Positions 1-35,026 are shown, counted from the first letter of the stretch. The stretch is 35,026 nucleotides of DNA from Chthonomonadaceae bacterium (GCA_025352825.1 JANXSG010000124.1:1-35026), one strand, 5' to 3'. A program made the numbers and translations. The notes: generated from the sequence alone by a model not told the origin.

Positions 1-125
1 ACCAGCCATCGGAAACCGTTCGAGTAGGCGCCAAACCACCACGGCTGACAGAGGGATACGATTCCCAACACTATGAGCGCCATCGCAAGCAGCTCCATGA
101 ACTGCGCAAATCTTCCCGACATCAT
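1..125 (-). CDS. small membrane protein, partial (cut by window edge)
   Basis: Not recognised beyond being a membrane protein. Only the first 41 or so codons lie in the window. Reading from the ATG at 125 gives a short N-terminus followed by a hydrophobic stretch (roughly residues 8-26, MELLAMALIVLGIVSL) and then QPWWFGAYSNGF. Translation is well supported: an AAGGAG box lies about seven bases before the ATG and overlaps the stop codon of the upstream ATPase gene, so the two are probably translationally coupled. A second in-frame ATG follows immediately. Its place as last visible gene of the sugar-importer operon suggests a role linked to transport, but that is only inference from position. 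Confidence 0.6.
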   Translation of the reverse strand, partial: MMSGRFAQFMELLAMALIVLGIVSLCQPWWFGAYSNGFRWL

Positions 126-136
126 GTTGCTGCTCC

Positions 137-1228
137 TTATCCTGTAAGCGCCAGTGTGGATTCGGAATCAAATAGGTGCGACCGGGATTGATCGATGCGC
201 ATGTACAGGATCTCACCGATGTTCGCACTGAACGTGGGAAGAGTACGTACTTTCAGCGCAGACCCGACATAGCGCAGATCGACGATGTTCTCCGCACCAA
301 GCGGCTCGACCACATACACCTCCGACTCCTCGTACTCTGCCTGATGGTCTTTTCGAAGTGAGATATCTTCCGGGCGAACCCCTAGGATCAAATCCCTGCC
401 GGTTGGCACATTCGCAAATCGGGTTTTCGCGGCTGGCTGAATGGTCATTCTGGAACTCTCCGAGAAAACTAGCGTGGTGCGATCATCCGATATACGGCAT
501 GGAATGAAGTTCATCGCTGGTGACCCGATGAAACCCGCCACGAATAGATTTGCTGGCCGGTCGTAGACGTCGGAAGGCGTTCCGTTCTGCTGGAGGCTTC
601 CACCGTACATGATGGCAATACGATCCGCCATGCTCATTGCTTCCAGCTGATCGTGGGTGACATAGATCGTCGTCACATTCAGATCTTTCTGCAGGCGTTT
701 GATCTCGGCTCGCATCTCGGTTCGAAGTTTGGCATCCAGGTTCGAGAGCGGCTCGTCCATCAGGAACACTTTAGGACGGCGCACAATCGCACGGCCAATC
801 GCGACGCGCTGCATCTCACCGCCGGATAGTTTACCCGGCTTTCTGCCAAGCAGCTTTTCGATGTGAAGTTTTTTGGCGGCTTCATTTACGCGCTGGACAA
901 TCACCTCTTTGGGAGTGCGCACCGCTTTGAGTGGAAATGCCAGGTTCTCCCCTACCGTCATGTGCGGGTAGATGGCGTACTGCTGAAAGACCATCGCAAT
1001 ATCTCTCGCCGAAGGAGGAAGATTCGTTACATCCTCTCCATCGATGAGAATCTGTCCGCTGTCCGGCAGTTCCAGACCGGCGATACATCTGAGGGTGGTG
1101 GTTTTCCCACATCCGGAGGGACCAAGAAACACCATGAACATGCCATCTTCGATATCCAATGAGGTGTTGTTGATCGCGATATTCTGGTCAAATTTTTTGA
1201 TTAGGTTTTTAACTTGTACTGTAGCCAT
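137..1228 (-). CDS. ABC transporter ATP-binding protein, MalK/UgpC/MsmX type
   Basis: ATPase subunit of a carbohydrate importer; it dimerises on the cytoplasmic face of the membrane and powers uptake. All motifs are intact: Walker A GPSGCGKTT (residues 36-44), Q-loop Gln82, ABC signature LSGGEMQ (134-140), Walker B VFLMDE (154-159) and switch His192. The C-terminal third (from about residue 235) has the length and composition of the TOBE/MOI regulatory domain of MalK-type proteins, including a GVRPEDI motif. At 363 residues it has the usual family length. It lies 30 bp downstream of the fused permease gene in the same direction and clearly serves that transporter. The sugar cannot be read from the ATPase; this family often serves several importers. 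Confidence 0.95.
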   Translation of the reverse strand: MATVQVKNLIKKFDQNIAINNTSLDIEDGMFMVFLGPSGCGKTTTLRCIAGLELPDSGQILIDGEDVTNLPPSARDIAMVFQQYAIYPHMTVGENLAFPLKAVRTPKEVIVQRVNEAAKKLHIEKLLGRKPGKLSGGEMQRVAIGRAIVRRPKVFLMDEPLSNLDAKLRTEMRAEIKRLQKDLNVTTIYVTHDQLEAMSMADRIAIMYGGSLQQNGTPSDVYDRPANLFVAGFIGSPAMNFIPCRISDDRTTLVFSESSRMTIQPAAKTRFANVPTGRDLILGVRPEDISLRKDHQAEYEESEVYVVEPLGAENIVDLRYVGSALKVRTLPTFSANIGEILYMRIDQSRSHLFDSESTLALTG

Positions 1229-1258
1229 AGTTTGTTTTCAAAATTCCGAAATATGATC

Positions 1259-3322
1259 TTATCGTTTGAGTGCGCCGAATGTAACTCCGCGCAGGAGATG
1301 CTTTCTCATGATGAAGGTAAACACCGCTGCGGGAATAAGAAAAACCACCGCACCGGCGGCAATCTGCCCCCAATCGGTTCCTCCCGCCCCTGTGTGCCCT
1401 ATGATAGAGGGTGGCGCTGTCAATGGAGGCACGCCCGAAAGAATCTGCGCGAATGCAAACTCATTCCAGGCCGCTATGAAACAGAAAACCGCCGTAGCTG
1501 CAATTCCCGTGAGCGCCTGCGGCAGGGAGATTTTTCGGAACGCCTGGAAACGCGAGTACCCATCCAGCAGAGCGGCGTCATCATATTCGTGCGGTATATC
1601 GTCGAAGAATCCCTTGAGCAGATAGGTCGAGAAAGAAAGATTTACGACCGTGTAGAGAATGATGAGGCCAAGCTGCGAATTAAGCAGCCCGAGCGATCTA
1701 TACATCAGGTAGATAGGAACTACGACAACTATCGCTGGCATCATGCGTGTGCTGAGAATGAAAAACAGGAGATCGCCCTTGCCTTTGATGCGGAACCGTG
1801 CAAAGGCATATGCTGCCATAGTGCCCAACGCAACTGCAAGAAGGGTGCTCAGCCCGCCGATGAAAAGACTATTACCTAGCTGTTTTGGAAACTCCGAGTA
1901 TCCCTCTATTTCAGCCGTGGGACGGTTACCTTTGCGGTGATAGATCAGCCCGTCGTAGTTCTGCATTGTGAGGCCGAAGGTGGTATCTTTCGAGGGCTCT
2001 TCACCGGGTTTCGCCATGTGGGTAGGGAAGAATTTCGGCGGGTAAGAGAATATCTGAGTCGCAGGCTTCAAGCTGGTTACCAGAATCCAATAGATCGGTA
2101 AAAGATAGACCACCGTAGCAATGGCAATAGCAATATAAGCCATCCCAGTGCGTAGTTTCTGGGGCAGCTTGTGAGCAAGCCAGAGAAAAACTATCGCCAC
2201 AGCAAGCCCGATTGCCAATCCGATATGCCCGGCCAGGTAACCAGCGATAGAAGGAGCGCTGCGCGCCAGCAGGATCACAATCGGGATCAACGCAAGACGC
2301 AACGGCGCTTCCAGAAGCCATCCCAGAACAGGCACCTTTTGAGTCTTGTCTGCCAGTTCGCCCAGGAGAGTAGTGGCATCTGGAATCTCCTCACCGCGCA
2401 CTTTGGCGAGATATTTGATGTAGAGGTTTGCCAGCCCGATGATAATCAGCAGAATAATATAAGCGAGGGCACACGCAAAACCTGTGTTGTGCTGATCGAA
2501 AGCCTCTTTGTACAGGCTGTACGAAACCGTTTTGGTTGCGTCACCGGGTCCGCCGCCCGTAAGAACATAGACAATATCGAATATCTTGAAACAGTCCATT
2601 GTCCTGAAAAGCAATGCGATCATCACCAACGGGGAGACCATCGGAAGTGTGATATTGCGGAATTTGAACCAGGTGGATGCCCGGTCGACCTCTGCCGCCT
2701 CATATAGATGAGGAGGCACTGCGTTGAGGCCAGCCAGCGAGATCAGCATGACGAAAGGTGACCACATCCAGGTATCCACGATGACCAATGACCACATTGC
2801 ATTCTGAGGGTCGCTCAGCCAGTTCACCGGATTGATCGGATCCTGAACATGAAAGACTGCCTGTAGCAGCCAGTTTACCAGGCCCCAATTCGAATCGAGC
2901 AGAAAGTTCCAGAATTTACCCACCACGACTGGAGAGAGCATCATCGGGAGGAGTATGAGTGTGGTGATAATACCTTTGGCGCGGAAAGTTCGGTTGAGCA
3001 GAACCGCCATTCCAAAGCCGATAAACAACTGCGCCCCAACGGAGAGAGCCGTAAATTGAGCGGTAGTGATGAACGTTTTCCATATCTCAGGATCGTTCAA
3101 TATGCGGAGGTAGTTCGCGTTTGCAACCCACTCCGCAGGTTTCCCGGACGTATCTGTAAACTTACAAAAAGAGAGGTAGAGCGACCAAAATAGTGGAAAA
3201 ACATTCATCGCTATGAGGAGCAGAACCGTGGGAAGCAGAAATAGATTCGCGATAGTTCTGTCGCTAAAAGCGCGTCGGACAGTATTCTTTTGAACGGCGG
3301 AGGTTTGTAACGGTGTATCCAA
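1259..3322 (-). CDS. fused MalF-MalG type sugar ABC transporter permease
   Basis: Single 687-residue protein holding both permease halves of a MalFG-type importer. Residues 1-305 are MalF-like, with the cytoplasmic EAA loop at about 208-232 (EAAEVDRAS...LP). Residues 395-687 are MalG-like, with a second EAA loop at 582-606 (DDAALLDGYS...LP). Between them (about 305-395) is a linker with two extra hydrophobic segments (341-356 and 360-384) that single permeases lack. These subunits are normally two proteins of about 290 residues each; here there is no stop or frameshift between them, so this is a true fusion. The start is TTG at 3322, preceded by AAAGG nine bases upstream. It lies between the binding-protein and ATPase genes. 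Function as a transporter is secure; the substrate is not. Confidence 0.92.
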   Translation of the reverse strand: MDTPLQTSAVQKNTVRRAFSDRTIANLFLLPTVLLLIAMNVFPLFWSLYLSFCKFTDTSGKPAEWVANANYLRILNDPEIWKTFITTAQFTALSVGAQLFIGFGMAVLLNRTFRAKGIITTLILLPMMLSPVVVGKFWNFLLDSNWGLVNWLLQAVFHVQDPINPVNWLSDPQNAMWSLVIVDTWMWSPFVMLISLAGLNAVPPHLYEAAEVDRASTWFKFRNITLPMVSPLVMIALLFRTMDCFKIFDIVYVLTGGGPGDATKTVSYSLYKEAFDQHNTGFACALAYIILLIIIGLANLYIKYLAKVRGEEIPDATTLLGELADKTQKVPVLGWLLEAPLRLALIPIVILLARSAPSIAGYLAGHIGLAIGLAVAIVFLWLAHKLPQKLRTGMAYIAIAIATVVYLLPIYWILVTSLKPATQIFSYPPKFFPTHMAKPGEEPSKDTTFGLTMQNYDGLIYHRKGNRPTAEIEGYSEFPKQLGNSLFIGGLSTLLAVALGTMAAYAFARFRIKGKGDLLFFILSTRMMPAIVVVVPIYLMYRSLGLLNSQLGLIILYTVVNLSFSTYLLKGFFDDIPHEYDDAALLDGYSRFQAFRKISLPQALTGIAATAVFCFIAAWNEFAFAQILSGVPPLTAPPSIIGHTGAGGTDWGQIAAGAVVFLIPAAVFTFIMRKHLLRGVTFGALKR

Positions 3323-3345
3323 GCGATGCAGACCTTTAGTCTCAT

Positions 3346-3376
3346 CAGCCGTGCCGGGAGGCTCCCTGCACGGCTG
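3346..3376 (-). other. intercistronic stem-loop
   Basis: Perfect 9-bp inverted repeat (CAGCCGTGC at 3346-3354, GCACGGCTG at 3368-3376) with further internal pairing GGGAG/CTCCC. It lies in the 66-bp gap between the binding-protein stop and the permease start. There is no U-run after it, so it does not look like a complete terminator. An mRNA-stabilising or processing hairpin that keeps binding-protein mRNA more abundant than permease mRNA, as in classical mal operons, is plausible inference. Confidence 0.6.
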
Positions 3377-3388
3377 AATAAAACATTT

Positions 3389-4747
3389 CTATTTAATCAT
3401 TCCAGCATCTTTAAGGATCTGGGTGTGTTTCTCCGTAATCTTATCCATCGCAGCCTGAGGAGTTTCGGTTCCGGTGACGCAGGCGTTCCAATGAATCTGG
3501 GTGGCTTCGAGAAGCTCCGCATATTTGGGAACGTTGTAGAAGTCCTTTAGCAAGGGAGCGCTCTCTGCAAATGCTGGATTAAATGGAGCAGCATTTTTGA
3601 AGTCGTCAGTTGCAAGAACTGCTGTGTCAGAAGTAAGGCCGCCAAGTTTCGCCCACTTCGCCTGATTCTCTTTTTTGCTGAACCATGCCAGGAAGGTTTT
3701 GGCGTCATCCTGATGCTTGGAGTAGCTGGATATCGAGAGGCCCTGGCCTCCCAGACTTATAAAATGCCCCTTCTCACCCGCTGGAGATACGAAGAAACCG
3801 GTTTTGGCTGCCAGTTGATTGGCGGTTGGATCTGTCAGACCCGGGAAGAAAGTATACCAATCTTCCGCCATGGCTACCTGACCGGATTTGAATGCGGTGA
3901 GTGACTGATCGTAATAGAAGTTTTCTGATCCCGGAGGCGTGAACTTCTTGAGCACTTTAGTGTAGAAATCGAGAGCTTTTACCGATGCTGGCGAGTTCAT
4001 GACGCCTTGAACAACGTTGGTTTTAGGGTCCGCCAGATCACCGCCGAAGCACCACAGAACCTGATCGAAGCCCATGGTGATACCGTCATAGGCTCCGCCA
4101 CCAGCATAAAAGAGAGCCGCGCCGTAGAGTTTCTTCTCAGGACGGGTGAAGAATTCAGCGATATCCCGGAACTGCTGCCAGGTTTTGGGCGGCACCAATT
4201 CATACTTGTATTTCGTCTGGAATGCGGTCTTTTCGGCTGGGTCTTCGAATAGATCTTTACGGTAGGCGAATCCAATAGCGTCCGCTTCGCAGGGAACGGC
4301 GTATGTCTTGCCGTCGTAATCACAGTAGAATTTCTTCGCCTTCTCGGATATTTCTGTCCAGGGGACATTCGTTTTGGACCAGTCGGTGATATCTACATAG
4401 TGGCCTTCTGTCGCGCCGCGTCCGAGCCATTGGCTGTCGCCTACAATTAGATCGTAGTCGGAGCTTTTACCGCCCCATACTTCGGTCTGGATCTTCTGTT
4501 GGTAGACCGGCCATTCGATCTGCTTGACGATTACCTTTATACCAGTTTCTTTTGTAAAGTCTTTGGAGAGCTCCTCCAGATAGTCGGAGGGTTTCCACTG
4601 TGCCCAGGCGATGGTGATGGATTTTTCAGGCGCAGCAGGTGTGCCGCCGCCAGAGCTGGTATCCTCTTTTTTTGGTCCGCCACATCCATAAATCGTAAGC
4701 CCGGTGAGGGCGAGAGCTGCTGCTGCTCTGAAATATCTACTTCGCAC
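3389..4747 (-). CDS. extracellular sugar-binding lipoprotein (ABC substrate-binding protein)
   Basis: Solute-binding component of the importer, family 1 (maltose/multiple-sugar type). I place the start at GTG 4747 because AAGGAGG lies eight bases upstream; the longer frame from an ATG at 4795 has no such site. From the GTG the protein is 452 residues: a short basic N-terminus, a hydrophobic h-region and a lipobox-like IYGC with Cys22 followed by GG and a charged, Ser/Gly-rich tether. The mature part begins ITIAWAQWKPSDYLEELSKD, a typical opening for this family. It also shows the usual later elements: a KSGQVAM-like segment, a WYTFFPGL region and C-terminal helices. It is the first gene of the operon, with a promoter at 4832-4860. 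Attachment to a membrane as a lipoprotein is inferred from the lipobox. Confidence 0.93.
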   Translation of the reverse strand: MRSRYFRAAAALALTGLTIYGCGGPKKEDTSSGGGTPAAPEKSITIAWAQWKPSDYLEELSKDFTKETGIKVIVKQIEWPVYQQKIQTEVWGGKSSDYDLIVGDSQWLGRGATEGHYVDITDWSKTNVPWTEISEKAKKFYCDYDGKTYAVPCEADAIGFAYRKDLFEDPAEKTAFQTKYKYELVPPKTWQQFRDIAEFFTRPEKKLYGAALFYAGGGAYDGITMGFDQVLWCFGGDLADPKTNVVQGVMNSPASVKALDFYTKVLKKFTPPGSENFYYDQSLTAFKSGQVAMAEDWYTFFPGLTDPTANQLAAKTGFFVSPAGEKGHFISLGGQGLSISSYSKHQDDAKTFLAWFSKKENQAKWAKLGGLTSDTAVLATDDFKNAAPFNPAFAESAPLLKDFYNVPKYAELLEATQIHWNACVTGTETPQAAMDKITEKHTQILKDAGMIK

Positions 4748-4831
4748 GTAAGCGCCTCCTTGATGAATTCCCACTTTGGTTCGGTCAGAGATCATGCCTT
4801 AAAAATTTCAATTGAGACTTCCAGCCGACGC

Positions 4832-4860
4832 ATTATATCATACCCACGATCAGTTGTCCA
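4832..4860 (-). promoter_or_regulatory. sigma70-type promoter of the sugar-importer operon
   Basis: On the minus strand a -35 box TGGACA (5 of 6 consensus bases) and a -10 box TATAAT (6 of 6) are separated by exactly 17 bp. The expected transcript start is near 4825, leaving a leader of about 78 nt before the GTG start at 4747. No clear operator palindrome was seen beside it. Confidence 0.75.
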
Positions 4861-4931
4861 GCAGATACACAAATTAAACGGAATTAGCGGAAATCAGTTC
4901 AAAGGGACGAATTTCCTGAAATTACATCTTC

Positions 4932-5402
4932 CTATTTCTGTATACTTTTCGGGGATTTGACATCAAATACTTTGTCCACTGTTTTGATTTCCATCCATAT
5001 CTTGCCTACTTTCTTCCAGCTATCAGTGCCGATTTCGTGAAAGGTGGTGGTTCCAATGAGTGAAATGATTTTACCGGTACAGTCGAATGACACATCTACC
5101 ACGCCTTTGCGTGTCGAAGCTCCCGTGTAACGAATTTTGATGGCTGCTTTTTTTGCGCCTTTCATCAGTTCATTCATTCCAGCCATGTACTCTTTTCGAT
5201 TTTCTGTTTTTCCGGCAGGATCAACGGATATATAATCTTTGCTATAGAATGCATCATAAGCCTTCAGATCACATTTTTCGAAAGCAGCAATTAACTTTAT
5301 ATAGCGCGATTGAAGAGCTGGTGGAATGGGATCTGCAATGGCTGCCAAAACTATTAATGCAGCCATAAGTGCCGTTAAAACGAATGATGAGAGTGTTTTC
5401 AA
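4932..5402 (-). CDS. secreted NTF2-like (SnoaL/DUF4440-type) protein
   Basis: 156-residue protein with a clear signal peptide: MKTLSS, then a hydrophobic run to about residue 23, ending AAIADP. The mature part resembles the small alpha+beta barrel of NTF2-like proteins of the DUF4440/SnoaL group. It has an N-terminal helix (LQSRYIKLIAAFEKCDLKA), then YDAFYSKDYISVDPAGKTENR, and later strands ending in WKKVGKIWMEIKTV. Such proteins are often ligand-binding or orphan enzymes, so no substrate is assigned. The start is TTG at 5402, with AGGAG seven bases upstream. It is transcribed towards the importer operon, 184 bp upstream of that operon's first gene, and need not be part of it. An alternative view is simply a hypothetical exported protein. 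Confidence 0.75.
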   Translation of the reverse strand: MKTLSSFVLTALMAALIVLAAIADPIPPALQSRYIKLIAAFEKCDLKAYDAFYSKDYISVDPAGKTENRKEYMAGMNELMKGAKKAAIKIRYTGASTRKGVVDVSFDCTGKIISLIGTTTFHEIGTDSWKKVGKIWMEIKTVDKVFDVKSPKSIQK

Positions 5403-5523
5403 TGATATTCTCCTGATGTGATTAAGTTATAAGCAGCCAGTAACTTGGAAATTATATTGTGTTCAAAATGAACGAAATATAAGTAAATGTTGGATCATCA
5501 AAATTGGCAGAAATTACAATCTA

Positions 5524-5571
5524 GCCCTCACCCCCCTCCCCCTCTCCCGAAGCTTCGGGAGAGGGGGTGAC
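5524..5571. repeat. hairpin repeat, copy A (short form)
   Basis: Starts GCCCTCACCCCCC and contains the perfect palindrome CTCCCGAAGCTTCGGGAG within a longer CCCCCTCTCCC/GGGAGAGGGGG stem. It belongs to the same C-rich/G-rich repeat family as the elements at 5665, 21382, 23471, 33270, 34600 and 34901. It lies in the 312-bp gap between the NTF2-like gene and DAHP synthase, which otherwise holds only AT-rich sequence with no gene. Confidence 0.85.
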
Positions 5572-5664
5572 TTTGCCACAAGGTTTTCAATTTTTCAGTG
5601 AATTTATTAACCAATCCCATGTCATTTCCCACGAAGTGGAAAATAGAAAGCCATATATCTATAG

Positions 5665-5711
5665 CTCCCCCTCTCCCGAAGCTTCGGGAGAGGGGGTCGG
5701 GGGGTGAGGGC
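5665..5711. repeat. hairpin repeat, copy B, inverted relative to copy A
   Basis: Carries the same CTCCCGAAGCTTCGGGAG core and ends GGGGGGTGAGGGC, the reverse complement of the start of copy A. It ends three bases after the stop codon of the DAHP synthase gene in transcription order, so it may act as that gene's transcript-end hairpin, although there is no U-run. Confidence 0.85.
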
Positions 5712-5714
5712 ATT

Positions 5715-6743
5715 TCAGAGTGATCTGTCAATCGCGGAGGCGATGAGTTTCAACTGTCCCATCGTTTTTTCAAACTCTTCTGGGATGAGCGACTGCGATC
5801 CGTCTGAAAGAGCCTCTTTAGGGTTTGGGTGGACTTCAATCATCAATCCATCGGCGCCGGATGCCAGGCCAGCTTTCGCCATGGCGGGCACATATCGCGC
5901 CACACCCACTCCGTGGGATGGATCTACAATGACAGGTAGGTGAGAGATATGCTTGAGGGCGGGTACCGCGTTGAGATCGAGTGTGTTGCGGGTGTAGGTG
6001 CGGTCGAGTGGGTGAACACCGCGTTCACACAGTAGCACGTCCGGGGTTCCGTGATGCAGCAGATACTCCGCCGCCAAAAGAAACTCGTCGAGCGATGCAC
6101 TGGGGCCGCGCTTCAGCATAGTGGGGTGGCCTGACTTACCTGCGGCGATGAGGAGAGGGTAGTTCTGCATATTACGCGCGCCGATCTGAAGAATATCTGT
6201 ATGGGCGGCTACGCTGGCTACGTCTTCCGGAGCCATAACCTCGGTGATGGTTAGAATGCCGAGTTCGTCTCCCACCTCTTTGAGCAGTCGCAGCCCCTCC
6301 AGACCTAGACCCTGGAAGGCATACGGCGAGGTTCGGGGTTTGTAGGCTCCACCGCGAAGTACCTTCGCCCCCGACTGCTGAACCGCGTTTGCCGCTGCGT
6401 AGAGCTGTTCTCGCGATTCAATCGAGCATGGCCCAGCCATTACGACGCATGTATTTCCGCCGATCTCAACGCCCTTAATATTGATGACTGTATCTTCCCG
6501 ATGGAACTCGCGCGAAGCTAACTTATAGGGCCGACTGATCTGCACCACGTGATCGACGCCGGGCAGCGCAGCGAGTTCATTAGTGAGGCTCTCGCGCAGA
6601 TTCGAGGGAATAGCGCTGGTAATTCCTATCGCAATATGTTCATCGCCGGGCAGCCGTACAGCATGGAGGTTATGCGCTGCAATTCTTTTGAGGACTTCCT
6701 CGCTCTGATCGGTAACAGCATCAGCATTCATCAGTACCATCAT
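5715..6743 (-). CDS. aroF: 3-deoxy-7-phosphoheptulonate (DAHP) synthase
   Basis: First enzyme of the shikimate pathway: condenses phosphoenolpyruvate and erythrose 4-phosphate. The 342-residue protein is the type I-beta form. An N-terminal ferredoxin-like/ACT-like regulatory domain (about 1-75) is followed by the TIM barrel. Motifs include [10 protein letters not shown] (about 104-113), [36 protein letters not shown]-type ([19 protein letters not shown]) and VDPSHGVG near the C-terminus with its metal-ligand His. The N-terminal domain suggests feedback control, as in the Thermotoga-type enzymes. Two adjacent ATGs are possible starts; AAAGGA lies upstream of both. It is transcribed away from the later shikimate genes (aroC, aroK, aroB at 21.7-24.8 kb), so the pathway is split within this window. 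Confidence 0.95.
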
Positions 6744-6971
6744 CGGTGTCTAACAGTTCCTTTCAAAACCAACATCGGTTATATATGAAAAGGACTATTC
6801 TACATAAGATGGGTAATTTCCTGCTGCGGATCGAGTAGGAGATCGCAACAAACTATCAAAGAATTGCCTGTTGTATAAAGCATAAAAAGCGAAATACTAT
6901 TATATTTTTCTAATATGACATTAATCACATGAATAATTTAAGCTAACCACAGAATAGTAAACGGTGTTAAG

Positions 6972-7008
6972 AAATAAAGGAAATTATAAAAAAGAGCTTC
7001 CTTTATTT
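6972..7008. terminator. AT-rich inverted repeat downstream of lipase gene
   Basis: Perfect 11-bp arms AAATAAAGGAA (6972-6982) and TTCCTTTATTT (6998-7008) with a 15-nt loop. It lies about 40 bp after the lipase stop codon on the minus strand. The stem is weak and the T-run is not classical, so a transcript end is only a possibility. The remainder of the 303-bp gap 6744-7046 is AT-rich and I see no gene in it. Confidence 0.35.
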
Positions 7009-7046
7009 CTATGTTTCGACGATTTAGTTTCGATATCAAATTGTCG

Positions 7047-9290
7047 TCAAGGTGCCCATAGTATTTCATTTAAAAAATTGAATGTATCTGTATTAGTAGT
7101 CTCATTCCAATGTATAACTCCACCAATATCTCGAAGACGCCCATTCGGCCGATATCGACTAATTAATCCTGGTCCATCCCCCTCTTTCCAATCGGTATTC
7201 ATAGCAAGCTGACTCCTGAGAGAAACGAATCCGTCCCCATCTCCTTGATTAAAGAAAGCCCAATATCCCCATATCCATGAAGTCACGCCTAAATGCAGAT
7301 AATTCTCATTGGCGAACCATTTACTGGCAACAATAGTATAATAACTAACATTTCGATTTAACCCTCTAGAATTCAAATTTTCGAGATGAAAGTTATAGTA
7401 TTCAGAGGGAATATAATAGTCGGTTGTACCTGGCCAGTAAGAATACCAATCATAGGTAGGACATAATTCCTCAACAGCTCGTTTACTGCCAGCTGAGGCT
7501 TTCGCAAAAGTCACTGAGTTGAAAAAAGGCTCAATTCTCTCTGGAATAATTAGGGCTGATTTTATACCATACCAGTAGGAAAGTACAATTGGTGCCCAAA
7601 TGCTACCTTCCGAAGGAGAACCGATCAATATTAACTTCTTAATTGTATCCTTCATCGAATGAATCTTTGTTACATTATCTACGTCACTCTGGATTGCCTC
7701 CCTACTAACTACTCCTCCTAGACTATGTGCAACAACAAATACCTTATCTGCAAAAGTTTTAGCGATTACTTGTGTTCGAATAAAATCTGAGAGCAAGAAA
7801 GAGATGTCTTCAGCGGTATAGGTGAGTGACTCATATTGGAAAGAAACTAAAGTTGGATATGGCTCAGATGTGTACTTCCCCCTGTCAGGAGTGTATGTAT
7901 TATGATGCTGCTTCAGATACTGGAACATATCATCAGGATACCCATCACCAAGCACATCAGTCAAAATTCCGTGTACAAATATAACAGGGAGCGGTATGTT
8001 TGCGTTGATAGTGTATTGAGTAGAATTTAGTCCATCTATACTGGCTGTGGCTTTAACCTGAAACCTCTGAGTTTCCTTAAACCTTTCTACCTTTGCTGCC
8101 TCTAAATCAATTATGAAATCATGCTTGAAATCTGTTACATCTGCATTGCATTGAAAGAAACAGTTCGATTTTGTGGAATCGAATGATATATTGCCAATTT
8201 TAGTCGTTTCGATGAAAATAGATTTCGGATAGGTGGGGTCATAATCGAACTTTCCCTCGACGTGAATATCTAGTGTGTGGGAATCGATCATCCTGGCAGA
8301 CAGGTATCTTATTGCTACGTTCTTAGAACTCGAAATGACTCTAATGGTGGAAATTTTAGGTGGCGACTGCTCTGAAGCATTATATGCTATTCCGACGAAA
8401 GTTACCTTTGTCGAGTTTACTTTTCTGATTAAAGCTGCGGCATCAGAGGCAGATATTGTGAGACTCCATTTATCAGAAGATATTTGAGACATACTGAAAG
8501 GCGAAATAGTATTTTCGAAACCTTTTATAGAAACACTCACACTTGTGGCTTTTTTAGTAGTAGCATTAATTATAATCGAATCAGTAGAGTGATAATATTT
8601 AGGCGAGGCTGTGAAATTTAAAATCTTGGGGTCATTTGGATTCGAAAAATCAGCTGAAAAATTGCCGTTGAGCTTCACAGAAAGGCCTGAACCGAAGAAA
8701 TTATTCTGCGAAAGATAGTTATTGAATACTACCGCAGAATTTGATCGATTTCCTGTGAGGCTAAAACTTGTATTGATGTAATTGCTCAAGCCAGGTATAA
8801 AATCTGCAGAATACACTAGATTTTCTAATGTTGTTGAAGCATATGTAATTTGACCTCCATATCCCATCGTCACGGTGAGTAGTGCAGCATCAGAATCTCC
8901 ACTTAAAAGATTGATTGTATCTGGAGCATACGTCACCCCTCCTATAGTCATGCTAGTGGCATTAGTAAACTTAAATGAGATGTTTCTAAGTGGCTGATTA
9001 ACTGTACCAAAACTATAGAACGCACCAGATTCGGTGTTCGCTGTCCAGGTGTTTAGATGCGCAGAAATACTTAGTACTTGGAGTTCAGATGGTAGCGCTG
9101 AGTAGAAAGCTGCGGATGGGTCGTAGGCAAAACTCACTACTTGCTTATCAGCCATTAATTCAAATGTTGCACCATAGTTGTATATGAAATTTTTGGCAGG
9201 ATTAAACGCTGCGATTACTGCGGCATTACTCAACTGGGTCATAAAGGTTATTAAGACTAGGTTCAGCGTAATCAAGAGGTGCTTTTTCAT
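7047..9290 (-). CDS. large secreted alpha/beta-hydrolase (lipase-like, PGAP1/DUF676 type)
   Basis: 747-residue exported protein. A signal peptide (residues 1-24, MKKHLLITLNLVLITF...SNA) leads into a long beta-rich N-terminal half (about 25-430) with repeated Ser/Thr/Asn-rich strands and no recognised catalytic motif, probably one or more Ig-like or adhesion-type domains. The C-terminal part is an alpha/beta-hydrolase: IFVHGI oxyanion-type segment (437-442) and nucleophile elbow AHSLGG with Ser523, as in lipases that act on esters or lipid-linked substrates. A late His (GVIHWNET, near residue 730) is a candidate catalytic base. The gene is clearly more AT-rich than its neighbours and has its own flanking gaps, a hint of horizontal transfer. 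Substrate is unknown. Confidence 0.82.
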   Translation of the reverse strand: MKKHLLITLNLVLITFMTQLSNAAVIAAFNPAKNFIYNYGATFELMADKQVVSFAYDPSAAFYSALPSELQVLSISAHLNTWTANTESGAFYSFGTVNQPLRNISFKFTNATSMTIGGVTYAPDTINLLSGDSDAALLTVTMGYGGQITYASTTLENLVYSADFIPGLSNYINTSFSLTGNRSNSAVVFNNYLSQNNFFGSGLSVKLNGNFSADFSNPNDPKILNFTASPKYYHSTDSIIINATTKKATSVSVSIKGFENTISPFSMSQISSDKWSLTISASDAAALIRKVNSTKVTFVGIAYNASEQSPPKISTIRVISSSKNVAIRYLSARMIDSHTLDIHVEGKFDYDPTYPKSIFIETTKIGNISFDSTKSNCFFQCNADVTDFKHDFIIDLEAAKVERFKETQRFQVKATASIDGLNSTQYTINANIPLPVIFVHGILTDVLGDGYPDDMFQYLKQHHNTYTPDRGKYTSEPYPTLVSFQYESLTYTAEDISFLLSDFIRTQVIAKTFADKVFVVAHSLGGVVSREAIQSDVDNVTKIHSMKDTIKKLILIGSPSEGSIWAPIVLSYWYGIKSALIIPERIEPFFNSVTFAKASAGSKRAVEELCPTYDWYSYWPGTTDYYIPSEYYNFHLENLNSRGLNRNVSYYTIVASKWFANENYLHLGVTSWIWGYWAFFNQGDGDGFVSLRSQLAMNTDWKEGDGPGLISRYRPNGRLRDIGGVIHWNETTNTDTFNFLNEILWAP

Positions 9291-9614
9291 AATAATTTGG
9301 GATCCCCTTCCAGTAAAAAAATGGCAGCTATTAGGTCGTAAAACTAAAATCGTGAAGGACTATTTCGTTCTGATTGACAATAGGTACATGTAATTCGTAC
9401 CATTTCGGGAATAGAGTTACAAGTCAGATTGATTGCATGGTTACTATTCCTGAGGTGACTTTAGGCAAATATTAACCACGATCAATGCACTCTGTTACTA
9501 TTTTCAGCATTATACAACTGTTGGTGGCAAGCGAACAGTATGTAAAATGGATACTTTTTGAGTATTCTTTGCATTAACACGCAATATCGAAATATTCACC
9601 TGTGGAGAAGTGAG
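9291..9614. other. divergent intergenic region, AT-rich
   Basis: 324 bp between the lipase gene (minus) and the GNAT/HTH gene (plus). It must hold promoters for both, but I find no convincing -35/-10 pair; the best plus-strand candidate is TTGAGT with CAATAT 18 bp later, just upstream of 9615. No repeat or RNA gene is seen. Confidence 0.4.
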
Positions 9615-10583
9615 ATGGGGCTGAAGATACGCGAAGGGAGGCCGGCAGATTTTGATGCCTGGTTAGCCATGGAGTTTCCAAGTTTTGAAGATGATAAGGA
9701 CTGGCTTATTAGTGTAGCGAAGGAGTGGGTCACCCTCTTTAAAAGCGGTGTATTGCTCACACTTGCTATCGAAGATACCGACAAACCGCCTACGAAACGT
9801 ATGGTTGCCTTCGGCGGCGGGGTATTCATTACGGATGAATATGTGAAGTGGCTGAAAACTGGTGCAACGCCTTATGCTCGCTGGCATGCCGTCAACGAAA
9901 TGCTTGATGGTTCATCACAGCTGCTTAAGAAAGAAGACATCGGAAATGCTAATGCGGGAAACGGCTTAAACCTCCTTATTTGCTACTGGCGCTGGGGTTC
10001 AAATCAGCTAACTCCACTAGAAGCGCTCAATGCTCGAACCTGGTTGACCGAGCAGTTTACATGGTTTCACAGCGGCTATAACTATAAAGAAGTATTTGTG
10101 GATGGTCTTGGGAATGATCATCTGCGTCGCTCACAGGAAGCAGGGTTTTATCTCATTGCAGACTATGCAGAGTACTACGCCAAAAATCCGCCTGCGCCAG
10201 AACCTCAATACCATCCTTACATTCTCGGTATAGACAGAGAGCAGGCACAAGAAAAAGATGGCTCCGCTATCTGCCACACCTTTCTTTTCACGCCACCACG
10301 GTTCTTTTTTAGTGAAAGGGAACGCGAATTCCTATGCCATGCGCGTCTAGGTAAAAACGACGCAGACCTTATGAATGATCTCTTCCTATCACTCGGAATG
10401 GTTAAGAAACGCTGGGTGCAAATCTATGAACATATCGATAAGATAGATAAATCCGTGCTGCCGCAATCCACGGGAAATCAACGAGGTCAGGAATGCAAAA
10501 GGGTTCTGTTGGAGTATCTGCGCCATCATCCTGAGGAACTGCGCCCTTATGAACCAATCGATAAGAAACCCAAAAAATCCTAA
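9615..10583 (+). CDS. GNAT-like domain protein with C-terminal LuxR-like helix-turn-helix
   Basis: 322 residues from the ATG at 9615, chosen because GGAG lies seven bases upstream (an in-frame ATG at 9558 lacks a site). The opening LKIREGRPADFDAW is typical of GNAT N-acyltransferases, and a central strand (VAFGGGVFITDEYV) and the later FVDGLGNDHLRRSQEAGF fit that fold loosely; I could not confirm an acetyl-CoA loop. Residues about 233-275 (SEREREFLCHARLGKNDADL...LGMVKKRWVQIYEHI) match the pattern of a LuxR-type HTH (ExExE start, SLGMVKKR recognition helix). The whole looks like a DNA-binding regulator with an acyltransferase-like sensor, but neither activity is proven. Stand-alone gene, followed by a 515-bp gap. 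Confidence 0.6.
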   Translation: MGLKIREGRPADFDAWLAMEFPSFEDDKDWLISVAKEWVTLFKSGVLLTLAIEDTDKPPTKRMVAFGGGVFITDEYVKWLKTGATPYARWHAVNEMLDGSSQLLKKEDIGNANAGNGLNLLICYWRWGSNQLTPLEALNARTWLTEQFTWFHSGYNYKEVFVDGLGNDHLRRSQEAGFYLIADYAEYYAKNPPAPEPQYHPYILGIDREQAQEKDGSAICHTFLFTPPRFFFSEREREFLCHARLGKNDADLMNDLFLSLGMVKKRWVQIYEHIDKIDKSVLPQSTGNQRGQECKRVLLEYLRHHPEELRPYEPIDKKPKKS

Positions 10584-10591
10584 AAAACAAG

Positions 10592-10714
10592 CCTCCCGCA
10601 AAGTCACCAAGCCGCAAATAAAAGCATTAAACAATCTCTTCGGTATGGGTAAGTTAAGGTTCGGGGAAAAAATTTACAATTTATATCTTTGCGCCTTGGC
10701 GACTTTGCGCGAGG
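10592..10714. repeat. long inverted repeat (27-bp arms)
   Basis: Arms at 10592-10618 (starts CCTCCCGCAAAGTC) and 10688-10714 (ends GACTTTGCGCGAGG) are reverse complements with three mismatches, separated by 69 bp. The 'GCAAAGTC..CCAAG.CGCAAA' text resembles dispersed repeats seen in many bacterial genomes (established knowledge, recalled, not searched). It follows the GNAT/HTH stop by eight bases and could fold as a transcript-end hairpin. Confidence 0.75.
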
Positions 10715-10780
10715 TATATTTAAAATAAATTATGACGTACTATATTTCGTAGTGGCAGAAAATCTTTAATATTGAATGAG

Positions 10781-10810
10781 TAATCTGCGCTCATCTGCGT
10801 AATCTGCGGA
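10781..10810. repeat. short direct repeats ATCTGCG x3
   Basis: ATCTGCG occurs three times at 9-10 bp spacing (about 10783, 10793, 10802). This lies in the 515-bp gap between the GNAT/HTH gene and threonine synthase. It resembles short dispersed repeat text rather than a regulatory array. Nothing else coding is seen in this gap. Confidence 0.5.
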
Positions 10811-10981
10811 TGAACTCTGGAACATTTACTGATTAGAAAAACTTATATTTCTGAGATCTACAAGTATTTATCTGCTGATTACGTTGCTCCTATCATGCAG
10901 CCTAACAATATTTTGAAAAGTTTTCGTTCCATCACCACGAACTGCTAGGCTGCGTAACATGAGTTATTTCTTAATGATCAC

Positions 10982-11010
10982 TTGCGTATGCTACTTCAGC
11001 GTGATACAAT
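10982..11010 (+). promoter_or_regulatory. probable promoter of threonine synthase
   Basis: -35-like TTGCGT (10982-10987) and -10-like TACAAT (11005-11010) at 17-bp spacing. The leader to the TTG start is about 80 nt and contains two mutually exclusive stems: ATCGGC/GCCGAT (11050-11055 with 11076-11081) and GGCAC/GTGCC (11064-11068 with 11074-11078). Confidence 0.5.
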
Positions 11011-11098
11011 AGTGTACAGATTTTATTCATTGGCTGCTGATATACTTGAATCGGCTTCAAAGAGGCACACGCAGTGCCGATAGCTTGAGGAGACCGCA

Positions 11099-12154
11099 TT
11101 GTACTCCGGAATAATCGATCGTTACAGAGTGTTGCTGCCAGTCAGCGAAGACACCAAAATAATATCGCTTTCGGAGGGAAATACCCCGCTCATAGCGCTT
11201 CCCAAACTCTCTGCCACCATCAGCCCATATCTTACTCTGTTTGCCAAGTTCGAAGGGCTAAATCCCACAGGATCGTTCAAAGATCGCGGCATGACCCTGG
11301 CTGTCACCAAGGCGTTCGAAGAAGGTCAGCAAACCGTGATGTGCGCCTCTACCGGAAACACATCGGCGGCAGCTGCGGCCTATGCAGCCCGGGCTGGCAT
11401 GGGCTGCTATGTGCTCATTCCACAAGGCAAAATCGCACTTGGCAAACTGTCCCAGGCGCTCGTGCATGGCGCTAAAGTACTTGCTATCGAAGATAATTTC
11501 GACAAAGCTCTCTGCCTGGTACGAGAAATATGTGCTGACCACCCTATCGCGCTGGTGAACTCCGTGAATCCCTACCGTCTCGAAGGGCAGAAAACAGCCG
11601 CTTTTGAGATCGTTGACGATCTGGGATACGCTCCCGACTATCATGCTCTGCCCGTCGGCAACGCTGGAAATATTACGGCCTACTGGAAAGGGTACAAGGA
11701 GTATTTCGATTCAGGTAAGTCTGCAAACAAGCCAAAAATGCTCGGTTTTCAGGCAGCCGGAGCCGCCCCTATTGTGAGCGGCAGTCCAGTGGCTCACCCA
11801 GAGACCATCGCCACCGCCATCCGAATAGGAAACCCTGCAAGCTGGCACGGTGCGAACAATGCCCTGATGGAATCATGCGGTCATATAGACAGCGTCACCG
11901 ACAGCGAAATTTTGGCAGCATACAACATGATCGCTGCAATGGAGGGGCTGTTTGCCGAGCCAGCCAGCGTGGCGCCAGTTGCAGGACTGTGTAAATTAGC
12001 AAGTCAGGGATTCTTTACCGAACCGGCGACTATCGTTGTCACACTTACCGGACACGGCTTGAAAGATCCCGACATTGCCGTTAGCTCCGCAAATACAATC
12101 CCAATCTCCCTTCCCGCTACCCGGGATGCTGTACTCCAAGCAATAGGGTACTGA
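11099..12154 (+). CDS. thrC: threonine synthase
   Basis: PLP-dependent last enzyme of threonine synthesis: O-phosphohomoserine to threonine. 351 residues, the length of the short (class II bacterial, Bacillus/Thermus-like) form. Motifs: SEGNTPL near residue 25, GLNPTGSFKDRG with PLP Lys61, the CASTGNTSAAAAAYAARAG substrate loop, and the glycine-rich phosphate pocket PVGNAGNITAYWKGY. The C-terminal TLTGHGLKDPD is diagnostic for ThrC. The start is TTG at 11099, with GAGGAG six bases upstream. It is the first gene after a 515-bp gap with a probable promoter at 10982-11010 and is followed 42 bp later by a DinB-family gene, possibly co-transcribed. No other threonine gene is nearby. Confidence 0.96.
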   Translation: MYSGIIDRYRVLLPVSEDTKIISLSEGNTPLIALPKLSATISPYLTLFAKFEGLNPTGSFKDRGMTLAVTKAFEEGQQTVMCASTGNTSAAAAAYAARAGMGCYVLIPQGKIALGKLSQALVHGAKVLAIEDNFDKALCLVREICADHPIALVNSVNPYRLEGQKTAAFEIVDDLGYAPDYHALPVGNAGNITAYWKGYKEYFDSGKSANKPKMLGFQAAGAAPIVSGSPVAHPETIATAIRIGNPASWHGANNALMESCGHIDSVTDSEILAAYNMIAAMEGLFAEPASVAPVAGLCKLASQGFFTEPATIVVTLTGHGLKDPDIAVSSANTIPISLPATRDAVLQAIGY

Positions 12155-12196
12155 TATCAGGAATTTTCCATCACCATATTATAAGGAGATCAGAAT

Positions 12197-12685
12197 TTGA
12201 ATATGCCTTCCGGTATGCGAAGCTATGTGTTGAAGGCCCTCAGCGGAAATCCATCCGTGGCTGCGCGGCTTCTGCAGGGTATCACTGAGGATAATCCCAT
12301 ATGGGACTGCCGCCCAGACGCAGATCGTTTCACTCTTCGTGAAATTGTGGCACATCTGGCAGATTGGAATCCCATCTTCCTGGAAAGGATCCAGCGTACC
12401 CTGAATGAGGATCATCCCACTCTTCCTGATGTGGATGAGGAAGCAGTAGCCATTCAGAACGATTATGCCCACAGCGATCCCATTGCTGGAATACATCGCT
12501 TTCAGGAAAGCAGAAAAGTGATGATGGATGTATTATTGAACCTTTCCGACGATGATTGGGGCAGGACAGCTCTTAAAAAGCCGCTTGGCGATCTATCTGT
12601 GGAGCTTCAATGTGTGCTTGTCCTAGCCCACGATGGATATCATCTGCATCAGATTGTTCAATGGTTTAAATCGGGTGGAAATTAA
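12197..12685 (+). CDS. DinB-superfamily protein
   Basis: 162-residue four-helix-bundle protein of the DinB/YfiT-like superfamily. The pattern LREIVAHLADWNPIFLERI in the first third and LAHDGYHLHQIVQWF at the end supplies the His residues that normally bind a metal ion. Members are often metal-dependent thiol transferases or damage-induced proteins of unknown role, so the function here is open. The start TTG at 12197 has AAGGAG eight bases upstream; an in-frame ATG lies two codons later. It follows threonine synthase closely (42 bp) in the same direction. Confidence 0.82.
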   Translation: MNMPSGMRSYVLKALSGNPSVAARLLQGITEDNPIWDCRPDADRFTLREIVAHLADWNPIFLERIQRTLNEDHPTLPDVDEEAVAIQNDYAHSDPIAGIHRFQESRKVMMDVLLNLSDDDWGRTALKKPLGDLSVELQCVLVLAHDGYHLHQIVQWFKSGGN

Positions 12686-12709
12686 TCAAGCTCGATATAT
12701 CGGTATGAT

Positions 12710-13663
12710 ATGCTTCATCAAGTTTGGTTAGGGGGGAGTTTTTTGGAACAGCCAGGCTTCACTCAGTTCTTACTCCTTCTCCACGAGCTTCCGCAGATGG
12801 GAGAGAAGTCTTTGCTGCGGGTTTTGAATCTTATCCGCCAGCAGATGCTATCCCCCGAAATTTTGTTTGCATTCTCCACTCAAGACTGGGTCAGCCACTG
12901 TGAAATGCCACTCGTTTCGGCAGAATATCTATGTGAAAACAGAGATAAGCTGATGCTGCAAAGCCGACAAGACCTGATGGATATTGGGCGATCTTCCGTT
13001 CATGTACTGAGTATTGAGAGTCTGACCTATCCTTTAAAACTACAGAACTACACAGATATCCCTCCTCCAATAATATACTATACAGGTAGCGTCGATCTGT
13101 TAAGAGAAACTAATTCCGAAAAAAAAGCATTTACATTTACAATCGCGGTTTCCAATGGAATGGGGCAACAGCGGCTTGCATTACAAGACAAGATCGCGGA
13201 AAAACTGATACTAAGTGGAGGCATTGTTGTGACCGGGCATGACAGGCTGCCATATCAGCGTCTGGCGCTCTCTGCCCAGAGATTAAATCGGCCTTCCGTA
13301 TTTGTTCTCGATCGCGGGTTGAGAGAGGCATTAGGTTCGAACTTCGATAGGGTTCCATTTGCGGCTGCAAGAATTCGGGAATCCAGCGTTAATACTGCAA
13401 GAGATTGCATAATCTCCCCTTTTCGTCTGGACGACCATGGTATAGGCGCCAATAATCGGCGAAGAGATTCCTTAATTTTTGCACTATCGGATGTAATCAT
13501 CGCTCTGGATGTGCGTGCTGGTGGTGGAATGGCAGCTGAGTGCCGGCGTTCGCATCTTCAGGGAAAGAATGTACAAGTTTGCTGTGGCGGGAGAGAGGGT
13601 AATGCAGAATTAAAAAAGAATGGCTGTCCGAATTTCATTGATACAGACGACTCACTATTTTAA
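12710..13663 (+). CDS. divergent DprA/Smf-family protein
   Basis: 317 residues resembling DprA, the protein that loads RecA on incoming single-stranded DNA in natural transformation. The N-terminal part (LLLLHELPQMGEKSLLRVL) matches the HhH/SAM-like start of DprA, followed by YPLKLQNYTDIPPPIIYYTG, a family hallmark. The late part RRRDSLIFALSDVIIALDVR...GKNVQVCCGG aligns with the 'RN.IIA.LSD...VVEA...G..V.AVPG' half of the Rossmann fold. However, the expected GSR...YG and SGLARGID motifs are replaced by VSNGMGQQR and VTGHDRLPYQ, so it is divergent. The ATG at 12710 lacks a ribosome site; TTG at 12743 has a GGGGGGAG run four bases before it and may be the true start. It precedes the pilus operon. 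Confidence 0.7.
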   Translation: MLHQVWLGGSFLEQPGFTQFLLLLHELPQMGEKSLLRVLNLIRQQMLSPEILFAFSTQDWVSHCEMPLVSAEYLCENRDKLMLQSRQDLMDIGRSSVHVLSIESLTYPLKLQNYTDIPPPIIYYTGSVDLLRETNSEKKAFTFTIAVSNGMGQQRLALQDKIAEKLILSGGIVVTGHDRLPYQRLALSAQRLNRPSVFVLDRGLREALGSNFDRVPFAAARIRESSVNTARDCIISPFRLDDHGIGANNRRRDSLIFALSDVIIALDVRAGGGMAAECRRSHLQGKNVQVCCGGREGNAELKKNGCPNFIDTDDSLF

Positions 13664-13730
13664 TGGTTTTGTGTTCGCAACTATCAAGATTTTAATTTTG
13701 TTTTATGCCTGCCAATATATTATAGTGTTC

Positions 13731-13763
13731 ATTCTGAGGGTGAAGTTCACCCGATTACAGAAT
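13731..13763. other. nested palindrome between dprA-like gene and pilus operon
   Basis: GGGTGAAGTTCACCC (13738-13752) is a perfect 7+1+7 palindrome, enclosed by ATTCTG/CAGAAT arms (13731-13736, 13758-13763). It could be an operator or an RNA hairpin ending the dprA-like transcript; no U-run follows. The rest of the 434-bp gap 13664-14097 holds the promoter at 13918 and no gene. Confidence 0.4.
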
Positions 13764-13917
13764 ATGTGTGTACCAACCAAAGCTAAAGGCAGAAGGATTC
13801 TGAAAAACTAAGATGAACCTTAGTGCCGTACTATGCGACCAAATGTCGTATGCCAAGCAATTCAGACTTCTTTTTCAAAGGAAATTCTGGAAAATATCCA
13901 GATATACAAACCAGGTG

Positions 13918-13946
13918 TTGACAGATCACCGCAAAACTGCTAGAAT
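13918..13946 (+). promoter_or_regulatory. sigma70-type promoter of the type IV pilus operon
   Basis: -35 TTGACA (13918-13923, perfect consensus) and -10 TAGAAT (13941-13946, 5 of 6) are exactly 17 bp apart. The expected start is near 13953, giving a leader of about 145 nt before the PilM start. This is the strongest promoter seen in the window. Confidence 0.8.
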
Positions 13947-14097
13947 GCGCAAGAGAACGAGGATAATAATAGATTCTAGTATCTCTGTGTAGTTCTGCGT
14001 CTCAAATAACCTACGCTCACGAATAAATTTAGTTTCATAATCTCGGGCAGTCGCGGTGATAATCACTGTGGCGAGTGCCGTCGGGGGTATAATCAGC

Positions 14098-15513
14098 ATG
14101 GCGGGTGGAACAGTAGTCGGCCTGGACATAGGCTCCAGCATGATGAAAGTAGTAGAATTAAAACGGAGCGGATCCGGAGTCGAAATAACTGCTCTTGGCG
14201 TAGCTCCTACTCCACAGGAAGCTGTGGAGAACAGTATCATTCTCGATTCCCAGATGCTGGGCCAGGCCGTTAAAGCTCTCTTATCGCAGACCGGAGTTAC
14301 GGCCAAAAAATGTGTCAGTTCTGTCTCTGGTCAATCAGCAGTTGTTGTGCGAGTAATCGATGTCCCGCAAATGAGCGACGATGAACTGGCAAATGCTATC
14401 AAATGGGAAGTTGAGAGAGTTGTCCCTTTCCCTCTTAGCGATGTCATTCTGGATTATAAAGTTATCGACCGTCCGGAAGGATACGCCGAAGGCCAGAACG
14501 TTGATGTCGTATTTGCGGTGGCGCAGCAAGATCTGGTTGATCTGCATGTGCAGGCTCTCCAAGCAGCTGGGTTGTCGCCAGAAGCGATTGACGTCGAGCC
14601 ACTTGCAGTCAGCCGGGCACTGCTCGAACTTCAATCGAACGACACCCCGGGTTATACCGCAGTGATCATAAATATTGGTGCCAGCGTGACGGATATTGGC
14701 GTATTCCGGGACAAACTTCCCACCTTCCTTCGAACTCTTCCTCTCGCAGGAAATAACTTGACGCAGGCAGTGGCGGACTATCTCCAAGTTGATTTCTCCA
14801 CCGCTGAGAGATATAAGACTGAGTACGGTGAAGTAGTATTTGATCAAGTACCTCAAGCGGCAGAGCCGTTCGGAATTGATGGTGGTTTTGGTGGCGGATC
14901 TGCAGCGTTTATGGATTTCTCCCCGCCTCCTGCTGCTGCGGAACCAGTACCCGACCGCCCATCCGACTCCGGCAGAATGCCGTTTGATTTCTCCACTCCG
15001 GGTGAATCACACGCCGCTCCACTGCCTTTCGAGCCTACTGAACCAAATTCCGGTAGCCTCGAACAAGAATCTCCATTTGGAATGTCAGGGTCGCCGGAAG
15101 CGGCAGCTCTGCCCACACCTAATCTGCCGGCTGTCAGCGCCATAGAGCCGAACACTGATGCCATGAGAATGCAAGTCTTTTCTGCGATTGCCCCTGTGCT
15201 TGCTGAGCTTGTGCAAGAACTGCGCCGCTCCATTGATTACTATTGTGGTAAATCGGTGGATTCCCACATACATGAACTGCTGATTGTTGGCGGGACTGCC
15301 AGATTAAAAGGAATAGCACAATATCTGGAAGTCGAAGTTGGAATCCCGGCTCGTGTTGCGGATCCGCTTGCTAATATTCAAGTCACATCAAAAAACTTTT
15401 CCGGGCAGCATCTGCATGATATTTCTGCCATGTTTCCCATCAGCATCGGACTGGGTGCTCGTGATCTGATCGCTGGCCCCGTATCCACTGGGAAAAAATC
15501 GAAGCGTAAATAG
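14098..15513 (+). CDS. pilM: type IV pilus assembly ATPase-like protein PilM
   Basis: Actin-like cytoplasmic protein that binds the N-terminus of PilN and anchors the inner-membrane alignment complex. From the ATG at 14098 (GGGGG about ten bases upstream; an earlier in-frame ATG at 14056 is less likely) it is 471 residues. It begins with the FtsA/PilM phosphate loop VVGLDIGSS (residues 7-14). Other typical parts are VIDVPQMSDDELANAIKWEVERVVPFPLSD (a PilM hallmark), NIGASVTDIGVF and LLIVGGTARLKGI near the C-terminus. The usual length is about 350; the excess is a Pro/Gly/Ser-rich linker at about 251-354, inserted between the two halves of the second subdomain. It is the first gene of the pilus operon. 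Confidence 0.93.
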   Translation: MAGGTVVGLDIGSSMMKVVELKRSGSGVEITALGVAPTPQEAVENSIILDSQMLGQAVKALLSQTGVTAKKCVSSVSGQSAVVVRVIDVPQMSDDELANAIKWEVERVVPFPLSDVILDYKVIDRPEGYAEGQNVDVVFAVAQQDLVDLHVQALQAAGLSPEAIDVEPLAVSRALLELQSNDTPGYTAVIINIGASVTDIGVFRDKLPTFLRTLPLAGNNLTQAVADYLQVDFSTAERYKTEYGEVVFDQVPQAAEPFGIDGGFGGGSAAFMDFSPPPAAAEPVPDRPSDSGRMPFDFSTPGESHAAPLPFEPTEPNSGSLEQESPFGMSGSPEAAALPTPNLPAVSAIEPNTDAMRMQVFSAIAPVLAELVQELRRSIDYYCGKSVDSHIHELLIVGGTARLKGIAQYLEVEVGIPARVADPLANIQVTSKNFSGQHLHDISAMFPISIGLGARDLIAGPVSTGKKSKRK

Positions 15514-15592
15514 TTTTTCCATCCATGATGTTATGTGATGATGCACATTCGCACATGTCTTTGTATGGACATCTCAAAAGGAGATATACTCG

Positions 15593-16651
15593 ATGCTTCG
15601 CATCAATCTATTACCACCTTATATAGCCGACGGCCAAAAGAAGAAAAAAGTAATTACTGGATGGACAGTTGGCGTTATCGCAGTTATTGCTTTGCTATTA
15701 TTTAGACTTGCATCAGCAAATGCCGATCTGGCTGCTGCAAAAGCACGCGAAGAGACTGCAAAGACAAATCAGACTGAATATCAGAACATTGATGGTCAGA
15801 TTAAAAAAGAGAACGACAAGGCAGCCAAGACTAAGGAAAAGCAAGATTTCATAGCAGACGCACAGAAATACAATAATGCGTGGCCGGCAATGCTGGAATC
15901 GGTACGGAACGTAACCAGCAACCAGATTTTGCTTAAGAGTTTAAATATCGATGCTGCCCAGCACAAAACAATCAATCTCTCTGGTTTCTCTCAGAACGAG
16001 ATGAACATTGTGCGTTGGTGGATGTATCTACGCAGCCATAAAGATAGATTTGAAACAATCTTTTTTAATCTTCCCCTACACGGATTTGCAGGTGGAACAG
16101 GAGTGGGTACAGGTCTAGCAGGCGGAGTAAGAGGTTTCTCTGGCGGCGGTCCTATGATGGGCGGTATGCCTGGTGGTTTTCAGGGTCAGATGCCTGGCAG
16201 CATGGGCGGAGGAGCTATGGGCAGAGCAGGCAGGATGCCAGGCGGAATGGGAATGAGCAGTACTGGCATGGGCGCTATGGGTATGGGTGGAGGTCGAGGA
16301 TTTGGCGGTGGCGGTGCTGCGGGTGATGTCGGTCAAGGCATTGTCGAAGGGAGGCAAGGCATCAATTTCACAGCAACGCTCGTACTCAAAGACCCGATGA
16401 ACGGCGGAGTTGCAGCCCCCGCATGGCCTCCGGTGGCTGCAGGCGGCGCTGCAGGTGGTGTAGGTATGGGTGGAATGATGGGTGGCATGCCTGGCGGAAT
16501 GATGGGCGGCATGCCTGGCGGAATGATGGGTGGCATGGGTGGAGCAGCAATGTCCAGTACACCTCCGCCAGCCGGCGCCGCTAAGACAGGCGCTGCTGGT
16601 GGCGGCCTCAATATTAAAGGGCGCAGTGGTAAAGACGCGGGAGACGAATAA
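15593..16651 (+). CDS. pilN: PilN-like pilus assembly protein with Gly/Met-rich insert and tail
   Basis: Inner-membrane component of the type IV pilus alignment complex. The N-terminal MLRINLLPPYIADGQKKKK contains the PilN 'INLLP' motif that docks on PilM. Then come one membrane helix (about 22-42), a charged coiled-coil (45-90) and the periplasmic ferredoxin-like domain (about 95-270). The latter is split by a Gly/Met-rich loop (164-248) between the strands ETIFFNLPLHGF and GINFTATLVLKDP. A second Gly/Met-rich tail (about 283-338) ends the protein. Ordinary PilN is about 180-200 residues, so low-complexity sequence accounts for most of the 352. AAGGAG lies nine bases before the ATG. It is followed by the PilO gene with only two bases between. 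Confidence 0.85.
   Translation: MLRINLLPPYIADGQKKKKVITGWTVGVIAVIALLLFRLASANADLAAAKAREETAKTNQTEYQNIDGQIKKENDKAAKTKEKQDFIADAQKYNNAWPAMLESVRNVTSNQILLKSLNIDAAQHKTINLSGFSQNEMNIVRWWMYLRSHKDRFETIFFNLPLHGFAGGTGVGTGLAGGVRGFSGGGPMMGGMPGGFQGQMPGSMGGGAMGRAGRMPGGMGMSSTGMGAMGMGGGRGFGGGGAAGDVGQGIVEGRQGINFTATLVLKDPMNGGVAAPAWPPVAAGGAAGGVGMGGMMGGMPGGMMGGMPGGMMGGMGGAAMSSTPPPAGAAKTGAAGGGLNIKGRSGKDAGDE
16472..16541 (+). repeat. 24-bp tandem repeat in the pilN tail
   Basis: About three units of 24 bp (16472-16495, 16496-16519, then a partial copy), each encoding GMMGGMPG-like octapeptides. The first two copies differ at one base. Slippage could change tail length between strains. Confidence 0.75.
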
Positions 16652-16653
16652 AG

Positions 16654-17553
16654 ATGAAAGCTACTTCACGCTTAACAGCGCTGCACATACATATTATCGG
16701 AGTAACAGCTACAATTATCTGCGCTGCAATCCTGTTTTTTCTGCTCATAAAGCCAAAAGTTGAGGACACAAAAACAGTTTTAGCAAGCGCTGATAGTATA
16801 GAAGGTTCTGGTGGAACTCCCGAAAAGGTAGCCGCGCACAAAAAAGATCTTGGTAAAGCCAAGGCTACCGCTGTTGAAACCAATGAGAAGTGGCTGGTAA
16901 ACGATAGAAAATATATGCCTGGACTCAATTTCAATGGTGATCTTCTTGACACTTATGAAAACAAACTTATAAAAATCCCTTCTCAGTGGGGACAATGGGT
17001 TGCCGCCTGGTATGATGGCCAAAGAAACCTCGGAGTCTCTCGCTTCCCTGGTGTCGAGTTTCCGATTGATGCTTTCCCTGCCGATCCAAACTCTATCAGT
17101 GAACTCAGCTCACTACGATTCCCACGATCGGGTTTCTGGAATGTCGGTGTGGAGGCAAAGAGTTTTGATCAGGCGATGGCACACCTCAAACGATTTAACA
17201 ATATGGAACGACACGGCATGCCAGTGATCGACAATATCTCCCTCTCCGGTCAAAGCCCAAACCTCTCTATGTCATATACTTTAGCCCTATACATTATTCC
17301 ATCCGCCGATCCGCCTGTTGCGGATCCAGTCATCAGTGCTCCCGCAGGTGGAGCCGCTGGAGGATTAGGCATGGGCCGGCGAGGTATGATGGGTGGTATG
17401 GGCGGCCCTGGTGGAATGATGGGTGGCGCCCCGATGATGGGCGGCGGACCCATGATGGGCGGACCTGGCGGAGCAGGTGGAATGATGCCACGTGGCGGCG
17501 CCGGCGCCGGAGCGCCCATGAGTGGAGCTGGCCGCCGAGGCAAAGAAGAATAA
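16654..17553 (+). CDS. pilO: PilO-like pilus assembly protein with Gly/Met-rich tail
   Basis: Partner of PilN in the inner-membrane alignment complex. 299 residues: short N-terminus, one membrane helix (about 13-32), a charged periplasmic helix (36-80), then an alpha/beta domain (about 95-215). Its pattern GVEAKSFDQAMAHLKRFNNMERHGMPVIDNISLSG...LSMSYTLALYI fits the PilO ferredoxin-like fold. Residues 231-299 form a tail of GMMGGMGG/PMMGGG-type repeats that ordinary PilO (about 200 residues) lacks. Assignment as PilO rests on gene order, topology and fold pattern more than on strict motifs. It starts two bases after the PilN stop. Confidence 0.75.
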   Translation: MKATSRLTALHIHIIGVTATIICAAILFFLLIKPKVEDTKTVLASADSIEGSGGTPEKVAAHKKDLGKAKATAVETNEKWLVNDRKYMPGLNFNGDLLDTYENKLIKIPSQWGQWVAAWYDGQRNLGVSRFPGVEFPIDAFPADPNSISELSSLRFPRSGFWNVGVEAKSFDQAMAHLKRFNNMERHGMPVIDNISLSGQSPNLSMSYTLALYIIPSADPPVADPVISAPAGGAAGGLGMGRRGMMGGMGGPGGMMGGAPMMGGGPMMGGPGGAGGMMPRGGAGAGAPMSGAGRRGKEE

Positions 17554-17598
17554 CTGTACGGAATAGATGTATTTTGATCGCATAAGAGGAATATTCAA

Positions 17599-18402
17599 TT
17601 GAAAATGAGAAATCCATATAGTTACCTATCTCTAGCCTTACTGGCTGCTATCCCGATTGGATGTAAGAAAAGTGACGACACTGCGGCAGACCCGAACGCA
17701 ACCACTCCCACACCTACGGCTGGAGCTAAAGTAGGAATGGGTGGTCCCGTAGGCGGCATGGCTGGCTCAGGCGGCGCACCAGCCGGGCCTGGTTCGAGGC
17801 GACCGGTGGGAGCACCTGGTTCTTCACCAATTCCAGGAGGCAAGCCCGCTAATGCAGTGGCGGCAGGCGGTATTGCAGGTCAGCCACCTGGCGCAAAAGT
17901 CGTCACGCAGCCTGGCATTAAGGTAGCGCCAGATCCTTTCTACGCTTCCTGGCATGTCACTCCTGTTCCCTATATTTTTGATGAAGTTCAGCCTATAAGA
18001 TTAGCCAGTGCGAACGTAACGATGCCTCCCAAAATAGACACTGAAGTTCGCGAAGTACCAACTAGAAGAGTTTCCGGTATAATGAGTGGAGATGGTATCT
18101 ATGCGATACTTGAAGGTGGAGCCGAAATCGAGATCGTAAAACCTGGAAGTATTACCCAAGATGGTTATCGGGTGGTCTCTATCAACTCTAATTCTGTAAA
18201 GCTTCAGCGCCGTGAAGGTAACTATCTGCTTACTCAAATCGTCCCATTAACAGATATACCGGCTTCAGCTCAGACAGCAGGTTTCCAGGGCGGCGGAGCC
18301 CGAGGTGGATTTCCCGGTGCGCGCGGTGGATTTCCCGGCGGTCAGGGCGGCTTTCCAGGTGGCGGGCAGTTTGGCGGCGGCGGGCGGCGTGGTGAAGAGT
18401 AG
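17599..18402 (+). CDS. PilP-like lipoprotein with Gly-rich segments
   Basis: 267 residues in the position PilP occupies in pilMNOPQ operons. A signal peptide ends in a lipobox-like PIGC (Cys22), suggesting a lipoprotein. Residues 23-105 are Gly/Pro/Ala-rich and disordered in look. A compact beta domain follows (about 155-222, VSGIMSGDGIYAILEGG...YRVVSINSNSVKL), which matches the C-terminal beta-sandwich of PilP that contacts the secretin. The protein ends in GGFPG-type repeats (229-262). Start: TTG at 17599 with AGAGGA eight bases upstream, preferred over the ATG two codons later. PilP identity is inferred from order, lipobox and the beta domain. Confidence 0.7.
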   Translation: MKMRNPYSYLSLALLAAIPIGCKKSDDTAADPNATTPTPTAGAKVGMGGPVGGMAGSGGAPAGPGSRRPVGAPGSSPIPGGKPANAVAAGGIAGQPPGAKVVTQPGIKVAPDPFYASWHVTPVPYIFDEVQPIRLASANVTMPPKIDTEVREVPTRRVSGIMSGDGIYAILEGGAEIEIVKPGSITQDGYRVVSINSNSVKLQRREGNYLLTQIVPLTDIPASAQTAGFQGGGARGGFPGARGGFPGGQGGFPGGGQFGGGGRRGEE

Positions 18403-18490
18403 TTATCCCGCTCTGATATTACTTTGAAGTCTGACCTGAACACAGGTTATCGAAAACACAGTTTGCGATTTTCTCGAGGAGGAAACAACC

Positions 18491-19228
18491 ATGTTCTTAC
18501 GATCCTATAAAATTGGGCTGGGCGTACTGGCATTAACCACGATTAGTTTTGTGGCGATGCCTGTTTTTGCGAAAGCTCAGGATGCTGGTACAGATACTAC
18601 CGACAGCACGGCCACATCCGCAATCCCGAACAAAAAAGTCAGTCTTACTGTAGAGAGCGCTGACCTATTCTATGCTCTCAAGCTGCTATTTGCACAGATA
18701 AACGCGCAGTATGTTCTTGATAGCTCTCTCCGAGGGCAATTGGTTACTGTTACTCTCAAAGACCAACCGTTCAGAATCGCTCTGGAGACTCTTCTCAAGT
18801 CCGCAAACCTTCCGCTGACCTATACTTTCGAGAATAACATCTATAGTATTATTCCTAAAGTGGAAGATACAGTTGTACCGCCTGACCAAAATGCAACTCC
18901 AGACCAACTTACACAGACGAGTGGGCCTCCCATCAAAATCTACAAGGGCAGCGATCTTCCCTTCCTGAGTGCACTCAATATCGTTGAGCTCCTCGGTGGA
19001 CGGCAGATTCGTGCTATGGGCTCGATGGTCGGCTTCGGTGGCGGCGGTATGGGTGGTGGCGGTGGCATGGGCGGCGGACAGGGCGGACGTGGCGGTCAGG
19101 GTGGCGGTGGCGGCTTTGGCGGCGGTGGTGGTGGCGGTTTTGGCGGCGGCCAGGGTGGTGGTGGAGGCATTGGCGGCGGCGGTGGTGGATATAGCGGCGG
19201 CGGTGGTGGTGGTGGACGCGGCTTCTAG
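18491..19228 (+). CDS. short secretin N-domain (STN-like) protein with poly-Gly tail
   Basis: 245-residue exported protein. Signal peptide 1-28 (VFAKAQ end). Residues about 48-125 (VSLTVESADLFYALKLLFAQINAQYVLDSSL...VTVTLKDQPFRIALETLLKSANLPL) match the STN/N0 domain found at the N-terminus of secretins and TonB-dependent receptors. A second short segment (148-177, IKIYKGSDLPFLSALNIVELLGGRQI) looks like the beginning of another N-domain. There is no secretin channel; the protein ends in a nearly pure glycine tail (about 181-243, GGGG, GGQGG). It may line or extend the periplasmic vestibule of the PilQ encoded next. GAGGAGG lies six bases before the ATG. Confidence 0.75.
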   Translation: MFLRSYKIGLGVLALTTISFVAMPVFAKAQDAGTDTTDSTATSAIPNKKVSLTVESADLFYALKLLFAQINAQYVLDSSLRGQLVTVTLKDQPFRIALETLLKSANLPLTYTFENNIYSIIPKVEDTVVPPDQNATPDQLTQTSGPPIKIYKGSDLPFLSALNIVELLGGRQIRAMGSMVGFGGGGMGGGGGMGGGQGGRGGQGGGGGFGGGGGGGFGGGQGGGGGIGGGGGGYSGGGGGGGRGF

Positions 19229-19250
19229 TACGCCATACTATATTTACAAT

Positions 19251-19274
19251 GAGGCGCAATAAATTTTGCGCCTC
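19251..19274 (+). terminator. stem-loop between short secretin-domain gene and pilQ
   Basis: Perfect 9-bp stem GAGGCGCAA/TTGCGCCTC with a 6-nt loop. It lies 22 bp after the stop at 19228, within the 196-bp gap before pilQ. The following sequence has only a weak T-content, so it may attenuate rather than stop transcription into pilQ. Confidence 0.5.
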
Positions 19275-19424
19275 TTGAAATGAAGTTTATTATCTAGCCG
19301 TGCAGGTTGTATGAGATTTGGATTATAGTTAAGTATTACAAAATCGCTGAGCCATTTAGGCGGCGATTAACATGCATATTTAAACGCGGCTCCGTTAACA
19401 GAGACGCAGAGGGGGACATCGGAT

Positions 19425-21344
19425 ATGGTCTTGAAGAGGCAGTTTAGGCGCGCACCCGGTTTTCTGGTCGCTGCATCACTCACCGCATCCTTAGTGGGCG
19501 GGATAGGACTCAGAGCCAGTGCGAATGATGATTCAACGCTTGGCTTGGAGACCAGTGGCCCGCTCAGCGTACTGGTGGATGTTGACCTTACAAATTCAAC
19601 GCTTGCAAAAGCGATCAGAATTATTACAACGACTACGCATCTCAGTAACATAGTCATCAAAGACCCAGGTTATAACTACGACCCTATTACCCTCTCTTTG
19701 AAAAGAATGCCCACCAGAGATGTGCTGCGGCTTATCTGCGAGTCTGCCGGCGCTGACCTATGGCAAAAAGATGGAGTGTACTGGATTGGGCCGAAAGGCA
19801 GCGCTCCAAAAGTTGAGCCAGAAAAACCTCTTCTACCAGACTTTACAGAAGTACCTACTCTCCCGATCCATAGCTACGAGAAAATCAAACTTATCTACAC
19901 CGATCCTGGTGCTATGCTTGGGATGCTCGGGGTACACGATGGAGTACGCACCGACTTCATGTCGATCTTCAAAGAAAATGTGATGCGTTCGATGCTCTAT
20001 CCTAGAACAAGTTCCTATCACATAAACCAGAACTCCACTCCAGTTATGCAAAATGGTCTTTCGACCTATCAGCCGCAACCAAATGTGGTTGCTCCGGCGG
20101 TACCTATAGGTGATTCACAGTCAAACAATCAGCGCGCACCTCAGGCTGGACAAGGTTCTTCCCAAAGCAGCAACTTCATTCAGGACACTCTGAAAAGCAA
20201 TTCCCAGGAAGCCCACCGTGATGATAATGAGTTTCTGGAAGAGTTTGGCAGAGGCGGCCAGTTTGGTGGTGGCTTCGGTGGTGGCGGCGGCATCGGCGGC
20301 GGCCAGGGCGGATTTGGCGGTGGCGGTGGCGGAATCGGTGGCGGCCAGGGCGGATTTGGCGGCGGCGGCCAGGGTGGACTAGGCGGTGGCGGTCAGGGAG
20401 GCCAGGGTGGTGGAGCAGGCAGCGCAGCAGGCCTTCTCCCGGATGGTGTCAACCCCGGCAATATATCAGCTTTCGATGCAGATAACTCCATTATTGTTCG
20501 AGGCTTGAATGGCGAACAGATACGTGAACTTAAAAAAGTGATTGAAATGCTGGATGTGAAACCCAGACAACTTATGATTAAATCTGAGTTTGTTACTGTT
20601 TCGCAGAACGATGTAAACTCCTTTGGTATTACCTGGAACTTCCAAAAAGTCAATCTAATTGGCGCTGCGAACCTCGGATTCGAAACCACCAATACTAGCT
20701 TTCTGCAGTATGCTGCTGGTAACGTTCAAACTCAGCTTAGCTGGATTCTTACCAATGGTAGAGGTAAACTTGTATCTGCTCCTACCGCCACAACAATAAA
20801 TAATGTGCCAGTTCAGTTCTTTACGTCAACAGAAATACCTTTCTATACGACTTCTCCTTTTGTAACATCAACTGGTCAGGTATTTCTCACAACTAACGTG
20901 TCCACCACGAACTCGATCACAAGCATTAGCGTGTGGCCAAGAATTAATGGGGATGATTCGATCACGCTATTCGGGAGCGTAAACTTCTCGGATGCAAGCG
21001 GATTTATCACCGGACCGAACGGGAGTTCCTTCCCAATAATCGTAACACAATCTGCGCCAATTCAAAGAATTATTCGCAATGGTGACACGATGGTTATTGG
21101 TGGTATTGTTCATAAATCGGATAGCACCAGTACGAATAAAGTTCCGTTATTAGGCGATCTGCCTCTTATTGGAAATCTGTTCAGATCACGTAAAAACACT
21201 ACAGACGATTCCGATCTCATTGTGTTTATTACTCCGACGATACTTCCTGAACGACAGTCGATTATACCTGTGAGTGGAATCGGTGGTGGATTTGGCAGCG
21301 GACTTTCTGGCCCCGGTACTTCCGGCGGCGGTACCACTCCTTAG
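19425..21344 (+). CDS. pilQ: type IV pilus secretin PilQ
   Basis: Outer-membrane channel through which the pilus is extruded (and DNA taken up in competent cells). 639 residues: signal peptide about 1-33; STN/N0-like domain 47-125 (VDVDLTNSTLAKAIRIIT...VYWIGPKG); a Gln/Asn/Ser-rich linker to 270; a Gly-rich block 275-333; a secretin N-domain 347-395 (AFDADNSIIVRGLNGEQIRELKKVIEMLDV). The secretin channel covers about 396-605 and includes the hallmark VPLLGDLPLIGNLF (573-586) and DLIVFITPTIL. A short Gly-rich tail ends the protein. A Gly-rich block inside the periplasmic region is unusual. GGGGGA precedes the ATG by eight bases. Last gene of the operon; no pilB, pilC or pilT lies in this window. 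Confidence 0.92.
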   Translation: MVLKRQFRRAPGFLVAASLTASLVGGIGLRASANDDSTLGLETSGPLSVLVDVDLTNSTLAKAIRIITTTTHLSNIVIKDPGYNYDPITLSLKRMPTRDVLRLICESAGADLWQKDGVYWIGPKGSAPKVEPEKPLLPDFTEVPTLPIHSYEKIKLIYTDPGAMLGMLGVHDGVRTDFMSIFKENVMRSMLYPRTSSYHINQNSTPVMQNGLSTYQPQPNVVAPAVPIGDSQSNNQRAPQAGQGSSQSSNFIQDTLKSNSQEAHRDDNEFLEEFGRGGQFGGGFGGGGGIGGGQGGFGGGGGGIGGGQGGFGGGGQGGLGGGGQGGQGGGAGSAAGLLPDGVNPGNISAFDADNSIIVRGLNGEQIRELKKVIEMLDVKPRQLMIKSEFVTVSQNDVNSFGITWNFQKVNLIGAANLGFETTNTSFLQYAAGNVQTQLSWILTNGRGKLVSAPTATTINNVPVQFFTSTEIPFYTTSPFVTSTGQVFLTTNVSTTNSITSISVWPRINGDDSITLFGSVNFSDASGFITGPNGSSFPIIVTQSAPIQRIIRNGDTMVIGGIVHKSDSTSTNKVPLLGDLPLIGNLFRSRKNTTDDSDLIVFITPTILPERQSIIPVSGIGGGFGSGLSGPGTSGGGTTP

Positions 21345-21381
21345 TTAAAATAATGATAGTGGTAATTGCAAAACTAAATTG

Positions 21382-21542
21382 ACAACTTCTTTGACCCGCC
21401 CTCCCGGCCCCCTTCCCTGCACACACAAACGATAAAGCTGTTTGTGTTAGGGAAGGCGGAGTATGAACGATCAAGATTCACCCTTCCCTCCGAGGTACGA
21501 GGGAATCAGGGAATGGGGTCAGGGGGTTAGGCAAAAAGTTGT
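21382..21542. repeat. MITE-like double-hairpin repeat, copy C
   Basis: 161 bp bounded by ACAACTT and AAGTTGT inverted ends. Inside are two hairpins: CTTCCCT...AGGGAAG enclosing ACAAAC/GTTTGT (about 21410-21456), and CTTCCCTCCGAGG...GAGGGAATCAGGGAA (about 21482-21513). It is closely related to the element at 33270-33440. No target duplication is obvious. It lies between pilQ and aroC, occupying much of the 366-bp gap. Confidence 0.8.
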
Positions 21543-21617
21543 ATCTCCTGACTTTGCAACTACAACAGATACTAAAACAGCATTGCAGTTTTAGTATGCT
21601 ATCTGCTTGAAATCAGG

Positions 21618-21687
21618 CGTTCAGCCGTCGGCGTTTCACGATCAGCTTATCTCGTGCTGATGTAATCCGCAGACAGCTGAACGTTTT
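21618..21687 (+). promoter_or_regulatory. structured leader / possible attenuator before aroC
   Basis: Outer stem CGTTCAGC (21618-21625) with GCTGAACG (21676-21683), followed at once by TTTT; inner hairpin ATCAGC (21641-21646) with GCTGAT (21656-21661); and a small GCCgtcGGC stem competing with the outer one. The U-run right after the outer stem, 24 bases before the aroC start, looks like a terminator that could be switched. Confidence 0.45.
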
Positions 21688-21710
21688 CTATTCAGAAAGG
21701 TATATTTCGA

Positions 21711-22913
21711 TTGTTCCGTTTTCTTACAGGCGGTGAATCTCACGGCCCCTCTCTATCTGCAATTATTGAAGGCCTACCCGCCAATCTCAAACTCGATTTT
21801 GAAGAGATAAATTTTCATCTAAAGCGCAGGCAGGGCGGATTTGGCCGAGGCGCACGCCAGCAGATCGAAACTGACACAGTGGAGATTCTCTCTGGTATTC
21901 GATTTGGGAAGACCATGGGTGGGCCAGTCACGCTGCTGGTCCGCAATCGTGACTGGGATAACTGGCGCGAAAAGATGTCTATTACACCTGTTGAGAATCC
22001 CACTCCCCCAATCACCCAGCCAAGACCAGGACATGCTGACTTTGCGGGCATGCTCAAATACCACACCGATGATCTGAGGCCCATTCTAGATAGATCCAGC
22101 GCCAGGAATACGGCAGCGTTGGTTGCTGTAGGCGCTATCTGCCGGCATCTGCTAAAGACGGCTGGAATTGAAGTGATGAGCCATGTGGTGATGATTGGCA
22201 ATGTGTGGGCTAAATTCGATTCACACGTCGACTACCATGCGCTTTCCGAACTTGCTGAGAAGTCATCGGTGAGATGTGCCGATCCAGAAGCGGAAGCCAA
22301 GATGATTGCAGAAATTGAAATCTGCATGAATGAAGGCACCCGAGATACTCTGGGCGGAGTATTTGAAGTAGTGGCCATAGGCTGTCCGCCAGGGCTTGGG
22401 AGTTTTACCCACTGGGATCGCAAGTTAGACTCTCGACTGGCAGGGGCCGTAATGAGTATCCAGGCAATCAAAGGTGTCGAGATTGGCCTCGGCTTTGGCG
22501 TGGCTGAAATCCCAGGTTCGAAAGTGCACGACGAACTGTTCTTCGGGGCGGGAGAAGGATTTACACGTGGGACGAACAATGCAGGCGGAATCGAAGGCGG
22601 AATGACGAATGGCGAACCTGTCGTGGTACGTGCCGCTATGAAACCGCTATCCACACTCCCTACCCCGCTTGCATCTGTTGATATGAAAACAAAACAGCCT
22701 GTAAGAGCCCATTTCGAACGGTCTGACGTGTGCGCAGTACCTGCAGCAGCAACAATTGGGGAAGCGATGGTGGCGATAACACTGGCAGAAACTCTGTTGG
22801 AAAAATTTGGTGGCGACAGCATCGAAGAGTTTGCGAGCAATGTGAAATCGTATATGGATATAGTAAAGGAGCGTGGGTTCAAACCGATCTTTGAAAGGGA
22901 ACAGCGGGTCTGA
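21711..22913 (+). CDS. aroC: chorismate synthase
   Basis: Last shikimate-pathway enzyme: converts 5-enolpyruvylshikimate 3-phosphate to chorismate using reduced FMN. 400 residues, normal length. Signatures: FRFLTGGESHGP at the N-terminus (GESHG), RRQGGFGRGARQQIETD, the RSSARNTAALVAVGAICRHLL helix region, the flavin-loop region GTRDTLGGVFEVVA, and GTNNAGGIEGGMTNGEPVVVR near residue 300. The start is TTG at 21711, with AAAGG ten bases upstream; this matches where the family's conserved start lies. The stop overlaps the aroK start (TGATG), so the pair is translationally coupled. It is preceded by a structured leader. Confidence 0.97.
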   Translation: MFRFLTGGESHGPSLSAIIEGLPANLKLDFEEINFHLKRRQGGFGRGARQQIETDTVEILSGIRFGKTMGGPVTLLVRNRDWDNWREKMSITPVENPTPPITQPRPGHADFAGMLKYHTDDLRPILDRSSARNTAALVAVGAICRHLLKTAGIEVMSHVVMIGNVWAKFDSHVDYHALSELAEKSSVRCADPEAEAKMIAEIEICMNEGTRDTLGGVFEVVAIGCPPGLGSFTHWDRKLDSRLAGAVMSIQAIKGVEIGLGFGVAEIPGSKVHDELFFGAGEGFTRGTNNAGGIEGGMTNGEPVVVRAAMKPLSTLPTPLASVDMKTKQPVRAHFERSDVCAVPAAATIGEAMVAITLAETLLEKFGGDSIEEFASNVKSYMDIVKERGFKPIFEREQRV

Positions 22914-23428
22914 TGCCTCCCAATAATCTGGCTCTGATCGGATTTATGGGGGTGGGTAAGACCACCATCGGGCGCATGCTGGCCGATAAGCTGGAATACA
23001 CTTTTTGTGATACAGATCAGCTCATTCAGCAGGCGGCAGGGAAGTCTATCCCGCAGATATTCGAAGAAGATGGAGAGGCAGTATTTCGTCAAATCGAGCG
23101 CCGTGTCATCGCTGATATTGCCTTGTCGGATCGACATGTGATTTCGACCGGCGGTGGAGTTGCACTCGATCCTGAAAACGTCAATAATCTGCGCCAAAAT
23201 TGTACAATTTTTTTACTGATAGCACGAGCGCACGAGATACTGAGGCGCATAGGTGATGCCAAATCCCGTCCATTGCTTGCAATGGCGCAGGATCCGAAAG
23301 CGCGCATTGAAGAACTCCTAACACAGCGCATGCCTCGCTATGCATCCGCTGCAGATCATATGATTATTACATCTGGAAAATATCCTACAGACGTCTGTGC
23401 AGAAATACTAAATCTGTTTACAGATTAA
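22913..23428 (+). CDS. aroK: shikimate kinase
   Basis: ATP-dependent phosphorylation of shikimate to shikimate 3-phosphate. 171 residues, the usual size. P-loop GFMGVGKTTIG (residues 10-20), CDTDQLI (the substrate/Mg-binding Asp pair), GEAVFRQIERRVI (the Arg that grips shikimate), STGGGVALDPENV (Walker B-like GGG), and a lid RPLL motif at SRPLLAM. The ATG overlaps the aroC stop by one base, a classic coupled pair. A hairpin repeat separates it from aroB downstream. Confidence 0.96.
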   Translation: MPPNNLALIGFMGVGKTTIGRMLADKLEYTFCDTDQLIQQAAGKSIPQIFEEDGEAVFRQIERRVIADIALSDRHVISTGGGVALDPENVNNLRQNCTIFLLIARAHEILRRIGDAKSRPLLAMAQDPKARIEELLTQRMPRYASAADHMIITSGKYPTDVCAEILNLFTD

Positions 23429-23470
23429 CTAGCGAAACTCAAAAACATTGAATATTTGATTGCTGCTATG

Positions 23471-23605
23471 CCTCACGCTCCGGTCCCCTTCCCTGTACAA
23501 GCAAACGAAAAAACTGTTTGCGATAGGGAAGGGGAAGATTCATTATCAAGCATTTGCCCCTCTCCCAACGAGGAACGAGTGTCTGGGAGAGGGGTTGGGG
23601 TGAGG
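23471..23605. repeat. MITE-like double-hairpin repeat, copy D
   Basis: Bounded by CCTCAC and GTGAGG. The first hairpin is CTTCCCT...AGGGAAG enclosing AAGCAAAC/GTTTGC; the second is CCCCTCTCCCA...TGGGAGAGGGG with the loop CGAGGAACGAG also seen in copies C and E. It fills most of the 238-bp gap between aroK and aroB. Confidence 0.82.
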
Positions 23606-23666
23606 TTAATAAAATTGGTTTTCCCGACTTTTAAAAGAAACTCATCCCACGGATCAACATAGTTCT

Positions 23667-24785
23667 ATGACGAATATACAAGATAAGGTTGTTGTTCCCG
23701 TTCCACTAGGGGATAGAAGCTACAATATTACCATTCTCCCCGGACTAATAGGGACAGCGGAATGTGCAGAAAGCATCCAGGCGGATGCTCCATTCTCGCA
23801 AGCCTGTATTGTTACGCATCCTTCCCTGGCAGTGAGATATGCTCAGCCACTACTGGAATCTCTGTCCGGTCCTAAACTCAAAATTTCAATCGTCACGGTT
23901 CCCGCGGGCGAAGGCTCGAAAAATCTCCGCCAGGTGGCTAAACTGTACGATGCTTTTCTGGTGAATGGCCTGGATAGAAAAAGTCTGGTGATTGCCGTAG
24001 GTGGTGGAGTATTAGGCGATCTTGTGGGGTTCGCTGCTGCCAGTTATCTGAGGGGGATACGATTTATTCAAGTGCCAACCACACTCCTTGCCCAGGTGGA
24101 TGCAAGTGTCGGAGGTAAGACTGGCGTCGACCTACCGCAAGGAAAAAATCTTGTGGGCGCGTTCCATCAGCCGTCGGCTGTTTTGATCGACCCTATTACT
24201 CTGCAGACTCTTCCACGACGCGAACTTAGGGCGGGTCTCGCTGAGATAGTCAAGTATGGTATAATTTATGATAAGGACTATTTTGAAGAAGTGGTGAGGA
24301 GTGCAGCTTCTCTCCTCAAATGCGATCAAAATAGCCTGGTCAAGATTATAGCTCGCTCGTGTGAAATCAAATCGGCTGTCGTTTCAAACGATGAAACGGA
24401 ACAAGGGCAGCGCGCAATTCTTAATTTCGGGCACACCATTGGGCATGCACTGGAAGCAGTCACACAATATAAACGATATAAGCATGGAGAAGCAGTCGCG
24501 ATTGGCATGTTTTCTGAAGCCTTGATTGGTGAGGAGCATGGCATCACGCCTCCTCATGTAACACGCCGACTTATGGAAGCTTTGAAAGCGTGCCAGCTTC
24601 CTGTTGATTTCCCGAAAGATATTGCGTTAGAAAACATTCTCAGTGCGGCGCTGACGGACAAGAAAACTCTCTCTGGAAAACTCCATTTTGTACTTCCGCA
24701 GGAAATAGGAAGCGTCATCATTGCTGGAGATGTTCCGGAGAAAACGATTATACAGGCGCTGCAAAGACATATCGATGAGATCTAG
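23667..24785 (+). CDS. aroB: 3-dehydroquinate synthase
   Basis: Second enzyme of the shikimate pathway: cyclises DAHP to 3-dehydroquinate with NAD and a divalent metal. 372 residues, normal length. Motifs: VPAGEGSKNL, the nucleotide loop AVGGGVLGDLVGFAAASYLRG, FIQVPTTLLAQVDASVGGKTGVD, GKNLVGAFHQP, ELRAGLAEIVKYG and the metal-binding NFGHTIGHALEA and KHGEAVAIGM. No good ribosome site precedes the ATG at 23667, but it matches the family N-terminus. It is the first gene of a tightly packed group; the next start codon follows its TAG with no gap. A repeat element separates it from aroK. Confidence 0.97.
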   Translation: MTNIQDKVVVPVPLGDRSYNITILPGLIGTAECAESIQADAPFSQACIVTHPSLAVRYAQPLLESLSGPKLKISIVTVPAGEGSKNLRQVAKLYDAFLVNGLDRKSLVIAVGGGVLGDLVGFAAASYLRGIRFIQVPTTLLAQVDASVGGKTGVDLPQGKNLVGAFHQPSAVLIDPITLQTLPRRELRAGLAEIVKYGIIYDKDYFEEVVRSAASLLKCDQNSLVKIIARSCEIKSAVVSNDETEQGQRAILNFGHTIGHALEAVTQYKRYKHGEAVAIGMFSEALIGEEHGITPPHVTRRLMEALKACQLPVDFPKDIALENILSAALTDKKTLSGKLHFVLPQEIGSVIIAGDVPEKTIIQALQRHIDEI

Positions 24786-25040
24786 ATGAAACAGCCTCAG
24801 CAAACCAGGTCCATCTCGGAAATCAATACTCTGGATGCGCTCATGGCATTCAGCTGGATTCTACTTTTTGGTGGCCGATGGATTGCAGGGAATTTTCTGG
24901 TCGGTTTTGGAGTAGTATCTTTAAGTCTGCTTGACGAGTGGGATAACACCATTCTGGAACGCACCTATCTTATCCTGTTTGCAATCACAATCATTATAGG
25001 TTGCCTTCGCCGGCTCCGGAAGGAAAGCGATCCATCGTGA
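24786..25040 (+). CDS. small two-helix membrane protein
   Basis: 84 residues, not recognised. Two hydrophobic helices (about 18-48, ALMAFSWILLFGGRWIAGNFLVGFGVVSL, and 61-74, YLILFAITIIIGCL) with a short acidic loop LLDEWDNT between and a basic C-terminus (RRLRKESD). The ATG abuts the aroB stop and its own TGA overlaps the GTG of the kinase gene (GTGA), so it is a real, translationally coupled gene. Its place directly before a membrane-anchored kinase suggests, without proof, an accessory or topology role. Confidence 0.72.
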   Translation: MKQPQQTRSISEINTLDALMAFSWILLFGGRWIAGNFLVGFGVVSLSLLDEWDNTILERTYLILFAITIIIGCLRRLRKESDPS

Positions 25041-26923
25041 TTAACCAACTGGTCAATCAGCGGTACGAACTCGTTGAAAAGCTTGGTGAGAGCCCGCTCT
25101 TCGCTGTATACAAGGCGCGAGATAGGGTTGCCAACCGTGTAGTGGCAATCAAAGTAGTGCAGTCACCCTATCGTTCCAGCCAGCCTTTTACAATACTCCT
25201 GACAGAGTGTATTAACTCCGCTGCTAGCTTGGACCATCCCAATATAACTCGTATTTTTGAATGTGGTGACGAAGATGGCTATACTTTTTTCGCCACGGAA
25301 TATGTTCGCGGGATAAATCTCAAAGAGCGCATCCGAAGAATTGCCCCTTTCACCGTCTCTGTAGCCATCGATTTTGCGTGTGCAGCCGGCGATGCACTCC
25401 AATATGCACACTCAATGGGTCTTACCCATGGAGATCTGCGGCCGCATAACATTATAATTAGTCCCGAAGGAGCGCTAAAAGTCACTGATTTCGGTGTACA
25501 GCCAGCACTGGTGGCCTCGGATGAAGCTCAGAAAGAGATTTTAGAACTATCTGCACCCTATCATGCTCCTGAACTATCCACTCGTGTACCTGGCTCAGTA
25601 AGTGGTGATATATACGCTCTTGGAGCAATTCTCTATGAGATGCTCACGGGAACAGCTCTCTTTTCTGGAGAATCCACTGAAGCGATTGCGGATCATCACG
25701 CATTCTCTAATATTCCTTCACTGCGAGCGCTAAACCCCGGGGTACCTCGATCTGTGGAGGGAATAGTTCTCAAATGCTTGCAGAAACGACCGGAAGATCG
25801 TTATGGAACTTCATCCGAGTTGCTGACAGATCTGAAAGCCGTGCGAGATGCCATGAGGTTTGGAAAACCGCTCTCATGGTCACCAATCGATACCGAAAGT
25901 AGTGGGCAGGAAACACCTACAGTCAGCAGTGGAATACGCAATTCTCTGCCAACAGTTCCAAGAATTCCACTGCCTGTAGCCGATGTTGCTGCTTCGAGTA
26001 CACTTGCTATGCCTTCGAGAAATCGCCTCCGCGCTCAAAATGAACGTGTCTCTATCTATCTGCGAGCTGCACTCATATTTGTTACCTGCATCATCTTCGC
26101 AGCATTAATCGGATTTACCTGGGTGTGGAGCTCGATGTGGAGCCAGCCCGCATCTATTTCCATTCCACAGTTTGTGGGCAAGCCCATTGATGAGGTGCGG
26201 AATCTCACGGAAGGCCTGAAAATTCGGCTGATCGAACATGCGGAGTTCAGTGACAAGCCGCGTGATATCGTGTATCAGTCTGATCCCAAAGGGGGAGCAC
26301 TGACACGGCAAAACCATGTGATAAATGTATGGTTCAGTAAGGGGCCAGCCTACGTCAATGTTCCGGATATTACCGGGCTAACCAAAGAAGATGCCGTTCA
26401 AAAATTGAAAGATGCAGGATTAACTCTTGGGATAATAATGACAGAATCAAACAGTACAGTACCCTCCAATCATGTAATCCGACAGGATGTATCTTCACGA
26501 AAGCGCATCTTCCACGATACTGCTGTAGGCATGACTATTAGCGACGGCCCTAAAATTGGGGAAATTGCTGCTCGAGATGGATCCGATCAGAATCTAGGTA
26601 CGGATGCGAATAAAACAACATCAGATCAATCACCACAGGTTAGTACAAATCCTTCGGAAGCGGATCAGCAAGCACACTCTTTTGAAAGAAATATTAGCAT
26701 TCCACGAGATACTTTAGGGCGAAGAAAAGTTCGAATTGAGTACAAAGATGCGATGGGAGCGCCAGTTTCCGTCATAGACGAAGAGAGAGGTGAAGGAGAT
26801 AAAATCCCAGTAAGCTTCACATACTACGGAAAAATGATTACCCTCACAATATACTATGACGAGAAAAAACAGTGGGAGAAAACATTCGATCCGCTGTTAA
26901 CTCAGAATCAGAGGGTTCAATGA
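25037..26923 (+). CDS. PASTA-domain serine/threonine protein kinase
   Basis: Membrane-anchored Hanks-type kinase with extracytoplasmic PASTA domains, which bind peptidoglycan fragments and couple wall state to phosphorylation. The GTG at 25037 (overlapping the preceding TGA) gives 628 residues; an ATG at 25001 would overlap the upstream gene and is not favoured. Kinase domain about 9-265: VAIK Lys39, catalytic loop HGDLRPHN (131-138), DFG (151-153). Features unusual for the family: HGD for HRD, Arg for the loop Lys, and a P-loop GESPLF lacking the GxGxxG pattern. Then come a Ser/Pro-rich linker, a membrane helix (about 345-366), two PASTA repeats (about 373-436 and 438-505) and a further C-terminal domain of unknown type. 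The stop overlaps the rpe start. Confidence 0.93.
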   Translation: MINQLVNQRYELVEKLGESPLFAVYKARDRVANRVVAIKVVQSPYRSSQPFTILLTECINSAASLDHPNITRIFECGDEDGYTFFATEYVRGINLKERIRRIAPFTVSVAIDFACAAGDALQYAHSMGLTHGDLRPHNIIISPEGALKVTDFGVQPALVASDEAQKEILELSAPYHAPELSTRVPGSVSGDIYALGAILYEMLTGTALFSGESTEAIADHHAFSNIPSLRALNPGVPRSVEGIVLKCLQKRPEDRYGTSSELLTDLKAVRDAMRFGKPLSWSPIDTESSGQETPTVSSGIRNSLPTVPRIPLPVADVAASSTLAMPSRNRLRAQNERVSIYLRAALIFVTCIIFAALIGFTWVWSSMWSQPASISIPQFVGKPIDEVRNLTEGLKIRLIEHAEFSDKPRDIVYQSDPKGGALTRQNHVINVWFSKGPAYVNVPDITGLTKEDAVQKLKDAGLTLGIIMTESNSTVPSNHVIRQDVSSRKRIFHDTAVGMTISDGPKIGEIAARDGSDQNLGTDANKTTSDQSPQVSTNPSEADQQAHSFERNISIPRDTLGRRKVRIEYKDAMGAPVSVIDEERGEGDKIPVSFTYYGKMITLTIYYDEKKQWEKTFDPLLTQNQRVQ

Positions 26924-27606
26924 GCCGAATAATGGATATCATGATCGCCCCCTCTCTGCTTGCCTCCGACTTTGGCAGGCTTGCTGAGGCTGCCGAACAG
27001 TCTGAATTGGCAGGAGCTGAATTTCTCCATTTTGACGTGATGGACGGCAGTTTTGTACCTAATCTTTCCATGGGGCCGGCCGCGGTGAAGTGCCTCCGCC
27101 CTGTCTCAAAAGCGATATTTGATGTCCATTTAATGATTGAAAACCCAGATCAGTTTCTAGAATCTTTTGCACATTCCGGAGCAGATATTATCACAGTACA
27201 GGCTGAAGCTTGTGTTCATCTGCAGAGAACACTGGCTCAGATTCGCAAGCTTGGGGCAAAAGCAGGCGTCGCGCTTAACCCAGCAACCCCCCTCTCTGCA
27301 CTGGACTATATCTTGGATGATCTAGACTTAATTCTGGTAATGACTGTAAACCCTGGATTTGGAGGACAGGAGTTTCTGCCACAGATGTTGGATAAGATAG
27401 TATCTGTCCGCGAGCGTATATCAAGGGCGGATCACCCTATTCATCTGGAAGTCGACGGAGGAATCAGCAAGGAGACTGCTGGCATAGTCGCCAGGGCAGG
27501 TGCGAATGTACTTGTCGCTGGAACGGCTATCTTCGGCTGTTGGGATGGTATCGCTTCGGGAATTCGAACCGTGCGAGAGGCAGCGATAGATGGGATGAAG
27601 ACATGA
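26920..27606 (+). CDS. rpe: ribulose-phosphate 3-epimerase
   Basis: Interconverts ribulose 5-phosphate and xylulose 5-phosphate in the pentose phosphate pathway. 228 residues from the ATG at 26920 (an earlier in-frame ATG lies inside the kinase gene); GAGGG precedes it. TIM-barrel motifs are complete: IAPSLLASDFGRL, HFDVMDGSFVPN with the metal His/Asp, DVHLMI, VMTVNPGFGGQ and VDGGI. It overlaps the kinase stop (ATGA) and its own stop overlaps the next start (ATGA), which indicates coupling. Kinase-rpe neighbourhood recalls the prkC-rsgA-rpe arrangement of other bacteria, but no rsgA is present here. Confidence 0.97.
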   Translation: MSRIMDIMIAPSLLASDFGRLAEAAEQSELAGAEFLHFDVMDGSFVPNLSMGPAAVKCLRPVSKAIFDVHLMIENPDQFLESFAHSGADIITVQAEACVHLQRTLAQIRKLGAKAGVALNPATPLSALDYILDDLDLILVMTVNPGFGGQEFLPQMLDKIVSVRERISRADHPIHLEVDGGISKETAGIVARAGANVLVAGTAIFGCWDGIASGIRTVREAAIDGMKT

Positions 27607-28025
27607 ATTCTCCACTTGATGGAATTGTATCCCAGAGGGCAAGAAATCTCAGGACTACGGCAAATACATTCCTTATCGTGGTCTTGATTATGAGTATCTA
27701 TGGCGGATCGGTTTTGATGCCATCCATCAATCACTTTGTTACCTCCAACCGTCAGCAAATCACCACAAATCAAACTTTTAACCTGTCCGACAAGAACCCC
27801 AAAGTGGCTCCACACCAGATAAGAATTAAGAAATTAATCTCGGTTCAGTTAATACTAGCTTATGCCTACTGGAGTGTATGCGGGCTTTTCGTGCTGGCAA
27901 CATTTTTTGTGGTCTGGCTCTATATGCGTGAAGTTTCACGAGGATATCTGGATGTGCGTAAACAGATTGTAATGGAGACTATCGGTAAAACGTCTGAGCA
28001 AGATCCTGATGAAAATATTCGATAG
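27603..28025 (+). CDS. small membrane protein, two helices
   Basis: 140 residues, not recognised. From the ATG overlapping the rpe stop (ATGA) it has a basic N-terminus, one helix (about 20-40, TFLIVVLIMSIYGGSVL), an exposed middle (about 45-80) and a second helix (about 83-107, LAYAYWSVCGLFVLATFFVVWLY). The charged tail ends in DPDENIR. Its end overlaps the ribD start by 17 bases. The coupled position makes translation very likely; no function is inferred. Confidence 0.7.
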   Translation: MNSPLDGIVSQRARNLRTTANTFLIVVLIMSIYGGSVLMPSINHFVTSNRQQITTNQTFNLSDKNPKVAPHQIRIKKLISVQLILAYAYWSVCGLFVLATFFVVWLYMREVSRGYLDVRKQIVMETIGKTSEQDPDENIR

Positions 28026-29145
28026 CCATCTCCCCGATGCAGTAGAAGATTCTCGCTGGATGCGCCGAGCATTACGAATTGCTGCAAAAGGATATACCGC
28101 GCCAAATCCGATGGTTGGATGCTGTATAGTCAAAGATGGCGTTCTAGTGGGGGAAGGATACCATACACTGGCAGGGAAACCTCACGCCGAGGCCGAGGCG
28201 CTGTCTGCTGCTGGTGACAAAGCTAAAGGAGCAACGGCCTATGTTACTCTGGAACCTTGCTCCCACTGGGGGCGAACTCCTCCGTGTGCAGATGCACTCT
28301 GTACTGCTGCAGTGAAAAGGGTGGTAGTAGCCACTCTTGATTCTAATCCGAAAGTCAGCGGCCAGGGATTAGACCGGATAAAGGATGCAGGTATTTCGGT
28401 GCGCGCCGGGGTGATGGAGAGTCAGGCTAGAAAGTTAAATGAGGCATTCTTCCATTTCCATGAGAAGAAAAGCCCCTTTTTTATTTTGAAATCTGCCGTT
28501 ACTTTAGATGGAAAAACTGCAACCCGAACTGGCGATTCACGCTGGATTACTGGCGAAAGATCAAGAGCATTTGTACATCAACTTCGGGCAAAATGTTCTG
28601 CGGTCATGGTGGGTATAGGAACACTTCTCGCGGACGATCCTAAGTTGACATCAAGAATAGCGCGTAGGAAATCCCCCAAGCAGCCACTTCGTATTGTGCT
28701 GGATTCCCATTTGCGAACTCCCCTCTCTTCTCGGGCAGTGCAGGAAGCTCGCTTAGAGCCTGTATCAGCTCCACTACTGATTGTGACCACCACCCACGCA
28801 TCCAAAGAAGCAGAACATTTATTGTTCGGCGATGGTGTGGAGATATTGCGCCTGGAATCGGGGAGTGATGGAAAGGTACCATTAAAAGCACTTGAAGAGG
28901 AACTGTTCCAGCGACAGATCATCAGCGTGCTGGTGGAAGGCGGAGGTACACTGAATGCTGCCCTGGTGGAAGCCGGTATGGCGGATAAAATATTAACATT
29001 TATCGCTCCAAAGATCATCAGCGGCAGCGATGCCCCCACCTCTTTTGAGGGTGTAGGGATTGCAGCTATGGCGGATGCCATTCACCTGAATTCCATGGCG
29101 GTTCGACGGTTTGATCAAGATATACTCATAGAGGCTTATCTGTAG
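28009..29145 (+). CDS. ribD: bifunctional riboflavin deaminase/reductase RibD
   Basis: Two steps of riboflavin synthesis: deamination of the pyrimidine intermediate, then reduction of its ribosyl side chain. 378 residues. Deaminase domain (about 15-145): zinc site HAEAEA (His59, Glu61) and PCSHWGRTPPC (Cys84 and Cys93), with the substrate motif PNPMVGC. Reductase domain (about 150-378): SAVTLDGKTATRTGDSRWITG, VGIGTLLADDPKLTSR and VEGGGTLNAALVEAG. It overlaps the end of the upstream membrane-protein gene by 17 bases and is followed 28 bp later by riboflavin synthase. No FMN riboswitch precedes it, as expected for a gene inside an operon. ribBA and ribH are not in the window. Confidence 0.96.
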   Translation: MKIFDSHLPDAVEDSRWMRRALRIAAKGYTAPNPMVGCCIVKDGVLVGEGYHTLAGKPHAEAEALSAAGDKAKGATAYVTLEPCSHWGRTPPCADALCTAAVKRVVVATLDSNPKVSGQGLDRIKDAGISVRAGVMESQARKLNEAFFHFHEKKSPFFILKSAVTLDGKTATRTGDSRWITGERSRAFVHQLRAKCSAVMVGIGTLLADDPKLTSRIARRKSPKQPLRIVLDSHLRTPLSSRAVQEARLEPVSAPLLIVTTTHASKEAEHLLFGDGVEILRLESGSDGKVPLKALEEELFQRQIISVLVEGGGTLNAALVEAGMADKILTFIAPKIISGSDAPTSFEGVGIAAMADAIHLNSMAVRRFDQDILIEAYL

Positions 29146-29173
29146 TATTGTTTCCAGTGAAAGGTCGAAGGGG

Positions 29174-29794
29174 ATGTTTACAGGTCTAGTAGAAGAGTGC
29201 GGTCGCGTGGTAGAAACTATAATTGAAGGTCGATCTGCTCGACTCACTGTTCATTGCGATATCGTGAGTCAGGGAGCCAAATTAGGCGATAGTATTTCTG
29301 TGAATGGCTGCTGTCTCACAATCGTCCAAATGGAAAATGTAGAACTCACTTTCGATGCCGTGCCTGAGACACTATTCCGAACTAATCTTGGGGCGCTATT
29401 GGCCAACGATCGTGTAAATCTTGAACGACCGCTTCTTGTCGGAGATCGACTTGGAGGCCACTTTGTTCAGGGGCATATTGACGGCGTTGGGAAAATTATA
29501 TCGATGACTGAGAACGAAAACGCAGTAATAATCGAAATATATGTGCCGGCGCCACTTCGCCGATACCTGATTGAGAAGGGATCCATCACAGTCGATGGTG
29601 TCAGCCTGACAGTTGCGGAAGTCCGATACGAATCTTTTACTGTCTGGACGATTCCTCATACGCGCGCAGTGACGAATCTCGGCATTCGCAAGCCAGGTGA
29701 CGAAGTCAATTTGGAATGCGACCTTCTGGGAAAGTACATTGAACGATTGATGGAAGCTCGCAAGCCCACGTCTCCTCCTTCATTTTCTCTCTGA
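29174..29794 (+). CDS. ribE: riboflavin synthase alpha subunit
   Basis: Converts two 6,7-dimethyl-8-ribityllumazine molecules to riboflavin. 206 residues made of two homologous lumazine-binding barrels. MFTGLVEECGRV at the N-terminus and GDSISVNGCCLTI in the first half, mirrored by KGSITVDGVSLTVAEV in the second, are diagnostic. GGHFVQGHIDGVG links the barrels. AAAGG lies nine bases before the ATG. It is the last gene of the aroB-to-ribE cluster; a 184-bp gap with no clear terminator follows. Confidence 0.97.
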   Translation: MFTGLVEECGRVVETIIEGRSARLTVHCDIVSQGAKLGDSISVNGCCLTIVQMENVELTFDAVPETLFRTNLGALLANDRVNLERPLLVGDRLGGHFVQGHIDGVGKIISMTENENAVIIEIYVPAPLRRYLIEKGSITVDGVSLTVAEVRYESFTVWTIPHTRAVTNLGIRKPGDEVNLECDLLGKYIERLMEARKPTSPPSFSL

Positions 29795-29978
29795 AAATCA
29801 AAACTATTACTCCCTGCCCATAAGCTCTAGATTAAGGATTTTCGCGAAGCAATTCATTTCGTCGTCTCAAAGTATGCCAGCAATACTAATGGATTCTTTC
29901 GTATGCCGAACGATTGGCACTGATTGTGCAAGATTATCTCCTACCTTCGAAAATATCGAGGGTAGTGAGGTAGTACCA

Positions 29979-31091
29979 ATGATTATAAGATGGTTATCCC
30001 ACCTGTTTTTTACAGGCATTTTGATAATATGCGCAAATAATAGTACGTTCGCAAATAGTGCGCACGCTGTAAATGTATCGCTTTCGAAAAATATCTACAC
30101 TATATCAGTCGATCTTCGCTCGGGTGCGCCAATGATGCCTACTGATGCAGTCGCAGCTGCTTCATGCACGAATGCGCCTCAAAGAATGAACTTTATTTGG
30201 CATGTATCTCTCGACTGGAATTTCCCCGCATATCCAACGCATCATTCGATCAATCAACGTTCCTTCATCCAGCCTTCACCTCTGCATTTAGATTTCGGAA
30301 ATGAGGTTCGTGGTGGAACACTGAAAGTGACTGCGGAAATCGTGATCGATGGACAAAAATTACGTGGTACGGCTGTAGCGAAAGTAATTGCATTGAACCC
30401 CACCAGAGAGCAGATACTTAGATCATTCCCAACGAACCGTTTCGGTCTGATTGCGTCTAAAATAGGTGTGTGGGAGAGCGGAATGCGACAGTTCAACCCT
30501 GTGTCAGCTCGTGTACAATCTGGATTGCCCTACACCTCAATTACGAATGATGTGGGACTAATGCAGTTAAATCCAGGATGTGGCAGTTTATCGTCACCAG
30601 ATCAGATTTGGGACTGGAGAGCGAATGTTCGGAGGGGACTAGTCATCTTGCGTAGTAAGTTCGAAGCGAGCCGCAGTTACCCATTTGAGCTTATTTCATC
30701 ACAATCAGTGAGTAACCAGCCTTCACGCACCTATCTTCCTTCAAGACATGCCGTGAGAGATTTTCGTAATACTACCGTGCAGTCAGCTCTTGGCCTTTCC
30801 TCTATTGTGGGAACAGGTCAAATGACAGGAGACATGGATGTTGACCATATCGCTCTGAGCGAATGGGAGCGAGATGCGATTCGCAGGTATAATGGCGGTA
30901 GAGAGTATAGCTGCGAACTGCGGTTGAATACACATACAAGACAGCTGGGAGCAGCTGACTGGAAGCAGGATGCGACACGCGGTGGTATTAAACCTGCATG
31001 TGGCGATCGTGATTATGTACGGCATGTTCTCAGATCTCGAAGCGGAATGGTACTGCTTCTTTCAAAACCACCGCGTATGTTTAGCTATTAG
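29979..31091 (+). CDS. exported lytic transglycosylase-like protein
   Basis: 370 residues from the ATG at 29979, which has GAGG eight bases upstream and gives a proper signal peptide (MIIRWLSHLFFTGILII..., cleavage near ANSA). An upstream in-frame ATG at 29874 would bury that peptide and is rejected. After a beta-type N-terminal region (about 30-145) comes a lysozyme-fold segment. It has SKIGVWESGMRQFNP with a candidate catalytic Glu, NDVGLMQLNP (the GLMQ motif), a helix pair NVRRGLVILRSKF, RRYNGG (the YNGG element) and DYVRHVL. These are the landmarks of SLT-type transglycosylases, which cut peptidoglycan to anhydro-muropeptides, although the middle part is unusually long. It precedes murQ by 63 bp. 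Confidence 0.75.
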   Translation: MIIRWLSHLFFTGILIICANNSTFANSAHAVNVSLSKNIYTISVDLRSGAPMMPTDAVAAASCTNAPQRMNFIWHVSLDWNFPAYPTHHSINQRSFIQPSPLHLDFGNEVRGGTLKVTAEIVIDGQKLRGTAVAKVIALNPTREQILRSFPTNRFGLIASKIGVWESGMRQFNPVSARVQSGLPYTSITNDVGLMQLNPGCGSLSSPDQIWDWRANVRRGLVILRSKFEASRSYPFELISSQSVSNQPSRTYLPSRHAVRDFRNTTVQSALGLSSIVGTGQMTGDMDVDHIALSEWERDAIRRYNGGREYSCELRLNTHTRQLGAADWKQDATRGGIKPACGDRDYVRHVLRSRSGMVLLLSKPPRMFSY

Positions 31092-31139
31092 CGCAGCTCA
31101 GATAACCAGATGATTACTCTGGCCATTATTCTTAAGAAA

Positions 31140-31154
31140 TGGAGAAATACTCCA
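31140..31154 (+). promoter_or_regulatory. ribosome-site hairpin of murQ
   Basis: TGGAGAAATACTCCA: a perfect 5-bp stem whose left arm is the GGAG ribosome site, ending directly at the ATG (31155). It decides the start over the in-frame ATG at 31110 and could hide the site. Confidence 0.4.
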
Positions 31155-32084
31155 ATGAGTCAGCCTGAACTAATTATCACCAAACTCGCCGATTTGGAGA
31201 CTGAAGCAAGAAATCCACGAACTTCTGATCTCGATACACTTTCTACCGAAGCGCTTGTAAAGGCTCTCCATGATGAAAATATCACGGTACTAAAAGCGGT
31301 GGAGGCGACTCTGCCGTATCTTTCCGATCTGGTGAATCAAACAGCGGATAGGCTCATCCTGGGGGGGCGGCTGTTCTATGTGGGAGCAGGCACCAGCGGG
31401 CGGCTAGGTGTTTTGGATGCAAGCGAATGTCCGCCAACTTTTGGTGTAGATCCTGGCCTGGTGCAGGGGATAATTGCTGGTGGAGATAAAGCGCTCAAAA
31501 AATCAGTGGAAGGTGCGGAAGACCTCGATGATCTCGGCGCATCCGATCTTCATGCTGCAGGAATTACCATTAATGATGTCGTGGTTGGAATATCAGCGAG
31601 TGGGCGCACCCCTTACGTAACAGGGGCCCTGCATTCGGCAAAAACTGTGGGGGCGCTGACAGCAGCTATTGTTAATGTTTCCAACTCCGAGCATTCGCAT
31701 CATGCTGCGATCACCCTGGCTGCGATTACCGGCCCCGAATCCATTTCTGGATCCACTCGAATGAAAGCAGGCACCGCCCAGAAGCTTATTCTGAACATGC
31801 TCAGTACGGCAGTCATGGTGCGCCTTGGAAAAGTTTACGGCAACTTGATGGTTGATGTACGCGCAAACAACGATAAACTTCGAGATCGTGCTATTCGGAT
31901 TGTTACAGCAGCAACAGGTTCAGACCACCTTGCCGCAGAACGTGCGCTCGCGGATACAAATGGAAGAGCGAAATCGGCAATCGTGATGCTGATTCTAGAT
32001 ATATCCCCTGCGGAGGCGGAGAGCAGACTTGCTCGCGCAGGAGGCTGGGTGCGCCGTGCGCTCGAACTGAGCGATTCGGATTAA
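31155..32084 (+). CDS. murQ: N-acetylmuramic acid 6-phosphate etherase
   Basis: Cytoplasmic enzyme that removes the lactyl ether from MurNAc 6-phosphate to give GlcNAc 6-phosphate during peptidoglycan recycling. 309 residues with the SIS fold: LETEARNPRTSDLDTLST (the substrate-binding TE.RNP motif), FYVGAGTSGRLGVLDASECPPTFG, IIAGGDKALKKSVEGAEDL (Glu of the active site), GISASGRTPYV, and GSTRMKAGTAQKLILNMLST. All are highly diagnostic. It follows the transglycosylase-like gene, which could supply its substrate precursors. It converges with the PpiC gene, only 18 bp between stops. Confidence 0.97.
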   Translation: MSQPELIITKLADLETEARNPRTSDLDTLSTEALVKALHDENITVLKAVEATLPYLSDLVNQTADRLILGGRLFYVGAGTSGRLGVLDASECPPTFGVDPGLVQGIIAGGDKALKKSVEGAEDLDDLGASDLHAAGITINDVVVGISASGRTPYVTGALHSAKTVGALTAAIVNVSNSEHSHHAAITLAAITGPESISGSTRMKAGTAQKLILNMLSTAVMVRLGKVYGNLMVDVRANNDKLRDRAIRIVTAATGSDHLAAERALADTNGRAKSAIVMLILDISPAEAESRLARAGGWVRRALELSDSD

Positions 32085-32102
32085 CGCTTAAGTATCTGCC
32101 AC

Positions 32103-33458
32103 CTATTTGCCTGGAACAGCAGGCGGTGCTGGCGGCAGTTCGAGTGCTGCATCAAGAGCCGGAATGAAATTGGCTGGAGCAGGATTGGTGGGAAGCGGCA
32201 CAACACTCGTCACCTTCACTGATTTCCTGAGAGAAATTAGATAATTTGGCAGCAGAGAATCGGAAATCTGCTGCCAAAGTTGTTTTCGTTCTGGCTCGGT
32301 GGTCTGCTCTCCTCTGCGTTCGATCTTGAAGATGTACCACCCTAATCTACCTCGTAGAGGTATTGAGTACTCCGATCCTTTTAGACTCCATATTGCATCC
32401 TCTAAACCCTTGGTTCCGGTTCCTCTTAGGGATGGCCCGCGAAGCCCACCATAAGCTCGTGTGAAATCTTCGTTATGTGCTCTCGCCACGTCTTCCAAAG
32501 TTTTGCCTGACTGAAGTTCTTTGCTCCATAGAACCAATCTTATTTTAGCTTCTGTGAAATCCTGTTCTGAAGGCTTCTCACCAAGTTTGGCATTTGCTCC
32601 GGCCGCTGCAAAAAGCTGCCTAGTGAAGATCCAGTCGTTCGGCCCGATGGAATGTCCAAGTTTTTTAGAAATTTCTGCTTGCAGCAGCCGATCCTGGCGA
32701 ATTTTGGTGCGCATATCCATCATAAAGAGATCCTTGGGCACCTTGTATAGTGTCATTAATTGATCGTCAGACATTGTAGTATTGCGCTGCTGACGAATCT
32801 GATCGAACTGCTCATGGGCAAAAGCAGCTGCCTGAGTTTCCGTAATAATTATTCCCTTGTGCCTTGCCTCGATCTCAACAATTTTCGTGTTGACAAGGCT
32901 TGCAAGAATTGGAGCAAATTCTATATTTGGGTCTTTGAAGAGTCTTTGATAGATGGCGGATTCAGAAATTGAGTAGCTCTTAGCGTTTCCTTTTGCCGTT
33001 CGCCACTGTGCCGTTAATAGTTCACCCAGATGTCCATTTACTCTCGGATCTAGCTGCATCCAATAGTAAGTCAACTCTCTACGTGAAATCGTTTCAGCTG
33101 CCACGGTCGCTACCACATCGGCAGCGAGGAGTTGATTTCTAACTGCCGATGGCGTTTGCTGCTTAACTTGAACTGGTTGGGCTCCATTAGAAGGTGAGGA
33201 CGTAAATACTATTGAAAGGAACATAACTATCTGGAAAGCCAAATGATTGCGATGGCGCGTTCGAAATAATGCTACTTTTTCACCTAACCCCCCAACCCCC
33301 TTCCCTGCCCAAGCAAACGATAAAGCTATTTGCTTTAGGGAAGGGGGAGAGTAAGTGTTTACAGTTCCCCCTTCCCTTCCCCCTTCCCTCCGAGGAACGA
33401 GGGAATCAGGGAAGGGGGTTAGGGGGTTGGGTAAAAAAGATCGAAATAACGTTAGCAT
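32103..33458 (-). CDS. exported PpiC-type peptidyl-prolyl isomerase (SurA/PrsA-like), with in-frame repeat insertion
   Basis: Parvulin-type foldase acting outside the cytoplasm on newly exported proteins. The frame has 451 codons. N-terminal chaperone-like helices (about 105-300) precede a PpiC domain (about 305-400) with typical text: EDVARAHNEDFTRAYGGLRG and LEDAIWSLKGSEYSIPLRGRLGWYIFKIERR. A Pro/Ala-rich tail follows. Residues 7-63 are encoded by a MITE-like element (33270-33440). Without it and one target copy, the protein would be 391 residues starting MLTLFRTRHRNHLAFQIVMF, an ordinary signal peptide. GGAG lies 11 bases before the ATG at 33458. No ATG, GTG or TTG in frame occurs inside the element; the next are TTG or ATG in the h-region. 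Whether the long form is exported is unknown. Confidence 0.85.
   Translation of the reverse strand: MLTLFRSFLPNPLTPFPDSLVPRREGGREGGTVNTYSPPSLKQIALSFAWAGKGVGGLGEKVALFRTRHRNHLAFQIVMFLSIVFTSSPSNGAQPVQVKQQTPSAVRNQLLAADVVATVAAETISRRELTYYWMQLDPRVNGHLGELLTAQWRTAKGNAKSYSISESAIYQRLFKDPNIEFAPILASLVNTKIVEIEARHKGIIITETQAAAFAHEQFDQIRQQRNTTMSDDQLMTLYKVPKDLFMMDMRTKIRQDRLLQAEISKKLGHSIGPNDWIFTRQLFAAAGANAKLGEKPSEQDFTEAKIRLVLWSKELQSGKTLEDVARAHNEDFTRAYGGLRGPSLRGTGTKGLEDAIWSLKGSEYSIPLRGRLGWYIFKIERRGEQTTEPERKQLWQQISDSLLPNYLISLRKSVKVTSVVPLPTNPAPANFIPALDAALELPPAPPAVPGK
33270..33440. mobile_element. MITE-like element with 9-bp target duplication (copy E)
   Basis: 171 bp flanked on both sides by TCGAAATAA (33261-33269 and 33441-33449), a perfect 9-bp target-site duplication. 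Terminal inverted repeats of 33 bp (33275-33307 and 33407-33439) match at 30 positions: CTTTTT.ACC.AACCCCC.AACCCCC then TTCCCTG. Two internal hairpins: CTTCCCT...AGGGAAG enclosing AAGCAAA/TTTGCTT, and CTTCCCTCCGAGG...GAGGGAATCAGGGAAG. No coding capacity of its own, so it must have been moved by a transposase encoded elsewhere. Confidence 0.9.
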
Positions 33459-33620
33459 TAAGAGAATATCTCCAAAATCATGAGTGATGCGAGTAAGATT
33501 CTACACTGACAGCAGGCATATTTCTATTTCGTCGCTTAGTTAATTTACTCCTGCCCAGCATTAGTTTCAGAGATAATTTAATCTGTGCCCTCATAGTTTT
33601 CAATGGCAACACCGATAATT

Positions 33621-33650
33621 AGACGCATTAAAGGAGGACCCTATGCGTCT
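33621..33650 (+). promoter_or_regulatory. start-codon hairpin of the DHH gene
   Basis: Perfect 8-bp stem AGACGCAT (33621-33628) with ATGCGTCT (33643-33650). The 14-nt loop holds the strong ribosome site AAAGGAGG, and the ATG start lies in the right arm. This could make translation sensitive to temperature or a bound factor. Confidence 0.5.
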
Positions 33651-34581
33651 CGTTACTCGTTCAGATTTTGACGGACTGGTCTGCGCCATTCTTATTAAGC
33701 ATGTTGAGCAGATAGATTCCATCCAATTTGTACATCCCAAAGATCTTCAGGATGGAAAATTTGAAGTCACAGATCAGGATATTCTAACCAATGTTCCCTA
33801 TGTGGACGGCTGCGGCCTATGGTTTGATCATCACAAAACTGAGTTTGATCGCGTGGTAGGTAAACTCCCCTATAGAGGTGAGTGCCGAATAGCACCCAGT
33901 GCAGCCCGAGTAGTGTACGACTATTACGGTGGAAAAACACAATTCGGTGATATCGATGAGATGATGTTTGAAGTGGACAAAGCCGATTCCGCTCAGTTTA
34001 CTAAAGAAGAAATTTTGAATCCTTCCGGATGGCCACTTCTCTCGTTTCTTATGGATGCCCGCACCGGCCTGGGCAGAGCGAAAGATTTTAATATCAGCAA
34101 CTATCAGCTCATGTACGCACTGATAGATGCCTGTAAAACGATGTCTGTTCAACAGGTTTTGCTTTTGCCCGACGTACAGGAACGTGTCGAGCGGTACTTT
34201 GAAGAGAATGCTCTCTTTCGTGATATGCTGGAAAAACATTCCTGGGCAGAGCAGAATGTAATCATCACCGATCTTCGTGGCACGGAGAAAATTTATTCTG
34301 GAAACAGGTTTTTAATATATGCACTCTATCCCGAGCAGAATACATCTATCTGGATAGTCGATGGCCTCAGAAAGCAGAACTGTGTTTTCGCTTGCGGCCA
34401 GAGTATCATCAATCGAACTTCCAAAACAGATATCGGTTTGTTGATGAAGCAGTTCGGCGGAGGAGGCCATCAATCCGCAGGTACCTGCCAGATAGCCTAC
34501 GAATCTTCCCATGATATCCTCAGGCTACTTGTGAACAAAATGAATGAAGACGAAGGCAAGCAGTTCTGTAAAGCAGCATAG
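33643..34581 (+). CDS. DHH-family phosphoesterase
   Basis: 312-residue cytoplasmic phosphohydrolase of the DHH/DHHA1 superfamily (RecJ, NrnA, GdpP C-terminal, family II pyrophosphatase relatives). Metal-binding motifs are present: RSDFDG (Asp8, Asp10), DHHK (residues 62-65) and, in the C-terminal DHHA1 half, GGGGHQSAG (272-280). The shape fits short enzymes that cut nanoRNAs or cyclic-dinucleotide products, but the substrate cannot be told from sequence; exopolyphosphatase-related annotations are common for this type. Start: ATG with AAAGGAGG five bases upstream, inside a hairpin loop. Stand-alone gene flanked by repeats on both sides. Confidence 0.88.
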   Translation: MRLVTRSDFDGLVCAILIKHVEQIDSIQFVHPKDLQDGKFEVTDQDILTNVPYVDGCGLWFDHHKTEFDRVVGKLPYRGECRIAPSAARVVYDYYGGKTQFGDIDEMMFEVDKADSAQFTKEEILNPSGWPLLSFLMDARTGLGRAKDFNISNYQLMYALIDACKTMSVQQVLLLPDVQERVERYFEENALFRDMLEKHSWAEQNVIITDLRGTEKIYSGNRFLIYALYPEQNTSIWIVDGLRKQNCVFACGQSIINRTSKTDIGLLMKQFGGGGHQSAGTCQIAYESSHDILRLLVNKMNEDEGKQFCKAA

Positions 34582-34599
34582 GCTACAGGGTATTACTTT

Positions 34600-34663
34600 C
34601 CCCACCCCCCAACCCTTCTCCCGAAGCTTTGGGAGAGGGAAGTCTTCGGCGTCGGGTTGAGGG
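34600..34663. repeat. hairpin repeat, copy F
   Basis: CCCCACCCCCCAACCCTTCTCCCGAAGC... with core TCTCCCGAAGCTTTGGGAGA (one mismatch from a perfect palindrome) and a GTCGGGTTGAGGG end. Immediately downstream of the DHH gene; short form like copies A and B. Confidence 0.8.
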
Positions 34664-34704
34664 CTGTGAAAGGCATTTTTCGGGAGTTGACAACTTCCGA
34701 CAGC

Positions 34705-34727
34705 AAAAAAAAGCGTCTTTCAGACGC
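34705..34727 (-). terminator. intrinsic terminator, minus strand
   Basis: On the minus strand a 6-bp stem GCGTCT/AGACGC (plus coordinates 34713-34727) with a 3-nt loop is followed by eight U residues (plus A8 at 34705-34712). It is the clearest factor-independent terminator in the window, and no protein gene lies upstream of it within the window. Confidence 0.75.
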
Positions 34728-34890
34728 GATGCGTCCCCGCCCACAGGGCGGTTGGCCGAAGGTCTTCCAGACGGGTACTTCAGTGCCCGGCACCTCTCAT
34801 CCCGAGTTGAATTGACGCAGCACTAAAGTACCGGTCTGGATTTTCGAAGCCCATCTCAGGTCGCTTAGGCTCCCTGCATGGGCTGAAATT
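34705..34890 (-). ncRNA. candidate structured noncoding RNA
   Basis: Read on the minus strand, four hairpins follow one another and end at the intrinsic terminator. They are P1 AGCCCAT/ATGGGCT (plus 34878-34884 with 34848-34854); P2, a 20-bp stem with 18 matches (34820-34839 with 34767-34786), where one of the two mismatches becomes a G-U pair on this strand; P3 CCGCCC/GGGCGG (34737-34751); and the terminator stem. A TAAAAT -10-like box lies at 34895-34900, but no good -35 was seen. I do not recognise a known RNA family. It may instead be a dispersed repeat. Confidence 0.45.
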
Positions 34891-34900
34891 TCCTATTTTA

Positions 34901-34967
34901 GTCACCCCCTCTCCTCCGAGCTTGCGAGGGAATGCTAAGGAGAGGGGGAAGGGAGGGCGGGTGAGGC
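34901..34967. repeat. hairpin repeat, copy G
   Basis: Starts GTCACCCCCTCTCCT and contains CCCCCTCTCCT...AGGAGAGGGGG around a CCGAGCTTGCGAGGGAATGC loop that resembles the second hairpin loop of copies C and E; ends GGGTGAGG. The last 60 bp of the window hold no recognisable feature. Confidence 0.75.
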
Positions 34968-35026
34968 TAATCCCTCTCTCGACCGATTCACGCCATGCCA
35001 TTTATACCGATCAGGGAGGTTTTGTT

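Follow-up and report, generated by a model that had tools for sequence, protein, structure and literature searches.

In Armatimonadota, nearly every periplasmic part of the type IV pilus machine bears a long glycine-rich segment that is predicted to be disordered, appears to be maintained by selection and, in PilN, PilO, and PilP, seems to have evolved jointly within each genome. These segments bear on an open question about type IV pili, namely what keeps the outer-membrane secretin in line with the inner-membrane platform during pilus movement. No earlier report of them was found in the open-access literature, a scope outside which most subscription journals lie.

The segments were found in a window of 35,026 nt, which is the whole stretch of DNA analyzed, from a genome of Armatimonadota that, judging by its named relatives, is nearest to Chthonomonadaceae. 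Mechanically called ORFs confirmed pilN, pilO, a pilP-like gene, stn, and pilQ within positions 15593–21344, where the original prediction had placed them (Table 1). The gene order is pilM-pilN-pilO-pilP-stn-pilQ, followed by aroC, aroK, and aroB, which also follow pilQ in several outgroup clusters of Deltaproteobacteria and Nitrospirota. The likely start of pilM is the ATG at position 14101, the listed ORF beginning at 14056. PilM and PilQ were identified directly by Pfam and NCBIfam, whereas the PilN, PilO, and PilP of the window are too diverged and each fell below the Pfam thresholds when searched directly. When profiles were built from the window proteins, they recovered outgroup PilN, PilO, and PilP, and those of cluster L220 match Pfam PilN, PilO (E = 1e-38), and PilP (E = 5e-10). 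The PilP-like protein, which has no direct Pfam match, is a candidate member of the PilP/GspC family, with a suitable lipobox and operon place and an iterated profile that reaches Pfam members of PilP. As homologs of PilM, PilN, PilO, PilP, and PilQ occur together, the cluster is identified by homology as a type IVa pilus machine (PilMNOPQ). It shares gene order (pilMNOPQ) and folded cores with the standard PilMNOP-PilQ alignment complex of Pseudomonas and Myxococcus, which has neither Gly segments nor a separate N0 protein, both being present here. A pilB-like gene, pilT, and pilC lie together on contig C129 of the same genome, and five loci in the genome exceed the PilT cut-off; judging by these genes, the extension and retraction ATPases and the platform protein are present. 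Fimbriae are known in Fimbriimonas, from another class of Armatimonadota (PMC4072686). An Rfam search of the window gave no match.

Table 1. Pilus genes and glycine-rich segments of the window (residues are those of the encoded protein)
Feature	Position	Strand	Remarks
pilM	14101..15513	+	cytoplasmic partner; Pfam PilM_2 E=7e-54, TIGR01175 E=2e-70
pilN, 352 aa	15593..16651	+	single N-terminal membrane helix; after pilM; INLLP start; profile match
PilN Gly/Met-rich loop insert, residues 157-262	16061..16378	+	precedes predicted last strand (GINFTATLVLKDP)
PilN Gly/Met-rich C-terminal tail, residues 276-326	16418..16570	+	charged cap to 352
pilO, 299 aa	16654..17553	+	single N-terminal membrane helix; profile match
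PilO Gly/Met/Pro-rich C-terminal tail, residues 224-299	17323..17550	+	
pilP-like lipoprotein, 267 aa	17599..18402	+	lipobox LAAIPIGC (read from sequence), operon position, profile match
PilP Gly/Pro-rich linker, residues 42-75	17722..17823	+	between lipid anchor and folded core
PilP Gly/Phe-rich C-terminal tail, residues 221-267	18259..18399	+	
stn, stand-alone secretin-N0 (STN) protein, 245 aa	18491..19228	+	signal peptide, N0 fold 45-123, linker, Gly tail; STN Pfam E=7e-5
STN Gly-rich tail, residues 162-245, 64% Gly	18974..19225	+	ends ...GGRGF
pilQ secretin, 639 aa	19425..21344	+	N0 48-123, split N1, secretin domain; no AMIN domain; Pfam Secretin E=1e-33
PilQ Gly-rich block, residues 262-350	20208..20474	+	mostly in predicted disordered loop 192-334 inserted in N1

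Segments were defined by one rule applied everywhere, namely 30-residue windows with at least 40% Gly, an arbitrary threshold. The segments so obtained cover the Gly-rich coordinates originally predicted on all five proteins. They are 34–106 residues long and contain 37–64% Gly, compared with 8.0% in nine neighboring proteins. The Gly/Met character ascribed to them holds for PilN and PilO (11–22% Met, with MMGG repeats in both proteins), whereas the STN and PilQ segments are of Gly/Phe/Gln type (0–5% Met). Tandem repeats are present in the window DNA. The signal peptides, lipobox, and N-terminal membrane helices suggest that the segments lie in the periplasm.

In the AlphaFold2 model of STN, most of the N0 fold (residues 45–123) has a pLDDT above 90, and residues 169–242 have values below 50. 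Among PDB entries, the model most closely matches the N0 domain of meningococcal PilQ (4ar0, E = 8.7e-5); the protein is a stand-alone extra N0 domain with a Gly-rich tail predicted to be disordered. The PilQ model, built like that of STN on 27–28 sequences, has N0 at residues 48–123, a split N1, and a stretch predicted to be disordered (residues 192–334) that holds most of the Gly block. An AMIN domain was matched in none of the 28 Armatimonadota PilQ, whereas four of the five outgroup PilQ, all from Deltaproteobacteria or Nitrospirota, contain 2–3 AMIN stretches each; the Deinococcales PilQ (L239) has neither AMIN nor Gly segments. AMIN domains bind peptidoglycan and set the location of PilQ in Myxococcus, and PilQ proteins without AMIN are also known in Synechocystis, Moraxella, and Burkholderia (PMC10653833).

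Among the Armatimonadota clusters in which the respective gene is complete, a Gly segment is present in 39/50 PilN, 33/47 PilO, 29/42 PilP, 27/32 PilQ, and all 30 STN proteins. The segments sit at the same places across the phylum, their length and motif varying widely among relatives. By the same rule, none was found in outgroup PilN (0/23), PilO (0/22), PilP (0/14), or PilQ (0/14), the outgroups being Deltaproteobacteria, Nitrospirota, Myxococcales, Deinococcales, and one Bacillota; Cyanobacteriota and Chloroflexota are not among them, and the survey did not clearly reach Eremiobacterota or Fimbriimonadia. The outgroup proteins are also shorter (median length in Armatimonadota vs. outgroups: 300 vs. 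192 for PilN, 286 vs. 208 for PilO, and 268 vs. 184 for PilP), which agrees with the claim that the extensions are absent from standard homologs. Comparison of orthologs, the check first proposed, revealed all five extensions together in 16 of the 28 complete five-gene clusters of Armatimonadota; five clusters have the STN segment alone, and seven are mixed. The STN-only clusters fall within a single seven-row clade of the PilM tree, in which the cluster is kept and every complete PilN, PilO, PilP, and PilQ lacks Gly; glycine itself thus appears dispensable in some lineages. In lineages without Gly, PilN and many or several of the PilO and PilP proteins are still extended by Pro/Ala/Thr- or Gln-rich sequence, so that the disordered extension seems more constant than the glycine. 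The parallel gain in interacting partners that was supposed at the outset is not demonstrated, since the PilM tree contains only 3–4 independent presence/absence pairs, too few for a co-gain test. High G+C content was rejected as the cause: the window, with all five segments, has 48% G+C, the outgroups, with none, have 55–70%, and the STN-only clade has 50–59%.

A general compositional habit of exported proteins, the circumstance named in the original prediction as counting against it, fails as a full account. In an unbiased sample of ~1.1 Mb of the same genome, Gly segments occur in 8/879 ORFs and in only 2/185 exported-like ORFs (a label assigned by a hydrophobicity rule), compared with 5/5 pilus proteins (Fisher p = 1e-8); among relatives, none of the 46 exported-like neighbors around the clusters carries one. 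The supposed specificity for pili did not hold, since Gly-rich inserts are also found in the type II secretion cluster that this genome has on contig C189, namely in GspK, a fused PilM/PilN-like GspL, a GspC-like protein, and GspD, and several relatives have the trait in GspK or GspD. The PilO/GspM-like protein of the C189 cluster is free of Gly segments, and in the type II system the trait is weaker than in the pilus and mostly confined to Chthonomonadaceae. Motif scans of the whole genome detected 23 dense Gly repeats, including 9 in the window, 7 in one stretch of contig C34, and 2 on C189. From its distribution among genes, the trait appears to belong to secretin-linked machines and not to pili alone. 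Single other proteins with Gly segments are a PQQ-propeller protein, an RND adaptor, a TPM-like protein, ribosomal protein S3, DnaJ, and an RNA-binding protein; these unrelated carriers are few and include both exported and cytosolic proteins.

Within the Gly segments of close pairs, 29–53% of third codon positions differ, whereas only ~1–12% of first and second positions do, which indicates that the amino-acid content is held. The constraint is similar to, or somewhat looser than, that on the folded cores. All four glycine codons are used in the window (104 GGC, 76 GGT, 42 GGA, and 4 GGG). Pure slippage is ruled out by the codon-position test and the diversity of Gly codons; as judged from these codon patterns, the segments are under purifying selection, and hence a maintained protein sequence rather than fresh slippage or its debris. 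Their last residues are also conserved: STN ends in Phe, Trp, or Tyr in 22/30 proteins, often as RGGF, RGSF, or YRRW, with several lineages ending in Arg or Gly, and PilN ends in Glu or Asp in 19/39. The PilN, PilO, and PilP tails mostly finish in charged or polar residues.

Glycine aside, the PilN, PilO, and PilP tails resemble each other in composition more closely within a genome than between genomes. For PilN and PilO, the composition cosine is 0.92 within and 0.81 between genomes (0 of 2000 shuffles as high), and the Met fractions of the two tails correlate (r = 0.71). Their longest common peptide has a mean length of 8.4 residues within genomes vs. 5.6 between them (p ≤ 0.001), and the tails of 14/31 genomes exceed block-shuffled tails, a test that residual repeat periodicity may inflate somewhat. 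Identical peptides are shared by the PilN and PilO tails in L168 (GMGGMGMGMMGGPPGMMGGPP, 21 aa, 11/21 codons identical) and L170 (GGMPGPGGFSGAPGG, 15/15 codons identical), and by PilN and PilP in L238 (GGGPGSGRGKG, 11 aa, 3/11 codons identical). The L170 peptide is, by its codon identity, a recent DNA copy between pilN and pilO, whereas the diverged codons in L168 and L238 suggest that identity was kept at the protein level through synonymous change. As different clades share different peptides, tail matching seems to have arisen repeatedly. These patterns support co-evolution of the PilN, PilO, and PilP tails, as expected of contacting partners, and such matching tails on adjacent genes are also an example of disordered regions that co-evolve within an envelope machine. 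No within-genome excess was observed between PilN and STN tails in composition, or between PilN and either STN or PilQ in peptide sharing, which gives no indication of one sheath spanning the distance between inner membrane and secretin. The Gly segments would instead form two modules, PilN/PilO/PilP and STN/PilQ, in a strong but incomplete division, since PilO-PilQ, PilP-PilQ, and PilP-STN show slight excesses of peptide sharing. The shared role originally proposed for the extensions is consistent with their co-occurrence, selection, and PilN/PilO/PilP co-evolution, whereas the single sheath offered as an example of it is not supported.

The reading that we tentatively favor, at somewhat less than an even chance, is that the segments are a selected, disordered, weakly sticky, and compliant coupling that bridges and centers the platform and the secretin. 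The matching Gly/Met/Pro tails of PilN, PilO, and PilP, which are probably together in the inner-membrane ring, would make weak many-point contacts with each other, and the Gly/Phe-Met-Tyr tail of STN and the Gly loop in N1 of PilQ would form a second brush under the secretin gate. Both brushes would fill the periplasmic gap and keep platform and secretin coaxial with no need of rigid contacts, allowing the platform to move during pilus extension and retraction, and they may stand in for the peptidoglycan-binding AMIN domains missing from PilQ. The N-terminal linker of PilP is the only true linker, most segments being free C-terminal ends or loops and not inter-domain tethers, an arrangement that speaks for brush-like or mutually adhesive behavior rather than simple tethering. 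Against such coupling stand this scarcity of true linkers, the Gly-less clade that keeps the cluster and the occurrence of the trait in the type II system and a few unrelated proteins. If the coupling is real, it would amount to a new way of building a familiar machine, in the little-studied Armatimonadota, and the ~50 natural variants, Gly-less lineages included, form a series for its direct test. A bolder version, which we consider doubtful, is that the pilus machine of the whole phylum is held in the periplasm by mutually recognizing Gly-rich disordered tails, whose matching sequences were copied between neighboring genes and then selected; alignment by rigid parts or wall anchors would then be replaced by a coupling that is soft and condensate-like. 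The likeness to phase-separating sticker-spacer proteins is suggestive and lies in composition only (Gly with Met, Phe, or Tyr).

The closest parallel to compliant coupling comes from Thermus thermophilus, for which cryo-tomography published in 2026 led to the proposal of a flexible Gly/Pro-rich linker in platform-secretin alignment (PMC13039148). This protein, PilW, is rich in Gly and Pro, bridges a variable gap, and is proposed to link PilQ flexibly to PilN-PilO; its truncation by 54 residues draws the platform ~7 nm towards PilQ (PMC13039148). PilW takes the place of PilP between PilO and PilQ (pilMNOWQ) and, with 292 aa, is ~60% longer than a standard PilP (PMC13039148). The N-terminal linker of the window PilP, Gly/Pro-rich in composition, is a candidate counterpart. 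The trait is on one protein in Thermus, whereas in Armatimonadota it extends over PilN, PilO, PilP, PilQ, and the extra N0 protein, mostly as free tails and loops unlike the PilW link, and the Deinococcales cluster L239 has no Gly-rich segment by the rule used. In Pseudomonas PilO, conserved residues in unstructured regions matter for piliation and twitching, probably via contacts with PilN and PilP (PMC5805733); those regions are short ordinary loops, in contrast to the long Gly-rich tail of Armatimonadota PilO.

Several other explanations were weighed. The segments could be tolerated low-complexity growth, with exposed ends and loops gaining Gly repeats by slippage and adjacent-gene copying and having little function. 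The tandem repeats in the DNA, the identical 15-codon copy in L170, the wide variation in length and motif, the affected type II system and other proteins, and the lineages without Gly in four of the five proteins all fit such growth; it is unlikely given the strong synonymous excess inside the segments, the Gly-rich tail of every STN, the rarity of segments among exported-like proteins, and the conserved end signatures of STN and PilN. We regard as quite unlikely a Gly brush, formed by the STN tail, the PilQ loop, and the PilN/PilO/PilP tails, that takes over from AMIN and keeps the machine in position by threading or binding the cell wall: the tails have no known wall-binding motif, the PilQ of L239 lacks both AMIN and Gly segments, and the Synechocystis, Moraxella, and Burkholderia proteins do without AMIN, even if its absence from Armatimonadota PilQ, its presence in four outgroup PilQ, and its positioning role in Myxococcus speak for such a replacement.

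Alternatively, the STN tail may serve mainly in targeting, its C-terminal Phe or Trp being read like an outer-membrane assembly signal that attaches the extra N0 ring to the secretin or to the outer-membrane assembly machinery, with the other tails secondary. STN is the sole part that is Gly-rich in every genome, and its aromatic last residue differs from the mostly charged or polar ends of the PilN, PilO, and PilP tails; the explanation is improbable, as the tail is predicted to be disordered and not a barrel, and several lineages end in Arg or Gly. Binding of copper(I) or mopping up of periplasmic oxidants by Met-rich tails, to which the MMGG repeats, the Met content of the PilN and PilO segments, and the correlated Met fractions of the two tails would point, is highly improbable: in many relatives Met gives way to Pro, Ala, or charged residues, the PilQ block of the window has none, and no copper genes were noticed adjoining the cluster.

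PilM has a low-complexity insert of its own, rich in Pro, Ser, and Asp, at about residues 270–360 of the 485-aa ORF, inside which the motifs DFS and GRMPFDFS are conserved in the alignment consensus.

The adjacent pilN and pilO genes of one locus (L170) share a run of 15 consecutive identical codons in their tails, which is a recent gene-conversion-like copy. Gly-rich inserts are also present in a type II secretion-like cluster elsewhere in the window's genome, where they are carried by GspK, a fused PilM/PilN-like GspL, a GspC-like protein, and GspD.

Most STN proteins (22/30) terminate in F, W, or Y (e.g., RGGF, RGSF, and YRRW), whereas the tails of PilN, PilO, and PilP have charged or polar ends. 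Judged by sequence, the aromatic terminus resembles an outer-membrane assembly signal. A separate STN gene was not detected at four loci with a complete PilQ (L193, L205, L209, and L210), where STN may have been lost, fused, or missed.

PilM comprises 425–527 aa in most Armatimonadota relatives vs. ~354 aa in most outgroups, the greater length being due to a low-complexity cytoplasmic insert. Its short conserved motifs, DFS and GRMPFDFS, possibly mark a docking site. This insert does not belong to the family of Gly-rich segments.

An apparent ribosomal protein S3 carries a Gly/Arg-rich C-terminal tail of ~95 residues. Five PilT-family ATPases scored above the curated cut-off in the window's genome (contigs C129, C183, and C117), three of them encoded consecutively on C183.

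Coordinates of the features discussed
Feature	Location	Positions	Basis
pilM with low-complexity cytoplasmic insert	window	14101-15513	
C-terminal end of STN gene	window	19217-19228	
Type II secretion-like cluster, complete	L111 (contig C189)	4650-18730	
Ribosomal protein S3-like protein, 324 aa	L098	4282-5256	sequence appearance, no family search
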